Below are positions 1 to 64,000 of a stretch of DNA of 64,000 nt, piece by piece. Each line of letters starts with the position of its first letter. Within the stretch, counting starts at the first letter, position 1. Made by a program: the position numbers and the translations under genes. Where the stretch lies: NCBI RefSeq assembly GCF_000012885.1, contig NC_007498.2, forward strand, positions 62,001 through 126,000. The letters run 5' to 3'. This DNA is from Syntrophotalea carbinolica DSM 2380. Its GTDB lineage: Bacteria > Desulfobacterota > Desulfuromonadia > Desulfuromonadales > Syntrophotaleaceae. The notes beneath the pieces were generated by a model, which was not told the DNA's origin, searched no databases, and was given only the letters and a program-made list of their open reading frames with translations.

Positions 1-1463
1 CAGAAGCGGTGGGTGGCTGCGGACCGGTAAAATGGAGTGACCGTGCAGCGGCCCTGACTCTGCGCCTCCTTGAACCAGCGGCGCTGCGACCAGTCCATGT
101 CGTAACCGTCGCTGCCGTAGGATGCCTCGACCGCGTTGTGGCCGAAAACGTTGCTGGTGACCTGTCTGCCCCGGCCATCGGTCACGTACAGCAGTTCCAG
201 GTAATCATGGCGTGTTGCCAGGCGGCGTAAGGCGCCTTCCATATCCCGGCGGCCGGCCGATTTAAGCGCCGCATGGTTGCAGGCTTCTTCGATAACCTGC
301 CGCGCGCGTTCGTGGGCGCTCAGGTGGAAGCCGCCCAACATCGGCAACAGTTCGTCGCTGATACCGGTCAGCATGCGTGCCTCTTCATGGACCCCGCGTG
401 CGGTTGCATCCATATCCCCAGCCAGTTCCGCCACCTGTTCGATACTTGAAGTTAAATCCTGGATGGCATCCTGCTGCTCCTGCACCGCTTGCGATATTTC
501 GTCTACCTGCGCATGGGCGCTGGCAAAGCTGTCGACCATGCTGTTCATGGCTTTGCCCACCCGTGCCAGACCCTCGGCGCTGGTGCGGACTTGCGAAAGC
601 GTGTCCCCGGTGGCCTGAACAGTGGTGGCGGTTTCCTGCTGAAAACGCTGGATGCGGCCCTCGATGTCATCCGTCGCTTCGAGGGTATGGGCTGCGAGAT
701 TTTTCACTTCGTTGGCTACCACGGCAAATCCCCGTCCGTGCACACCGGCTCTGGCCGCTTCAATGCCCGCATTCAAGGCAAGCAGATTGGTCTGGCTGGC
801 AACGCTGCGAATCATGGTCACGATACCGGTGATTTCGGTCAAGCGTTCCCCCAGCCCCTGAATGGATTTCCCCAGGTCTTCCGTCTGGTGCAAAACCGTG
901 AGGGCGGCTTGTTCCGCTTCGACAGCCTCCTGTTGCTCGAGACGCGCACTTTCCATGGCTGCCGAGGTTCCGGAAGAGACCGCTTCGGCGGTGGCGGCGA
1001 TCTGTCGCACAGCCACCGAGACCTGTTCCGCGGCGCTGCTGATCTGGTGGGTCTGGTTCGCCTGATCGGAAGCGTTATTGGCGGCCTGCTCCGCGCAGGC
1101 TCCGAGGGTGCTGCCAGCCAGGCAGACCTGGTTGGCAGCCAGAACGAATCCGGCGATGTTTTTGTCGAGGTTACGGCCCAGCCCCGTCATCTGTGCCGCT
1201 ATGTGCTGCAAGCCGCCCTGGGTTGGCGGTTCGGCGGTCAGTTCGCCGGTGCCGAGACGATCCGTCCAGGCGGCAAGGGCGGCCAGCATTTTTTGTTGAG
1301 GTTTCCAGTATAGAACGCCGAACAGCAGGGGCAGGATGGCCAGGCCCGGCAAGAGCGCCAAGGCTCGGGGCAAGGGAAGCAAGGGGAGCAGACAACCGCT
1401 CAAAAAAGACAACAGCGACAGTATAACCACTCGGGGCAAGGTCTGAATGCGGTGCATGGGCAC
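1..1463 (-). CDS. Methyl-accepting chemotaxis protein, 3' end outside window
   Basis: Membrane chemoreceptor that should signal to CheA/CheW. The frame is open from about 1463 to the window edge. Two hydrophobic stretches near the N-terminus flank a very short loop, so there is no periplasmic sensor of normal size. A methyl-accepting signalling domain follows, with the hairpin tip recognisable around [13 protein letters not shown] and [18 protein letters not shown]. After it comes a further domain with [13 protein letters not shown] and RRWFKEAQ, which resembles a Cache/PAS fold placed C-terminally. GTG at 1463 has AGGAG about five bases upstream; ATG at 1457 is an alternative. The C-terminus is missing. 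Confidence 0.9.
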
Positions 1464-1871
1464 ATAGACTCCTTTGTATGTAGGTAGGGAGCGACATCGG
1501 TCCCGTTTTCTCAACGGTTCTAACTTAGCAGCTACTGTGCCATGCGCACTGCCGGTGCCTGAGGCGGGTTTTCCATTGAGGTCTTTTCAGATCGTATCCG
1601 GGTCGCCTGACTTGATTCAATGCTCGGTCGCCCCCGTATTTCGAGGGCCGAGCCGGCATCGGAAAAGCCGATCAGGGATGGCAGGCGCGGATGCGAACAG
1701 GCATTGAAGCCGTCGGCCTCGCCGTTGGAATACAGCGACGTCTGGGGCGGGAGGATTCAGCCGTTGCTTAATATATGTGCAGCTGGCGGCGATGGTGGGT
1801 AAAATTAAGGCGATCCCCACGGACGTGCGAAAAGCGTTTTTGAAGATTTCGGCGGTGTGTAGCTGTTGTCC
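1464..1871. other. Gene-free stretch
   Basis: About 400 bases between the chemoreceptor start and the kinase stop. Short frames exist on both strands, but none has a convincing ribosome site or a recognisable product. It must hold the chemoreceptor promoter on the minus strand. I see no clear terminator or RNA motif. Confidence 0.5.
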
Positions 1872-4475
1872 CTATGCCGTCGGGGAAGGGTGGCTTTCCA
1901 GGTTGTCGGTGTACGGCAGGGTGAAGGTCACCGTGGTTCCGCGGTTCGGCTTGCTGGTAACCCAGATCCGGCCGTTGTGGGCTTCAACGATGCTCTTGAC
2001 GATGGCCATACCCAGGCCGAGGCCCTCGCGCGCCGTGTTGGACGCATCGACACGGTAGAATTTGTCGAACATGCGATCTATTTGGGCCGGTTGCATGCCG
2101 ATACCCTGGTCGCTAACAGCAATATACAGCTCGTTGTCGGCCAGCTGGCAGGTCACCTGAATGAGACTGTCGACGGGCGAAAACTTGACGGCATTGCTGA
2201 GCAGATTTTCCATGACCTGGAAAAGTTTACGATCGTCTACCAGCATTTCTATCGGCGCGTCCGGCAGTACCGTTTTGAATCGATGATCCTGGCACACGCG
2301 CCGGTAATCGGAAACGCTACGCGCCAGAATGCCGTTCACATCGGCCCAGTCCTTTTTCAGCCTGATGACCTGACCGGTATCGACCCGGGCCAGGTCCAGC
2401 AGGTCTTCCACGATTTTACCCAGAACCTCGGCTTTTTTGTGGATGATGGAGAGGAACTCGGTCTGTTGTTCCGTAAGTCCCCCTTGTTGTAACATCACCT
2501 CGGAGAAGCCGATAACGCTGGTCAGCGGTGTCCGTAATTCGTGAGCCGCGGTGGATATGAATTCGGTTTTCATCAGATCCAGTTCCCGCTCGCGGCTGAT
2601 GTCTCGCAACAGGGTAATGACCCCCCGTTTCAGTCCCTCCTCGCTACGCACGGCGGCAAGCGAGGCTTGCACGGTTTGTACTTTGTCGGTACCTGGCTCG
2701 GGCAAGTTGATGATCACGGATGTTTCTTCCTGCTTATCGGAAGCCACGGCCTGCAATCGCTTCAGCAAGGTGTCGTTGTCGATAACCTGGCTGACCTGCA
2801 GGCCGAACACGTCGTGCAGGGGGACGCCCAGCAGTTCTTCGGCGGAATGGCTCATCAGCATGATGCGGTTGTCCAGATCGGTAAACAGCAGGCCGTCGGA
2901 AACCGACTTGAGGATGGTCTCCAGCTGTTCCCTGGCTTGCCGGGCATTGGTCAGAGCTTCCTTGATGGCTTGTTCGGCCTGGATACGCTCGGAAATATTC
3001 CAGAAAAAACAGGCCATCCTGCGCGGTGCCGTCTGAAAGGCATGGACTTCGTAGGATCCGTGGATCGGAGGTTCTTTGTAGTCGATCTGTTGGCAATGCC
3101 AGGGGGTTCCCAGGGTGCACACGCGACGATATTGCTCCGGAACGCAGGTTTTGGTCAGCCCGGGAAACGCCTCTTCGATGGTTTTGCCGACCAGCGCGTC
3201 GAGGTCGACCTTGAGGATATCCTTGGCGGCGGTATTGCTGCCGGTCAGGATCAGTTGGTTGTTGGGGTAAAGGTGGAGGAGCAATACGCCCATCGGCGAA
3301 AAATTGATAATGTTGCGGAAACTTTCTTCGCTTTTGCGCAAGGCCTCTTCGGCTTCCAGGCGCTGGCGTAGATGGCCTAACAGCAGAACCGCCAGTCCGC
3401 CGCCGAAGGCCAGAATACTGGCCAAAATGAAGATGGCCTTATGGTGTTTCCGGTAAAACGGCACGGGGCGGTGAAGAATCGTACTGTCGGCGGGCAATTT
3501 GGACAGGGGCAGGTCGAAATGCTGCAATTGGCGGTAATCGAAAATGTAACGGCTGAGGCTGTCGGTACGCACCGGCAGGCGGTTGACAGGGGTGCCGTGC
3601 AGGATTTCGCGCGTCATGCCGGCAGCGATGCGGCCCTGCTCGATATGGCTGACCAGCTTGCCGCCGACAATGCCGTCGCTCATGCCGTGATAATAGAGGT
3701 GGTAGAGGGGCGCGGACAGGTGGCTGGTGATGAAATGCAGACTGTCCTTGAAGCCCAGACTGCGTCCGTCGCGGTCGTGGTAGGCGGAAAGCAGTATTAC
3801 CGGCTGGTCGGTGCCCAGCTCCGAGAGTCGCCGCCCCAATTCCTCGAAGGACATGTCGGCCAGCGAGAGATGGGTCAGTTGTACCCCGGGCAGGTTTCCC
3901 TGCATGCGATAAAACGATTGCAGGTCGGTCTGTCCGCTGGGGGTGCCATCGACAATGGCGACGATGGATAGGGCTTGCGGGTGCAGCTTGACCATCAACT
4001 CCAGGTTTTCTCGCATGGAGACTTTTTCGACCGTACCGGTGACCCAGGGATTGTCGTTCTGTGCCAGGGCCAGGTCGATATCGTTTACGCCGAGAAAAAC
4101 GATGGGTAGATGCTTGAACAGCCCGGTTTGTTCGGCGAGGGCGAATCGCAGGGCGTTGTCGTCGCCGGTGATGACGGCGTCGTAGGCTTGGGTATGGGAG
4201 AGTTTGTAAGCCAGCGATTGTCGGAAATTGCGGAGATTTTCCTTTGAGATGAATCGCTTGGTATCCATGAACTCGATATCGAGCAGGGTCTGATCCTGTG
4301 CCAGAACCTCCGACAGGCCCTTTATCTGTTCAAAAAATGTCGGGAACCCGGGGTGATAGGAGCTGATAAACAGTATCCGCTGTTGTCGGGCCCAGGCCGA
4401 GGCCGGCAAAAGGCAACAGAGCAAGGTCAAACTCAGGAGCAGAACCACAAGTCGGGAGCAGGTGATCAGGCGCAT
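1872..4475 (-). CDS. Sensor histidine kinase with ABC substrate-binding-like sensor and PAS domains
   Basis: Two-component sensor of 867 residues. A signal peptide (about 1-29, ending ASAWA) is followed by a periplasmic domain of the ABC transporter substrate-binding type (about 32-320, starting RILFISSYHPGFPTF). A membrane segment near 350-370 leads to a PAS region (FRNIINFSPMGVLLLH), a second PAS (ILKSVSDGLLFTDLDNRI), HisKA with the phospho-acceptor in AAHELRTPLTSVIGF, and a HATPase with ENLLSNAVKFSP, SDQGIGM and GLGLGMAIVKSI. AAGGA lies six bases before the ATG. No response regulator is adjacent, so the partner is unknown. The ligand is likely a small solute, by analogy with other sensors of this architecture. 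Confidence 0.9.
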   Translation of the reverse strand: MRLITCSRLVVLLLSLTLLCCLLPASAWARQQRILFISSYHPGFPTFFEQIKGLSEVLAQDQTLLDIEFMDTKRFISKENLRNFRQSLAYKLSHTQAYDAVITGDDNALRFALAEQTGLFKHLPIVFLGVNDIDLALAQNDNPWVTGTVEKVSMRENLELMVKLHPQALSIVAIVDGTPSGQTDLQSFYRMQGNLPGVQLTHLSLADMSFEELGRRLSELGTDQPVILLSAYHDRDGRSLGFKDSLHFITSHLSAPLYHLYYHGMSDGIVGGKLVSHIEQGRIAAGMTREILHGTPVNRLPVRTDSLSRYIFDYRQLQHFDLPLSKLPADSTILHRPVPFYRKHHKAIFILASILAFGGGLAVLLLGHLRQRLEAEEALRKSEESFRNIINFSPMGVLLLHLYPNNQLILTGSNTAAKDILKVDLDALVGKTIEEAFPGLTKTCVPEQYRRVCTLGTPWHCQQIDYKEPPIHGSYEVHAFQTAPRRMACFFWNISERIQAEQAIKEALTNARQAREQLETILKSVSDGLLFTDLDNRIMLMSHSAEELLGVPLHDVFGLQVSQVIDNDTLLKRLQAVASDKQEETSVIINLPEPGTDKVQTVQASLAAVRSEEGLKRGVITLLRDISRERELDLMKTEFISTAAHELRTPLTSVIGFSEVMLQQGGLTEQQTEFLSIIHKKAEVLGKIVEDLLDLARVDTGQVIRLKKDWADVNGILARSVSDYRRVCQDHRFKTVLPDAPIEMLVDDRKLFQVMENLLSNAVKFSPVDSLIQVTCQLADNELYIAVSDQGIGMQPAQIDRMFDKFYRVDASNTAREGLGLGMAIVKSIVEAHNGRIWVTSKPNRGTTVTFTLPYTDNLESHPSPTA

Positions 4476-4607
4476 TGCACATCCTTAAAACGGTGCCGAG
4501 AAAACAGGGGGCACCATTTTTATTAACAAAAGGGTTTCAGCATCTTCAGGGTCTGTTTTTTTCCGGCAATGTGGCCCCTTTGAAGAGAGGTTGATGATTC
4601 AGGAGGG

Positions 4608-5423
4608 TCAAGAATTTTGGTTGACCTTTAACCTCTTCAGGAACTGTTCGACTTCAAGCGGATCATTTAGCACATAGTTGGCGGCGGTAAGTCGTTGTTC
4701 ATCGCTTACCAGAATGGCGATACCCCTTTTCTGCAGTTCGCAGAACGCGTCCTCGTCGGTCAAATCGTCGCCGATATAGATGGGCAGTACCTCGTCATCA
4801 TGCATGCCCAGTCGGGCAAGAATCCAGCGCAGGGCTTTGCCTTTGTCCCAGTCGATATCGGGGCGCAGTTCAAAAATCATTTTGCCGCCGGTTTTGCGCA
4901 GTCCGGGATTCTTCTCCAGGATCGTGTCCACGATGGTTTCGATTTGGGAAACATCTGCAGGATCCGCTCGCCGGAAGTGAACGGCGATGGCAAAGCGCTT
5001 GCGTTCGATCTGGGTGCCGGCAACCTCCGCAAGTTGTTTCGTCAAAGCTGTTTCGGCACGATCCAAAGCGGGCAGGTAATCGATGCCCTGTTCCAGTTCC
5101 AGGTGTCCGCCCGGTCCCGAAATGTCGAAGCCGTGGCTGCCGGCATACAGAATGCCTTCGATGCCAACCAGATTCCGGATATCCTGCAGATCGCGACCGC
5201 TGACAATCGCCACATCACATCGCTGGGATAGCTGGTTGACGGCATCGCGCATCTTCTGCGAGAGCTGAGCCCATTCGGGACGTTCAACGATAGGGGTGAG
5301 GGTTCCGTCGTAATCGAGAAACACCATGCCCCGTTTATTTTGCAACATGTGCTGAATCGTTGCCAGACACTCAAGGGCTGAGGGAAGCGTATGGCTCATG
5401 GTTTTATGCGGGGAAAACTCCAT
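4608..5423 (-). CDS. otsB: Trehalose-6-phosphate phosphatase
   Basis: HAD-superfamily phosphatase that removes phosphate from trehalose 6-phosphate, the last step of the OtsA/OtsB route to the osmoprotectant trehalose. Motif I is FLDYDGTLTPI with the nucleophilic Asp. VSGRDLQDI and YAGSHGFDI are typical of OtsB, and the C-terminal motif is YIGDDLTDEDAF. At 271 residues it has family length. No trehalose-phosphate synthase is next to it here. The start is uncertain because no good Shine-Dalgarno precedes the first ATG, and a second ATG eight codons in is possible. Confidence 0.93.
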   Translation of the reverse strand: MEFSPHKTMSHTLPSALECLATIQHMLQNKRGMVFLDYDGTLTPIVERPEWAQLSQKMRDAVNQLSQRCDVAIVSGRDLQDIRNLVGIEGILYAGSHGFDISGPGGHLELEQGIDYLPALDRAETALTKQLAEVAGTQIERKRFAIAVHFRRADPADVSQIETIVDTILEKNPGLRKTGGKMIFELRPDIDWDKGKALRWILARLGMHDDEVLPIYIGDDLTDEDAFCELQKRGIAILVSDEQRLTAANYVLNDPLEVEQFLKRLKVNQNS

Positions 5424-5808
5424 AAAAAAACCAATCTTGCAGGAGGTTTATTGAGGTTGCCGGACAGCTAGCGCCCTAAATAGTATCAAACTGTTCGGGT
5501 TTTTGGGAAATTGCCTGCACTTTGTGGGTTTTGCATCCGCCGGTAAGGCCCAAAGCCTGCGGACAGCCGGCGAACCTTTGATGACGTGGGGCGTTCTTTG
5601 GGCCCTGAATCTTTCCGCGGGGCCTGCGATTCGCTGTCGGCAAAGGCCTCTGTTTACTGTGGCGGTATCTTCATCAGGGGTAGAGCAAAAACAGAAACTC
5701 TAAAATATCCGCTTCGTTTCCGCGTCAGGCGTGTTAAATTGTCAAGGACGGCACGGGGTTTCCACGATGATTCTCAAACACAACCAGAAATCTACGAAAG
5801 GAAACGGT
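5424..5808. other. Gene-free divergent intergenic region
   Basis: About 385 bases between otsB and the next gene on the opposite strand. It should carry both promoters. The short frames inside it look like chance openings. I could not assign a riboswitch or operator. Confidence 0.45.
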
Positions 5809-6369
5809 ATGGAGAAGGAAGATTTTATTCTTTTCAGCGGTGGCGCCAATGGAGCGGAAGCGGCTTTCGGCGAAAATGCGGAGCGTTACGGCATCGAAGA
5901 AGTTAATTTTACCTTCGAGGGGCACGGCCGGGTACGCGAGCGCGGCCTGCGGTTTCTCAACCATGAGGAGCTTAAGCATGGCGACGTGAGCCTGGAATAT
6001 GTGTCGCGACTTATGAACCGCCGTTACACCGACAGCCTCAAGATTCGCAAGATTCTGCAAAGTATCTGGTATCAGGTGAACCATGCACAGGAAATTTTTG
6101 TCGTCGGGGAGATCCTGCCGGATAAGACCGTCAAGGGCGGTACCGGCTGGGGGGCCGAGTTCGCCAAGCTCTGCAACAAGCCGTTATGGGTTTTCGATCA
6201 GAAGCAGAAGACCTGGTTTCGCTGGTCCCATATGGAGTGGGAAGCCTGCTCGCCCGGCGCTGAGCCGATAATCAGTCATGTTCATTTTGCCGGCACGGGA
6301 ACTCGTTTTCTGGAAGATGCCGGTAAGCAGGCCATCGACGCACTGTTCACACGGTCGTTTTCCCGATAA
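5809..6369 (+). CDS. SLOG/YpsA-like nucleotide-binding fold protein
   Basis: Uncharacterised protein of 186 residues from the ATG at 5809, which has AAAGGAA at good distance; the frame can be extended upstream but without a ribosome site. Near the N-terminus it has LFSGGANGAEAAFGENAERYG, and later KGGTGWGAEFAKLCNKPLWVFDQ. These glycine-rich turns resemble the Rossmann-like SLOG superfamily (YpsA, DprA-like), which binds nucleotides or their derivatives. The family call is by eye and the substrate is unknown. It stands alone, followed by a terminator. Confidence 0.7.
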   Translation: MEKEDFILFSGGANGAEAAFGENAERYGIEEVNFTFEGHGRVRERGLRFLNHEELKHGDVSLEYVSRLMNRRYTDSLKIRKILQSIWYQVNHAQEIFVVGEILPDKTVKGGTGWGAEFAKLCNKPLWVFDQKQKTWFRWSHMEWEACSPGAEPIISHVHFAGTGTRFLEDAGKQAIDALFTRSFSR

Positions 6370-6412
6370 CGCTGCGACAGTCGCCTTGCAAGGCGGGTTT
6401 CACGGATAAATA

Positions 6413-6456
6413 GCCCCGATGCGGAAGCGCTTTTCAGTGCCGTATCGGGGTTTTTT
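6413..6456 (+). terminator. Rho-independent terminator after the SLOG-like gene
   Basis: CCCCGAT pairs with ATCGGGG, with an inner CGG/CCG pair, followed by six T. It closes the 5809-6369 gene and insulates the regulator downstream. Confidence 0.85.
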
Positions 6457-6687
6457 GCGACATGATCGCGGCAAGGCATGCAATCTGCTTGCAACAGTGC
6501 AGTGGTCGGGTGCTGCCGATTCGGCGGACGCTGTTTCCCGGTCGCGGTGGAGGATTCCGTAAACGCATGTTTTGTCACAATAAACTGGTCAGGGGGGCTT
6601 TGCCCCTGTTAGAATACGTTGTCTTTTAATGATGACCATGCAGTCCGTTGGAATTTAATGCAGCAGTGGTTCGGAAGGTCGGCAGGA

Positions 6688-7395
6688 ATGGAAACCAATA
6701 ATCTGCTCAAATTGCTCGAACAAATGGAGCCTGGTATTGTCCTGTTCGACAATGAATTCAATATCAGATTTATCAATCAGGCGTTATTGCTGATTTTTCC
6801 GCAAATCCCCAAAGACAGGGTTTTCAGTACCAACCTGTTGCAATTACACGAGGACCGGCCTCGCCTGCAGATTCAGGAAGTCTTCCGGTTGATGAAAGAT
6901 GCCACCCGTCCGGTGCCTTTTACCATCAGGCACATGGGGCGCGATCAACAGGAGCGGTTTTTGTTTCTCAAGCTCATGCCGCTTTTCGATGAGAGCCTGG
7001 AGGATGCGGTTAACTGTTGTCTGGTTTATGATGTCACGCCGTTTATTACCACGCCGCAACGGGCATTGATGAAAATACCGGTCGCGACGCCCAGCGGCAT
7101 CCACTTGATCGATCCCGCCGAAATCGTCTACATCAAGGCCGAAAATGTTTACTGCCGGATCTTTACCGCCAAGGGAGACTACTTTTGTGACCTTTCCCTC
7201 GGTGTTATCGAGGAAGGCTTGTCGCCGAAGCAGTTTATCCGTATTCATCGTAGTTTTATCATCAACATCGCCAAGGTGGATAAAATCGATCGGGATGCGC
7301 AATCTTTGGCGGTGATCATGGAAGGAAATCAGGCGCGTCTGCCGGTAAGCCGCAATCGCGCCAAAGCCTTTTTGCAGCAGATCGGACTGCGCTAG
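6688..7395 (+). CDS. rcoM: RcoM-like PAS-LytTR transcriptional regulator, probable CO sensor
   Basis: One-component regulator of 235 residues: N-terminal PAS (about 10-125) and C-terminal LytTR DNA-binding domain (about 133-235, with QFIRIHRSFIINIAKVD and LPVSRNRAKAF). From memory, the layout and wording follow Burkholderia xenovorans RcoM, a haem-PAS CO sensor: LEQMEPGIVLFD matches its LEQFNPGIVWLD, LLQLHEDRPR matches VVQLHPEKSR, and VYDVT and LPVSRNR also recur. His54 then aligns with the haem ligand His74. The Met ligand is not obvious; His82/Met83 lie nearby. The gene sits just upstream of the CO dehydrogenase operon, which supports CO control. GGAAGG precedes ATG 6688; ATG 6658 or TTG 6619 are possible starts. 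Confidence 0.75.
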   Translation: METNNLLKLLEQMEPGIVLFDNEFNIRFINQALLLIFPQIPKDRVFSTNLLQLHEDRPRLQIQEVFRLMKDATRPVPFTIRHMGRDQQERFLFLKLMPLFDESLEDAVNCCLVYDVTPFITTPQRALMKIPVATPSGIHLIDPAEIVYIKAENVYCRIFTAKGDYFCDLSLGVIEEGLSPKQFIRIHRSFIINIAKVDKIDRDAQSLAVIMEGNQARLPVSRNRAKAFLQQIGLR

Positions 7396-7412
7396 TCAAA
7401 TCAGGGGGGTCG

Positions 7413-7613
7413 ATGGCTGTCCCGTGCGATCATATTGAGCGTTGTGCCTTTTTTAAGGAATTCTGCCTGGGGTCGGAAGAAATAAAGTCCGATTGGGTTC
7501 GGCTTTTTTGTGGCAGTGAGGAAACCTCGGAGCTTTGCGAGCGCAAAAAGTATCGCCTTGCCAGCGGTGAAGACCCGCCGGTCAATATGTCCCCCACCGG
7601 CCGTTTTTTATGA
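7413..7613 (+). CDS. Small cysteine-containing conserved-type protein
   Basis: Short protein of 66 residues with five Cys: two near the start (CDHIERC), then FCLGS, LFCGSEE and ELCERKKYRLA. It ends in a PPVNMSPTGRF-type tail. The spacing suggests metal binding or an iron-sulfur site. I recall similar small proteins of the pattern C-FF-C...C-R-G-PP-L-P-G in deltaproteobacteria, without a known role. It starts 17 bases after the regulator stop, so it is probably co-transcribed with it. The region before ATG 7413 is G-rich and may serve as ribosome site. Confidence 0.7.
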   Translation: MAVPCDHIERCAFFKEFCLGSEEIKSDWVRLFCGSEETSELCERKKYRLASGEDPPVNMSPTGRFL

Positions 7614-7657
7614 ATTTTTTCATCTTAAAGCAGAGCCGTCCATCCGCTTTTGCTGAC

Positions 7658-7702
7658 AACCGTTCACCAAATCATTTCACCGTTGGCCAGCGATCGTTTG
7701 CC
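7658..7702 (+). promoter_or_regulatory. Threefold AYCGTTnnCC motif, candidate RcoM operator
   Basis: Three direct 11-mers, AACCGTTCACC (7658), CACCGTTGGCC (7678) and GATCGTTTGCC (7692), share the core A-Y-CGTT-n-n-CC. They lie directly upstream of and touching the predicted -35 of cooS. LytTR regulators bind spaced direct repeats and RcoM is known to use direct-repeat sites next to the promoter. The spacings of 20 and 14 are not equal, so this is a proposal. Confidence 0.4.
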
Positions 7703-7727
7703 CCGCCCCCCTGTCCTTCATTAGAAT
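7698..7727 (+). promoter_or_regulatory. Possible cooS promoter
   Basis: TTGCCC, an 18-base spacer, then TAGAAT, about 55 bases upstream of the cooS ATG. The weak -35 and long spacer would fit an activator-dependent promoter. Seen by eye only. Confidence 0.4.
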
Positions 7728-7781
7728 ATCGACCATACTTGTCCGTCCGTTCCACACATATCCGCATAAAAAGGAGTCACC

Positions 7782-9719
7782 ATGGGTACCAGACCAGACC
7801 AGCGCAGTGTCGATCCGGCCGCTGCGGCAATGCTGAAGATTTCCGATCGCGAGGGGTTCGATACGGCCTGGAGCCGCCTCGAGGCGCAACAGCCGCAGTG
7901 CGGATACGGCCAGCTCGGCACCTGTTGTCGTAACTGCAGCATGGGCCCGTGTCGCATCGACCCGTTGGAGGAAGGTCCCCGTCGCGGGGTCTGCGGCGCC
8001 AATGCCGACACCATGGTGGCGCGCAACCTGGCGCGCATGGCGGCAGCCGGTGCTTCTGCCCATTCCGATCACGGCCGCAAGGTGGCCTTGCTGCTTAAAG
8101 ACGTTGCCAGCGGCCGTAATACCGACTACACCATCTTCAATCCCGACAAACTCATGGTGGTTGCCGCTCGCCTGGGTATTGCCACCGAGGGCCGTGAAAC
8201 GCTGGAGGTTGCAGGGGACGTGGCTGACGTGGCCATCGCCTGTTTCGGTGCCCAGGGTGAAGAGACCATACCTTTTTCCACCAGCTACATGCCTGAAAAG
8301 CGTCTGGAATTGCTCAAAGACCTGGAAGGAACCCTGGCGGAAATGACCGGCGCGCGCATCGGTCTGATGCCGCGCGGCATCGACCGCGAGGTGGTCGACA
8401 TCATGCACCGCACCCATTTTGGCTGCGATGCCGATCCTCTGTCCCTGGTAGCTCAGTCGCTGCGCTGTTCCCTTGGTGACGGTTGGGGAGGTTCCCTGAT
8501 TGCCACCGAATGCCAGGACATCCTTTTCGGGACGCCAACGGTACGCACCATCAAGGCCAACCTCGGCGTGCTCGATACGGACATGGTTAACCTGGTGGTG
8601 CACGGTCATGAGCCGGTGCTGTCGGAAAAGGTGCTGGAGTGGGCGCGTTCCCCGGAGATGACCGAGGCGGCCAGGGCCGTCGGCGCCAAAGGGGTCAATG
8701 TCGTCGGTCTATGCTGTACCGGCAACGAACTTCTTATGCGTCAGGGGGTCAACGTCGCCGGCAATCTGTTGCATAGCGAGTTGGCCATCATGACCGGCGC
8801 GGTGGAGGCCATGGTGGTCGACGTGCAGTGTATTTTTCCGTCGCTGGCCGATTTGTCGTCCTGTTTCCACACCCGTTTCATCACCACCAGCGAGCAGACC
8901 AATATTCCGGGGGCTTTGCATATCCAGTTCGAAGAGCATGACGCCAACGCCATCGCCAGGCGCATCGTCCAGACCGCCATCGATGCTTTTCCCGGCCGCA
9001 ATGCCGCCAAGGTGTATATCCCGCAGGAGACCGAAGAGGCCATGGTCGGCTTTTCCGTCGAGCAGATCCTGGCGGCGCTGGGCGGCACCCCCGATCCGCT
9101 GGTGGAGGTGATCGCCAACGGTACCATCAAGGGTGTGGTCGGTATCGTCGGCTGCAACAACGCCAAGGTGCAGCAGGACTTTTTCCACTTGTCGCTGACC
9201 CGCGAACTGATCAAACGCGATATCCTGGTGCTCGGCACCGGGTGTTGGGCCATTGCCGCCGCCAAAGCCGGGCTGATGAACCTCGACGCGCAGCAGCAGG
9301 CAGGCCCGGGGCTGAAAGCGGTGTGCGAACAGCTCGGCATCCCGCCGGTACTGCACATGGGCTCCTGCGTCGACTGTTCGCGTATGCTGGTGCTGACCGG
9401 TGCGCTGGCCGACCATCTGGGGGTCGATACCGCTGCCCTGCCGGTGGTCGGTTCGGCGCCGGAATGGACCACCGAAAAGGCCGTCGCCATCGGCTCCTAC
9501 TTCGTCGGCAGCGGTCTGCCGGTGCATCTGTGGCCGGTGCCGCCGATCCTCGGTTCGCCGGTGGTGACCAAGATTCTCACCGAATCGGCCAAGGACCTGC
9601 TCGGCGGTTATTTCTTCGTCGAAGAGGACCCGGTCGCGACCGCCGATCGCATGGAGGCGATCATCATGGAAAAACGGGTCGGCCTGGGATTGGAAAAGGA
9701 GGCGACATGCAACAGCTAA
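7782..9719 (+). CDS. cooS: Anaerobic Ni-Fe carbon monoxide dehydrogenase, catalytic subunit
   Basis: Oxidises CO with water to CO2, protons and two electrons (reversible). The 645 residues match monofunctional CooS. Cluster D and B cysteines are at 40, 48, 49, 52, 57 and 71. C-cluster ligands are recognisable in order: His in VVHGHEP, Cys in LCCTGNEL, Cys in DVQCIFPS, Cys in VGCNN, Cys in GTGCWAI and Cys in MGSCVDCSR. AAAAGGAG precedes the ATG. It is the first gene of a tight operon with cooC, cooF, an FAD oxidoreductase and nikMN. No energy-converting hydrogenase or acetyl-CoA synthase gene is nearby, so electrons probably go to the oxidoreductase. Confidence 0.97.
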   Translation: MGTRPDQRSVDPAAAAMLKISDREGFDTAWSRLEAQQPQCGYGQLGTCCRNCSMGPCRIDPLEEGPRRGVCGANADTMVARNLARMAAAGASAHSDHGRKVALLLKDVASGRNTDYTIFNPDKLMVVAARLGIATEGRETLEVAGDVADVAIACFGAQGEETIPFSTSYMPEKRLELLKDLEGTLAEMTGARIGLMPRGIDREVVDIMHRTHFGCDADPLSLVAQSLRCSLGDGWGGSLIATECQDILFGTPTVRTIKANLGVLDTDMVNLVVHGHEPVLSEKVLEWARSPEMTEAARAVGAKGVNVVGLCCTGNELLMRQGVNVAGNLLHSELAIMTGAVEAMVVDVQCIFPSLADLSSCFHTRFITTSEQTNIPGALHIQFEEHDANAIARRIVQTAIDAFPGRNAAKVYIPQETEEAMVGFSVEQILAALGGTPDPLVEVIANGTIKGVVGIVGCNNAKVQQDFFHLSLTRELIKRDILVLGTGCWAIAAAKAGLMNLDAQQQAGPGLKAVCEQLGIPPVLHMGSCVDCSRMLVLTGALADHLGVDTAALPVVGSAPEWTTEKAVAIGSYFVGSGLPVHLWPVPPILGSPVVTKILTESAKDLLGGYFFVEEDPVATADRMEAIIMEKRVGLGLEKEATCNS

Positions 9720-10579
9720 ACGGTTTCCGTGTCGTTATCACCGGCAAGGGCGGTGTGGGTAAAACGACTCTGACCAGCTGCCTGTCGCGCCTGCTCGGGC
9801 AGCGCGGCATCAAGGTGCTGGCGGCCGATGAGGATCCGCAGATGAACCTGCCGTATGCTCTCGGCATGCCGCCGCAGCAGGCGGCCGCTATCGTGCCGCT
9901 GAGTCAGAATCCCGATTATATCGAGGAAAAGACCGGGGCGCGGCCGGGCAAATCCTTCGGTGCTTTGTTTCGGCTCAATCCGGTGGTCGATGATGTGGTT
10001 GAACGGTTTGGCGTGCGCATCGATGACCATCTCGATCTGCTGGTGATGGGGACCGTGGTGCAGGCGGCGGCCGGTTGTCTGTGTTCGGAGAATGTGCTGC
10101 TCGATTCGGTGCTGAATTACCTGGCCCTGCGCAACGAGGAGGCCATCCTGCTGGATACCCAGGCCGGAGTGGAACACTTCGGCCGCGCCCTGGCCAAGGG
10201 GTTTTCCCAGTGCCTGGTGGTCAGCGATCTGTCCTTCAACGCCCTGGCTGTGGCCCGCCATGCTGCCGAACTGGCCCGCCAGCTGGGTATCGCCCGCATT
10301 CACCTGGTGGTCAACCGTTATCGGGATGAAGCCAAGGACAAGCTGCAGCGGTTCGCCGAGGCGACGGGCACCGACACGGCGCAGCTGTTCGATGTCATCC
10401 ATACCCTGCCCGGTGAGCCGCGCTTTGAAGAATTGGAGCCGGATGTCACCCGTATTCTCGGCCAAGACAGTGCCTATGTGACCGGGTTGCAGGCACTGGC
10501 CGACGATATGGTGGCCTTCGAGAAGCAGCGGCAGGAGCAATCTGTCACGGCTTCGGTCAGCGAGGAGAGCGCAACATGA
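9707..10579 (+). CDS. cooC: CODH nickel-insertion ATPase CooC
   Basis: MinD/SIMIBI-class ATPase needed for nickel insertion into the CODH C-cluster. Residues 13-21 form the deviant Walker A GKGGVGKTT. The CxC pair in AAGCLCSENVLL is the dimer-interface metal site of the family. LLDTQAGVEHFGR gives the switch region, and HLVVNRYRD is also typical. The start ATG overlaps the last codons of cooS and has AAAAGGAGG upstream, so the two are translationally coupled. 290 residues. The frame is open further upstream inside cooS, but only this start gives a CooC N-terminus. Confidence 0.95.
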   Translation: MQQLNGFRVVITGKGGVGKTTLTSCLSRLLGQRGIKVLAADEDPQMNLPYALGMPPQQAAAIVPLSQNPDYIEEKTGARPGKSFGALFRLNPVVDDVVERFGVRIDDHLDLLVMGTVVQAAAGCLCSENVLLDSVLNYLALRNEEAILLDTQAGVEHFGRALAKGFSQCLVVSDLSFNALAVARHAAELARQLGIARIHLVVNRYRDEAKDKLQRFAEATGTDTAQLFDVIHTLPGEPRFEELEPDVTRILGQDSAYVTGLQALADDMVAFEKQRQEQSVTASVSEESAT

Positions 10580-11172
10580 AAAAGATCTTTGTCGATTACC
10601 GCAAATGCGTAGCCTGCAAGGCGTGCGAAACGGCCTGTGCGGTGGCTCATCATCCCAGCGGCAGCCTTTTCGGATTGGTGGGCGATGCTCGCACCCAGGT
10701 GAATATACGCGTGCTGGGAGTGGAGCATGAGGCGTTTCCGGTTTCCTGCCGTCATTGCGATCCGGCCGCCTGCTTGAGTGCCTGTCCGGCGGGAGCCATC
10801 ACCCGCGATCCGGAGACCGACGCGGTGGTACAGAACCCGGAAAAATGCCAGGCTTGTGCCATGTGCGCCATGGTCTGCCCCTTCGACGCCATTTCCTTCA
10901 AGCATACCCATCGTGCTTTGCCGGGCCGTGAGGTGGCCTACAAATGCGATCTGTGTCACGAGCGACTGGCGCAAGGCGAAGAGCCGGCCTGCGTGCAGGC
11001 ATGCCATTCCGGTGCGCTGGTGTTCCAGGACAGTGAGCCGCAGCGCCAAAGCCGGGCCGTCGCCAGCCTCAAGGTGTACCTGCTTGGGGAAGGCGAGGAG
11101 CCGCCCCTGTTTTCGATGTACCGGGAGTTGCGCCGTAAAACATTTGCCCGGCGCAGGATGGAAAAATCATGA
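10576..11172 (+). CDS. cooF: CooF-type four-cluster ferredoxin, CODH electron carrier
   Basis: Iron-sulfur protein of 198 residues that takes electrons from CooS. Four cysteine groups are visible: CVACKACETAC, CRHCDPAACLSACPAGAI, CQACAMCAMVCPF and CDLCHERLA...PACVQACHSGAL, the HycB/CooF arrangement for four 4Fe-4S clusters. It overlaps cooC by ATGA, and its own stop overlaps the next start in the same way. Confidence 0.93.
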   Translation: MKKIFVDYRKCVACKACETACAVAHHPSGSLFGLVGDARTQVNIRVLGVEHEAFPVSCRHCDPAACLSACPAGAITRDPETDAVVQNPEKCQACAMCAMVCPFDAISFKHTHRALPGREVAYKCDLCHERLAQGEEPACVQACHSGALVFQDSEPQRQSRAVASLKVYLLGEGEEPPLFSMYRELRRKTFARRRMEKS

Positions 11173-12404
11173 AAATCGTAACCGTCGGAACCGGCATGGC
11201 GGCAGCCGAATTTGTCCAGCAACTGCGTCAGGGCGGCTTTGCCGGTGAGATCGTGATGTGCAGCGATGAGCCCCATGCGCCTTATTCTCCCTGCGTGATC
11301 CCTTATCTGCTGGCCGGCGAGCCTGCAGACAATGTGTACTGGAAGGGGCGCGATTTTTACGCGCGTTACCAGGTTACACCTCGTCTCGGCGAAAAGGTGG
11401 TGGAGATCGATCGGGAGGCCGGCCTGCTGCGTACGGCGAGTGGGCGTATCGAGAATTACGACCGGCTGTTTTACGCCGCCGGCAGTCGCAGCTGGTTTCC
11501 GCGCCCCGAATGGCTTGAGGCCGAAGGGGTTTTCGGTTTCAAAACCCTCTCTGACATGCAGTCCATCGACCGCTATATCGGCGAGCATGGCGTGCAGCGG
11601 GCGGTGGTGGTCGGCGGTGGCTTCATCGGCGTCGATGCGGCCCTGGCGTTGCGCCATCGCGGTCTGCAGGTCAGCCTGGTGCATTGCCATGAACGCCTGC
11701 TGGAGCGTATGACGGACGCCGATGGCGGGCGTTTCGCCACCGATAAGCTACAACAGCGTAGCGGCATTGCATTTTATATGCAGTCCGAGGTCGAGGCCCT
11801 GGACTGCAACGGCGGGCAGCTGCAACGTGTGTGGCTGCAAAATGGCACAGCCCTGGAGACCCAGCTGTTGATTGTCGCCACCGGCTTTGTACCCAATTCC
11901 GCTCTTTTGAGTGGTCGTGAGGAAGGGATCGCCGTCGGTGACGACCTGCTGGCCGATCCGCGCATTCTGGTGGCCGGCGATGTGGCGGTGACCCGGCACG
12001 CCATAGACGGTCCCGACGGGCTTTACGCTACGGCCCCCAATGCCATCGCCCAGGCGCGAGTGGCCGCTGCCAATATTCTGGGCGGCGTCGAACGTTATGC
12101 CGGATCCCTGAATGCCAACGTGCTGCGTAAGCATATCGACTTTCCGGTGGTTTCGGCCGGCCGGTTCGAGGGGGAAAGCGTTACCTTCAGCAATGACCGT
12201 TTGTTTCGGCGCGTATATCTGTGCGACGATCGTATCAACGGCTATATTCTGGTAGGCGATACCCGCCTGGCGGGCTACATCTATGATCTTTATGTCTCGC
12301 GTCAGCCGGTTGCCGATAAGATCCAGGGCATCCTTGCGGATATTCGGGGGGAAAGTTACTATCGATCCCTTATGGGGCTGGCGCCTGTCGCGCCTGCTTG
12401 CTAA
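11169..12404 (+). CDS. FAD/NAD(P)-dependent oxidoreductase of the CODH operon
   Basis: Pyridine nucleotide-disulfide oxidoreductase-fold flavoprotein of 411 residues. An FAD dinucleotide site begins the protein (VGTGMAAAEF), a second Rossmann motif VVVGGGFIGVDAALALRHRG binds NAD(P)H, and ILVAGDVAV is the distal FAD motif. There is no redox-active CxxxxC pair in the first domain, so it is of the NADH oxidase/rubredoxin reductase type. It overlaps cooF by four bases. The cooS-cooF-flavoprotein arrangement is known in several anaerobes and suggests CO oxidation linked to NAD(P)H formation or to oxidant removal; which of these applies is inference. Confidence 0.9.
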   Translation: MKIVTVGTGMAAAEFVQQLRQGGFAGEIVMCSDEPHAPYSPCVIPYLLAGEPADNVYWKGRDFYARYQVTPRLGEKVVEIDREAGLLRTASGRIENYDRLFYAAGSRSWFPRPEWLEAEGVFGFKTLSDMQSIDRYIGEHGVQRAVVVGGGFIGVDAALALRHRGLQVSLVHCHERLLERMTDADGGRFATDKLQQRSGIAFYMQSEVEALDCNGGQLQRVWLQNGTALETQLLIVATGFVPNSALLSGREEGIAVGDDLLADPRILVAGDVAVTRHAIDGPDGLYATAPNAIAQARVAAANILGGVERYAGSLNANVLRKHIDFPVVSAGRFEGESVTFSNDRLFRRVYLCDDRINGYILVGDTRLAGYIYDLYVSRQPVADKIQGILADIRGESYYRSLMGLAPVAPAC

Positions 12405-12464
12405 AATTTAACCTCATAACCGTTTTTGCGGCGGTTGTTTGTCAACGAAATGAAGGAGGAACAG

Positions 12465-13370
12465 ATGCATATCCCCGATCAAATGCTTCAGGGTGCGGTG
12501 TGTCCGGTAACGGCGGCTGTCGGCCTGGTCGGTGTCACGGTGGCGGTTGCGGCAGCGTTTCGCACCAAGCACAAACCTGGCGTGGGGCGTTTCGCCGCTG
12601 TAGCGGCTCTGATTTTTGCCGCCCAGATGATGAATTTCCCCATTACCGACGGCACTTCCGGGCATCTGCTCGGCGGCGCGTTGGCGGTCGGCCTGCTCGG
12701 CACGCCTTACGCTGTGTTGGCCATGACTCTGGTGGTGTCGCTGCAGGCTCTGGTGTTCGGTGACGGCGGCGTCATGGCCCTGGGTGCCAACCTGGTCAAC
12801 ATGGCTCTGATCGCGGTCGCGGCCAGCGCCATGGTTCGAAGCCTGCTGCGCCGGCGGTTAGAAGAGACGCTGTGGCGTCGTAGCCTGATGTATGGGGTTG
12901 CCGGATGGCTGTCGGTGATGCTGGCGTCTCTGGCCGTATCTGTGGAACTGGCCTCGTCCGGAACCGTTGCTTTGGGTACCGTCAGCGCTGCCATGCTCAG
13001 CGTGCATGCCTTGATCGGCGTCGGCGAAGGACTGATTACCGCCGTGGTCTTTGCTCTGCTGGCTCCGCGTTCGGCACGGAGCATTCTCGGTGGTCGCTCC
13101 GTGGCACTGCCGTTATCGGTGGCGTGCGCCACGGCATTGCTGTTCAGCCCCCTGGCCAGCAGCCTGCCGGACGGACTGGAAAGGGTCGCGGAAGGTATGC
13201 ACCTTTTGCCTGCCGCAGACGGGGCCTTCTGGTCTCCCGTAGTGGGTTATCAGATTGCCGCCCTTGGGCACCAGGGCCTTGCCACCGGGTTGGCCGGCCT
13301 TATCGGGGTGATGCTGACCTTTGCGTTGGCCTGGCTGGTGGCGCGACCTCTGCAGCCGAATCTCGGCTGA
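12465..13370 (+). CDS. nikMN: Nickel ECF-type transporter NikMN fusion (CbiM/NikM with PDGLE domain)
   Basis: Integral membrane metal-uptake component of 301 residues. The start is the ATG at 12465, behind GAAGGAGGAA, giving the N-terminus MHIPD, where His2 is the known metal ligand of NikM/CbiM. Several hydrophobic helices follow (FAAQMMNFPITDGTSGH is the family signature). The C-terminal part contains SSLPDGLERVAEG, the PDGLE signature of NikN/CbiN. Neither an ATPase (NikO) nor a T-component (NikQ) is beside it. As the last gene of the CODH operon it most likely brings nickel for CooS; cobalt is the alternative. Confidence 0.88.
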   Translation: MHIPDQMLQGAVCPVTAAVGLVGVTVAVAAAFRTKHKPGVGRFAAVAALIFAAQMMNFPITDGTSGHLLGGALAVGLLGTPYAVLAMTLVVSLQALVFGDGGVMALGANLVNMALIAVAASAMVRSLLRRRLEETLWRRSLMYGVAGWLSVMLASLAVSVELASSGTVALGTVSAAMLSVHALIGVGEGLITAVVFALLAPRSARSILGGRSVALPLSVACATALLFSPLASSLPDGLERVAEGMHLLPAADGAFWSPVVGYQIAALGHQGLATGLAGLIGVMLTFALAWLVARPLQPNLG

Positions 13371-13400
13371 CCCGGTTTTTTAAAGCGACACATCCTCAAG

Positions 13401-13440
13401 CGGGGTTTCGCCGTCACGACGGTAAATCCCGTTTTTTTTT
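13401..13440 (+). terminator. Strong terminator of the CODH operon
   Basis: CGGGGTTT pairs with AAATCCCG and the inner GCCGT with ACGGT. A run of T follows at once. It lies 30 bases after the nikMN stop. Confidence 0.92.
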
Positions 13441-13571
13441 GGTGCGGAGCCAGACCCGCCGGGTTGTACGGTACAATACACTCAGTGCGGGTTATCCAAC
13501 AGACTTCGCCACGCATCCGTCGGAGGGAGAGCAACGGCTCTGCGGATCCTCTGCGTGGCAAGGGAGGAGAT

Positions 13572-15734
13572 ATGCAGGTCGACGGCATTTTTCTGGAGAC
13601 ATCTCTGGTTCTGGCGGCCAGCGCTGCAGTCGGGGCCGTAAGCCAAAAATTGCGTCAGCCGCTGATCGTGGCTTTCATCGCGGTCGGCATCCTGGTCGGA
13701 CCGCTGGGGTTGAATCTCTGGCAGGCCGATCGGCAGCACGAGTTGCTGGCCACGTTGGGCATTGCCCTGCTGTTGTTTGTGGTGGGCCTCAAGCTCGATG
13801 TGAAGCTGATCCGCAGCACCGGTCCGGCAGCCCTGGCGATCGGCAGCGGGCAGATCGGCCTGACTTTCGGCCTCGGCTATGTGTTGGCGTGGGGGCTTGG
13901 TTTTGGGCGGTTGCAAGCTTTTTACATGGCCGCGGCCATGACTTTTTCCAGTACCGTCATCATAGTTAAGCTGTTGTCGGACAAACGTGAGATCGATGCG
14001 CTGCACGGTAAAATCGATCTGGGCGTGCTCATTGTGCAGGATCTGGCAGTCATTCTGGCGATGATCGCGCTGACCGCCTGGAGCAGCGGCAGCGAAGGCG
14101 GGCTTGTGCGCGACGGTGTGCTGGTACTGCTCAAGGGCGGTCTGTTTATCGGCCTGACGGCGCTATTGATGCGCTATGTACTGCCCGGCCTGCTGGCGCG
14201 TCTGGCCCGTTCCCAGGAGTTGCTGCTGCTGTTTGCCATAGGCTATGCGGCGTTGTGGTCGGCGCTCTCCCAACAACTCAAGCTCAGTCTGGAAGTCGGT
14301 GCTTTTCTGGCCGGCATCTCGCTGGCGTCGACGGCTTTCCGTGAGGTGCTGGCGGCGCGGCTGGTGACGTTGCGCGATTTTCTGCTGCTGTTTTTCTTTA
14401 TCTCCCTCGGTTCTCATCTGGAGTTATCCTTGAGCGGCCGTCAATGGCTCACCGTGCTGGTTTTGACCCTGTTTGTCCTGCTTGTCAAACCGTTGTTGGT
14501 GGCGGGCATCATGGGGGGCATGGGATACGGCAAGCGCACCGGGTTTCTGGCCGGCATTTGCCTGGGACAGATATCCGAATTTTCCCTTATCCTGGGAGCG
14601 CTGGGCATGCAGTTCGGGCATCTCGACCAAAATATTCTGGGCATGCTCACCCTGATGGGAGTGATCACCATCGGTGTATCGAGTTATCTGATTCTGGATA
14701 GCCGCCGGCTCTATGACCGGCTGACCCCGTATCTGGGCTTTCTGCAGCGTCGTCAACCTTACCGGGAGGCGATGGCGGACTCCGGAGACACCGAGGCGCC
14801 GGTGGATGTGATTCTGTTCGGGTTGGGCAATTTCGGCAGTCATATCGCCATGAATCTGCAGGCGCGTCCCAAAACCCTGCTCGGGGTCGATTTCAATCCG
14901 GAAGTGGTACAAAAAGCTGCGGCCGAAGGGCTGCGGGTCCGCTACGGCGATGCCACCGATGAGCAGACTCTCGATCACCTGCCCCTGAACCAGGTGCCAT
15001 GGGTGGTCAGTGCGATGCCCGGTGCCGGACCCAACATGGCTCTACTCGAGGCTCTTAAAAGCCGCGAATTCAAGGGAAAAATCGTGTTGACGGCACAGAA
15101 TGCCGAACAGGAAGAGGCGTTTCGCCTGGCCGGTGCCGACCGCGTACTGTGGCCCAACCTGGATGCCGCGGAGCAGGCTGTGGATTTGCTGTCCACCGCC
15201 CGGGAGGCGATTTTCGATCAGGCGCCCTGGCCCATGACATTGGAGGAGGTTCGCCTGCGCCCCGGTTCTGTGGCCGGCGGCAAGAAACTTGGGGAACTGG
15301 CTTTGCGTGCGCAAACCGGCGCCACTTTGGTGGCGGTCGATCGTTCGGGGCAGAGCTATTTCGATCCCGATGCCGAGTTTATGCTGTTGCCCGGTGACCG
15401 TCTGGTGCTGCTCGGCAGCCGCGATAGCCTGGCGCAGGCCGAGGAATTGTTGGCGCCGCGCAGGCCGCCGGCTGCGGATGGCAAGGCGGGGTTTCAAATC
15501 GGCGAAGTCGGTTTCCCCGAGGACTCCGGCTGGGTCGGTCATACGCTGGCCGCTCTCGATTTACGACACCGTATCGGGCTGTCGGTGATCGGCATTCGGC
15601 GCGGGGATCAACGCATCGTTTCCCCGCCGCCGGATACGGTGTTGCAGGCTGGCGATGTGCTGGTGGTGCTGGGTCGCCCCGGTTCCATCGAGGCTTGCAG
15701 GACCTGCATCCCGCAAGCCTCCGGCGGCCACTGA
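13572..15734 (+). CDS. CPA2-family cation:proton antiporter with RCK domains (Kef/YbaL-like)
   Basis: Membrane antiporter of 720 residues. The first 400 carry about twelve hydrophobic helices of the Na+/H+ exchanger type (GILVGPLGLNLW, LALLLFVVGLKLDVKL, AAAMTFSSTVIIVKLLSD). A TrkA-N/RCK NAD-binding domain starts near 415 (VILFGLGNFGSHIAMNL). Two TrkA-C domains follow, near 545-620 and 640-715. Potassium or sodium export under electrophile, osmotic or pH stress is the usual role. ATG 13572 has GGGAGGAGA in front; the frame upstream lacks a ribosome site. It stands alone. Confidence 0.92.
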   Translation: MQVDGIFLETSLVLAASAAVGAVSQKLRQPLIVAFIAVGILVGPLGLNLWQADRQHELLATLGIALLLFVVGLKLDVKLIRSTGPAALAIGSGQIGLTFGLGYVLAWGLGFGRLQAFYMAAAMTFSSTVIIVKLLSDKREIDALHGKIDLGVLIVQDLAVILAMIALTAWSSGSEGGLVRDGVLVLLKGGLFIGLTALLMRYVLPGLLARLARSQELLLLFAIGYAALWSALSQQLKLSLEVGAFLAGISLASTAFREVLAARLVTLRDFLLLFFFISLGSHLELSLSGRQWLTVLVLTLFVLLVKPLLVAGIMGGMGYGKRTGFLAGICLGQISEFSLILGALGMQFGHLDQNILGMLTLMGVITIGVSSYLILDSRRLYDRLTPYLGFLQRRQPYREAMADSGDTEAPVDVILFGLGNFGSHIAMNLQARPKTLLGVDFNPEVVQKAAAEGLRVRYGDATDEQTLDHLPLNQVPWVVSAMPGAGPNMALLEALKSREFKGKIVLTAQNAEQEEAFRLAGADRVLWPNLDAAEQAVDLLSTAREAIFDQAPWPMTLEEVRLRPGSVAGGKKLGELALRAQTGATLVAVDRSGQSYFDPDAEFMLLPGDRLVLLGSRDSLAQAEELLAPRRPPAADGKAGFQIGEVGFPEDSGWVGHTLAALDLRHRIGLSVIGIRRGDQRIVSPPPDTVLQAGDVLVVLGRPGSIEACRTCIPQASGGH

Positions 15735-15776
15735 TCCGGCGAAGAGCTAAGCCGGTACCCTCAATCGGTGCACGGG

Positions 15777-15950
15777 TCAGGCGTCGGCACGCCGTTCGGG
15801 AATATGCTGCAGTTGTGAAGAACGAACGCAGCAAGAGGTCGGGGGGATGGCGGCATGCTTTGACAGTTCTTCTTCACAGATGGGGCAGGGTTTCGGGGGA
15901 TATGCATCCGTCAGGCTGTAGCGGCCGCACAAGGGGCAGATCTCGATCAT
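15777..15950 (-). CDS. Small zinc-ribbon-like protein
   Basis: 57-residue protein beginning MIEICPLCGRYSLTD and continuing PPKPCPICEEEL: two CPxC knuckles that would bind one zinc. The C-terminal part (SCCVRSSQLQH) is not recognised. GGAG lies six bases before the ATG, and the gene follows its upstream neighbour by 22 bases, so the two form a small operon. Its function is unknown. Confidence 0.7.
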   Translation of the reverse strand: MIEICPLCGRYSLTDAYPPKPCPICEEELSKHAAIPPTSCCVRSSQLQHIPERRADA

Positions 15951-15972
15951 GGCTAACTCCTTTGCTGGTGCA

Positions 15973-16182
15973 TTATGGATCCGATTCATCGACCGGCTGG
16001 TATTGGCGCTCGAAGTCTTCTGCTTTGCATGGAAACGTACGCCCCTCCGGGTCCACGCACAGGTAGTCGCCCGGATAGACGACATAAAGCCCCTGGTGCC
16101 CATTTTCGGCGGGGGCGATGACGGTTCGCCGTTGAACCCGGTGGGCTTCTATGAGGGTAGGAATGCTACGAAAACGGGCCAT
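15973..16182 (-). CDS. Small conserved-type protein, PGDYLC...FPCKAEDFE signature
   Basis: 69 residues. The C-terminal half, YPGDYLCVDPEGRTFPCKAEDFERQY, resembles small phage-associated proteins with the pattern PGDW-G-YPCKPDIFE, which may mean an old prophage origin. The N-terminus MARFRSIPTLIEAHRV fits the same pattern. GGAGGATTC lies before the ATG. It is co-oriented and nearly contiguous with the zinc-ribbon gene. Confidence 0.65.
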   Translation of the reverse strand: MARFRSIPTLIEAHRVQRRTVIAPAENGHQGLYVVYPGDYLCVDPEGRTFPCKAEDFERQYQPVDESDP

Positions 16183-16390
16183 GAATCCTCCTTACGGGTA
16201 ACGATGCCATCCAACCGCAGAGCTGTTTGTCGCCGGTGAGCCCAGGGTTAAAAGACGATTAAGCCGCGATTTCAGGGAGGTTCGAGGGGGGATGTCCCGT
16301 CAGGCGAAAATCCAAAGGAAGAAGACGGAATCGATCGGGGAACCTGTCATGATCAAACAGGAGAGGCTGCTCAACGCAGGGAGGCCAGGC

Positions 16391-17017
16391 ATGAAACGTA
16401 ATATCGAGCAATGGCGAAAGCTTTGGTTGGTTTTGCTGGCGGGCGTGTTGAGCGGGTGCGTGGCGGCGCCTAAAAACGCCTTGTTTGTCGATGCCGGGGC
16501 GTGGCCGGCGACGGCAGGCAGCGTGGCACTGGTCGGGGTGTCTTTCGATGAGCGCTATCGCCCCTTGCCTCAAAGCGGCCTGGACGGGCAACTTTTGGGG
16601 CAGTTGCGACGCGTATTGGAAAGAAAGGGCTATTTGGTGGCTGAGACGCTCCAGCCGCATCGTCCGGAGCGCCAGGTTTTAACCTCCGTTCCGGCTGCGG
16701 AGCTGGCGGCCAGGGTGGCGGCACCGGTCGATCTGGTGCTTGCGGTGCATGTCGACTTCCTGTTCAGCAGCGCCACCTACAGCGAGAGCAATCCGCCGCC
16801 GGAGTTCGAGATCGCTGCCGAAGCCCGGCTTGTGGATGCCAAAGCGGTGCGTGACCTGTGGCGCGATCGAGGCCATGCGCTGGCGGGGGGGGCTGCGGCC
16901 ATGCCGCTGCGCAATCCGGATTATGACCGCATGCGGGGTCTGGCGGAGCTGGCGAACGATCTGTTCTTGACCCTGCCCGACGCCGGTCAGCAACCGGGGG
17001 TGTCATCGGTGGAATAA
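16391..17017 (+). CDS. Predicted outer-membrane lipoprotein
   Basis: 208 residues from the ATG at 16391 (GGAGG eleven bases upstream). A lipoprotein signal peptide ends in LLAGVLSGC, with the lipidated Cys at about residue 23. The mature part has ALVGVSFDERYRPLPQSGLDGQLLGQLRRVLERKGY, which suggests a mixed alpha/beta periplasmic domain like those of DUF799/DUF4136-type lipoproteins, and ends with a disordered tail. No function can be assigned. The longer frame upstream lacks a ribosome site. Confidence 0.75.
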   Translation: MKRNIEQWRKLWLVLLAGVLSGCVAAPKNALFVDAGAWPATAGSVALVGVSFDERYRPLPQSGLDGQLLGQLRRVLERKGYLVAETLQPHRPERQVLTSVPAAELAARVAAPVDLVLAVHVDFLFSSATYSESNPPPEFEIAAEARLVDAKAVRDLWRDRGHALAGGAAAMPLRNPDYDRMRGLAELANDLFLTLPDAGQQPGVSSVE

Positions 17018-17080
17018 GTGTGGTGGCGAGAGTGGGGGAAACTTAAGGCAAAACAAGGCAAAACAAAACAAAAAACCTTT

Positions 17081-17168
17081 TTCTCACGCAAAGCCGCAAA
17101 GGCGCCAAGAAGTTCAAAATCCTTTTTTGAGGTTTTGCTTTTCTTTGCGATTTTGCGGCTTGAGCGAC
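17081..17168. repeat. Inverted repeat of 9-bp units (CGCAAAG class)
   Basis: Left arm 17081-17112 reads as consecutive units around CACGCAAAG, CCGCAAAGG and CGCCAAGAA. Right arm 17141-17168 is an imperfect reverse complement (reads CAAGCCGCAAAATCGCAAAG on the minus strand). The adjoining 17041-17075 is a tract of AAAACAAGGC-type short repeats. It lies between two convergent genes and could act as a transcript end. Confidence 0.75.
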
Positions 17169-17281
17169 TGAAAGGAGCGGGCGTGAGATGATTTTACTTT
17201 GTTCTGCTCTATTTATCCCCTGCAAGAGTTCGAAGCCGTGAGTAGTGTCGGCGATGCTGCGCAGTGGATAGCTTAAAACGC

Positions 17282-19654
17282 TTATTCCATACCGCTTTCG
17301 AAGTTGAAATCCGAGGTGCCCGAAATATTGCCGCCCCGGCGCACAGCCTCCAGCACCTGTTTGCCTTGAGCGGAGAAGGGGCCGACATGAGACAGGTCGA
17401 TGATGAAGCGGTGGCAGCCCATGTGTTCCAGTTCGGGCAGATGCCCGAGCAGGGAAAAGTCGGTGGTTGAGCTGACTACCGTCTGGCCGCCACGTTGGGT
17501 TACCCGATAGGCATCGTTGCGGTCGGAAAGGATCGGGCTGTCGCTACGCACGCCTCGAATGGGAATGCGGGAGGTGATCAGGGGCACCGATGCGTAGACG
17601 GTCAGATTGGTTTCGATTCCCGTGTCGCGTTGCAGCAGCGCGGCCAGGTTGGTGCGGTCGTCTTCCAGATACAGGGTTGCTTCGGAGATACCCAGTTCGT
17701 TCCAGGCCAGGGCCGCCTGACTGTTGAGAGTGAAGAGGCGCCAGCCGCTCAGCAGGGTGAGTTGCGGCAGCCCGTCGAACAGGGGAAAATGCCCCAGGTT
17801 GTTGAGGCGAAAGGTGCGAAAGCCCCGTTCAACCAGGATGCGTACCGCCCGTCGACATTCCTGCCAATCGGAACCCAGTAACACAAAGGGGATATCCCAG
17901 ATAACGCGATCCTCGCGCCCGGAAAGACGCTGCCCCAGTTGCTGCACGTTGGAGACGGTTAGCGGAAGCATGATCCGGTCGACCAGCGGATCGTTGAGCA
18001 GATGGCTGTCCCGCATGCGATCCATGGCAACGGTGATCAACCGTTTTTGCGGGCTGACCGGTGATGAGCGGTGCGGTAACAGCGCATGTTTGGCGTTGGC
18101 CAGGTGTTGCTGGCGATTTTGACGGTCCGCAGTTCCCAGCTGATCGCACACGGCCTGGTAGAACAGACGACGGACCTCCTTGAGCCGGCTCGGAGGGATG
18201 ACCACGGGAGGTAGCGGGCCGGTACTCAGGTTGCCAAGCACCAGCTCGTGTTTGCCGCTGCGTTCGAATACAGAGCGCAGGGTATCCGACGATAAAGGGC
18301 TGTCACTGGCGGGGAACACCGGCACATCATAGGATTGTTCCAAAACCACGGCTCCGGATCGCCCCGCGAGTGTCAGGGTTTCATCCTGCAGTTCGATGTG
18401 CAGATCGATGTGATCCGGGATTTTGCCCGCCTGCTGCAGTTTGCGACGGCAGGCCGCTTCGCTCATGGTGAAGGCCTGTTCGGAAGAGACCTTGAAAACG
18501 GCATCGCCGATGCGGAAGGTATCCCGGAAAGTTGACGGCACGGTTACCAGACTGCCGGCCGGTGCGGCCTTGACGTTGCGCCGCCCCAGGCGCAATTCCT
18601 TGATGGTAAATGCGGTGCCGGCCTGATCACTTTTCGGCTGGATGCGGATACGGTCGCCGAGGTGCAAGCGGTCGCGGCTTTTAAAGCTGAGGTCGCCGCC
18701 GCGCAGGGCGCTGATTTCGCCCAGAAAACGGCCGGTGGCCCCCTTCAGGGAGGGGATGGCGATATCCGTCGGCTTGGGGCCGGGCAGAAAACCCTTGGTC
18801 GGCAGGCGTCCGAAAGACTGCTTGAGGCATTCTTTGGCCTGCTTCAGAGCCTGTTTGCGTTGACCGGGAGCGGCATCGAGAGCACGGCGATAAGCCGCCA
18901 CCACGTTGGCCACGTATTCGGCGCTTTTCATACGCCCTTCGATTTTAAGACTGCCGACGCCGGCCTGTTGCAGTTCGGGCAGCAGGTCGATGACGGATAA
19001 ATCGTTGGGCGAAAAATAGTAGCCGTATTTCTGCCGGTAGCTGTAACGACGCCGGCAAGGTTGGGCGCAGCGGCCCCGATTGCCGCTTTTGCCTCCCAGC
19101 CAGGAGGAAAACAGGCATTGTCCCGAATAACTGAAACACAGGGCGCCATGGATAAAATGCTCAAGCTCCAGGGTGGTCTCCCGGCGGATGGCGGTAATTT
19201 CCTCCAGGGTCAGTTCGCGGGCCAGCACCGCCCGCTTGAAACCCATGCGTTCCAGGGTGCGTATACCGGCGGCGTTGTGCACCGTCATCTGGGTGGAGGC
19301 GTGCAACGGCAGGCCGGGAAAATGGTCGCGGATCATTTTCCAGACGGACAGATCCTGCAGAATGATCGCGTCGACGCCGAGCGCTTCCAGGCCGGCCAGG
19401 ATTTCGGTCAGGCGCGGTAACTCCTCTTCACGGATCAGGGTGTTGAGCGTAACGTAGATGCGGCGATCCAGCTTGTGGGCGTAGGCCAGCATGCCTTCCA
19501 GATCGGTCATGGAAATATTGCGCGCTTTGGCGCGGGCGGAAAATTCCTTGAGGCCGCAATATACGGCATCCGCGCCCGATTCCATGGCGGCGAAAAAGGC
19601 CTCCAGGCTGCCTGCCGGGGCCAGCAGTTCCGGATATTTCGATGTGTGGGGCAT
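17282..19654 (-). CDS. Peptidase U32 family protein (RlhA/YhbU-type)
   Basis: Long U32 protein of 790 residues. It opens with PELLAPAGSLEAFFAAMESG and has the family signature ELEHFIHGALCFSYSGQC followed by the Cys-rich RGRCAQPCRRRY, the cysteines of which are proposed to bind an iron-sulfur cluster. A central DUF3656-like region follows. Relatives (RlhA, TrhP) hydroxylate 23S rRNA or tRNA bases rather than cut collagen, so an RNA-hydroxylation role is the better guess. The start at 19654 gives the usual N-terminus with GGAAG upstream. A GTG at 19690 would add 12 residues. Confidence 0.88.
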   Translation of the reverse strand: MPHTSKYPELLAPAGSLEAFFAAMESGADAVYCGLKEFSARAKARNISMTDLEGMLAYAHKLDRRIYVTLNTLIREEELPRLTEILAGLEALGVDAIILQDLSVWKMIRDHFPGLPLHASTQMTVHNAAGIRTLERMGFKRAVLARELTLEEITAIRRETTLELEHFIHGALCFSYSGQCLFSSWLGGKSGNRGRCAQPCRRRYSYRQKYGYYFSPNDLSVIDLLPELQQAGVGSLKIEGRMKSAEYVANVVAAYRRALDAAPGQRKQALKQAKECLKQSFGRLPTKGFLPGPKPTDIAIPSLKGATGRFLGEISALRGGDLSFKSRDRLHLGDRIRIQPKSDQAGTAFTIKELRLGRRNVKAAPAGSLVTVPSTFRDTFRIGDAVFKVSSEQAFTMSEAACRRKLQQAGKIPDHIDLHIELQDETLTLAGRSGAVVLEQSYDVPVFPASDSPLSSDTLRSVFERSGKHELVLGNLSTGPLPPVVIPPSRLKEVRRLFYQAVCDQLGTADRQNRQQHLANAKHALLPHRSSPVSPQKRLITVAMDRMRDSHLLNDPLVDRIMLPLTVSNVQQLGQRLSGREDRVIWDIPFVLLGSDWQECRRAVRILVERGFRTFRLNNLGHFPLFDGLPQLTLLSGWRLFTLNSQAALAWNELGISEATLYLEDDRTNLAALLQRDTGIETNLTVYASVPLITSRIPIRGVRSDSPILSDRNDAYRVTQRGGQTVVSSTTDFSLLGHLPELEHMGCHRFIIDLSHVGPFSAQGKQVLEAVRRGGNISGTSDFNFESGME

Positions 19655-19762
19655 GCTTCCGACTTCGCTTTCCAAGGGGGTTGCCTGCACGTCTCCCGGG
19701 ACCGGTAAGTGCTGGGGGACAGATGACTTGAATTGTCAATTTGATGTAGTCGCTGCAGAAAA

Positions 19763-19790
19763 AACGACCGGGTATCTGCCCCGGTCGTTT
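19763..19790 (-). terminator. Terminator after radC
   Basis: AACGACCGGG pairs with CCCGGTCGTT. On the minus strand the stem is followed by TTTTTTCTG, so it ends radC transcription before the U32 gene. Confidence 0.88.
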
Positions 19791-19875
19791 TCCTGTAAAC
19801 GTCCAAAATCATATCATGGTCTGCGTCGCAGACGCAACCGCCGCTGTTTGTGGCCGGGATAAGGTGGTCGGAAAA

Positions 19876-20559
19876 CTACAGAACACCGCGGTCGGCCAGG
19901 CTGACATAGCCTTCATCGCCGATAATGATGTGATCGAGCACCCGTACGCCCATCAGTTCCCCGACTTCTCTAAGCCGCTGGGTGATATCGAGATCCTCGC
20001 GACTCGGCGACGGATCTCCGGAGGGGTGGTTGTGTACGAACAGTACCGCCGCGGCCGATTCGCGAACCACCGGTGCGAACACGTCACGGGGATGGACGAT
20101 ACTGGCGGTCAAACTGCCCTCCGAGATGCCGACTTCCCGCAGCAGGCGGTTTTTGCTGTCCAGCAGCAAGGCGATGAAGCGTTCCCGTTTATGATCGCGC
20201 AAACGCTCGTGAAAGTGAGCGAAGACTGCCTGCGGGCTGGTGTAGCGGTCGCCCGGGCGCAAGGGGTTGCGACCGAAACGGCGGGCAAGCTCGAAAACCG
20301 CCTGCAGTTCGGCGGCTTTGGCCGGGCCGATGCCCTTGATGGCTTGCAGCTCGCTGGTGGTTGCGGTGGCCATTTGGCGAAGAGTATCGAATTGCTGTAT
20401 CAGCAGGCGGCCCTGATCCAGGGCGCTATGGCCACTGGCGGCATCGCCCGAGCGCAGTATCAGGGCCAACAGCTCCGCATCACTGAGGGCTTCTGCGCCC
20501 CGGTGCAGTAATTTTTCGCGCGGCCGTTCGTCTTCCGGCCAGTCCTTTATCGCGGGCAT
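19876..20559 (-). CDS. radC: RadC family JAB-domain protein
   Basis: 227 residues. N-terminal helix-hairpin-helix region (ELQAIKGIGPAKAAELQAVFELARR) and C-terminal MPN/JAB metalloprotease-like domain with the zinc motif VLFVHNHPSGDPSPSREDLDIT. Historically called DNA repair protein; a repair role is doubtful, and the biochemical activity is not settled. Divergent from the patatin gene. Monocistronic with its own terminator. Confidence 0.95.
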   Translation of the reverse strand: MPAIKDWPEDERPREKLLHRGAEALSDAELLALILRSGDAASGHSALDQGRLLIQQFDTLRQMATATTSELQAIKGIGPAKAAELQAVFELARRFGRNPLRPGDRYTSPQAVFAHFHERLRDHKRERFIALLLDSKNRLLREVGISEGSLTASIVHPRDVFAPVVRESAAAVLFVHNHPSGDPSPSREDLDITQRLREVGELMGVRVLDHIIIGDEGYVSLADRGVL

Positions 20560-20705
20560 GGTGGTATCCTTGTTAGAGGGAGGTAGGGCTCATGTTCGGA
20601 AAAGATTAGCCCATCCACATAAAAATGGGTAGGTTTTTTTGTCTTCGGTAATTGAACACACCTGTGGCGGCCTGTCTCTGGGCACCTTCAGGCAGAGGAG
20701 GAGTT

Positions 20706-21638
20706 ATGTTCAGGCGACCAAAAGTGGCTTTGGCCCTTGGTGGCGGCGCCGCCCGGGGTTTGGCTCATATCGGGGTGCTGGAAGCTTTCGAAAAACACGG
20801 GCTACCCGTCGATATGATTGCCGGCAGCAGCATGGGAGCCATTATCGGTGCCATCTATGCGCTGGATCCTTCGGTCGCGGCCCTGAAGGAACGATTTCAT
20901 GCGTATTTAAATAGCGATGAGTTCAAGGAAACCCGCTTCAATCAGTTGATGGATCATGATGATGCCGATGCCGGCATGTTCGATCGATTGCTGCAGCTGG
21001 CCTGGAAAGGTTTGTTCTACACCCTGGTGGTGACGCGGCGTTCCTATTACGGCAAGTCGACGTCGACGCAGAACTTCGCGCTCATGATCGACGACCTTGC
21101 CTTTGAGGATACCCGCATCCCATTTTGCACCACGGCCCTGGATCTGATTTCCGGGCAGGAGGTTGTTTTTAAAAGCGGCAGTCTGCGTCGGGCGGTGTCG
21201 GCGAGTTGCGCCATACCCGGTCTGTTGCCGCCGGTGCAGGACGAAGGCCGCATTCTCGTGGATGGCGGGTGGATCGACAGCGTGCCGGTGCTGCCGGCCT
21301 ATCGGTTGGGAGCGGATAAAGTGGTGGCGGTGGATGTCGCAAGTAGACTTGAGCCTTGCGGCGAACTGGACAGCGCTCTGGAGATCATCGGCCGGGCCGA
21401 CAGCATAGCACGCTGGGCGCTGAGCACGGAACGCTGCCGCAAGGCCGATCTGGTGGTTCGGCCACAGAATAACGGCAGCCACTGGGCTGATTTTTCGCAA
21501 TTTGAAGAGGCGGTGGCTGAAGGTTTGACGGCGGTCGAAGCGCAATTGCCTGCGATTCGACGGCTGGTGGCGCGCAACACTCCGCAGGCCTGGCTGCGGG
21601 ATGCCATCCGGGGCAAACGATCGAGGCCTCGTGGTTGA
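20706..21638 (+). CDS. Patatin-like phospholipase (RssA/NTE type)
   Basis: Predicted serine lipid acyl hydrolase of 310 residues. The oxyanion loop is GGGAARGLAHIGVL, the nucleophile sits in AGSSMGAIIG (G-x-S-x-G), and the catalytic Asp in VDGGWIDSVPV. ATG 20706 follows GGCAGAGGAGGAG; the frame upstream is not needed. Substrate unknown. No signal peptide, so it is cytoplasmic or peripheral. Confidence 0.92.
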   Translation: MFRRPKVALALGGGAARGLAHIGVLEAFEKHGLPVDMIAGSSMGAIIGAIYALDPSVAALKERFHAYLNSDEFKETRFNQLMDHDDADAGMFDRLLQLAWKGLFYTLVVTRRSYYGKSTSTQNFALMIDDLAFEDTRIPFCTTALDLISGQEVVFKSGSLRRAVSASCAIPGLLPPVQDEGRILVDGGWIDSVPVLPAYRLGADKVVAVDVASRLEPCGELDSALEIIGRADSIARWALSTERCRKADLVVRPQNNGSHWADFSQFEEAVAEGLTAVEAQLPAIRRLVARNTPQAWLRDAIRGKRSRPRG

Positions 21639-21659
21639 AATCCTGGCCTTGCAGGCTTC

Positions 21660-22109
21660 TCAGGGTTGGCGATCCGATTCGCGCCGCTGCTCCCGCCCCA
21701 CCAGCACCACGAGGTCGGCCAGTTGCTCGGCGATCAGATCGAGCAGATCGTCCATGGTGATGATACCCGCCAGAGCGCCCGCAGCGGTGATGACAGGCAT
21801 GCGTCGTATCCCTTTATCGCGCATGCGCTTGATAGCGTCCAGCATGCTCTCCTCCTCCTTGACGCTGATCAGGTCGAAGCTCATGACATCTGCCACCAGC
21901 ATGGATTCCGGGGCCACCTCGTTGGCCAGAACCTCCACTACCAGGTCCCGGTCGGTGAGCATGCCGACGGGGAACCGCTCGTCGCCGCGTTCTTCTACCA
22001 CCACCACATTACCCACATGATGATGACGCATCAGCTTGGCGGCATTGGAAATGGGATCATTGCGATCGATAATGACAACATCGCGGTTACATACTTCTCC
22101 AACCTGCAT
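21660..22109 (-). CDS. Two-CBS-domain protein
   Basis: 149 residues. Two CBS repeats are visible: VCNRDVVIIDRNDPISNAAKLMRHHHVGNVVV with MLTDRDLV, and LISVKEEESMLDAIKRMRDKGIRRMPVI with GIITMDDLL. CBS pairs bind adenine nucleotides and act as energy or redox sensors; the partner is unknown. AAGGAG lies before the ATG at 22109. It is convergent with the patatin gene. Confidence 0.92.
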   Translation of the reverse strand: MQVGEVCNRDVVIIDRNDPISNAAKLMRHHHVGNVVVVEERGDERFPVGMLTDRDLVVEVLANEVAPESMLVADVMSFDLISVKEEESMLDAIKRMRDKGIRRMPVITAAGALAGIITMDDLLDLIAEQLADLVVLVGREQRRESDRQP

Positions 22110-22279
22110 AAAAAACTCCTTCCCCAGATCGTCGTGACGCAATTATACCTGCCTCTAAAGAGTTAACATCCCGGCGCCGTTCGTCAACCGCCTGCAGCAA
22201 AGACCAGAGTTCGGAAGGCAAAAAAGCCCATATTTGGCGGTCTGCCTAGCAAAAGGGTTGGGGTAAGGCAAAAGTATTG

Positions 22280-22321
22280 TTGACAGAATTGCTCCAATCT
22301 GATATTGAAAACGAAAGTCAA
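22280..22321 (+). promoter_or_regulatory. Promoter with overlapping TTGA-N9-TCAA palindrome
   Basis: TTGACA, 17-base spacer, TATTGA. A TTGA...TCAA dyad (22305-22321) overlaps the -10, where a repressor could sit. DUF3793 genes often accompany iron functions, so Fur is one candidate, but the match to a Fur box is weak. Confidence 0.45.
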
Positions 22322-22349
22322 AATTAAACACAAAGGAGGGGCCGCCATT

Positions 22350-23069
22350 ATGCCATTAAAATCCGATCAGATGAAACCCAGAGAAGTTTTCTGGCGAAGG
22401 GTGGGTAAAAAGGTCAGGGATGATCGTTCCTGCATGGCAGCCTTTTTGGCGTTGCATTCGGCGGAGGTCCTGGAAGGAGTCAAGCCGGCCAATCTGATGA
22501 CCATGCATGATCGCGAGCATACCTGCGGGCGGAATCTCTATCGATTATGGGAAACCCATGCCGAAGATTTGCTGGGGGTCAGCGGTTTTAAAGCCAAGGT
22601 GTTGAGCGATTGCGGACGTCGGCGCCTGGTGCTTCTTTACAGCCCGTTGCTGCTGGATGAACTTCTGCGCCGGCCGAACGTACGCAATTTTTTGCACAAG
22701 GCGGGATACCCGGCCTTCGATAAGACGGAACAGGCGCTGGATGAGTTGCGGCAGCGGGTGAAACATGAGGATTTTCCCCATGAGATCGGCCTGTTTCTGG
22801 GCTACCCGCTCAAGGATGTCGCCGGTTTCATGGGCTGGGCGGCCATTCCTTTCAGCAGCAACGGGCCATGGCGTATATACGGCGAACCGTCCCGTAGCCT
22901 GGGGTTGGCCAACTGCCACAAGGCCTGTCGCAGTCGCATGGCGCAACGTCTGGACGGCGGTTGTGACCCGACTCTGTGTTTGTGTCCCGGACGTGGGATG
23001 GGGTGCTGCCCGGCTCCGGATCTGGCAGATACAGCCGGTGAGCCTGTGGCGGAGCTGATCGCTTGTTGA
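22350..23069 (+). CDS. DUF3793 family protein
   Basis: 239 residues from the ATG at 22350 behind AAAGGAGG. The family signature is HEIGLFLGYPLKDVAGFMGW. Other conserved-looking parts are the early FLALHSAEVLEGVKPANLM and the Cys-containing C-terminus (CHKACRSR, CDPTLCLCPGRGMGCC). Members occur in anaerobes, often near iron-uptake or flavodoxin genes, and have no proven function. The C-terminal run of seven Cys after residue 200 is notable and could bind a metal. Confidence 0.85.
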   Translation: MPLKSDQMKPREVFWRRVGKKVRDDRSCMAAFLALHSAEVLEGVKPANLMTMHDREHTCGRNLYRLWETHAEDLLGVSGFKAKVLSDCGRRRLVLLYSPLLLDELLRRPNVRNFLHKAGYPAFDKTEQALDELRQRVKHEDFPHEIGLFLGYPLKDVAGFMGWAAIPFSSNGPWRIYGEPSRSLGLANCHKACRSRMAQRLDGGCDPTLCLCPGRGMGCCPAPDLADTAGEPVAELIAC

Positions 23070-23129
23070 TTCGATCTGTCAGGTTAGGAAAAAACATTGC
23101 CCTGGCGTTGCCGCCAGTTGGATTCGTTG

Positions 23130-23176
23130 AAAAAAAAAGCCACCGCAGGCAGTCAATATGGCTGTCTGTGGTGGCT
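23130..23176 (-). terminator. Terminator after the flavin oxidoreductase
   Basis: Long stem of AGCCACC-G-CAGGCAG with CTGTCTG-T-GGTGGCT. On the minus strand it is followed by nine T (23130-23138 read as A on plus). It also faces the end of the DUF3793 gene. Confidence 0.9.
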
Positions 23177-23202
23177 TATGGTTCGGTCGGAGGCAATCGG
23201 AA

Positions 23203-24336
23203 TCATGCCCCCGAGTCTTTCCCCCCAGTGTCAGATCCCCTGTTGTCCAGTATGCAGAGCGGACCCCGGCCCTGCATGATCGGCCCCAGGCAGCCGTTGC
23301 ACAGCAGGCAGCGGGCCTTGCTGCGGTCGCCCCGGTGCCAGCGGCGGATCAGATCCGGTTCGCGGATCAGGCTGCGGCACAGAGCGATGAAATCGGCGGT
23401 GCCTTCGGTCAGCAGCGTCTCGGCGACTTCGTAAGACAGGATGCCGCCCACCAGGATCAAGGGTACGGTCAGGCGTTGTTTGAACAGCTCGGCGGCCTTG
23501 CGGTAGAAAACCTCCGTGTCGGGGGTGTCGAGTCGACCGGGGCGCAGCGAGCTCATATCGCCCGAGGCGTAGATGGTGCCGCCGCTCATTTCCACCGCAT
23601 CGATCCCGGCCTGCTGCAGCCGTTCGGCTACCTTCAACATGTCTTCGACGGTGACCCCGCCTTCGACAAAATCCTCCGAATTGAGTTTGATCAGTACCGG
23701 ATAGTCCGGTCCGACAGCCTTTCGTACCGCCTGCAGGACTTCGAGCACCAGCTTGGCGCGATTTTCCACCGGCCCGCCGTATTCATCCGTGCGTTGGTTG
23801 AAATAGGGCGACAGGAACTCGCTGAGCAGGTAGCCGTGGGCGGCATGGATCTGTACCGCGTCGAACCCGGCCTTCTTGGCCCTGAGGGCAGCGGCGGCAA
23901 AGGCTTCGACGACCCGGCGGATATCCGCCGCGGTCATGGCGTGGCATACCGGCGCCTTACTGCCGTCCATGGCCGATGGTCCCATGGCCTCCTGTCCGCT
24001 GAGTTCATGCGCGCCGTAGCAGCCGGCATGGGCGATCTGCAGGGCGATGCGTCCCCCCTGGGCATGCACCGCACCGGCCATGGCGGTCAGACCTTCCAGC
24101 ATGCTGTCATCGTGAACACCGAGTTGCCAGGGGCCGGCCTGTCCTTCGGAACTCACGAAGGCGTGACCGGTGATGACGAGACCCACGTCGTTGCGGGCCA
24201 GACTGGCCATCAGGTCGATAAGTTCAGGGGTGGCGGCGCCATCATCGGCAGCCATGCCTTCCCAGGTGGCAGAACGAACGGTGCGGTTGCGCAGGGCCAT
24301 GCCACCGATCACCGCCGGAGAAAAAAGTTTGCTCAT
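23203..24336 (-). CDS. NADH:flavin oxidoreductase (Old Yellow Enzyme family)
   Basis: FMN-dependent TIM-barrel reductase of 377 residues. Visible are the N-terminal LFSPAVIGGMALRNRTVRSAT, the HAHG-like stretch LQIAHAGCYG, AAHGYLLSEFLSPYFNQRTDEYGG (the family signature), IKLNSEDF, and the C-terminal FIALCRSLIREPDL. A late Cys group, CLLCNGCLGP, resembles the 4Fe-4S site of 2,4-dienoyl-CoA reductase-type members, but it lacks the full set of four and the flavodoxin-like tail is absent. Substrate unknown. It follows the ubiquitin-fold gene by 31 bases. Confidence 0.9.
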   Translation of the reverse strand: MSKLFSPAVIGGMALRNRTVRSATWEGMAADDGAATPELIDLMASLARNDVGLVITGHAFVSSEGQAGPWQLGVHDDSMLEGLTAMAGAVHAQGGRIALQIAHAGCYGAHELSGQEAMGPSAMDGSKAPVCHAMTAADIRRVVEAFAAAALRAKKAGFDAVQIHAAHGYLLSEFLSPYFNQRTDEYGGPVENRAKLVLEVLQAVRKAVGPDYPVLIKLNSEDFVEGGVTVEDMLKVAERLQQAGIDAVEMSGGTIYASGDMSSLRPGRLDTPDTEVFYRKAAELFKQRLTVPLILVGGILSYEVAETLLTEGTADFIALCRSLIREPDLIRRWHRGDRSKARCLLCNGCLGPIMQGRGPLCILDNRGSDTGGKDSGA

Positions 24337-24367
24337 GGTCGTTGCTCCGGAATGTAGAGGCGAGGAG

Positions 24368-24676
24368 TTAATCTTTGGCAGCTGCCTTTCCGGCACTGTG
24401 GATACCGAGGCTGAAACGATGAGGGCCGGGGACTCCCCTGGAAATAAAGGCGACCTTGTCGCCGGCATGGATCACGTAGTCCAGAGAGTAAACGAGGTGA
24501 TTGACGAAGACACCCTCGATTTTGTCCATAGGCAATTCCAACTCTTCGGCGATATCCTGAGCGATACGTCCTTCCGGCGGAATATACATTTGGGCGTTGG
24601 GCGGAAGCCCCTTGGCTTTGCGGGCCGAATGTAAAAATCCGAACATGCGAATCTCGGTATTAGGTGCTGGATCCAT
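24368..24676 (-). CDS. MoaD/ThiS-like ubiquitin-fold protein without diglycine tail
   Basis: 102 residues. The region MYIPPEGRIAQDIAEELELPMDKIEGVFVNHLVYSLDYVIHAGDKVAFIS reads like the ubiquitin-fold of the ThiS/MoaD family. The C-terminus (GIHSAGKAAAKD) lacks the GG needed for sulfur-carrier activation. GGAG precedes the ATG. It is the first gene of an operon with the Old Yellow Enzyme and faces a LysR gene. A binding or assembly partner role is likelier than sulfur transfer. Confidence 0.7.
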   Translation of the reverse strand: MDPAPNTEIRMFGFLHSARKAKGLPPNAQMYIPPEGRIAQDIAEELELPMDKIEGVFVNHLVYSLDYVIHAGDKVAFISRGVPGPHRFSLGIHSAGKAAAKD

Positions 24677-24794
24677 GGCGGTGTCTCCTCACACAAGCAA
24701 AGCAAAAAAGGTCATAAAGCATCCGTTACCAATATAAGGGGTTCCCCGAATCACGTCAAATGATTATAATTGGTGTCAACCTTCACTTTTTAAG

Positions 24795-25673
24795 ATGGAT
24801 GATATGGATTCCAACGCGTTGAAAATTTTTTTGGCGGTTGCCGAGGAGGGGAGTGTCTCCAGGGCCGCCGAGCGTTTGCACTGCGTGCAGTCGAATGTCA
24901 CCACGCGTATTCGTAAACTTGAAGCGGATTTGGGGGCAGAGCTGTTTCACCGCACGCGCAAGGGGATGGGGCTCTCTGCCGCCGGTCATCTTCTGTTGCC
25001 CTACGCACGCTCCGTCACACATCTGCTGCATGAAGCGCGGGCGGCCCTCGACCCTTCCAGCGCGCCGTGTGGGCCTTTGCGCCTCGGTGCCATGGATACG
25101 GCGGCCGTGGTGCACCTTCCGGCGTTACTGGCGGGTTATCACCGGGAATATCCGGACGTCGATCTGCAATTGAGCACCGGCGCCAGCGGCGAAATGGTCC
25201 AGCGGGTGCTCGATTACTCGTTGGAGGGCGCTTTTGTCGGTGGCCGCGTAGAGCATCCTGACATTGTAGCAGAAGAAGTGCTGTGCGAAGAGCTGGTCAT
25301 GGTGACCAGTAGTACCGAACCTGTCGTGGATGAGGAGTCGGTATTGTCGGTACTGGTCTATCGCAGAGGCTGTTCCTGTCGCCGCAAGCTCGAAGAATGG
25401 CTTAAACACACGAGGCGTACGCCTTCCCGGGTGGTGGAAATGGGAGCCCTCGATGCCATCCTCGGTTGCGTCGGCGCCGGCATGGGGATCACCATGCTGC
25501 CCCGCAGTTTCGTAACGCGCGAACCTTTCCGCTCTCTGGTGCATATTCATGCCGTAGCGCCGCCCTTCGATCGCCTGCCGATTCAACTGATTCGCCGTCG
25601 CGATGTGCAGCCTTCGTCGGCCATGCATTCTTTTCTCGGGATGGCGCGCGAAACTCTGGCTGCCAAATCTTGA
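24795..25673 (+). CDS. LysR-family transcriptional regulator
   Basis: 292 residues. The N-terminal winged helix is NALKIFLAVAEEGSVSRAAERLHCVQSNVTTRIRKLEADLGAELFHR. The C-terminal effector domain starts near 90 (GPLRLGAMDTAAVVHLPALL). It is divergent from the ubiquitin-fold/Old Yellow Enzyme pair across a gap of about 118 bases, the usual arrangement for a LysR protein controlling its neighbour. The effector cannot be told from the sequence. Confidence 0.93.
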   Translation: MDDMDSNALKIFLAVAEEGSVSRAAERLHCVQSNVTTRIRKLEADLGAELFHRTRKGMGLSAAGHLLLPYARSVTHLLHEARAALDPSSAPCGPLRLGAMDTAAVVHLPALLAGYHREYPDVDLQLSTGASGEMVQRVLDYSLEGAFVGGRVEHPDIVAEEVLCEELVMVTSSTEPVVDEESVLSVLVYRRGCSCRRKLEEWLKHTRRTPSRVVEMGALDAILGCVGAGMGITMLPRSFVTREPFRSLVHIHAVAPPFDRLPIQLIRRRDVQPSSAMHSFLGMARETLAAKS

Positions 25674-25813
25674 TGGTGGCTTCAACCCGTAGGATATACA
25701 GGCGAAACATGAATCTCCGGTTATAAGGAGACCCTTCTATCGCATCAACAAAGAGAAAAGGCCCAATCTGGGGAAGAGGAAGGTCTTTGTGGCATTCTGA
25801 AGGTGGGGTATAT

Positions 25814-25844
25814 AAAAATGGCCCACCCGGGAAGGGCAGGCCAT
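25814..25844 (-). terminator. Terminator after the outer-membrane protein gene
   Basis: ATGGCC pairs with GGCCAT, extended by two G-T pairs and CCC/GGG. On the minus strand a short T run follows. Confidence 0.8.
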
Positions 25845-25862
25845 CTCATCTTTAGAATTCGT

Positions 25863-26540
25863 TTAAAATGAATAAGCCAGACCAAGGCGGGCGGTATGAA
25901 TCTCCAAATCGATATCTGCCGAGTATGTATCCCCCCACCACGAATCTTCAATCGAGTAACTCTCGCTACCGTAGTCGTCATAAAGATATTCAATCCGTGC
26001 AGTCAGGTGCTCGGTGATTTTTTGCTCAATGCCAGCGCCAATCGTCCAGCCGAAATGTGTAGCATTGTCTCCGCCATACCCTGAATCCGTATCATCAACG
26101 GCAACCTTCGCAACGGCCAGACCACCGGCAACATAGAACAGCGTGGTGTTGTAGACAAAGCCTGCGCGTGCTCGAAGATGCGCATCCCAGTCAATGTCAA
26201 AGGCCGACCAATCATTGTAGGAGTTATTTTTGTCGGCACCTTCACCCAGGTCACCAATGCCGGCATCAGCTTCAAAGCCTAACATAATGTTATCGATCAT
26301 ATAGTTATGGCCGAAGTAAAGTCCACCGACAAATCCCTCAATATCCGCATTAAGATCATACCCGGGATTCCACGAGTCACTATATTCCAAGTCGGCCCAT
26401 GAGTGGCCCACAAAGCCACCGATGTACGGGCCGGAATAATCAGACAATGCTTCGGCCCCCATCATATTTCCAGCATATACCGGCCCGCTCATCAGGACGG
26501 CTACAACCAAAGCCCCAAAAATAGTGCGCAAGCGTAACAT
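25863..26540 (-). CDS. Outer-membrane beta-barrel protein (Omp25/opacity type)
   Basis: 225 residues with a signal peptide ending near GPVYA. The mature part is a small porin-like barrel: alternating polar and apolar strands, Asp/Tyr/Gly-rich loops, GPYIGGFVGHSWADLEY at the start, ARAGFVYNTTLFYVAGGLAVA in the middle, and a terminal strand LGLAYSF ending in Phe, as the BAM machinery expects. AAGGAGG precedes the ATG. Its base composition is less GC-rich than the neighbouring core genes. Likely structural or adhesive; no specific role. Confidence 0.85.
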   Translation of the reverse strand: MLRLRTIFGALVVAVLMSGPVYAGNMMGAEALSDYSGPYIGGFVGHSWADLEYSDSWNPGYDLNADIEGFVGGLYFGHNYMIDNIMLGFEADAGIGDLGEGADKNNSYNDWSAFDIDWDAHLRARAGFVYNTTLFYVAGGLAVAKVAVDDTDSGYGGDNATHFGWTIGAGIEQKITEHLTARIEYLYDDYGSESYSIEDSWWGDTYSADIDLEIHTARLGLAYSF

Positions 26541-26582
26541 TTCTAACCTCCTTGAGTCATTTGTGACATTTTAGTTACATTT

Positions 26583-26612
26583 ATTAAGGTGTAAACATAA
26601 AATCAAGTCAAC
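26583..26612 (-). promoter_or_regulatory. Possible promoter of the outer-membrane protein gene
   Basis: On the minus strand: TTGACT, 18-base spacer, TTAATA, about 45 bases before the ATG, in an AT-rich region. Confidence 0.4.
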
Positions 26613-26699
26613 ATTACTCCTCGAGAAGGTGGATGTAAAGGGTTTTAACGGGTGCCGCCAAATCGCAATGGTCGGCTTGTTTGTCAGGGGAAAGGCTGC

Positions 26700-27917
26700 T
26701 TAACTCTTTGCCTTCTTGAGCGAACCGGGAACGTATGGGGGGAGGCGTTTGGCGATGCTTTTACGCAGACGACGAAAAAAGCGCATTGTGGGATTGGTTT
26801 TTTTTCGGCGGCTGGGGCGGCTTCGTACAGCGGCTTTTTGTCTGTCCATAAGGGCGACGAGGGTCTGGAAGCGAAAATCGGTGGGGGGCGCAGGGGCCGC
26901 CGGGATGGGTTCGGTTTTGAACTGGCAGAGGTTTTGCGGGTTGAATCCCGACCGAACCAGGATCTGGACCGTGGTCTTGATCGCCGACTGGAAGTCTCGA
27001 TTGCGCTTCACATTGGTGGGAGCACAGCCCCGAGGCTCACCGGGCTCGGGGAGAGAGTGCCGCTCCCATAGCTCTTCAAGCCGGTCTTCTTCGGCTATCC
27101 GGTAAATAAGCTGGTTCTGCCATCCGTGCTTTTTCGAGTAACCGTTGACGATATGCGTTTTACCCAGGTCGGCTTTGCGGCGGAGCCGTTCCAGGGAGAT
27201 CCATGAGAGGTGGGCAGCGTAGAATTGATCGGTGCGCAGGGTTTCCACATCTTTGTTGTAAGCCACGTCATGGCTTCCCGCTGCAAGATGCATCCATCCC
27301 TGATTGCGGAAAATGACTTTGGAAGGAAAGGGCATATGGAAGAAATTGAGGTTGCCCTTGTAGATTTCCTCGTACTTCCGGAGAGACTCCTTTGGAACGC
27401 TGGGATCCACCATGGCTTCATACTCGATGCTCAAATAATCGGACAGGGATTGTTCGTTGAAGTTGCGAGGTAAAATGAAATTTTTCAACGCGTAGCGCAG
27501 AGCATGGCAGTTTGCAGGGAGGCTGCCCAGACAGTCCTTCAGGGAACTGCCATTTCGCGAGATCAGAAATTCGTCGGCATCGAAGAAATAGATCCAGTCC
27601 GGTTCGGACTGTTGAGCCAGGCCAACGAGCGCATTGATTTGGCCCTCCTCGATAAACTGACCTTCCGTCTGGTTGTAAATATGGATTCGTCCGGGCCAGA
27701 TGTCTTGAAGATATGCCAGACCGGCGTGGGTTTCGTCGGTACTGCTGTCGTTGAGGACGTAAACCTCGTCCACATGATTGACCAGAGCGTAGCCTATGGA
27801 CAGAGCGACCAGTCCCCACTCGTTTTTGCACTGGGTGATTCCGGTAATTTTAAAAGGTGCATAGTTGGTTTCCGAAGGGGTCCTGTCGGATTTTATAGCG
27901 TTTTTCATGTATTTCAT
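26700..27917 (-). CDS. Family 2-like glycosyltransferase
   Basis: 405 residues. It opens with ITGITQCKNEWGLVALSIGYAL and VDEVYVLNDSSTDETHAGL, the nucleotide-sugar part of GT-A enzymes. WIYFFDADEFLI holds the metal-binding DxD-like motif. The Glyco_tranf_2_4 type (a glycosyltransferase with a distant, fixed-length acceptor part) fits best. The C-terminal 60 residues are strongly basic (RSRPSRRKKTNP, RFFRRLRKSIAKRL), which could tether it to membrane or acidic polymer. No polysaccharide cluster surrounds it. A methionine three codons in is an alternative start. Confidence 0.8.
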   Translation of the reverse strand: MKYMKNAIKSDRTPSETNYAPFKITGITQCKNEWGLVALSIGYALVNHVDEVYVLNDSSTDETHAGLAYLQDIWPGRIHIYNQTEGQFIEEGQINALVGLAQQSEPDWIYFFDADEFLISRNGSSLKDCLGSLPANCHALRYALKNFILPRNFNEQSLSDYLSIEYEAMVDPSVPKESLRKYEEIYKGNLNFFHMPFPSKVIFRNQGWMHLAAGSHDVAYNKDVETLRTDQFYAAHLSWISLERLRRKADLGKTHIVNGYSKKHGWQNQLIYRIAEEDRLEELWERHSLPEPGEPRGCAPTNVKRNRDFQSAIKTTVQILVRSGFNPQNLCQFKTEPIPAAPAPPTDFRFQTLVALMDRQKAAVRSRPSRRKKTNPTMRFFRRLRKSIAKRLPPYVPGSLKKAKS

Positions 27918-28420
27918 GCCTCGCCATCGATTCTGGTCAAGGCGGCATGGTTCCGCCTTTGTCCCCCATGGGAAGCGCCCATCCGGGGATATGATCAGAT
28001 CCTGAAGGTCAACATTCCATGAATCGGTCGGTTTGCTGCGGAAAGTCCGGAGTCCTTGTCCGGGCAGGTTGGCAGTGCCGTCGAAGGTGGCAAGTTTTCA
28101 GCGATTGTGCCGCCTGGAGGATGGCCGAGCCAGTCCGGCCGGACAGGGGTTGTTGATTAATATGCCTTACTTTATGGCTTGCTGTCCAGTCCGGACGAGG
28201 GCGATGGCCGAATTGGGAAGATATTGCACGATCCCGCATGGAAATTCAGCCGGCGGTCTGAATCATGGGGGAAAGTCAGGTATGCTTAAAAACAGTTATG
28301 CTCTGTTGTGTCATGGCCAAAGGAGATTTTATAGGGTTTTCAACCACAAGTTGTGCACCGCAGGTTTCGCACGACAACTCGGGGCAGTTGATTTCCAACC
28401 GATAAAGAAGGGGATGAGCG
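27918..28420. other. Gene-free stretch between divergent genes
   Basis: About 500 bases. The frames inside give low-complexity, unrecognisable peptides and have no ribosome sites. It must carry promoters for the glycosyltransferase and the surface protein. I searched by eye for riboswitch cores and found none convincing. Confidence 0.5.
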
Positions 28421-28918
28421 ATGAAAAAATGGGTATTTATCGTGATGGGGTGTTTTTTCGCCACGGGCGCATGGGCTGAATCGACAGGCTTCCAGTTGAG
28501 TTTGACCCCGGATCTGGCCATTCATTCCAGAGCTACCCGCATCAGCGGTGTGACCGTCGGTGTTTGGAGTGAAAATCCACAAGATGCCATAGCGCTCGGC
28601 ATCGTCAACGGTTCAACGGGCCAAAGTTCAGGCTTGTCCCTTGGTTTGCTGGCCAATTACGCGGAGAACTACAAAGGTGCCCAATTGGCCTGGCTGGCCA
28701 ATTACTCCTCCGGAAGGTTTGCCGGGTTTCAATGGTCGCTCTTCAACTATGCAGGTAATCTGCATGGCTTTCAACTCGGGCTTATAAATTTTGCAGATAC
28801 TTGTGACAAAGGTCTTCAGGTTGGATTGATCAACCTCATGAATGAAACGGAAACATGGTTCCGAAATTTTCCCAACGAAGTTGCACCAGCTATGATTCTT
28901 CTCAACTGGCGCTACTAA
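28421..28918 (+). CDS. LA_2272-like surface repeat protein
   Basis: 165 residues with a signal peptide ending TGAWA. The mature protein consists of imperfect repeats of about 15 residues of the type GxxLGLxN-x-G/GFQxxLxNYA (for example GLSLGLLANYAENYKGAQLAWLAN and GFQWSLFNYAGNLHGFQLGLIN). This resembles the LA_2272 surface repeat family described from Leptospira, which is probably a beta-solenoid or barrel. AAGGGGAT precedes the ATG. Function unknown. Confidence 0.75.
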   Translation: MKKWVFIVMGCFFATGAWAESTGFQLSLTPDLAIHSRATRISGVTVGVWSENPQDAIALGIVNGSTGQSSGLSLGLLANYAENYKGAQLAWLANYSSGRFAGFQWSLFNYAGNLHGFQLGLINFADTCDKGLQVGLINLMNETETWFRNFPNEVAPAMILLNWRY

Positions 28919-29083
28919 GGCTTTGCCCGAGCCAGTCACCGGTATGGGACGCGGATGTTTGAGATTGTCGTATCTTTTATGAAATCCACTGCATGGAAAG
29001 AGTCCGCCGGCTACCCCGGTGGACTCTTCAGGTTCAGGATATAGGACCGGCATCACTGATGGTGAGATAACCCCCATAACATC

Positions 29084-29113
29084 AAAACGCCCCGAAAATT
29101 CTCGGGGCGTTTT
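29084..29113. terminator. Bidirectional hairpin terminator
   Basis: AAAACGCCCCGA pairs with TCGGGGCGTTTT around a six-base loop; T or A runs flank both sides. A second stem, GAGTCC..CCGG with CCGG..GGACTC, lies just before at 29000-29026. Together they separate the surface protein gene from the convergent THUMP gene. The rest of 28919-29337 holds nothing I recognise. Confidence 0.85.
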
Positions 29114-29337
29114 GCGATCATATGATTATCTAAGCGAATTCCCGTCGTGGGAAACATTATCGGATTACCCGACTTCTGCAATCCGGGGTTGTGCCATTTT
29201 CAATTTAATGAGGCTACTCCTGAGTGACCCGGCGGATCAGAGACAGTCATATGTCTTCCTCCTTTGGATGCGCAAAACCTCTTTTGCGTTTGAGGTATGT
29301 AAACTATACCACAAAAAGACGATCATGGCGGCGGAAG

Positions 29338-29877
29338 TCAATCGACATGCACAAAGGGATAACGATCGTTTAGTTCGCGGGTGATGAAGCCGATGCCGCA
29401 GCGGGTGCCGACGGTTTCGATGGCCAATACCGCATCGGGCTTGTCAAAATCGACATGGCCGGAATGCCCCAGGTCGGCCAGCTCATCGAGGATGAAGTTG
29501 TCCAGTGCCTGCTCGATGTCGGGCGAGACGATTTCCCCCTTGAGGCCCCGTCGTTCGAGGCGCACATGGAAGCGGTGTTCGCTCATCTGCGGCAGGTAAG
29601 GGCGGATGGCCTGACAGGCTTTGGCGAGAAAATCGTCCAGATCGAAGGTGAAGACCTTGTCCAGAGGCACCACGCGGCTTATATCCTGAAAGGCGATGAT
29701 CCGCTCTTCACGCTGACTTCGGACCGTTTCCAAAAATTGCAGGATGCTGGCGACCCGCCCCAAAGCCACGCCGTGAAATTCTGTTTTGTGAAATTCGCCG
29801 TGAGGGGCGAGTTCCTCCAACATCTGGCGGTAGCGGCCATCCTGGGCCATGGTGACAAGTACGTTGAATTCCCACAT
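29338..29877 (-). CDS. Stand-alone THUMP-domain protein
   Basis: 179 residues from the ATG at 29877 (GGGAGAG upstream). The C-terminal half, FHVRLERRGLKGEIVSPDIEQALDNFILD...VDFDKPDAVLAIETVGTRCGIGFITREL, matches a THUMP RNA-binding domain. The N-terminal part (NVLVTMAQDGRYRQMLEELAPHGEFHKTEFHGVALG) looks like the ferredoxin-like region that precedes THUMP. No methyltransferase or thiolase domain is attached, so it may deliver RNA to a separate enzyme. Confidence 0.8.
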   Translation of the reverse strand: MWEFNVLVTMAQDGRYRQMLEELAPHGEFHKTEFHGVALGRVASILQFLETVRSQREERIIAFQDISRVVPLDKVFTFDLDDFLAKACQAIRPYLPQMSEHRFHVRLERRGLKGEIVSPDIEQALDNFILDELADLGHSGHVDFDKPDAVLAIETVGTRCGIGFITRELNDRYPFVHVD

Positions 29878-30023
29878 AGGTCTCTCCCTTGGCTGTTTTT
29901 TGAGTTTATCCAAGGTGAGCCGGATGGCAAGTTTACTGAATTATCGAATGAAAAAAAGGCCTTTTACCACGAAGCTTGCTATATTGCAGAAAGCGGTAAG
30001 CCCTGTGGATATTGAAATAAAAA

Positions 30024-30089
30024 GGCTATACCCTTTCTTGGACAACCTCCCGGCAAGTTGGTTAATCCAAGAGACAAAGGGGTATAGCC
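30024..30089 (+). promoter_or_regulatory. Hairpin that covers the transposase ribosome site
   Basis: GGCTATACCC followed by TTT at 30024 pairs with AAAGGGGTATAGCC ending at 30089, directly before the ATG at 30090. The AAAGGGG that should serve as Shine-Dalgarno is inside the stem. Inner CTTGG/CCAAG can extend it. Such a structure would block translation of read-through transcripts from outside the element. Confidence 0.65.
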
Positions 30090-31340
30090 ATGAAGAAGAT
30101 TCAAACAAAAAAGCTTAAATCCGTCAACAGTAACACCCTTTTGGCTACGGTCGACATTGGAAAGAACGTTCTTTCCGGATACGCCCGCTGTCCTGATCGA
30201 AGCGAAGTGAAACCGTTTGATTTTTCCAACAATCTTAAAGGTTTTTCCCGCTTCTGGAACATCCTGATTCGAACGCAGAGGGCTTACGGTCTGGAGCAAA
30301 TTATTCTCGGCTTCGAATCCACCGGAGCATATGCCGAACCACTGATGCATTTTCTCAAAAACAAGCCGGTGCACCTGGTGCAGGTCAATCCGATGCATAC
30401 CAAGAGGGTGAAGGAACTTTGCGGCAATTCGCCGAACAAGACGGACCAGAAGGATCCGAAGGTGATCGCCGACATTATTGAGCTGGGCCATGGACTGACC
30501 GTGATAATTCCACAGGGAGCGGCAGCGGAACTACGACGGCTCACCCAGGCTCGGGAGAGAGCGGTCAAGCGGCGTACCGCACTGTTCAATCAGCTTCACG
30601 ACCTGGTGTTTATCAGTTTCCCCGAATTCCTCCAGGTCATGAAGGACATCAAGAGCAAAAGCGCCCAATACCTTCTGCGGCATCACCCGGGACCTGAAGA
30701 CGTTATGGCCCTGGGCCTAGAGTCCTTGGCCCAAGTTCTGAAACGTATCAGCTGCGGCAAGCTGAAACTGGCGAAAGCCCAGGCGCTTTTCGAGGCCGCC
30801 AGAAGTTCTGTCGGCATTCGCGAGGGACGCCTCGGCCTTGGTCTGGAGATTCAGGCAATGCTCGAAGCGATCGAGGTCTGTGAGCGCTTCGTGAAGCAAC
30901 TGGAAGCCGAGATGGCTCGGCATCTTGAAGAGATTCCTTATAGCCGCCTGCTTCTGTCCATGAAAGGCATCGGCCCGATCACCGTGGCAGGACTGATTGG
31001 CGAAGTTGCTGACTTTACGCATTTCGAAACTCAGAAAGAGTTACTCAAGTATGCCGGATTGGACCTTTTCGAAATCAGCTCCGGCAAGCACCGAGGACAG
31101 CGGCGCATCTCTAAGCGAGGCCGGCCGCTACTGCGTAAACTGCTCTTTTTCGCGGCCCTCAACACAGTTCGCAAGGGCGGCATCATGCATGAGCCTTACC
31201 AGGGGCATCTTCAAAAGGGCATGCCCCGTATCAAGGCCCTGATTGCCATCGCCCGCAAGCTGCTTGGTATCATGCTGGCCCTGGTGCGTACTCAGAGGGA
31301 ATATAGCCATCAGCAGACGCAACTAGCGCAGGCGGCATAA
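30090..31340 (+). CDS. IS110-family DEDD transposase/recombinase
   Basis: 416 residues, full family length. The N-terminal RuvC-like DEDD domain shows LLATVDIGKNV (first Asp), ILGFESTGAYAEPL (Glu) and KTDQKDPKVIADI (two Asp). A helical, coiled middle section follows. The C-terminal Transposase_20 domain has SMKGIGPITVAGLIGEV, YAGLDLFEISSGKHRGQ with the probable catalytic Ser, and ISKRGRPLLRKLLF. No frameshift or stop is seen, so the enzyme could be active. Confidence 0.95.
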   Translation: MKKIQTKKLKSVNSNTLLATVDIGKNVLSGYARCPDRSEVKPFDFSNNLKGFSRFWNILIRTQRAYGLEQIILGFESTGAYAEPLMHFLKNKPVHLVQVNPMHTKRVKELCGNSPNKTDQKDPKVIADIIELGHGLTVIIPQGAAAELRRLTQARERAVKRRTALFNQLHDLVFISFPEFLQVMKDIKSKSAQYLLRHHPGPEDVMALGLESLAQVLKRISCGKLKLAKAQALFEAARSSVGIREGRLGLGLEIQAMLEAIEVCERFVKQLEAEMARHLEEIPYSRLLLSMKGIGPITVAGLIGEVADFTHFETQKELLKYAGLDLFEISSGKHRGQRRISKRGRPLLRKLLFFAALNTVRKGGIMHEPYQGHLQKGMPRIKALIAIARKLLGIMLALVRTQREYSHQQTQLAQAA

Positions 31341-31350
31341 AAACTCCAGC

Positions 31351-31463
31351 GTGTAAGCGGGGTGACTACCATTTCGTGTTATTAAGGCGACTTCGTCGAC
31401 CTTCACGCAAAGCAATCTAGCACCCCGCTTGCACCTTAGCCCAGATAAAGCAAGGTTTGGGCT
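31351..31463 (+). ncRNA. Candidate bridge (guide) RNA region of the IS110 element
   Basis: The right non-coding end has a long stem, GTGTAAGCGGGGTG (31351-31364) with CACCCCGCTTGCAC (31421-31434), enclosing a 56-base loop with a smaller hairpin (GGCGAC/GTCGACC). A second hairpin follows: AGCCCA 31438-31443 with TGGGCT 31458-31463. The loop contains ACTTCGTCGACCTTC (31390-31404), equal to the bottom strand of the rejoined target except for one extra C. A structured RNA in the right end is known for the IS1111 group, where it guides recombination. No boundaries or transcription can be shown from sequence alone. Confidence 0.5.
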
Positions 31464-31529
31464 CTGTCGAGACCCTCGAATCACCAGTGTCGGGCAAGGT
31501 GCGATAAAAACTTGACTGGAATAAACCAG

Positions 31530-31703
31530 GTCACGAAGTACACGAAGGTAAGATCCGGATGTTAAGACCGAAATAGATCATGGGATTAAGCGATGGTAAA
31601 TCCGCAAGGATCAATCCGGAGTTTTTAATACGATCTGATCGGACCGTTGTCGGGAGGGCGTTGGTTCTCTTCGTGATCTCGGTGTGCTTCGTGGTGAAAA
31701 ATA
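31530..31703. repeat. Inverted repeat of 9-bp units (CACGAAG class), split by the IS
   Basis: The left arm is divided: 29962-29974 before the element and 31530-31548 after it (units CCACGAAGG, TCACGAAGT, ACACGAAGG). The right arm at 31663-31703 is the reverse complement type (CCACGAAGC, ACACCGAGA, TCACGAAGA on minus). About 115 bases of unique sequence lie between the arms, with no gene. Confidence 0.75.
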
Positions 31704-31788
31704 AGCCGTCAATCATCGCTGATTAAAGGATATCCCTTTAACGGTAAAAAAAACGATATGTTTTTAGAAGATGGGGAGGAATAACGCC

Positions 31789-32217
31789 ATGCCGGATGTT
31801 TCCAGCGATCGGGAATATCGACGCCGTGCCCTGGCCAAGATTCATATCGCCAAAAAGGAACTCGGCTTAAGCGATGAGGAGTATCGCGATCTGGTGAGTT
31901 CAGCCGTGCCAGGTAAGCAATCGGCGGCCGATCTGACCGATGGCGAATTGCGCTTACTCCTCGATCGATTGGCGGAACTCGGCTGGCGGCCGCGTCTGCC
32001 GCGGGTCGCGGAACGGCCTTTGCCGCCCATGGTATGGAAAGCGCGGGAACTGTGGTTGCAGCTGCACCGGGCGGGGAAGGTTCATAATCCGAGCTGGGCG
32101 GCTCTGGGCCGATTCACCAAGCGCATGACCGGCGTCGGCGATCTGCGACGTTTAAGCGTGAAGCAGGCCACGGTGGTCATCGAGGCGCTCAAACAGTGGC
32201 TGGAACGGGTGGAGTAG
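31789..32217 (+). CDS. Mu gp16/GemA-like protein, orphan phage gene
   Basis: 142 residues from the ATG at 31789 behind GGGAGGAA; an ATG six codons earlier has a poorer site. REYRRRALAKIHIAKKELGLSDEEYRDLVSS and LLDRLAELGWRPR are typical of DUF1018/GemA of Mu-like phages, which modulates host transcription and supercoiling. The C-terminal part has WLQLHRAGKVHNPSWAALGRFTKRMTGV. No other Mu gene is adjacent, so it is a prophage remnant or a domesticated gene. Confidence 0.85.
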   Translation: MPDVSSDREYRRRALAKIHIAKKELGLSDEEYRDLVSSAVPGKQSAADLTDGELRLLLDRLAELGWRPRLPRVAERPLPPMVWKARELWLQLHRAGKVHNPSWAALGRFTKRMTGVGDLRRLSVKQATVVIEALKQWLERVE

Positions 32218-32233
32218 GGTAGGGCCTTTCATA

Positions 32234-32313
32234 TTACCGCAGAGCACGCAGAGTTCGCAGAGAATGTCATGTTTTTAAAAACTTCTCCGCGTGCTCTGCG
32301 TACTCTGCGGTAA
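32234..32313. repeat. Inverted repeat of 9-bp units (CGCAGAG class), copy 1
   Basis: Left arm 32234-32263 holds CCGCAGAGC, ACGCAGAGT and TCGCAGAGA. Right arm 32283-32313 is its near reverse complement. The spacer is about 19 bases. It ends four bases before the stop of the flavin reductase gene on the minus strand and could end its transcript. Confidence 0.85.
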
Positions 32314-32316
32314 CTT

Positions 32317-32886
32317 TTACGACAATTCCTTGCCGATACTGAATGCCTGTCCCAGGTACTTGCCGACGCCGTGGTAGTTACGCAGCACCGGCGTGAAGAT
32401 CAGCGGCTGTACCTTTTCGATGTGGGGGTAGCCCTCGGGGGAGAGGACCGCCTCATCAGCTTTGACATCGGCGATTTCACCGATAAACAGGGTGTGTCCT
32501 CCCACTTTAACCGATTGTTGCAGTTTGCATTCGAGGATCAGCGGCAATTCGTCGGCATAGGGTGCGTCGACCAGTTCGCTTTTGACGGGGGTCAGACCGG
32601 TGGCGGCGAATTTGTCGGTATCGCGGCCGGAAGCCATCCCGCAGAAATCGGCCTGCCGGGCGAAGGCCTCGGTGGCGACGTTCACGGTGAAGGCCTTGCG
32701 ATCCAGGATGCTGTCGTGGCTATGGGTGGCCGGACGCAGAGCGATGGAAACACACGGCGGCTTGGAGCAGCAGACACCGCCCCAGGCGATGGTGGCCAGG
32801 TTGGGCTGACCGGCTTCATCATAGGTGCCGACCAGCCACACGGGGGTCGGTTGCGCCAGGGTATTGGCTCCGAGAGATTTTTTCAT
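32317..32886 (-). CDS. Flavin reductase-like FMN-binding protein
   Basis: 189 residues of the flavin reductase/DIM6-NTAB split-barrel type. WLVGTYDEAGQPNLATIAWGGVCCSKPPCVSIALRPATHSHDSI is the FMN-binding part, and FTVNVATEAFARQADFCGMASGRDTDKFAATGL is also typical. It probably binds FMN and reduces flavins or acts as a small flavoprotein electron carrier; the substrate is unknown. The gene is enclosed by two copies of the CGCAGAG-class repeat. Confidence 0.88.
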   Translation of the reverse strand: MKKSLGANTLAQPTPVWLVGTYDEAGQPNLATIAWGGVCCSKPPCVSIALRPATHSHDSILDRKAFTVNVATEAFARQADFCGMASGRDTDKFAATGLTPVKSELVDAPYADELPLILECKLQQSVKVGGHTLFIGEIADVKADEAVLSPEGYPHIEKVQPLIFTPVLRNYHGVGKYLGQAFSIGKELS

Positions 32887-32933
32887 GGGTACCTCGTTTC
32901 TGGGTTTTACTATGTTAAATTCAAAAGTCGGGA

Positions 32934-33082
32934 TTTACCGCAGAGGGCGCAGAGATCGCAGAGAAACATCGGTAAATTCATGACGGTTTGTATGGGCTTT
33001 CCGGACGATTAAGCCTCTTTTACAACAAGCCACAGAAGAGTTAAAGAACCAACTCCGCGTACTCGGCGATCTCTGCGGTAAA
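32934..33082. repeat. Inverted repeat of 9-bp units (CGCAGAG class), copy 2
   Basis: Left arm 32934-32966 (CCGCAGAGG, GCGCAGAGA, TCGCAGAGA). Right arm 33053-33082, reading CCGCAGAGA, TCGCCGAGT, ACGCGGAG on minus. The spacer is about 85 bases without a gene. It ends just after the tautomerase stop. Confidence 0.8.
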
Positions 33083-33097
33083 CTCGCCGTTAAGGAT

Positions 33098-33286
33098 TCA
33101 CGGGATCAGCTTGTGCAGGGGCACGCCGCCGACACCGATGTTGTCCACGGGATTTTCATCGATGACGACGATGAATTTTTCGGCCGCAATGCCGGTAACA
33201 TCGGCGGCGGTTTCGGTTAATTTGGCGATGAGCTGCTCTTTGACTTCAGGGCTGCGGGGGGAGATGGTAAGGGTGATGACGGGCAT
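33098..33286 (-). CDS. 4-oxalocrotonate tautomerase family protein
   Basis: 62 residues, the typical monomer length. The N-terminus MPVITLTISPRSPEVKEQLIAKLTE leaves the catalytic Pro as first residue after Met removal. KFIVVIDENPVDNIGVGGVPL completes the family pattern. An AGGAGGACAG sequence precedes the ATG at 33286. Substrate unknown; such proteins tautomerise or dehalogenate small acids. Confidence 0.88.
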   Translation of the reverse strand: MPVITLTISPRSPEVKEQLIAKLTETAADVTGIAAEKFIVVIDENPVDNIGVGGVPLHKLIP

Positions 33287-33370
33287 GCTGTCCTCCTGTA
33301 AAAAAGTCAGTAGCATATCGAGGGTAGGTCGTTGTCGGACCCATGTCAAGCGGCGGTATGGCCATGCGAC

Positions 33371-34345
33371 TTAACGCCGCCGGGCAATGACTGCAGCGCG
33401 CAGGGGAGCCTGATAACCCTCTATGGTTCGCGTCGGATCGCTGGGATCGAGAAAATCGGGTAGCGATTCGGTATTGATCCAGGGTGTAGGGTGTTGTTCC
33501 TCGATCGTGGTCCAGCTGCGATCCACGCAGCGGATATCCTCGAAACCGGCTTTGTTCAACCAGGCTTCCAGACAGGGTACCGTCGGTAAAAAGAAGACGT
33601 TGCGCATTTTGGCATAACGGTCGCGGGGGCATAACGCGAGGTCCTGATCGCCATCGAGCACCAACGTTTCAAGGACCAGTTCCCCGCCGGGACGCAGTAA
33701 CGAAGCCAGTTGCTTGAGCGCCTCGTGGGGCGAGCGCTGATGATAGAGAACCCCCATGTGGAAAATCGTATCGAAATAGCCGTCCATGGGCGGAAGCTCT
33801 TCAAGTTTCAGCGGCAGGCAATGCACCTGGGGCAGCTTCAGCCAGCGCTGCAGCAGCACATACTGGCAGAACAGCGGCGGGTAAGGCTCGAGACCAAGGG
33901 CCAACTGCGGATTTGCCTCGGCCATGCGCATCAGGTAGTAGCCGCAACTGCTGCCGACGTCAAGGATGCGCCTGCCCTGCAGGGGCGCCAGGTGGGGGGC
34001 GATGCGTGCCCATTTCAAATCCGAGCGCCATTCGGTATCGACCGGAATGCCGAAAATGTTGAACGGCCCTTTCCGCCAGGGGCGGAAAGCCATCAGCGTA
34101 TCGTACAACGCCTGATGTTGCGTTTCGGTAAGATCTTCCGGGGTGCCGATTTCGATCCTCCCCGACGCAAGGTTGCGATGGGATGGCAGGAGATCGGGCA
34201 ATTGATTCATGAGCGCGGTCAGTCTGCGCGCGTTACCGTCCACGTCGGTCAGCTGCCGGCTTTTTTCGTTCAGCAGGGTGTTCAGGGCCGTTTGCCAGGG
34301 GCCGTTGCCGATGGCCTGGCCGGCAGCGCTCAAAAGTTCGATCAT
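33371..34345 (-). CDS. cmoB: tRNA U34 carboxymethyltransferase CmoB
   Basis: 324 residues. Uses carboxy-S-adenosylmethionine to turn 5-hydroxyuridine at tRNA position 34 into cmo5U, which widens codon reading. [25 protein letters not shown] is the CmoB-specific N-terminal part, [15 protein letters not shown] is the cofactor loop (usually written DVGCGNGYH), and [20 protein letters not shown] follows. The start overlaps the cmoA stop by four bases, so the pair is co-translated. Confidence 0.95.
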
Positions 34346-35079
34346 GATTTTTCTTTCAGGGCGATAAAGGATGCGAAATTAAACCATTTGAGCCAGGTGT
34401 CGACGGCTTTGAAACCGGCCTGATCCAGCCTTTTCCGATGGCTTTCCATGGTTTCGGGGATCAGGACATTTTCCAGCGCTTCGCGCTTCTGGCTGATTTC
34501 CATCTGGGAGTAGCCGTTTTCGGCTTTGAAGCGGTAGTAAAAATCCTGCTGCAGCTCGCTGAGCCCGGCATGGGCATGAACGGTTTTTTCCGTCAGCAGC
34601 AGGATGCCGCCGGGAACCAGCGCCTGGAAAATACGGTTCAGTATATTCTGGCGATCTGCCGGTGGAATGAACTGCAGGGTCAGATTAAGGATGATCACCG
34701 AAGCGTTGCTCATTTCCAGATTGCGGATATCGCTGCAGGCAAAGGAGATGTTCGCCTCCGGCGGTGTTTCCCGCATACGTTCACGGCAGACCTTGAGCAT
34801 CGGTTCCGAATTGTCCACCCCGACCAGTTCGAAGGGACGCGCCGCATCCATGGCTGAGCAAATGGCCAAATCCAGATTGCCGGTGGAGCAGCCAAGATCG
34901 TAGATGCGCGTTTTCGGCTGATAAAAGTGCGCAGCCAGTTGGGCCTGCCTGTGTATCAGCTCCCGGTAGCAGGGTACGGAGCGGTTAAGCATATCGTCGA
35001 ACACTTCCACCACCGATGCGTTGAATTCAAAGGGCGGAACCGGTTTTTGTGGACGGGAAAACAAAGAATCCTTGGTCAT
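34342..35079 (-). CDS. cmoA: Carboxy-S-adenosylmethionine synthase CmoA
   Basis: 245 residues from the ATG at 35079 (GGAAAAGAG upstream). Makes carboxy-SAM from SAM and prephenate for Cmo[43 protein letters not shown] and [17 protein letters not shown] are characteristic. It forms an operon with cmoB and is divergent from the charged secreted protein gene. Confidence 0.95.
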
Positions 35080-35243
35080 GGGCAGCTCTTTTCCGTGTTG
35101 ATGGGGCACCGTACGGGCGAACGGTGGCGATTATAGCAGAGATGGTCGGTGTCGACAGTTAAAATTCCGTGGTTGCGCATTGGGCCGAATGCCCTTAAAA
35201 TTATGGTGAATTTATAATTTCAGGCAGGCAAAGGAGGCCGATT

Positions 35244-35777
35244 ATGCTGAAATCCCTTGGACAAGTGGTTTTATTGGCCATTTTGATGGCCGTGATGGCG
35301 GCACCGGTGTGGGCCGGTCGCGGTGGCGGCAACGGTGGCGGGCAAGGCGGTAATCACGAGTGGGACAAGTCTTCTTCCAATCGACAGGCGGAACCGGATG
35401 CGACGCGTGGCCTTGAGCGCGCCGAAGAGCGCCGTGCCGAACAGGCTAAAGAGCATGCCCGCAGCGGTGAACATGCGTCATCTCACGACAAGCAGATGAC
35501 CCGGGACAAAATGAAAGACAAGGCCGACAAATATGACCGGGATCGCGACCGTGAGCGGATGCATGACGGGGCCGACTCGAAGCAAAAAATGAAAGCCAAG
35601 GAAAAAGCCAAAGGCAACGCAGGAGATATGTCCGGCGATCGGGAGCGTGACCGGGACCGCGATCGCAGCGACGGTTACTCCAAGGGGAACGGCAAAGGGG
35701 AAAAAGGTCCCGCCGGCAAAGCCTCCGGTGAGTCCAGCCAGGGGAAAAAACGCTGGTGGTGGCCTTTCGGCGAATAG
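35244..35777 (+). CDS. Secreted highly charged low-complexity protein
   Basis: 177 residues, ATG behind AAAGGAGG. A signal peptide ends MAAPVWA. The mature part begins with a Gly/Asn run (GRGGGNGGGQGGN), then is almost entirely Asp, Arg, Lys, Glu, Ser and Gly with repeats such as YDRDRDRER and DRERDRDRDRSD, and finishes with KKRWWWPFGE, an aromatic tail on a basic stretch. No fold is expected for the middle. Similar proteins in related genomes have no known role; binding to the envelope through the tail is a guess. Confidence 0.75.
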   Translation: MLKSLGQVVLLAILMAVMAAPVWAGRGGGNGGGQGGNHEWDKSSSNRQAEPDATRGLERAEERRAEQAKEHARSGEHASSHDKQMTRDKMKDKADKYDRDRDRERMHDGADSKQKMKAKEKAKGNAGDMSGDRERDRDRDRSDGYSKGNGKGEKGPAGKASGESSQGKKRWWWPFGE

Positions 35778-35801
35778 GCCCATGTTTCATACGCTATAAC
35801 T

Positions 35802-35837
35802 GCCGGGCTGCATATCAATTGCAGCCCGGTTTTGTCG
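35802..35837 (+). terminator. Terminator after the charged protein gene
   Basis: GCCGGGCTGC... pairs with GCAGCCCGG, followed by TTTTGTCGTTT. It is a good stem with an interrupted T run. Confidence 0.8.
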
Positions 35838-35900
35838 TTTAACAGCCGGCAGTGCGAGGCATCAGACAGCCGGGGCCGACGATGCGGCAAGGACTTTTGG

Positions 35901-36233
35901 TCAGCGGTGCAGACTGGTACCGCAGCGCGCACAGGTCAGGGAACTGGTGGTGGTGACCCGGTGGCCGCAGGACGGGCAGTTGAACCAGAACTTGCAGTAT
36001 CGGCACTGGTGTTCGTTAAGCCCCTGTTTTTTTCCGCATTTGGGGCATTGCCGATACATCTTTCGCTGTTTCACGTAGTCGTCAAACAGCAGTCCGCAGC
36101 GGGGACATTCCTTGGTGCCGGGCTTACTGATGGTGGCTCCGCAGGTCGGCAGCGGACAGACGAAAACGGTTTTACACGCGCTGCACCAGTACTTGCCTTT
36201 TTTCTCTTCCTTGCATACCGGACATTTTTCCAT
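35901..36233 (-). CDS. Multi-zinc-ribbon protein
   Basis: 110 residues with about seven pairs of CxxC-like knuckles: CPVCKE, CSACKT, CPLPTCG, CPRCGL, CPKCGK, CRYCKFWFNCPSCG and CARCG. It would bind several zinc ions. No other domain is present. ATG 36233 has GGGGGA nearby. Its role could be scaffolding or nucleic-acid binding, but this is not shown. Confidence 0.8.
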   Translation of the reverse strand: MEKCPVCKEEKKGKYWCSACKTVFVCPLPTCGATISKPGTKECPRCGLLFDDYVKQRKMYRQCPKCGKKQGLNEHQCRYCKFWFNCPSCGHRVTTTSSLTCARCGTSLHR

Positions 36234-36278
36234 AGACAATCCCCCTGGAGTGGCCAAAGACCTTCAGCTCAAACAAAT

Positions 36279-36311
36279 ATCGGGTGATCCGCTTAAAGCG
36301 AATCACCCGAT
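36279..36311 (-). terminator. Terminator after rubrerythrin
   Basis: ATCGGGTGATTCGCTT pairs with AAGCGGATCACCCGAT on the minus strand. The following sequence is ATTTGTTTG, a moderate T tract. It lies directly after rbr. Confidence 0.82.
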
Positions 36312-36335
36312 GATAACACGCTTTATGCAAATAAC

Positions 36336-36845
36336 TCAGTCGACCTTGAAGAAAGCCATGGGGGCCGCTTTGCAGACGCTGCAGGGCTCCTGCGGTTCGG
36401 CTTCGAGGGTGTTGCCACAGACCTTGCACACCCAGTAGTCGACGCTTTCGTTATTGCCGAGGTTGGCCAGAGCTTTTTCGTAAAGCTCGGCATGGACTTT
36501 CTCCACCTCATTGGCATAGCTGAGAGTGCGTTCGGCGGCCTTGAAGCCTTTGGCCTTGGCCTCCTCGATCATGGGCGGATACATTTCCTTGAATTCGTGG
36601 GTTTCGCCGCCAACGGCCTCTTTAAGGTTGTCGAGGGTCGATGCGATCCCGCCAACGGCGCGCAGATGGGCATGGGCATGCACGGTTTCAGCTGCGGCGG
36701 CGGCACGAAACAGTTTGGCTACCTGGGGATGTCCTTCGCTATCGGCTTTTTCGGCAAAAGCCAGATATTTACGGTTGGCCTGGGATTCTCCGGCAAAAGC
36801 TTCCAGAAGATCCTGTTCGGTTTTGGTGCCTTTCAGATCGGACAT
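36336..36845 (-). CDS. rbr: Rubrerythrin
   Basis: 169 residues. Di-iron peroxidase of anaerobes that removes hydrogen peroxide. The four-helix part carries Glu ligands in EAFAGESQANRKYLAFAEKA, AAAETVHAHAHL and EVEKVHAELYEKAL. The C-terminal rubredoxin-like domain has CKVCGNTL and CSVCKAAP. It is monocistronic, with its own terminator and a 170-base upstream region. A peroxide or iron regulator would be expected, but no clear box is seen. Confidence 0.95.
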   Translation of the reverse strand: MSDLKGTKTEQDLLEAFAGESQANRKYLAFAEKADSEGHPQVAKLFRAAAAAETVHAHAHLRAVGGIASTLDNLKEAVGGETHEFKEMYPPMIEEAKAKGFKAAERTLSYANEVEKVHAELYEKALANLGNNESVDYWVCKVCGNTLEAEPQEPCSVCKAAPMAFFKVD

Positions 36846-37015
36846 GGCTGTTAGTCTCCTATCGTATGCGGGGTAATTGAATAGCGGGCAATAATGTTGC
36901 CATTCTTATCAATATTTTCGAGTCTGTCAACCTTGCTGTTGTCCTTCCGTAACCGACAAGCGGCGTTTGCAGGCCGCAGGTTTCAGCCGGGGAAAAGGGC
37001 GTGTGCAAGAATCCA

Positions 37016-37672
37016 TTACTTGGATTGACAGGCTTTCTCCACATCTTCGGCTTTACCGATCAACACCAGCAGGTCGCTGTCCTTGATAAGGTGGGTCGGT
37101 GACGGCAAGGTATTGAAGTCGCCGGTGAGCATGTCGCGGATACCGATAACGGTTACCTGGTATTTGCGGCGCAGGTCGAGTTCGATAAGGTTTTTCCCGA
37201 TGAAATGATTGGGGGGGGCTACTTCGGTGATGGAATAATCCTCGGCGATGGGGATGAACTCGAGAATGTTGGACGAACACAGCCCCTTGGCGGTTTTAAC
37301 CGCCATATCCTTTTCCGGGAAGATAATATCCGTTGCTCCGACCTTTTCCAGAATACGGCCGTGGTCTTCGTCGATAGCCTTGACCAGGATTCGCGGAACA
37401 TTCATTTCCTTCAGATGCAGGGTGATGAGGGTTGACAGGTGGGATCGCTCCCCAGTGGAGAGGATCACCGCATCCATTTCAGAGATACCCTGCCCCTTGA
37501 GAAACTCCTTGTTGGAGGCATCCCCGAAGACGGCGTACGACGATGAGTTTTTAATGCGTTGCACCTTGTCTTGATTCAGATCGATGGCGATCACTTCATG
37601 CCCTTCTTCGTACAGGGTTTTGGCGACGTGAAAGCCGAAATTTCCCAAACCAATGACGCAAAATCGTTTCAT
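37016..37672 (-). CDS. ktrA: Potassium channel regulatory subunit KtrA (RCK)
   Basis: 218 residues. The N-terminal Rossmann RCK domain starts FCVIGLGNFGFHVAKTLYEEGHEVIAIDLN. The C-terminal RCK-C/TrkA-C domain is near 140-215 (ITEVAPPNHFIGKNLIELDLRRKYQVTVIGIR). It binds ATP/ADP and gates KtrB, encoded 40 bases upstream in the same operon. Confidence 0.93.
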   Translation of the reverse strand: MKRFCVIGLGNFGFHVAKTLYEEGHEVIAIDLNQDKVQRIKNSSSYAVFGDASNKEFLKGQGISEMDAVILSTGERSHLSTLITLHLKEMNVPRILVKAIDEDHGRILEKVGATDIIFPEKDMAVKTAKGLCSSNILEFIPIAEDYSITEVAPPNHFIGKNLIELDLRRKYQVTVIGIRDMLTGDFNTLPSPTHLIKDSDLLVLIGKAEDVEKACQSK

Positions 37673-37712
37673 GGCGAAATTCTCCCCAACAGTTTAAAGG
37701 TTGACGCGCTGG

Positions 37713-39086
37713 TCAACCGATCATGATGTTTTCTTCGGCGTAGTGTACGGCGCCTTCCCGGGATCGGCGAATCATGGTAAAGGCCACGGTAAGCAGTCCG
37801 ACCCGGCCGATGAACATCAGCACGATGACGATCAGTTTGCCGGCCGGTACCAGTTTGGCCGTGGCGCCGAGGGATAGACCGACGGTGGCAAATGCCGAAA
37901 CAGCTTCGAACGTGTATTCCAGAAACACACCGCGGCTGGCCATGGCCGGCATGCCCTGCATCTGGACCGCCAGCAAGGAAAAGACGGCAAAGGCCACAAA
38001 CAACAAGGCGGTCATGACCAGGGTCAGGGTCTTGGTAACGGCCGCTTCCGGCAGGGTGCGTCGAAAGACGTTGGTGTGCGGGTTACCTTTGAGGCGACTG
38101 TGCATAATGGCGACGAACAGTGCCAGACTGGTGGTTTTGATGCCGCCCCCGCATGAGCCCGGAGACGCTCCGACGAACATCAGGAACATCATCAGAAACA
38201 GCGTCGGCACCTCGAAAAGGTTGAGGTCGATGGAGTTGAAGCCGGCGGTGCGGGCGGTTATGGATTGGAACAGGGTCACCCAGATGCTCTCGGCGGTATT
38301 CATGGAAGCCAGGGCGGAGGGGGCTTCAAGCACGCCGATGAGCAGTGCGCCGCCGATAATCAGCACGGCGGTGGTCATGAATACCAGTCGCGAGTGCAGG
38401 GACAACCGCCGCCGGCGGCGTCGGTTGTGTTGCTTGCTGAGATCGAATATTTCCTTGATCACCAGAAAACCGATGCCGCCGAGGATGATCAGGGCCATGA
38501 GGGTGATATTGACCAAGGGGTTGGCGCGATAACCGATCATGCTGTCGGCGTTCAATGAGAAACCGGCATTGCAGAACGCCGAAATACTGTGAAAAACGGC
38601 GCTGTAAAGGCCTTTGCTCCAGCCCATCTGCGGCACAAAGGCCGTGGCGAGCAAGGCGGCACCGACGCCTTCGATAACCAGGGTGTAGCGAAAAATACTC
38701 CGCACCAGATCGCGCAGCGAATCGACCGGCGTATGCAACAGGGTTTCCTGAATCACCCAGCGATCGCGAATGCCGACGCCCATGCCGAGATAGAAGAACA
38801 GGTAGACGGAGAAGGTGGTAATCCCCAAGCCTCCGATCTGGATCAGCAGCAGTACCACCAACTGCCCGAAAAGGGTCAGTTTTGTGCCGGTATCGACCAC
38901 GATCAGGCCGGTGACGCACTGGGCCGAGGTGGCCGTGAACAAGGCGTCAAGAAACGATAGCGGCGCGCCCTGCGCGGCAAAGGGCAGGGTCAGCAGCGCG
39001 GCGCCGATGAGGATGGCAAAACCGTAGTACAGAATCAGCATCCATCCCGGATCGAGGTTTTTGATTTGCAGAAAAGGTCGTGTCAT
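37713..39086 (-). CDS. ktrB: Potassium uptake channel subunit KtrB (TrkH family)
   Basis: 457 residues from the ATG at 39086 (AAGGAC upstream). Four M1-P-M2 repeats are visible; the selectivity-filter-like loops include SAQCVTGLIVVDT, SAFCNAGFSLN, ITARTAGFNSIDL and FATVGLSLG. K+ or K+/Na+ uptake, with KtrA encoded just after it. It follows uvrA by about 70 bases on the same strand. Confidence 0.94.
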   Translation of the reverse strand: MTRPFLQIKNLDPGWMLILYYGFAILIGAALLTLPFAAQGAPLSFLDALFTATSAQCVTGLIVVDTGTKLTLFGQLVVLLLIQIGGLGITTFSVYLFFYLGMGVGIRDRWVIQETLLHTPVDSLRDLVRSIFRYTLVIEGVGAALLATAFVPQMGWSKGLYSAVFHSISAFCNAGFSLNADSMIGYRANPLVNITLMALIILGGIGFLVIKEIFDLSKQHNRRRRRRLSLHSRLVFMTTAVLIIGGALLIGVLEAPSALASMNTAESIWVTLFQSITARTAGFNSIDLNLFEVPTLFLMMFLMFVGASPGSCGGGIKTTSLALFVAIMHSRLKGNPHTNVFRRTLPEAAVTKTLTLVMTALLFVAFAVFSLLAVQMQGMPAMASRGVFLEYTFEAVSAFATVGLSLGATAKLVPAGKLIVIVLMFIGRVGLLTVAFTMIRRSREGAVHYAEENIMIG

Positions 39087-39159
39087 GAAGATTCGTCCTT
39101 GCTTACGGAGTGCTTCCGGCACCGGGTGCTAAGCTGCCGATGGCGCGCAAGCCCTCCGG

Positions 39160-41973
<2,814 letters not shown>

Positions 41974-41991
41974 GGTGTTAAACCTTGAAAA

Positions 41992-42080
41992 TCGGTGATT
42001 GGTGATTAGTGACAAGTGATTGGCGAAAGAAAACCCTAAAACCAGTCACTAGTCACCAATTACTAATTACTAATTACGAG

Positions 42081-42084
<4 letters not shown>
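41992..42084. repeat. Inverted repeat of 7-bp units between uvrA and pdxA
   Basis: Left arm 41992-42024 reads TGATTGG, TGATTAG, TGACAAG, TGATTGG. Right arm 42042-42084 on the minus strand reads GTGACTC, GTAATTA, GTAATTA, GTAATTG, GTGACTA, GTGACTG. The end of the right arm supplies the pdxA stop codon. It is much more AT-rich than its neighbours. Confidence 0.85.
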
Positions 42085-43085
<1,001 letters not shown>

Positions 43086-43264
43086 GACAATACTCCGCTT
43101 TTTCCGAATGACCCGTAAGTATAACGCCCGAGGAGTGGTTCCGACAACCGAAAACATCCCCGGTGCTGATGGCCGGGCTTGTCTGAGGGGCGCCGGTTTG
43201 CCTGGCTCGGCCTGTCTTGAGCCGCGAAAGGGTGCCGCTCAACAGGCGTTGGTTTGGGGTATGT

Positions 43265-43293
43265 AAAAAACCCCGCCTGGATAGACGGGGTTT
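43265..43293 (-). terminator. Terminator of the mfd-parvulin operon
   Basis: AACCCCGTC pairs with GGCGGGGTT; on the minus strand TTTTTT follows. It lies 25 bases after the SurA-like gene. Confidence 0.9.
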
Positions 43294-43317
43294 TGAAATC
43301 GAGGATGCTGTCGGCGC

Positions 43318-44268
43318 TTAGAGACGTTTTTCGATATCGGCTTCCTTGCGCAGATTTTCAGTCCATTCGGTAAGGGCTGCCGCACGTTTGTCTTCCATCA
43401 ATTTACGGCTGATTTGTTCTTTGACGGTCTCGAAGGTCTGGGTGTCGCCGGGATTACGCTCGTCCAGGCGCAGGAGGTGGAAGCCTTCGGGCGTTTCTAT
43501 GATTTCCGAAACCTGACCGACGGACAGGCCGCTTATGGCGCGATTGAAGCTTTCGGACAGGCTGCCTTCGGTAATTTTGCCCATGTCGCCGCCGTCGACG
43601 CCGCTGGTGGCGGCGTTCTGCATGAGAACCTCGAGGAAGTCCTTGCCTCGGCGTAACTGCTGCAGAGCGTCTGCGGCCTTGGCGCGCATGGCGGCGATGT
43701 CGGCGGGCGTATTGCCGGGTGGCAGCCGGAAGGTGATACGGCTCAGCCGCAGGTACGGATCGTTGCGATAGTCGTCCAGGTGGCTCCGATAATAGTCGCG
43801 CATTTCGGTGTTGGTGACTTCGACTTTACTCTGGATCTCCCGGCCGATCAGTTGAAAATTCAGCAGCTGTTGACGTAAACGTTCCCGGTAGTCGTCAAAG
43901 TTGATGCCCTGTGCCACCAGTGCCTGCTTGAGTTGCTCGCGGGTGATGTTGTTTTGCGCCTGTACATCGTTGATCGCCTGTTCGACGGCTTCGTCGGAAA
44001 CGTGCAGCCCCAGTTTTTCGATGCGCTGGTTCAACAGGGTGTCCTCGATGAGTTTGTCGAGCATCTTATGGCGCAGTTCCTCGCGTTGGACGGGCGTAAT
44101 GCCGGTTTCCTGCGCCTCGGCGGACAGCATTTTGTCGATTTCCCGGTCGAGCTGGGCGGTGGTGATAATGTCCTGGTTGACGATGGCGGCGATGCGGCTG
44201 ATGGTTTCAGCCGAGAGAGGGCTGGTCGCCAGCATCAGTAAGGCGATGGACAGGATAAGGTATTTCAT
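43318..44268 (-). CDS. SurA-like periplasmic peptidyl-prolyl isomerase
   Basis: 316 residues with a signal peptide ending SPLSA. The N-terminal SurA chaperone region begins ISRIAAIVNQDIITTAQLDREI. One parvulin domain follows (RLSRITFRLPPGNTPADI... GGDMGKITEGSLSESFNRAISGLSVGQVSEIIETPEGFHLLRL). It helps outer-membrane proteins fold. It is the last gene of an operon with mfd and the lipoprotein parvulin. E. coli SurA has two parvulin domains; one is normal for this group. Confidence 0.92.
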   Translation of the reverse strand: MKYLILSIALLMLATSPLSAETISRIAAIVNQDIITTAQLDREIDKMLSAEAQETGITPVQREELRHKMLDKLIEDTLLNQRIEKLGLHVSDEAVEQAINDVQAQNNITREQLKQALVAQGINFDDYRERLRQQLLNFQLIGREIQSKVEVTNTEMRDYYRSHLDDYRNDPYLRLSRITFRLPPGNTPADIAAMRAKAADALQQLRRGKDFLEVLMQNAATSGVDGGDMGKITEGSLSESFNRAISGLSVGQVSEIIETPEGFHLLRLDERNPGDTQTFETVKEQISRKLMEDKRAAALTEWTENLRKEADIEKRL

Positions 44269-44324
44269 GGGAGCCGTTCCTCGCATGGGTTGTTTCTGTC
44301 TGCAGGTGCCGGACAGAAAAGAGC

Positions 44325-45248
44325 TTACATTAAGGTCCAGTCGATTTCGATGGCGGCTTCTTGTCGCAGAGACTGCAGCCAATCCTGGTAAAGCTGTTCT
44401 TCCTGTTGCTTGCGCAATTGGGCGACAATCTCGCCACGCACCGTGTCAAGGTCGGGCGGCCGGGCCGGAAGATGCTGCTCGACAAGAAAAATGTGATAGC
44501 CGTAATCGCTTTCGGTCAAGTCGCTGATACGACCGGCCGGCAGACCGAATACAGCCTTGTCGAAGGCCTCCGGCATTTCGCCGCGGGCGAACGTACCCAT
44601 GTCGCCACCCTGATCGGCATCGGGGGAGATGGAACAGCGGCGCGCAACTTCAGCGAAAGGCGTGCCCTGGCGCAGCATTTCCAGTGCCTGGCGTCCCTGA
44701 GCCTCATCCGGGACGGTGATCTGGCGGGCTTTGACCTGTTCTGGGCGAGCAAAGCTCTGGCGATGAGCGGCAAAATAGGCGTTGATTTCTTCGTCGGCAA
44801 TATCGACCTTGTCCCGAACCATGAGGGCGAGGACTTTTTCCACCAGCAGCTGTTCCTGCAGAAGACGCTGCCAATCTTCCACGGCAAGGCCCTGGTCGGC
44901 CAGCATGCGTTCGAAGTCGCCGCTCGGATAGCGGTCCAGATGACTGGCGATGGCCTGCTGCAGTTCCGCCGGCGTAACGCTCAACTTGCGTCTGGTTGCT
45001 TCGGCCAGCAACAGCTCATGATCGATGCGCTGTGCCAGATAGGAGCGACGCAGCGCCTGTTCTTCATCTTTGGGGAGGACGCGGTCCCTTGGCAGGATCT
45101 GCGCGAAATCGTGTTGAAACTGCTCCAGGGAAACGGTTCGTCCATCGATGCGTAACAGCACCTGAGACGGCAGCCGATCCTGATCCTTGCAGGCCGGCAG
45201 GAGCATGAGCAGAAGCAGAATGATGGTGGCTAACCCGCAGCGGGGCAT
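44325..45248 (-). CDS. Lipoprotein parvulin-type peptidyl-prolyl isomerase
   Basis: 307 residues from the ATG at 45248 behind AAGGAGT. The signal peptide ends LLMLLPAC, with lipidated Cys about residue 20. A SurA_N-like helical part and a parvulin domain (VKARQITVPDEAQGRQALEML, GGDMGTFARGEMPEAFDKAVFGLPAGRISDLTESDYGYHIFLV) follow, as in PrsA-type foldases. Parallel to the SurA-like gene 56 bases downstream; the pair probably arose by duplication. Confidence 0.9.
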   Translation of the reverse strand: MPRCGLATIILLLLMLLPACKDQDRLPSQVLLRIDGRTVSLEQFQHDFAQILPRDRVLPKDEEQALRRSYLAQRIDHELLLAEATRRKLSVTPAELQQAIASHLDRYPSGDFERMLADQGLAVEDWQRLLQEQLLVEKVLALMVRDKVDIADEEINAYFAAHRQSFARPEQVKARQITVPDEAQGRQALEMLRQGTPFAEVARRCSISPDADQGGDMGTFARGEMPEAFDKAVFGLPAGRISDLTESDYGYHIFLVEQHLPARPPDLDTVRGEIVAQLRKQQEEQLYQDWLQSLRQEAAIEIDWTLM

Positions 45249-45316
45249 CAGGTTGACTCCTTGAAAAGGCGGGCCGAAGGGTGCCGGGCGCCGCCAGGTG
45301 GGTAAACGTAACATAG

Positions 45317-48300
45317 CTAAATGAGGCCTTGCAACGCTTTTTTAGCCTCGCCCAACGCGGCTTCGCCGGGCTGTCTGCCGAGACGTATGCCGAGGCGGAA
45401 GTCAGGAGAAAAGCTGTACTTTTTAGGATCCATGTCGAGCAATGCGATGATTTTGTCCGGCTGCACCGGCGTGTCCTGGGCGAACCCGAAGGTCAGGCTG
45501 TGGCCATCGTAGTCGGCGGTGGCGATGCGCAGTCGTTTCATCAGTACCCGCAGTTTCATGACCTCCATCAGCAGCAGGGTCGGATCGGGGGGATCCCCGA
45601 AACGGTCACGCAATTCGTCGGCCAGGTCGTAAAGGGTTTCTTCGTCTTCGGCGGAAGCCAGTTGTTTGTAAAACACCAGCCGCTGGTTGGGGTCGGGCAG
45701 GTATTTTTCCGGCAGAAAAGCCGAAAGCCCAAGACGGATCTCGGGGTCGATACGGTCTTCCCGTTGTTGGCCTTTAAGTTCCGCAATGGTGTCTTCCAGC
45801 AGTTCGGCATACATCTCGAAACCGATGGCCGCGATCTGTCCCGACTGCTTGGGACCGAGCAGGTCGCCGGCGCCGCGCAGCTCCAGGTCGTGGCTGGCAA
45901 TGCGGAAGCCGGCACCGAGTTCGGTCAGCTCGGTCAAGACCCTCAGCCGTTCACGTGCTTCGTGGGTCAGGGTGCTCTCGCCGGGGATCAGCAGATAGGC
46001 GTAGGCACGCAGGTGCGAGCGCCCGACCCGACCGCGCAGCTGGTATAGCTGGGCCAGCCCGAAACAGTCGGCGCGATTGACGATAATGGTGTTGGCGCGG
46101 GGGATATCGAGGCCGTTTTCGATGATGGTGCTGCACACCAGCACGTTGGTTTTGCCTTCCACGAAGTCCATCATCACCGCTTCCAGAGCTTTTTCGGTCA
46201 TCTGGCCATGGCCGACGGCCACGGTTGCTTCGGGAACCAGACTCTGAATGAATTCGGCCATGGCGCCGATATTCTGTACCCTGTTATGCACGAAAAAGAC
46301 CTGTCCGCCCCGGCGCAGTTCATTGAGGATGGCCTGGCGGATCAGATCGTCGTCGAAGCGGCTGACGTAAGTGCGTATAACCTGGCGGTCCACCGGCGGC
46401 GTGTCGATGACCGACAGGTCGCGCAGTCCCAGCAGGCTCATGTGCAGGGTGCGCGGAATGGGCGTTGCGGTGAGGGTCAACAGGTCGACTTCGGCGCGCA
46501 GCTTTTTCAGGCGCTCCTTGTGGGTGACTCCGAAGCGCTGTTCCTCGTCGACGATCAGTAGGCCCAGATCCTTGAAGCGTACGTCGCGTTGCAGCAGTCG
46601 GTGGGTGCCGATAAGGATGTCGATCTTGCCGTCGGCGGCTTGCTGCAGAATCTGTTTCTGTTCGGCGGAGCTGTTCAGCCGCGACAGGGACGCAACGGTG
46701 ACCGGTGTGTCCTTCAGTCGCTCGGCAAAGGTCTGCCCGTGTTGGCGGGCCAGGATGGTGGTCGGAACCAGTACGGCGACCTGTTTGCCGTCCAGAGCCG
46801 CTTTGTAGGCCGCGCGGATGGCCACTTCGGTCTTGCCGTAACCGACGTCGCCGCAGATCACCCGGTCCATGGCCCGCGGAGTTTGCATGTCCGTCAGCAC
46901 ATCGTTGATAGCGGCCATTTGGTCGGCGGTTTCCTCGTAGGGAAAGGCCGCCTCGAATTCGCGGAACATGGCATCCGGCGGCGAATAATGAAAACCTTCG
47001 TGCATTTCGCGGCGTGCATAGATCTGCAGCAGCTCGCGGGCCAGTTCTTCGACCGCGGCACGGGCCTTGAGTTTGGCCTTTTCCCAGGCGCCGCCGCCCA
47101 TGCGGTCGAGGCGCGGCATGGCACCTTCGGCGCCGACATATTTCTGGATCTTTTCGATGCGCTCCACCGGCAGGTAGAGACGATCCTTGCCGGCGTATTC
47201 CAGATTCAGAAAGTCGCCTTCGTTGCCTTGCAGTTGCAGGTGCTGCAGGCCCTGGTAGCGTCCGATGCCGTGGTCGGCATGCACCACCAGATCCCCTTCG
47301 CGCAGTTCGGCCAGGGAGGAAAGCCGGGCTTTGGCCCTGGCTTCGGCAGCGCCGCTGCGGCGACGGGCTCGACGCCCGAAAATCTCTTCCTCGGTGATGA
47401 TGGCCAGGTGTTCATCCGGCAGGCGGAATCCGCTGGACAGCTCGCCCAGGGTGATGACGGGGCGGCCCGGTTCGAGTTTGGCGATATCGATGCCGTCGCG
47501 CAACGGCAGGTCGAGGCCGCGTCCCGCCAGCAGGGCCTGCAGGCGTTCGGCCTGGCCCTGCTGATGACAGACCAGCAGCAGGCGCCAGTTCTGCTTCTGC
47601 CAGCCGTGCAGGCGGCTGGCCAGTTGCGCGGCCAGGCCACCGTCCTGTTGCTGATTGCTGCGCAGGTCGGCATTGCTTTCGGTATGCAGTGCCACCCGCG
47701 GCGTCTGTTCCTCCAGGTCATACAGACGCAGAGTCGTGACGTCGATGTGCGGCAGAAGGGCGAGGCTGTCGGCCAGCTCGTTTCCGCTCAGGTAGAGAGC
47801 ATCCCCGGGCAGATACAGCTCGCCATGGTTCGCCATGCGATGTTCGCCTTCGCTGATTTCATCGCTGAGCCGATCCATTTCCTGGGCGATGGCCGGAGGG
47901 TCGAGACGCACCAGTCGACCGCCGGTGACGTAGTCGAAAATAGTGTCGAGTCCGTCGTAGCACAGGGGCATGAAGAAGCTGTGTCCCGGACCGAGCAGTC
48001 CTTCGCGTGCTTCCTCGAGCAGGGCTTCGCGTTGAGGTCGCGCTATGCCGAGAGCATCGGCGCGTTGTTTAAGGGTTCGCGCGAAGGTTTCCAGGTGCTC
48101 GCCGGCCAGGATCATTTCCCTTGCCGGCAGCAATTCCAGCGAGGCTATGTGGTGTTCGCGGGAACGCTGGGTGGTGGGATCGAAGGGGCGCATGCGTTCG
48201 ATCTGGTCGCCGAAAAATTCGATGCGCACCGGTTCCGGCAGGGTCGGCGGGTACAGATCCAGCAGATCGCCGCGCACGGAGAAGGTGCCGGGATCTTCCA

Positions 48301-48802
48301 CCAGCGGTACGGCATGGTAGCCGAGTTCGGCCAGGTGCGGCAGCAGGGCTTCGCGGGGGTGAAGCTCCTGTTCCCGCAGGCAGCTGCGCAGCCCGGCGAG
48401 CACGCGTCGCGGCATGACCCGCTGCATGACGGAGCGCACGGTCATGACCAGCGCCAGGGCGCGCCCGTCGGCCAGCGCCGCCAGTGTTGCCAGGCGAGTG
48501 GCTTCGATCGCGGGGTGGGGCAGCAGGGCTTCGTAGGGGCGCATTTCCCAGTGGGGCAGGTAAAATACCTGGTCGGGGCGACCCAGATAAAAGCCGAGAT
48601 CGGCGGTTATGCGAACCGCTTGTTCCTGGCTGGCAGCCAGTATCAGCAAAGGGGCGGGGTTTTCGGCCAGCAGGCGCGCAAGCACGAAGGCGCAGCTGGT
48701 GCCGGTCATGCCCAGTAGTTCAGTGTGAGGCAGGCCCTCCAGGGTGGCGGCTAATTCGTCCAGGGCCGGATGGAGTTCCGTATGGGGATCAGAAGGTGTC
48801 AT
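45317..48802 (-). CDS. mfd: Transcription-repair coupling factor
   Basis: 1161 residues. Removes stalled RNA polymerase and brings UvrA. The N-terminal UvrB-like part contains FYLPHWEMRPYEALLPH. The RNA polymerase-interacting domain starts GDLVVHADHGIGRYQGLQ. The translocase has GDVGYGKTEVA (Walker A), IVDEEQRFG and LRGRVGRS (motif VI). A C-terminal TRCF domain is present. No clear ribosome site precedes the ATG. It leads an operon with two parvulin genes, which have no obvious functional link. Confidence 0.97.
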   Translation of the reverse strand: MTPSDPHTELHPALDELAATLEGLPHTELLGMTGTSCAFVLARLLAENPAPLLILAASQEQAVRITADLGFYLGRPDQVFYLPHWEMRPYEALLPHPAIEATRLATLAALADGRALALVMTVRSVMQRVMPRRVLAGLRSCLREQELHPREALLPHLAELGYHAVPLVEDPGTFSVRGDLLDLYPPTLPEPVRIEFFGDQIERMRPFDPTTQRSREHHIASLELLPAREMILAGEHLETFARTLKQRADALGIARPQREALLEEAREGLLGPGHSFFMPLCYDGLDTIFDYVTGGRLVRLDPPAIAQEMDRLSDEISEGEHRMANHGELYLPGDALYLSGNELADSLALLPHIDVTTLRLYDLEEQTPRVALHTESNADLRSNQQQDGGLAAQLASRLHGWQKQNWRLLLVCHQQGQAERLQALLAGRGLDLPLRDGIDIAKLEPGRPVITLGELSSGFRLPDEHLAIITEEEIFGRRARRRSGAAEARAKARLSSLAELREGDLVVHADHGIGRYQGLQHLQLQGNEGDFLNLEYAGKDRLYLPVERIEKIQKYVGAEGAMPRLDRMGGGAWEKAKLKARAAVEELARELLQIYARREMHEGFHYSPPDAMFREFEAAFPYEETADQMAAINDVLTDMQTPRAMDRVICGDVGYGKTEVAIRAAYKAALDGKQVAVLVPTTILARQHGQTFAERLKDTPVTVASLSRLNSSAEQKQILQQAADGKIDILIGTHRLLQRDVRFKDLGLLIVDEEQRFGVTHKERLKKLRAEVDLLTLTATPIPRTLHMSLLGLRDLSVIDTPPVDRQVIRTYVSRFDDDLIRQAILNELRRGGQVFFVHNRVQNIGAMAEFIQSLVPEATVAVGHGQMTEKALEAVMMDFVEGKTNVLVCSTIIENGLDIPRANTIIVNRADCFGLAQLYQLRGRVGRSHLRAYAYLLIPGESTLTHEARERLRVLTELTELGAGFRIASHDLELRGAGDLLGPKQSGQIAAIGFEMYAELLEDTIAELKGQQREDRIDPEIRLGLSAFLPEKYLPDPNQRLVFYKQLASAEDEETLYDLADELRDRFGDPPDPTLLLMEVMKLRVLMKRLRIATADYDGHSLTFGFAQDTPVQPDKIIALLDMDPKKYSFSPDFRLGIRLGRQPGEAALGEAKKALQGLI

Positions 48803-48810
48803 GCATCAAA

Positions 48811-48838
48811 AAGAGCGGGGGCGCATTCGAGCGCCCCC
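48811..48838 (-). terminator. Terminator after nadA
   Basis: GGGGGCGC pairs with GCGCCCCC around TCGAAT, then GCTCTTTTTG on the minus strand. It lies between nadA and the mfd start, so mfd must have its promoter in or after it. Confidence 0.85.
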
Positions 48839-48870
48839 CCGTCCTGTAGATTAATATATTGTGGATTCCC

Positions 48871-49785
48871 TCAGTCGCGCGGCACAGCCAGCATGCGCTC
48901 CAGGGATTTGCGGGCGCCATCGGCGATCTCCGCGGGTACCGTGACTGTGGGGCTCATGGTCTGCAGGCAGTGCAAAACCTCTTCGAGAGTGATGTATTTC
49001 ATGGTTTTGCAGAACAGCAGGGAATTAGGCATGATGAACTGCTTGTCGGGGTTTTCTTTGCGCAGTCGGTAGAGAATGCCCTGTTCGGTGCCGAGAATGA
49101 ATTTTTTAGCCGGGCTGGTGCGGACATAATCGATCATGCCGCTGGTCGAAGCGACCAGGTCTGCCATGGCCAGAATCTGGGGCCGGCATTCGGGGTGCGC
49201 CAGGAACAGCGCGTCCGGGTGTGCCTGTTTGGCGGCCAGCACGTCTTCCTCGGGCAATTGATCGTGAAACGGGCAGTACCCTTCCCAGAAATAACACTTT
49301 TTATCGGTGTTGGCGGCGATGTAACGACCGAGGTTGCGATCCGGAACCAGAATGACTTCGTCTTCGTCCAGAGAGTTGACGACGGCCACGGCGTTGGCGC
49401 TGGTGCAGCAGATATCGCTTTCGGCTTTGATCGCCGCACTGGAGTTGACATAGGTTACCACGGGGCGTCCGGGCAGACGAGCTTTCATTTCCCGCAGTTT
49501 ATCGATTTCGACCATGTCGGCCATGGGGCAGCCGGCATCGGTGCGAGGTAGCAGGACCGTTTTGTCGGGCGCCAGTATCGCCGCGCTTTCCGCCATGAAA
49601 TGTACGCCACACAACACGATTACCTTGCAGTCCGTCTGCGCGGCTTCGATGGCCATGGCCAGGGAGTCGCCAGCGACATCGGCAATCTCCTGGATTTCAT
49701 CGCGCTGATAAAAATGCGCCATGATCAACGCGTTGCGCTCTTTGGCCAGGCGGCGGATCTCCTCCTTGAGTTGTTGCGAATTCAT
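48871..49785 (-). CDS. nadA: Quinolinate synthase
   Basis: 304 residues. Condenses iminoaspartate with dihydroxyacetone phosphate to quinolinate for NAD synthesis, using a 4Fe-4S cluster. Cluster ligands are the Cys in [10 protein letters not shown], the Cys in [10 protein letters not shown] and the Cys in the C-terminal [10 protein letters not shown] or LAHPECRP region. [24 protein letters not shown] is the substrate loop. nadB and nadC are not nearby. Confidence 0.96.
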
Positions 49786-49883
49786 TTATAGGCCTTTTCG
49801 GTAAAGGGGTAAACGGTATTATAATAGCGCGCATAATAGTGTAAAACCCTTTATTTGTCAAACTGTTAACCGTGTTGACCGGC

Positions 49884-49912
49884 TTGACAGCGGGAGGGTT
49901 TGCGGCTATTGT
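49884..49912 (+). promoter_or_regulatory. Probable promoter of the tat genes
   Basis: TTGACA, 17-base spacer, TATTGT, about 50 bases before the first tat ATG, in the divergent region with nadA. Confidence 0.6.
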
Positions 49913-49963
49913 CAGCTTATGCCGAAAAAACGGTAACTTTCGATGATTAAAAGAGGTTTCTAC

Positions 49964-50233
49964 ATGTTCAATATCGGTCCGACCGAACTTTTACTGATCC
50001 TGGCTTTGGCCTTGATCATTCTCGGGCCCCGGCGCCTGCCGGAGCTGGCTCGCGCCCTGGGTAAGGGGTTGGCGGAATTCAAGCGCGCGACCCGGGATTT
50101 TCATGATGATCACGCCGAAGATGTCTCCTCCGGGGGTGCCGATCAGGTTGCCGAGGAGAGTCGTCCGGCGGCACTGAAAGAGGATGCCCGGCAAGATGAA
50201 GGCGAACAGCGTCCTCCTTCCTCCCATGGTTGA
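49964..50233 (+). CDS. tatB: Twin-arginine translocase TatA/TatB-type subunit
   Basis: 89 residues from the ATG at 49964 (AAAAGAGG upstream; an ATG seven codons earlier is weaker). One N-terminal membrane helix, [20 protein letters not shown], is followed by the GP hinge, an amphipathic helix ([20 protein letters not shown]) and an acidic, disordered tail. The MFNIG start is TatB-like; in such genomes one protein may serve as both TatA and TatB. It overlaps tatC. Confidence 0.9.
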
Positions 50234-50978
50234 TGCGTCCCTGATCGATCACCTGGATGAATTGAGGCGCCGCCTGATGATCGCGGGGGGCGCCTGGCTG
50301 CTTGGGGCCCTGATCTGTTACGCGTTTTCCCAGCAATTGTTTCAGGCCGTTTCCGCTCCTTTGCGCCAGGCGCTGCCGGAGGGCAGTTCCCTGGTGTTCA
50401 TTCATGCGACCGAGCCGTTTTTTACCTATATCAAACTGTCGGCCATGGCCGGTCTGTTGCTGAGTCTGCCGGTGATTTTCTGGCAACTGTGGGCGTTTGT
50501 CGCACCGGGACTTTATCCGAGCGAAAAACGTCTGGCGCTGCCGTTCGTATTGGCCAGCAGCGGCTGTTTCGGTGCTGGCGCCTGGTTCGGGTTCGGTTAC
50601 GTTTTTCCCCTGGTTTTCCGCTTTTTGGTCAGTTATGGCACCGAGGTGGGCAATATCAGCGCCATGCTCTCCATGGGAGCCTATTTGTCGCTATCCTGCC
50701 GACTGTTGCTGGCCTTCGGGCTGGTTTTCGAACTGCCTATCCTTATCTTTTTTCTCACCCGCATGGGGATTGTCGACCATTTCTGGCTGGCCCGGCGACG
50801 GCGTACGGCGCTGCTGCTGGCTTTTGTCGTCGGGGCTGTTCTGACGCCGCCCGATATCGTTTCCCAGTTGGCGATTGCCGGGCCCTTTGTGGTTTTGTAC
50901 GAAGTCAGTATTGTGGTGGCTCGCGTTGGTGCGAAACGCAGCCGTGACGCCTTCTCTGAGGAAAACAGCGCCGAATGA
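50184..50978 (+). CDS. tatC: Twin-arginine translocase subunit TatC
   Basis: 264 residues if started at the first ATG. Six membrane helices; [20 protein letters not shown] is the conserved cytoplasmic N-terminus and [11 protein letters not shown]-type sequence appears as [14 protein letters not shown]. Receptor core for folded, twin-arginine-tagged proteins. The start is uncertain: 50184, 50196 or 50226 are possible, all overlapping or touching the upstream tat gene. The CHASE-GGDEF start overlaps its stop. Confidence 0.94.
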
Positions 50979-52585
50979 ACAAGGCCTACAAAATTATTAC
51001 GGTTCTGGCGGTATCGCTGGGCATCGGTCTGTCTTTGCTGCTGTTCTGGCGCCTTCGTATGGTGGAAAAGCGGGAGCTTTTGACCACGTTCCAGCGTGAA
51101 GTCGAAGCCAAAGCCGTGATCTTTGATCGCCAAATTCTTTTGAATCTCGAAGTGCTTTATGCGTTTAAGAACCTGTTTTCCGCTTCCCAGAGGGTCGAAG
51201 AAAGCGAATTCGCCGCTGTGGCTTTCGAGACTATGCAGCGCCATGCGGGGATCCGCGCCCTGGCCTGGGTGCCTTATGTCCCCGAAACGCAGCGACGGGC
51301 GTTCGAGCTGGCGCGTTATGCGGACCCTTCAGGTTTTCAATTTCATGAGTTCTCGGCAGGGGGCTGGCGGACGGTTGCCGGTTCTCGCAAGGCCTATTTC
51401 CCGCTATATTTTCTGGAGCCGGAGGCATCCTTCAAGCCGGTTGTGGGAGGGGATCTGGGCGCCGACCCGGCATGCCTGAGTCTGTTGAACGCCGTCCGGG
51501 ACGAAGGTCTGGTCCAGGTTGCCGGAAATTTCAAAATTGCCGGCTTAAACGATTTGCAGCCCACCTTTTTAGGGGTGCTGCCGGTTTATTCGGGGCGCCC
51601 GGAAACGCAGGCCTCCCGGCGTGATAATCTGCTCGGATTTATCGTCGGCATCTTTGATTTTACGACCCTGTTCCAGGGCTCTGGGTGGGGGGATTTCCCG
51701 GATCTTCTCGCCGTGCGCCTTATCGATGCCCGCAACTCCGCTGCGAACAGGGAGCTGTATGCTTACCGACGGCAGACCGGCGTACCGCTGCCGTCGGCTT
51801 TCATCTGCGAACATGATGTACCGGTGGTCGGAAAAGCCCATTGGCGATTGCAGGCCGAACCCGTCGGCGATTATTTCAGTCGTTATCGGAGCGTAACCCC
51901 CTGGTTGCTCGGGCTGGCCGGGTTGCTCCTCACTTTGATGGTGCCGCTGGTGATGTGGTTTGTGAGCAGGCGTGCGGCGTCCGTTGATAAGCTGGTTGCG
52001 CAAAGAACTTACGAGCTGGACGAAGCCAATCGACGACTCGCCAGTTTGTCCCTGACCGATGGTTTAACCGGCATTGCCAATCGCCGCTCTTTCGACGATC
52101 ATCTTGCGCAGGAATGGAAACGGGCCCTGCGCGATCGGCACCCGCTGAGTCTGATCATGGTCGATATCGATCATTTCAAGGCCTATAACGATTATTACGG
52201 GCACCTGGCCGGTGACGATTGTTTGCGCCAGGTGGCGCGCATGCTTCAATCCGTGGTGGCGCGTCCCGGCGACCTGGTGGCGCGGTATGGCGGCGAGGAG
52301 TTTGCCTTGATACTGCCGCAAACCGATCATGGTGCCAAAAGCCTGGGGGAATCGTGCCGCGCAGCGGTAGCCGGGGGCAAGATCCCGCATCACGCTTCGC
52401 CGGTAAAACCCGTCGTCACGGTGAGTGTCGGGGTGGCGACAATGATTCCCCATGTCGAGGATGATCCTTCCCAGCTTATCAAAGCGGCGGATCAGGCCAT
52501 GTATCGGGCCAAGCTCCTGGGGCGTGACCATGTGGTGGTGGAGGCGCCGGCTTCGCAGAGTGTCTTCATGCCCGGTGGAGTTTAG
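50975..52585 (+). CDS. CHASE-domain diguanylate cyclase
   Basis: 536 residues. A membrane helix at 7-25, a periplasmic CHASE domain (about 45-270, [22 protein letters not shown]), a second helix near 308-332, a short coiled stretch, then a GGDEF domain from about 365. The active site is [16 protein letters not shown] five residues before it is the inhibitory RxxD site, so product feedback is expected. Makes cyclic di-GMP in response to an external signal. Its ATG overlaps the tatC stop (ATGA), so it is co-transcribed with the Tat genes. Confidence 0.93.
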
Positions 52586-52726
52586 TAAATATACGGTTCA
52601 TCCTGTCTGCAGAGACGTCTTCCTCGCGGTAGGTCGGATTGACGCGACCGCCTGGCGATCTTTTCGCAAAATCGACATCCTTTCCCTTGCATTGATTCGC
52701 ACCTCGATTGGCGGTATAGTGCCGTT

Positions 52727-53665
52727 ATGAATTTTGCACTCGATATCGCTCAACTTCAAAAATCCTTCGGCGGTACGCCGGCGGTTCGCAACCTTTCCCT
52801 GTCCGTGCATCCGGGCGAGATCTTCGGTCTGCTCGGGCCTAACGGTGCCGGCAAAAGCACCACCATCAACATGATCAGCGGCGTCTGTCGCATCGATGCC
52901 GGTCAGGTGCAGGTATTCGGGCACGATAACTGCGCCGAACGCCGTATCACGCGACGTCTGGTGGGGGTCATGCACCAGGAAATCGTCACCGACAACTTTT
53001 TCACCATCGATCGCGCGTTGAGAATCCATGCCGGTTATTACGGCGTGCCGCGGGACAATGCGTGGCGCGAGTTGCTGATTGAGCGGTTGGGGCTCGGTCC
53101 CCATCTGCACAAATCGATGAACAAATTGTCCGGCGGTCTCAAGCGCCGCTTCATGGTCGCCAAGGCCATGATTCACAAACCCCGCCTGTTGATCCTTGAC
53201 GAACCGACCGCCGGCGTCGATGTCGAGTTGCGGCGTAATCTCTGGGATTTTGTGCGGGAGATCAACCGGGAGGGCGTGACGGTTCTGCTGACTACCCACT
53301 ATCTGGAGGAAGCGGAACAGATGTGCGGTCGTATCGCCATCATGAATCATGGGGAGCTTATCGCTCTGGAAGAAACGGCGCGGCTGCTGGCACGTATCGA
53401 AGGCCGCCATTTGCAGCTGACCCTCGAGCAACCGCTGCAGCAGGTGCCTGTAGAGCTGCACGATCTGCATCCGGCTATGCGAGAAGCCGGCCGGGTGTTG
53501 CATCTGGTCCTCGACGGCGGGCAGGGGGCCGGTGCGATATTGCGACGTATCACCGACCTTGGCATCGCGGTGAGGGATATCGAAACGACCCGCCCGGGTC
53601 TCGAAGAGGTGTTCCTGCATCTTACCGGGGCGCGCCCCGACAACGGACAGGCAGGTGGCAAATGA
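52727..53665 (+). CDS. ABC-2-type transporter ATP-binding protein
   Basis: 312 residues. Walker A GLLGPNGAGKSTTIN, signature LSGGLKRRFMVAKAM, Walker B LLILDEPTAGVDVELRR, and the switch His in LLTTHYLEEAEQ. The C-terminal 80 residues are the extension common in drug, lipid or polysaccharide exporters of the CcmA/YadG type. It pairs with the permease that overlaps its stop. Confidence 0.94.
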   Translation: MNFALDIAQLQKSFGGTPAVRNLSLSVHPGEIFGLLGPNGAGKSTTINMISGVCRIDAGQVQVFGHDNCAERRITRRLVGVMHQEIVTDNFFTIDRALRIHAGYYGVPRDNAWRELLIERLGLGPHLHKSMNKLSGGLKRRFMVAKAMIHKPRLLILDEPTAGVDVELRRNLWDFVREINREGVTVLLTTHYLEEAEQMCGRIAIMNHGELIALEETARLLARIEGRHLQLTLEQPLQQVPVELHDLHPAMREAGRVLHLVLDGGQGAGAILRRITDLGIAVRDIETTRPGLEEVFLHLTGARPDNGQAGGK

Positions 53666-54456
53666 TGGAACGTTTTCGGCAACCCGAGAAATTCGTGGCC
53701 TGGCTGCCTTTCGCGACTCTCCTGCAAAAAGAGGTGCGACGCTTTTTGCGCGTATCCTTCCAGACGCTGCTGGCGCCTATCGTAACCGCTTCATTGTATC
53801 TTTTTGTTTTCGGTGCCACGCTTGGCGAGCGTATCTCGGTGCTTGAGGGCTTCAGTTATGCGCAGTTCGTCATCCCGGGCCTGATCCTCATGGGCGTTAT
53901 TACCAACAGTTTCGCTAATACCTCCTCGTCATTGTTCATTTCCCGCTATCTGGGCAATATCGTGGATCTGCTGGTGACGCCCATCAGTGCACCGCAGTTT
54001 ATCCTGGCCTATACCCTTGCCGCCATGCTGCGCGGATTGCTGGTCGGCGGCGCCGTATTGGTTATCTCCACCTTTTTTGCCGACCTGCCTTGGGTGCATC
54101 CGTATGCAACCCTGGCCATGGCCGCCCTGGCCAGCTTTCTGTTCGCCCAGTTCGGCCTGATTGCCGCCATCCACGCCAATACCTTCGACGCCCTGTCGAT
54201 GTTCAACAATTTCCTTATTGTGCCGTTGATTTACCTCGGCGGCGTCTTTTATCCCGTCTCCATCCTGCCGCCGTTCTGGGAACATCTGTCACGTTTCAAT
54301 CCTATGTTGTATCTTATCGATGGCTTCCGGCAGACCATTCTCGGGGTGGGCGACGTGCCTCTGATGGTGTCTTTTTCCGCGACTTTCGCCATGGCCTTTG
54401 TTCTGTTCTGCTGGGCGGCTTTGCTTATCGGGCGAGGCTACAAGTTGCGGTTGTAA
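53662..54456 (+). CDS. ABC-2-type transporter permease
   Basis: 264 residues from ATG 53662, which overlaps the ATPase stop (ATGA). Six predicted membrane helices; GVFYPVSILPPFWEHLSRFNPMLYLIDGFRQTILG is the ABC-2 signature. Very like YadH in layout. The exported substrate is unknown. The frame extends upstream inside the ATPase gene but this is not coding. Confidence 0.93.
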   Translation: MMERFRQPEKFVAWLPFATLLQKEVRRFLRVSFQTLLAPIVTASLYLFVFGATLGERISVLEGFSYAQFVIPGLILMGVITNSFANTSSSLFISRYLGNIVDLLVTPISAPQFILAYTLAAMLRGLLVGGAVLVISTFFADLPWVHPYATLAMAALASFLFAQFGLIAAIHANTFDALSMFNNFLIVPLIYLGGVFYPVSILPPFWEHLSRFNPMLYLIDGFRQTILGVGDVPLMVSFSATFAMAFVLFCWAALLIGRGYKLRL

Positions 54457-54896
54457 AGGTGATTTGCAGGTTCGGGTATGATTCTCGGTTTCCAGAACGT
54501 TGACGTCTCGTTGTATAGGATTGAATAATTTCTATGTTCATGTTGCGTACACCCTAAATAATCCTGGCAAATTATTCTCTTCTGGAGATAAGCATAGATA
54601 GTCATACAGCGGTCGGGGCGATGAAAAATTAGGTATAATGAAATACAAAGCGGTTATTTTAAGCCGATCTCAATTGATATCTGTCGGATGTTTTATAAAC
54701 TTTTCTGGCAACGCATAGTTGTCGAGTGCGTACTTGGCAATTCGGTTCGGTTTTTTTATGGAGTCCCGAATTTATCTGGAACATCTCCTTGTTTGAACGA
54801 TCACCTTGATCCAACCTTGCTGGTGCGGCGTATCGGTGGTGTGTAATCTGACCCCTTGCTTATGTTTCCTATTTTAATGTGGGTTTGGTCTCTAAT
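54457..54896. other. AT-rich gene-free stretch
   Basis: About 440 bases with composition clearly lower in GC than the exporter genes before it. No frame with a ribosome site. It may be the left part of a transferred segment that includes the PAP2 gene. No attachment site, tRNA or repeat was recognised. Confidence 0.5.
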
Positions 54897-55904
54897 ATGC
54901 GTACAGTTCTATTCCAAATATCTCCACTCATCCTGATTACCTCTATACTATCAATCTCGACATATCTCTTTGCTAGCCTATATTCAGTTAGTCATTTATC
55001 ATTTGAAGGATGGGCTAATCGAGTTATATATTTTCCAATTTTGTTTTTCCTCTGTTTTATTGTTACAGGTATCATTGAGTCTTTTTTCGCTTTGTCTGAT
55101 TTCATTGATCCGAAAAATGGACAAGTCAACATTCGTGACCTCTGGAAAGAAACACTTTTCAAACTTAATCCATGGAGTGGTGTTGTAGTCTCCAGCCTCA
55201 TGGGTTTAGGAATAATTGGTTGTGCGAATCTTGCCGAAATTTATCGTACTATCACCGTTGTATGGTATGACAATATCTTGTGGACAATTGAAAAGCCTTT
55301 GTTTGTTAAACTTATCGGCTCTTGGGTTGATGTTCCAGAATTATGGGATCATGTCTATTTCTCACTATGGGTTTTTGTTTTTATTTCGATGGCTATTGTG
55401 TACAGATTTTGCCCTCTCCAACGATTTGTGCAAGTGGCCATGGCAGTTGTAATTGCCTTTTACATTACTCGATGTTCAAATTTACTTTTCCCTACAGCTG
55501 GGCCAGCATTTTATAATAGTGAATTATTCAATCTTGCTGGAACCCATTGTGCCAAAATGCAGCAACTTTTGAGATTGTATATGGATGGTCAAGTGACGCA
55601 AAATGGATTAATGCCGGGGACTATGGCGATGCCCAGCCTTCATGTTGGGTTGATGGGCATAGCCGTTTGGCAACTTGCTCACATTTGGCGTAGGACTTTG
55701 TGGGTAACAATTCCATGGTTCCTGATGGTTTGGATGTCTACGGTAATGCTGGGATGGCATTATGTATTAGATGGGATTGGTGGCATCATTGTTATCGCAA
55801 TAGCAATGCTCATCGCCCGCATAATATTTTGTGTATGGAGCTTTTTCGGAGTAAGGGGTTTCCCTTTAAGAAATCTAGCCTCGCAAAACAAATCTGCGGC
55901 ATAA
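54897..55904 (+). CDS. PAP2-superfamily membrane protein (Aur1/Ipt1-like)
   Basis: 335 residues, starting at ATG 54897 (a GTG at 54879 is possible; neither has a good ribosome site). Seven or more membrane helices. The lipid phosphatase/phosphotransferase motifs are FPTAGPAFYN, AMPSLHVGLMG and LGWHYVLDGIGG, which hold the His and Asp of the PAP2_3 (Aur1-like) group. It probably moves or removes a phosphate head group on a membrane lipid. Codon use is AT-rich, unlike nearly all other genes here, so recent transfer is likely. Confidence 0.82.
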   Translation: MRTVLFQISPLILITSILSISTYLFASLYSVSHLSFEGWANRVIYFPILFFLCFIVTGIIESFFALSDFIDPKNGQVNIRDLWKETLFKLNPWSGVVVSSLMGLGIIGCANLAEIYRTITVVWYDNILWTIEKPLFVKLIGSWVDVPELWDHVYFSLWVFVFISMAIVYRFCPLQRFVQVAMAVVIAFYITRCSNLLFPTAGPAFYNSELFNLAGTHCAKMQQLLRLYMDGQVTQNGLMPGTMAMPSLHVGLMGIAVWQLAHIWRRTLWVTIPWFLMVWMSTVMLGWHYVLDGIGGIIVIAIAMLIARIIFCVWSFFGVRGFPLRNLASQNKSAA

Positions 55905-56136
55905 TCTGGTACTGCGCCAGTTCGTTCCAGCTTTCACACCAAATAAAACCTCTATCCGTTATGTTTTGTGAAGTGCTTTTGTGAGGGACCTGACAGCTAT
56001 GCGGAGAACAATGATAGTTATGCCTCCCGTATGGAACAGATTGTCTCCATGTTTTAAATAAGTTTGGTAGTTCACTTTGCAAAAGGTATTGTAATAGAGA
56101 TGAACAGATATGACTTATAGTATAGGAGGAAGCCAT

Positions 56137-56343
56137 ATGAATGCACTGCCGATACACACGGATACCTATGGTGCTTACGCTTATACCGTTTATCGCGAAG
56201 AAGGCGATGGCCAGTATTTCATGATGATCAACGGTGAGCCTTATATGGAAAATGGTGTGATTTTCAAAGCCGGGTTCGCGGAGGTTTGTGCGAAACTGGA
56301 GGAAGTCAAGGTGCAGAAGGGCCCAGGGGGTGACGAGGCCTGA
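56137..56343 (+). CDS. Small conserved-type hypothetical protein
   Basis: 68 residues from ATG 56137 behind AGGAGG. Pattern: YGAYAYTVYREEGDGQYFMMINGEPYMENGVIFKAGFAEVCAKLEEVK, a compact beta-rich start and a helix at the end. No family recognised. A terminator follows, which supports it as a gene. Confidence 0.7.
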   Translation: MNALPIHTDTYGAYAYTVYREEGDGQYFMMINGEPYMENGVIFKAGFAEVCAKLEEVKVQKGPGGDEA

Positions 56344-56384
56344 GATATCGGCAACATAACCCTGGATTCAAGCGGTGGATCGAG

Positions 56385-56415
56385 AAGCGGTGGTCATGAA
56401 GACTGCCGCTTTTTT
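56385..56415 (+). terminator. Terminator after the small protein gene
   Basis: AAGCGG..GTC pairs with GAC..CCGCTT, followed by T run TTTTT. Confidence 0.85.
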
Positions 56416-56624
56416 ATATCATGGAAAACGCCCAAGGCTCATGGTGCTGATGCTTTATGGAACTACGTCCCCATTCAGCGTGAGGGAAGATTAGAATGCC
56501 TTGCTTTTTGTGTGCCGACAAATTAATATGATTAAATCTTGTCGCGCGGTGGTACCGTTTCATCTGCGCGGAGGTTTCCGTCTATCGAGCTTTGGGAATT
56601 GCCAATTGTTCTTGAGGAAGCTTT

Positions 56625-56741
56625 ATGGCCAGGTCTTCTTTGTTTTTCGCCTTGATTCTGATCGCCATGGTGGTCGTTGTCGGTTATACGGTGAGTTGTT
56701 GTCTGGACAAGGTCGTAGCGGCAACCAGCTGTGCTTTCTAG
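56625..56741 (+). CDS. Tiny predicted membrane protein
   Basis: 38 residues, MARSSLFFALILIAMVVV then GYTVSCCLDK and a final Cys (TSCAF). One membrane helix with cysteines after it. GAGGAAGC lies about six bases before the ATG. It could be a small membrane regulator or an unimportant frame. No homolog recognised. Confidence 0.45.
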   Translation: MARSSLFFALILIAMVVVVGYTVSCCLDKVVAATSCAF

Positions 56742-56810
56742 CCCGGTTCGTTCAGGTGCCGTCGCATTACCCTCCCTTAAACAGATGCCCGGTCGGCTGT
56801 TTGCGTCGGG

Positions 56811-58814
56811 CTACTTTACGTTTCGGATGGACAGCTCCAGTTTATCCAACTCCAGCATGCGGTCGCGCAGCTCCGCAGCTTTTTCAAACTCCAGATTGGC
56901 CGCCGCAGCCAGCATTTCCTCCTTAACCCGGGCGATTTCGTTTTTGACATCCTGAGGTGTGTGATAGTCGCCAAGCTCTTCGGCGACCTGCGGCAGTTCC
57001 ACATAGTCCTTTTCGGCTATATCTTCGAGGATCGAGCGCAGTGATTTCTTGACGGTCTGCGGAGTGATGCCGTGCTCTTCGTTGTAAGCCAACTGGGCTG
57101 TGCGGCGTCGTTCGGTTTCATCGAGGCAGGCGCGCATGGAGCGGGTGATCCGGTCGGCGTACATGATGACCCGGCCGGCGACATTCCGCGCGGCGCGCCC
57201 GCAAGTCTGGATCAGCGACCGTTCGGAGCGTAAAAAGCCCTCTTTATCCGCATCCAGAATGGCGACCAGCGATACCTCGGGGATATCGAGCCCCTCGCGC
57301 AGCAGGTTGATGCCAACCAGCACATCGAACAGCCCCTCGCGCAGCTCGCGCAGGATCTGCATACGTTCCACGGTATCGATATCGGAGTGCAGATACCGCA
57401 CCTTTATGCCGAGTTCACCAAGGTAGCCGGTGAGTTCCTCGGCCATGCGCTTGGTAAGGGTGGTGACCAGGACTCTTTCGTTCTGTTTGATGGTGAGGCG
57501 TATTTCGTGAATAAGGTCGTCGACCTGATCTTTGGCCGGTCTTACATCGATGGGCGGGTCGAGCAGCCCGGTGGGGCGAATGATCTGCTCGACCACCACG
57601 CCATCGGCCTTGCGCAATTCGTAGTCGGCCGGGGTTGCCGAGACATAGATGGTCTGAATGCCCTTGGCTTCGAATTCCTCAAAGGTCAAGGGACGGTTAT
57701 CGAGGGCTGACGGCATGCGAAAGCCGTAGCGTACCAGGGTCTCTTTGCGCGAGCGGTCGCCTCGGTACATGGCACCGATCTGCGAGACGGTGACGTGGGA
57801 CTCGTCGATGAACAGAAGTGCATCGTCGGGGAAGTAGTCGAACAGGGTGGCGGGCGGCTGGCCGGCCTGGCGTCCGTCCAGGAACCGTGAATAGTTCTCT
57901 ATTCCCTGGCAGTAGCCCATCTCTTCGATCATTTCGATGTCGAACATGGTCCGTTGCTCAATGCGTTGCGCCTCCAGCAGCATGTTGTTTTCCCGGAACC
58001 AGGTGAGACGTTCACGCAACTCGTCCTGGATCTCGCGAATAGCGCGATCGAGGGTTGGGCGGGTGGCCACGTAATGACTGGCGGGAAAGACTGCAGTGCG
58101 CTCCAAACGGTCGAGTACTTTGCCGCGCAGCGGATCGATTTCGCAAATGGCATCGATTTCGTCGCCGAAAAACTCGATGCGCAGGGCGCGTTTTTCTTCG
58201 TAGGCCGGGAAGATTTCCACCGTGTCGCCACGCACCCGGAAAGTACCGCGGTGAAAGTCGACATCGTTGCGATCGTACTGAATCTCCACCAGGTTTTTGA
58301 GTAAGGCATTGCGGTCAAGCTGCATGCCAGTTTCCAGGCGGATAAGCATGCCGTAATAAGCTTCAGGGGAACCGAGACCGTAGATGCAGGATACCGACGA
58401 GACGATCAGCACGTCGTTGCGGCTGAGCAGGCTGCGCGTGGCGCTGTGGCGCATCTTGTCGATCTCTTCATTGATGGAGGAATCTTTTTCGATGAAGGTG
58501 TCGGTGGTCGGTACGTAGGCTTCGGGCTGGTAGTAGTCGTAGTAGGAGACGAAGTACTCGACGGCATTGTCCGGAAACAGCTCCTTGAACTCGCCGTACA
58601 GCTGTGCCGCCAGGGTTTTGTTGTGGGCGAGGACCAGGGTGGGGCGTTGCACCTGTGCCACGACGTTTGCCATGGTGAAGGTCTTGCCCGAACCGGTGAC
58701 GCCGAGCAACACCTGGTGTTTGTCGCCACGCTGCAATCCGGTCGACAGTTCTTCGATGGCCTGTGGCTGATCGCCCCGCGGCTGGTAATTCGATTTAAGA
58801 TTGAATTTAGCCAT
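56811..58814 (-). CDS. uvrB: Excinuclease ABC subunit B
   Basis: 667 residues. DNA helicase-like damage verifier. [16 protein letters not shown] is Walker [29 protein letters not shown] the beta-hairpin region, [10 protein letters not shown] the DEAD-like motif, [18 protein letters not shown] motif VI, and [16 protein letters not shown] the C-terminal UVR helix that contacts UvrC. It is not in an operon with uvrA. Confidence 0.98.
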
Positions 58815-58891
58815 GATGGAGAAGTTTATACCGTTACGATGAAAAAAGAAACCCGTCGTGCTTTGCCGTCGGGCCGGGGCTGGCCGGGAGG

Positions 58892-58921
58892 CATAAAAGA
58901 AGGGCCACCCTTGCGAGGTGG
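58892..58921 (-). terminator. Terminator after cysS
   Basis: AGGGCCACC pairs with GGTGGCCCT, followed by TCTTTTATG on the minus strand. Closes the glnS-cysS unit before uvrB. Confidence 0.85.
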
Positions 58922-58951
58922 CCCTGTTTATCTAGGCAAAAGATGCGGACT

Positions 58952-60397
58952 TTAACGCGCCTTCCAGGCGGTGCCCTGCGGTCCGTCGAGGAGCTGAATG
59001 CCTTTGGCGGCAAGCTCGTCGCGAATTTCGTCGGCACGGGCAAAGTCTTTGTTCTTGCGGGCTTCCTGGCGCTGCCGGATGAAATCCTCAATGTCGGATT
59101 CCGTATAACCGGTGGTCGCCAGCATGGCCAGATTCATCTGTTTGAGCCAGGCTGCCGGATCGGAAACAAACAGCCCCAGAACCCCGCCGAGTTTCAGCAG
59201 CGCATCGTACAGCGCGCGAACCTGAGCAACCTTTTCGCGGTTTTTGCGGAAGCCTTTTTCCGTGATCAGGCGATTGATGGTGCGCACTGCGTCAAACAGG
59301 TGTCCAATGGCAGCGGCGGTATTGAAGTCATCGTCCATGGCTTCGCGGAATACATTTTCCAGCGTTGCACCGGCTTCCGAGGTAACGTCGCCTGGCGGGC
59401 AGGCGGCCAGCACTTCGCTGGCGGCATGGAGCCCTTCATAGAAACGACTCAACCCCAAACGGGCGTCCTGAAGGTTCTGATCGGAGAAGTCGATGGGTGA
59501 GCGGTAGTGCGCCGTCAGGATGAAGAAACGCAAAACCTCGGGGTCGTAGGTCTGGAGTATGTCCCGGATGGTGAAGAAGTTACCCAGGGACTTGCTCATC
59601 TTCTCCTGGTTGACATTGACGAAGCCGTTGTGCAGCCAGTATTTGACGAAGGGTTTGCCGGTGGCTCCTTCGCTCTGGGCGATTTCGTTCTCGTGGTGGG
59701 GGAACACCAGGTCCTTGCCGCCGCCATGGATATCGAAGGATTCGCCGAGGTACTCCATGGACATGGCGGAACATTCGATGTGCCAGCCGGGACGACCGGG
59801 TCCCCAGGGGCTTTCCCAGGAAGGTTCCCCCGGTTTGGCTGCTTTCCAAAGTGCGAAGTCCATCGGGTTTCGCTTCTGTTCGCCGGGTGTGATGCGGGCA
59901 CCGGAGCGCATTTCGTCCATATTCCGTTTGCTCAGTTTGAGGTAGGAAGGGAAGTCCTCCACCGAAAAATAGACGTCTCCCTGGGACTCGTAGGCGATGC
60001 CGCGATCGATCAGGCGTTGTACCAGGTTGACGATATGGTCGATATGGCAGGTGGCCTTGGGCTGAATGGTCGGTTCCGCCAGGCCGAGACGATTCATGTC
60101 CTCATCGAAAGCCTGAATGAATTCGCCGGCCAGGGTATCCGAGGAGATGCCGCGCTCGTTGGCGCGCTTGATGATTTTGTCGTCGACATCGGTGTAGTTG
60201 CGCACATAGGTGACATCGAAACCGATAAATTGCAGATAACGGTAAATGATATCGAACACCACATTGGCCCGGGCATGGCCGATATGGCAATAATCATAAA
60301 CGGTTACCCCGCAGACATACATGCCGACCTTGCCGGGTTGCAGCGGCTCGAACTCTTCTTTGCGGCCGGTCATGGTATTGTAAACACGTAGGCTCAT
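58952..60397 (-). CDS. cysS: Cysteinyl-tRNA synthetase
   Basis: 481 residues, class I synthetase. [18 protein letters not shown] has the HIGH motif, [10 protein letters not shown] the zinc site and [13 protein letters not shown] the KMSKS loop. GGAG lies a few bases before the ATG. Downstream of glnS by about 40 bases on the same strand. Confidence 0.98.
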
Positions 60398-60437
60398 GGT
60401 AACGGTTTCTCCTTATTGTCGGGCGGACCGAAGACGG

Positions 60438-62156
60438 CTATTTGGCGCCGGCCTTGGCCCAGGAATCGCGTAAGGTTACGGTGCGGTTGAAGACCAGGTT
60501 GTCCGGTTTGCATTCGTAACGATCGGCGCAGAAATAGCCGAGTCTTTCAAACTGATAACGGCTTTCCGGGGCGGCTTCGGCCAGGGACGGCTCCAGCAGA
60601 CAGTCTTTTACCGTCTGCAGGGAGTCGGGATTGAGGTGGGTCTTGAAGTCGACCTCCTTGTCGCCGTCCGGATTGGCCGCGTTGAACAGCCGGTCATACA
60701 GGCGCACTTCGGCTTTGACGGCATGGGCTTCGGAAACCCAGTGCAGGGTGCCTTTGACCTTGCGCCCGTCGGGAGCCGACCCGCCGCGGGAGTCCGGGTC
60801 GTAGCTGCAGCGCAGCTCGATGATCTCGCCGCTGTCGGGGTCCCGTACCACGTCTTCGCAGCGCACCAGATAGGCGTATTTGAGGCGCACCTCACGGCCC
60901 GGCGCAAGCCGGAAGAATTTTTTCGGCGGATCCTCCATGAAGTCGTCCCGCTCGATGTATACGACCCGGGAGAAGGGCACCTTGCGGTTGCCCATGGTCG
61001 GGTCGTTGGGGTGATTGGGAGCTTCGAATTCCTCGCTCTGACCTTCGGGGTAATTTTCGATGACCAACCGCAGGGGATTGAGCACCGCCATGGCACGCGG
61101 GGTCGAACGATCCAGGTCTTCGCGTACGCAGAATTCAAGAAAGCCCATGTCGACGCAGCTGTCTTTTTTGGAGACGCCGATGCGCTCGCAGAAGTTACGG
61201 ATCGCCGCCGGCGTAAAACCGCGTCGGCGCAGACCGGCGAGGGTAGGCATGCGGGGGTCTTCCCAGCCTTGCACGTAGTTGCCGTTGACCAGTTCCAGCA
61301 GTTTGCGCTTGCTCATCACCGTGTAATTGATGTTGAGCCGGGCAAATTCGATCTGCTGGGGATGATGAATGCCGAGCTGTTCGATGAACCAGTCGTACAA
61401 CGGCCGATGCGCCTCGAATTCGAGCGTGCAGATGGAGTGGGTAACCCCCTCCAGCGAATCGGACTGACCGTGGGTGAAGTCATACATGGGGTAGATGCAC
61501 CAGGCATTGCCGGTGCGATGGTGTTCCGCGTGCAGGATGCGGTACATGACCGGATCGCGCAGGTTGAGGTTGGGCGCGGACATGTCGATTTTGGCGCGCA
61601 ATACCTTGCTGCCGTCCGGAAAATCGCCGTTCTTCATGGCCTCGAACAGCGCCAGGTTTTCCTCCACGCTGCGATCCCGGTAGGGCGAGTTCTTGCCGGG
61701 TTCGGTCAGGGTTCCCCGGTGGGCGCGGATTTCCTCGGCCGTTAAATCATCGACATAGGCCTTGCCGGCTTCGATGAGTTGTATCGCCCAGCGATACAGC
61801 TGTTCGAAGTAATCCGAAGCGTAGTATTCGTGCTTGCCCCATTCAAAACCGAGCCATTGTACCGTTTCCTTGATGGAGTCGATATATTCCTGTTCTTCCT
61901 TGGTCGGGTTGGTATCGTCGAACCGCAGGTGGCAGCGGCTGCCGCCGGGGGCATCGGCATAATCGCGGGCCAGCCCGAAGTTGAGGCAGATACTTTTGGC
62001 GTGGCCGATATGCAGAAAGCCGTTGGGTTCCGGCGGAAAACGCGTGACCACGCAGCCATTGTTCTTGTTCTGGCTCAGGTCGGTATCGATGATGGTACGG
62101 ATAAAATTGGTCGGTGCGGTCGGTTCCGCAGATTCCATCGAATCCTTATTCGACAT
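60438..62156 (-). CDS. glnS: Glutaminyl-tRNA synthetase
   Basis: 572 residues from ATG 62156 (GAGG eight bases upstream). [23 protein letters not shown] is the HIGH region, [14 protein letters not shown] the KMSKS-like loop, and a GlnS C-terminal anticodon part follows. A true glutaminyl-tRNA synthetase rather than GltX, since it reads FPPEPNG and [20 protein letters not shown]. Many bacteria use the GatCAB route instead. Confidence 0.97.
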
Positions 62157-62202
62157 GGGAAAAACCTCGTGGCGGTTTGGTGAACAATCGTTGGCAAGTA
62201 TA

Positions 62203-62229
62203 AAAAACGACCTTTCGAAGAAAGGTCGC
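62203..62229 (-). terminator. Terminator after ispF
   Basis: CGACCTTTC pairs perfectly with GAAAGGTCG around TTC; TTTTTTAT follows on the minus strand. Ends carD-ispD-ispF before glnS. Confidence 0.92.
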
Positions 62230-62291
62230 AAATTTACAGGTAAAATGCAACAGGGAATTGACCGGCCGGACCGATGTCCGGGCGGCCAACG

Positions 62292-62786
62292 CTAACGCTC
62301 TTCGCTGTGGGCGGCTTTGTTCAGCAGAACCACGGCATGGGACGAGATGCCCTCGCCGCGGCCTTCAAATCCAAGCTGCTCGGTGGTTGTCGCCTTGACA
62401 TTGATGCGCGATACGTCGGTGCCGCAGGCCTCTGCGATGTTTTCGCGCATGTTGCCGATAAAGGGGGCGAGCTTGGGACGTTGAGCGATGATGGTCGCAT
62501 CGAGGTTGCCAAGCCTGTACCCTTTGGTTTCGGCCAGGCGCATGACCTCATGCAGCAGTTTGATGCTGGAGATGCCCTTGTACGCCGGGTCGGTGTCGGG
62601 GAAATGTTTGCCGATATCGCCTTCGCCGAGGGCGCCGAGGATCGCATCGCAGATGGCATGCAACAGCACATCGGCATCGGAATGGCCCAACAAGCCAAGC
62701 GTATGCGGGATATCCACACCACCGAGAATGAGTTTGCGTTCCGCTACCAACTGGTGAACATCGTAGCCGTGTCCTATGCGCATCAT
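62292..62786 (-). CDS. ispF: 2-C-methyl-D-erythritol 2,4-cyclodiphosphate synthase
   Basis: 164 residues. Fifth step of the MEP isoprenoid pathway. [12 protein letters not shown] carries the zinc His/Asp, [36 protein letters not shown] the active site, and [20 protein letters not shown] appears as [20 protein letters not shown]. The start overlaps the ispD stop by ATGA; the second of two adjacent Met codons may be the true start. Confidence 0.97.
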
Positions 62787-63484
62787 GCTTGAAAATCTCC
62801 TGGAGTATCGAGAAAGGCCTGGGCCAGCACCAGGTCCTCGGGCGTGGTGATCTTGATGTTGCGATAACTGCCTTCGATCATGGCGACGCGGCCGCCGAGC
62901 CATTCGATCAGTGAAGCGTCGTCCGTTCCTTTGTGGTGTTGCTGCAGGGCTTGCGCGTGAGCGTCGCGGATCAGGCCGAAACGGAATGCCTGCGGGGTCT
63001 GGGCCTGCCACAGCAGACTTCGATCGGGGGTCGAGTCGATCATGCCGTCGGTAACCAGCTTGATGGTGTCCTTGACCGGAACCCCGACAATCGCCGCGCC
63101 GCATTGTTGGGCCGCCGCAACAGTGGGTTCGATGAGAGCGGGAGGCAGCAGCGGGCGGGCGCCGTCATGGATCAGGACGATGTCTCCTTCAGCCGCCTGG
63201 CAGGCCTGCAGGCCGTTGCGAACCGAATCCTGGCGTTCCGCGCCACCGGCAACCAGACCTCGCACTTTGCGGAAATCGTAGGGATCGATGACTTCCCGCC
63301 GGCAGAGCGGAAACTCCGCTTCCGGGCAGATGACAAAGATATGGTCGATACCGGGATGGCGATCGAAAAGGGCAATGGTGTGGCTTAAGACCGGCCGGTC
63401 ACCCAGGGGCAGGTATTGTTTGTTGACGGACGCACCCATGCGTCGCCCCATGCCTGCGGCAGGAATCAGTACATAGACACTCAT
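62783..63484 (-). CDS. ispD: 2-C-methyl-D-erythritol 4-phosphate cytidylyltransferase
   Basis: 233 residues from ATG 63484. Third step of the MEP pathway. [30 protein letters not shown] is the CTP-binding N-terminus, [12 protein letters not shown] and PVKDTIKLV the substrate region, [11 protein letters not shown] and [11 protein letters not shown] the C-terminal part. Coupled to ispF. It follows carD, the order common in deltaproteobacteria. Confidence 0.97.
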
Positions 63485-63631
63485 GATAGGGGGGCGGCAG
63501 AATCTAGGGGCGCCTGCCGGCACGCCAACAGGCCAGAATGAAAACTGGTATGACGAAAAATTGAAAATGCGGGAATGTTTACGGTGACCGGTGAAGTTAC
63601 GCCAAGGGCCGACATGCCATGGTCGGGAAGG

Positions 63632-64000
63632 TCAGTGGCCAAAAAAACTTTCAACGCGGTCTGTGACCTGTTGTTCGTCTTTGCCATCCGCCAGGGCAAT
63701 TTCTTTGACAACCAGTTTACGGGCAAGTTCCAGAACCTTTTTTTCACCGTAGGAGAGCTCTTTATCCTCGCGAATCATGTAGAGTTCCCGCAAAACCTCC
63801 GCTACCTCGAAAACATCGCCGGAGCGGATTTTTTCGTTGTAATCGCGTTGGCGGCGGCTCCATGAAGCCAGATTGCCCTGATTTTGAGTTTTGTCCTTGA
63901 GGATGTCGTAAACTGTGCGGACGCGGTCTTTGTCGATGAGGGATCTCATGCCGACGCTGTCGACGTTGTTGACCGGAATCATGATGGTCATGTCGCTGTC
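63632..64000 (-). CDS. carD: CarD-family transcriptional regulator, N-terminus outside window
   Basis: Partial. The visible part starts with MTIMIPVNNVDSVGMRSLIDKDRV and ends with the helical C-terminal domain (QNQGNLASWSRRQRDYNEKIRSGDVFEVAEVLRELYMIREDKELSYGEKKVLELARKLVVKEIA), typical of CarD-type proteins that bind RNA polymerase beta and the promoter. The frame stays open to the window edge, so the N-terminal Tudor-like domain lies outside. First known gene of the carD-ispD-ispF unit. Confidence 0.92.
   Translation of the reverse strand, partial: DSDMTIMIPVNNVDSVGMRSLIDKDRVRTVYDILKDKTQNQGNLASWSRRQRDYNEKIRSGDVFEVAEVLRELYMIREDKELSYGEKKVLELARKLVVKEIALADGKDEQQVTDRVESFFGH

What the first reader, a model, noticed from the sequence alone, without database searches (positions are those of the whole stretch)
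29962..31548. IS110 element sits exactly inside a 9-bp-period host repeat with an AG/CT core
Removing 29975-31529 restores CCACGAAGG-TCACGAAGT-ACACGAAGG without gap. AG stands at both junctions, equal to the CT core on the other strand. This defines both ends of the element from sequence alone and suggests that the element targets a dispersed repeat, which would give it many harmless sites.
Basis: seen in the sequence. Interest (0 to 1): 0.6.

Follow-up and report, generated by a model that had tools for sequence, protein, structure and literature searches.

The report
RNA-guided jumping gene in host repeat
A 1,555-base jumping gene that probably finds its landing sites with its own small guide RNA has inserted into one arm of a host repeat; its ends are exact, but its other copy breaks an ordinary gene, so it does not land only in harmless repeats.

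Summary
The element is exactly window 29975-31529 (1555 bp). A second, 100% identical copy has the same ends and interrupts a trmJ-type gene; five congeners carry that gene intact and align through the junction without a gained or lost residue. The shared AG (CT on the other strand) is the only ambiguity at the junctions. The host sequence is one arm of a palindromic CACGAAG-type intergenic repeat.

The element is an IS110-family (PF01548+PF02371) transposon with a predicted bridge RNA (31351-31502, covariation-supported) 3' of the transposase gene. Across relatives the two target-loop guides fit each element's own flanks better than swapped flanks, and the donor-loop guides co-vary with the element ends. 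Specificity therefore sits in the RNA, not in the repeat as such. Four of seven known left flanks in the clade are the ACCACNNAG start of this repeat; three are not. The repeat is sparse in this genome; 92 of 134 genomes of the order hold it.

Targeting of dispersed palindromes by IS110 elements is known (IS621, ISPpu9/10, ISPa11 in REP). This is a new member of a known kind, with IS1111-like RNA position and guide order but no IS1111-type inverted repeats.

The parts
29975..31529 (+). Complete IS110-family element (1555 bp), no target duplication beyond the shared AG
   Evidence: second identical copy and congener empty site
29973..29974 (.). AG core, left copy (equals AG at 31528-31529)
31528..31529 (.). 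AG core, right copy (last two bases of the element)
30090..31340 (+). Transposase (recombinase) gene, 416 aa, DEDD_Tnp_IS110 + Transposase_20
   Evidence: Pfam E 3.7e-22 and 7.6e-26; NF033542 206 bits, cut-off 140; best PDB fold matches IS621 and ISCro4 (low-confidence model)
31351..31502 (+). Predicted bridge RNA / seekRNA in the 3' non-coding region: two hairpins, each with an internal guide loop
   Evidence: alignment of 7 elements; 43 consensus pairs, 18 with two-sided changes; model R1 160 bits
31371..31383 (+). [quoted passage not shown]
   Evidence: own-flank matches exceed swapped flanks, 51 vs mean 30.8
31406..31412 (+). Left target guide (3' arm of target loop), same sense as left flank plus AG core (CGCAAAG)
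   Evidence: own-flank matches 45 vs mean 34.5 under swapping
31449..31454 (+). Right donor guide AGCAAG, complement of left end CTTGCT; AGCACG where the left end is CGTGCT (L018)
31483..31487 (+). Left donor guide ACCAG, same as right end ACCAG; ACAAG where the right end is ACAAG (L019, L031, L033)
31512..31517 (+). -35 box TTGACT of the predicted circle-junction promoter
   Evidence: 17 bp from TATATT when the ends are joined; same spacing in the window element and all three relatives with both ends known
29980..29985 (+). -10 box TATATT of the predicted circle-junction promoter
30024..30089 (+). 5' leader hairpin that pairs the AAAGGGG ribosome-binding site upstream of the start codon
   Evidence: folds in window and four relatives
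29967..29974 (+). Host repeat, first unit of left arm (CCACGAAG), cut off by the insertion
31530..31548 (+). Host repeat, rest of left arm (GTCACGAAGTACACGAAGG)
31668..31694 (-). Host repeat, right arm (inverted: CCACGAAGCACACCGAGATCACGAAGA)

Best explanation
This is an apparently intact IS110-family insertion sequence that moves by bridge-RNA-guided recombination. The transposase binds an RNA made from the 3' non-coding region. One RNA loop pairs with the joined element ends (donor) and the other with the two sides of the target around the AG core; strand exchange at AG inserts the circle without loss or gain of bases. It landed in the CACGAAG palindrome because that sequence resembles the RNA's programme (about CRCAAAG|(N)ACACGAA), and it landed in trmJ for the same reason. 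Shown: exact ends, two sites, covarying RNA, guide-flank and guide-end matching across relatives. Inferred: that the RNA is made, bound and used; circle formation; promoter use.
For: Exact ends and in-frame empty site. Transposase domains; best PDB matches are the IS621 and ISCro4 bridge-RNA complexes. RNA conserved and covarying, 18 of 43 pairs, and found with the RNA model in further genomes. Guide-flank matches: right guide 8 of 8 in L015 and L030, 7 of 8 in L019; left guide 7 of 8 in L013, L018, L019, L032. The sum over loci is the maximum of all swaps on both sides (right 51 vs mean 30.8, 13 of 20000 swaps reach it; left 45 vs 34.5, 56 of 20000). Donor loop co-varies with the ends (L018; L019/L031/L033). 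Joined ends form TTGAC(T/A)-17-TATATT in three of four elements and TTGATC-17-TATATT in L018. The mechanism is demonstrated experimentally for other family members (PMC11208160, PMC11187229).
Against: At the window site the left guide is a weak match on its own (5 of 8; a random flank ending in AG does as well 24% of the time), and the right guide fits (6 of 8) only in a register one base different from that at copy 2 (5 of 8). No expression or transposition data. The guide arms were located by eye on these loci before scoring; a register shift was allowed equally for own and swapped flanks.
Confidence: 0.88

Rival explanations
1. The element recognises the host palindrome itself (its hairpin or repeat structure), as a dedicated repeat-targeting transposon, and the RNA match is secondary.
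For: Four of seven left flanks in the clade are ACCACNNAG repeat starts, each cut after the first unit.
Against: Copy 2 and the flanks of L018, L019, L015, L030 and L031 are not such repeats, yet fit their own guides.
Confidence: 0.07
2. Site choice is nearly free: only the AG core matters and the repeat is a coincidence.
For: Imperfect guide fit at both sites in this genome.
Against: Only a handful of such repeat arms exist in 3.67 Mb, so a hit on one by one of two insertions is very unlikely by chance; own-flank matches reach the maximum over swaps.
Confidence: 0.03
3. The CACGAAG palindrome is cargo or part of a larger composite that moved together with the element.
For: Three congeners lack both the element and the palindrome in the same intergenic space.
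Against: Copy 2 has no palindrome around it and shares exactly the same ends; palindromes without the element occur in this genome (L006) and in most genomes of the order.
Confidence: 0.02

Closest known systems
IS621, ISPpu9, ISPpu10 (IS110 group) and ISPa11 (IS1111 group), which insert into REP palindromes (PMC1525189, PMC11208160, PMC11187229)
   Same: DEDD + Transposase_20 recombinase, short core, no real duplication, bridge RNA, target is a dispersed intergenic palindrome
   Different: Target here is the (CACNNAG)n palindrome and not all insertions are in it; RNA lies 3' of the gene, unlike IS621; transposase 416 aa versus 328 aa in IS621
IS1111 group with seekRNA (ISEc11, ISKpn4, ISPa11; PMC11187229)
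   Same: RNA downstream of the gene; the guide pairing with the top strand precedes the guide pairing with the bottom strand
   Different: No 11-13 bp subterminal inverted repeats at 7/3 bp from the ends (only TATTSCAG, 7 of 8, at 7 and 6 bp); transposase 416 aa instead of 330-350
IS110-type elements with a downstream non-coding region (noted as exceptions in PMC11187229)
   Same: Long transposase and 3' non-coding region
   Different: In the parts of that paper read here their guide order is not given; here the IS1111-like order is inferred
ISPpu9 leader (PMC8450116)
   Same: Transposase leader folds over the ribosome-binding site
   Different: No antisense RNA was looked for here

Membership tests
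IS110 family (ISfinder/NCBI sense) | PF01548 DEDD domain and PF02371 C-terminal domain | tested here: met
IS110 family (ISfinder/NCBI sense) | Catalytic DEDD residues and SG motif | tested here: met
   D22, E76, D119, D122 and S330-S331-G332 invariant in five relatives; assignment by motif, supported by the IS621/ISCro4 alignments
IS110 family (ISfinder/NCBI sense) | Scarless insertion at a short core | tested here: met
IS110 family (ISfinder/NCBI sense) | Bridge RNA with target and donor loops matching target and ends | tested here: met
   by sequence only:
IS110 family (ISfinder/NCBI sense) | Circular intermediate and RNA-dependent transposition | not testable with these tools
   circle-junction promoter predicted only
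IS1111 group | Non-coding RNA region downstream of the gene | tested here: met
   3' region 189 bp versus 115 bp 5'; RNA model at 31351-31502
IS1111 group | Top-strand guide precedes bottom-strand guide | tested here: met
IS1111 group | Subterminal inverted repeats of 11-13 bp, extensions of 7 and 3 bp | tested here: not met
   only a short imperfect 8-bp pair, read directly from the ends
IS1111 group | Transposase of 330-350 aa clustering with IS1111 transposases | tested here: inconclusive
   length 416 aa does not fit; the tree separates the clade (97/97) from IS4321, but deep branches are long and unreliable

The most novel reading that the evidence does not exclude
A clade of long-transposase IS110 elements has kept its bridge-RNA programmes tuned to variants (CACGAAG, CACTAAG, CACAGAG) of one very widespread, apparently undescribed palindromic intergenic repeat, so that RNA guide and repeat variant change together and give the element a portable set of landing sites across a bacterial phylum.
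Probability: 0.3. Interest if true: 0.55.

Novelty: new member of a known kind. Interest (0 to 1): 0.36.

Why it matters
It adds a well-delimited, apparently intact bridge-RNA element with two exact insertion sites and eight relatives with readable flanks whose guides and targets differ: a natural test set for bridge-RNA targeting rules, including tolerance of a one-base register shift. It also shows the IS1111-like guide order in an element without IS1111-type inverted repeats, which bears on how the two groups are separated. The host repeat is common enough across the order to deserve a description of its own.

Tried and rejected
Rfam gave no relevant match. Viral-contig scans with the protein and with its alignment found no relatives; plasmid relatives are at most 36.5% identical, and the RNA model did not match the two tested. 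My first reading of the RNA took the hairpin CGAC-TTC-GTCG for the target guide because it resembles the repeat; the alignment shows a covarying stem there (CGGC/GCCG, CGAT/ATCG), so it was dropped. An antisense match of the RNA model (24.6 bits) reflects the near-symmetry of the hairpin. The orthologous intergenic region in three congeners shows no element and no CACGAAG palindrome, so it is not an empty site for the window insertion itself. A tree of transposases was too long-branched to assign IS110 or IS1111. The structure model is of low confidence (pLDDT 66, pTM 0.41) and is used only as support.

Full report
1. Observation. The window is part of a 3,665,893-bp single-contig genome (the length agrees, from memory, with Pelobacter carbinolicus DSM 2380; taxonomy was not tested). 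The element occupies 29975-31529. A second copy at G000:C1:700001-701555 (minus) is identical over 1555 bp. Comparing the two, the shared block starts at 29972, since both left flanks end in AAG, and stops at 31529. The only real ambiguity at the junction is the AG that occurs at both ends.

2. Independent proof of the ends. Copy 2 lies in a gene of the TrmJ family: the part before it matches a TrmJ chain (4xbo) to residue 125 and the part after it resumes at residue 128, the two junction codons supplying 126-127. Five congeners have the gene uninterrupted (open frames of 255-268 codons). The joined flanks read GREDAGLTSDEVSLCSHSATIATSEDVGSLNLAQ against GREDSGLTSEEVSLCSHSAAIATAPEVGSINLAQ in L055, with no gap. 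As 1555 is not a multiple of three, no boundary shifted at one end only by one or two bases restores the frame. The element therefore inserts without loss or gain of bases, apart from the AG ambiguity.

3. The host repeat. The site belongs to a palindromic unit, 173 bp when joined: left arm CCACGAAGGTCACGAAGTACACGAAGG, right arm (inverted) CCACGAAGCACACCGAGATCACGAAGA. Units of the same kind, CCACNNAG-N(N)-CACNNAG-N(N)-CACNNAG, often with an inverted second arm and an unrelated spacer, are found in 92 of 134 genomes of the order, up to about 100 matches in one genome, while the reversed control pattern is absent in nearly all. In the window's genome it is sparse: 6 matches of the loose pattern, and four exact CACGAAGNNCACGAAG places (overlaps merged), of which site 1 is one. 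Three congeners with conserved neighbours (THUMP-domain gene, GemA-like gene, flavin reductase) have neither the element nor this palindrome in the same space; one (L065) has a degenerate CACAAAG/CACAGAG stretch there. So the palindrome and the element are probably two separate, nested arrivals (inference).

4. The element. One gene, 416 aa, with both IS110-family domains and above the NCBIfam cut-off for IS110 RNA-guided transposases. The best solved-structure matches by sequence and by fold are the IS621 and ISCro4 recombinases (the model is of low confidence). Relatives at 51-72% identity were found elsewhere in the order and phylum and in one Nitrospiraceae assembly, more distant ones (at most 36.5%) on Bacillota plasmids.

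5. The RNA. The 3' non-coding region is conserved among relatives although flanks are not. The alignment of seven sequences folds into two hairpins with large internal loops; 18 of 43 pairs show changes on both sides that keep the pair. A covariance model found the RNA in further genomes, including places where little or nothing of the transposase gene remains on the contig. This is the two-loop anatomy of bridge RNA (PMC11208160).

6. Guides. [quoted passage not shown] Examples: L015 arm complement GTACGTGTA, flank AG|TACGTGTA; L030 GGGTTAGG, flank AG|GGGTTAGG; L019 GGAAGAAA, flank AG|GAAGAAA; left side L018 TGCAAAG, L019 GTTACAG, L013 CACTAAG, L032 CACAGAG. Own pairs score the maximum among all reassignments of elements to flanks: right 51 against a mean of 30.8 (13 of 20000 shuffles reach it), left 45 against 34.5 (56 of 20000). 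In the second loop, AGCAAG complements the left end CTTGCT and becomes AGCACG where the left end is CGTGCT (L018); ACCAG equals the right end and becomes ACAAG where the right end is ACAAG (L019, L031, L033). The target arms vary freely while the donor arms stay nearly constant, as expected for target versus donor guides.

7. The two sites of this element. The RNA asks for about CRCAAAG|ACACGAA. Copy 2, CACAAAG|ACACTTC, fits the left guide (with one G-T wobble) and the first four bases of the right guide. The window site, CACGAAG|GTCACGAAG, fits the right guide over CACGAAG if the register is moved by one base, a register also seen in L015 and L030, and fits the left guide at five of eight positions. 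So neither site is perfect, and the repeat is one acceptable target among others.

8. Preference of the clade. Left flanks known: ACCACGAAG (window), GCACAAAG (copy 2), ACCACTAAG (L013), ACCACAGAG (L017), ACCACAGAG (L032), GTGCAAAG (L018), AGTTACAG (L019). Four of seven start the same class of repeat and are cut after the first unit. L015, L030 and L031 show right flanks outside it.

9. Expression. Joining the ends creates TTGACT-17-TATATT (TTGACA in L019, TTGATC in L018) in all four elements with both ends known, matching the junction promoter described for circles of these families (PMC11187229). The leader folds over the ribosome-binding site in window and relatives, as reported for ISPpu9 (PMC8450116). 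Both are predictions.

10. Classification and novelty. IS110 elements that insert into dispersed palindromes were catalogued in 2006 (PMC1525189), and the RNA mechanism was shown in 2024 (PMC11208160, PMC11187229). This element is a new member of that kind. It combines IS1111-like RNA position and guide order with no IS1111-type subterminal repeats and a long transposase, like some exceptions mentioned in PMC11187229. The part that is not explained is the host repeat itself; three text searches found no description, but the library lacks most subscription journals, and the supplement of the P. carbinolicus genome paper that lists multicopy sequences (PMC3543383) could not be read.

Noticed in passing
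29967-29974 + 31530-31694; L006, L034, L037, L039, L041, L049, L053: A palindromic intergenic repeat built of CACNNAG units at 8-9 bp spacing (CACGAAG, CACAGAG, CACCAAG, CACTAAG variants), whole unit about 75-210 bp, occurs in 92 of 134 genomes of the order with almost no control matches; origin and function unknown, no paper found.
   Followed up: partly
L003 1614-3921 (G000:C1 about 699613-701920): Copy 2 interrupts a trmJ-family RNA methyltransferase gene near its middle; a second family member at G000:C1:1815209 may cover for it.
   Followed up: partly
31780-32214: A GemA-like (phage Mu, PF06252) gene sits between a THUMP-domain gene and a flavin reductase gene in this genome and three congeners, so it looks like a resident gene rather than a prophage remnant.
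   Followed up: partly
L032 2193-2592: A relative in which the left end and nearly all of the transposase gene are missing, leaving a few bases, the tail of the gene and the bridge RNA next to an ACCACAGAG flank: possibly a non-autonomous RNA-only remnant (contig ends inside the RNA).
   Followed up: no
30024-30089: Strong conserved leader hairpin covering the ribosome-binding site of the transposase gene.
   Followed up: partly
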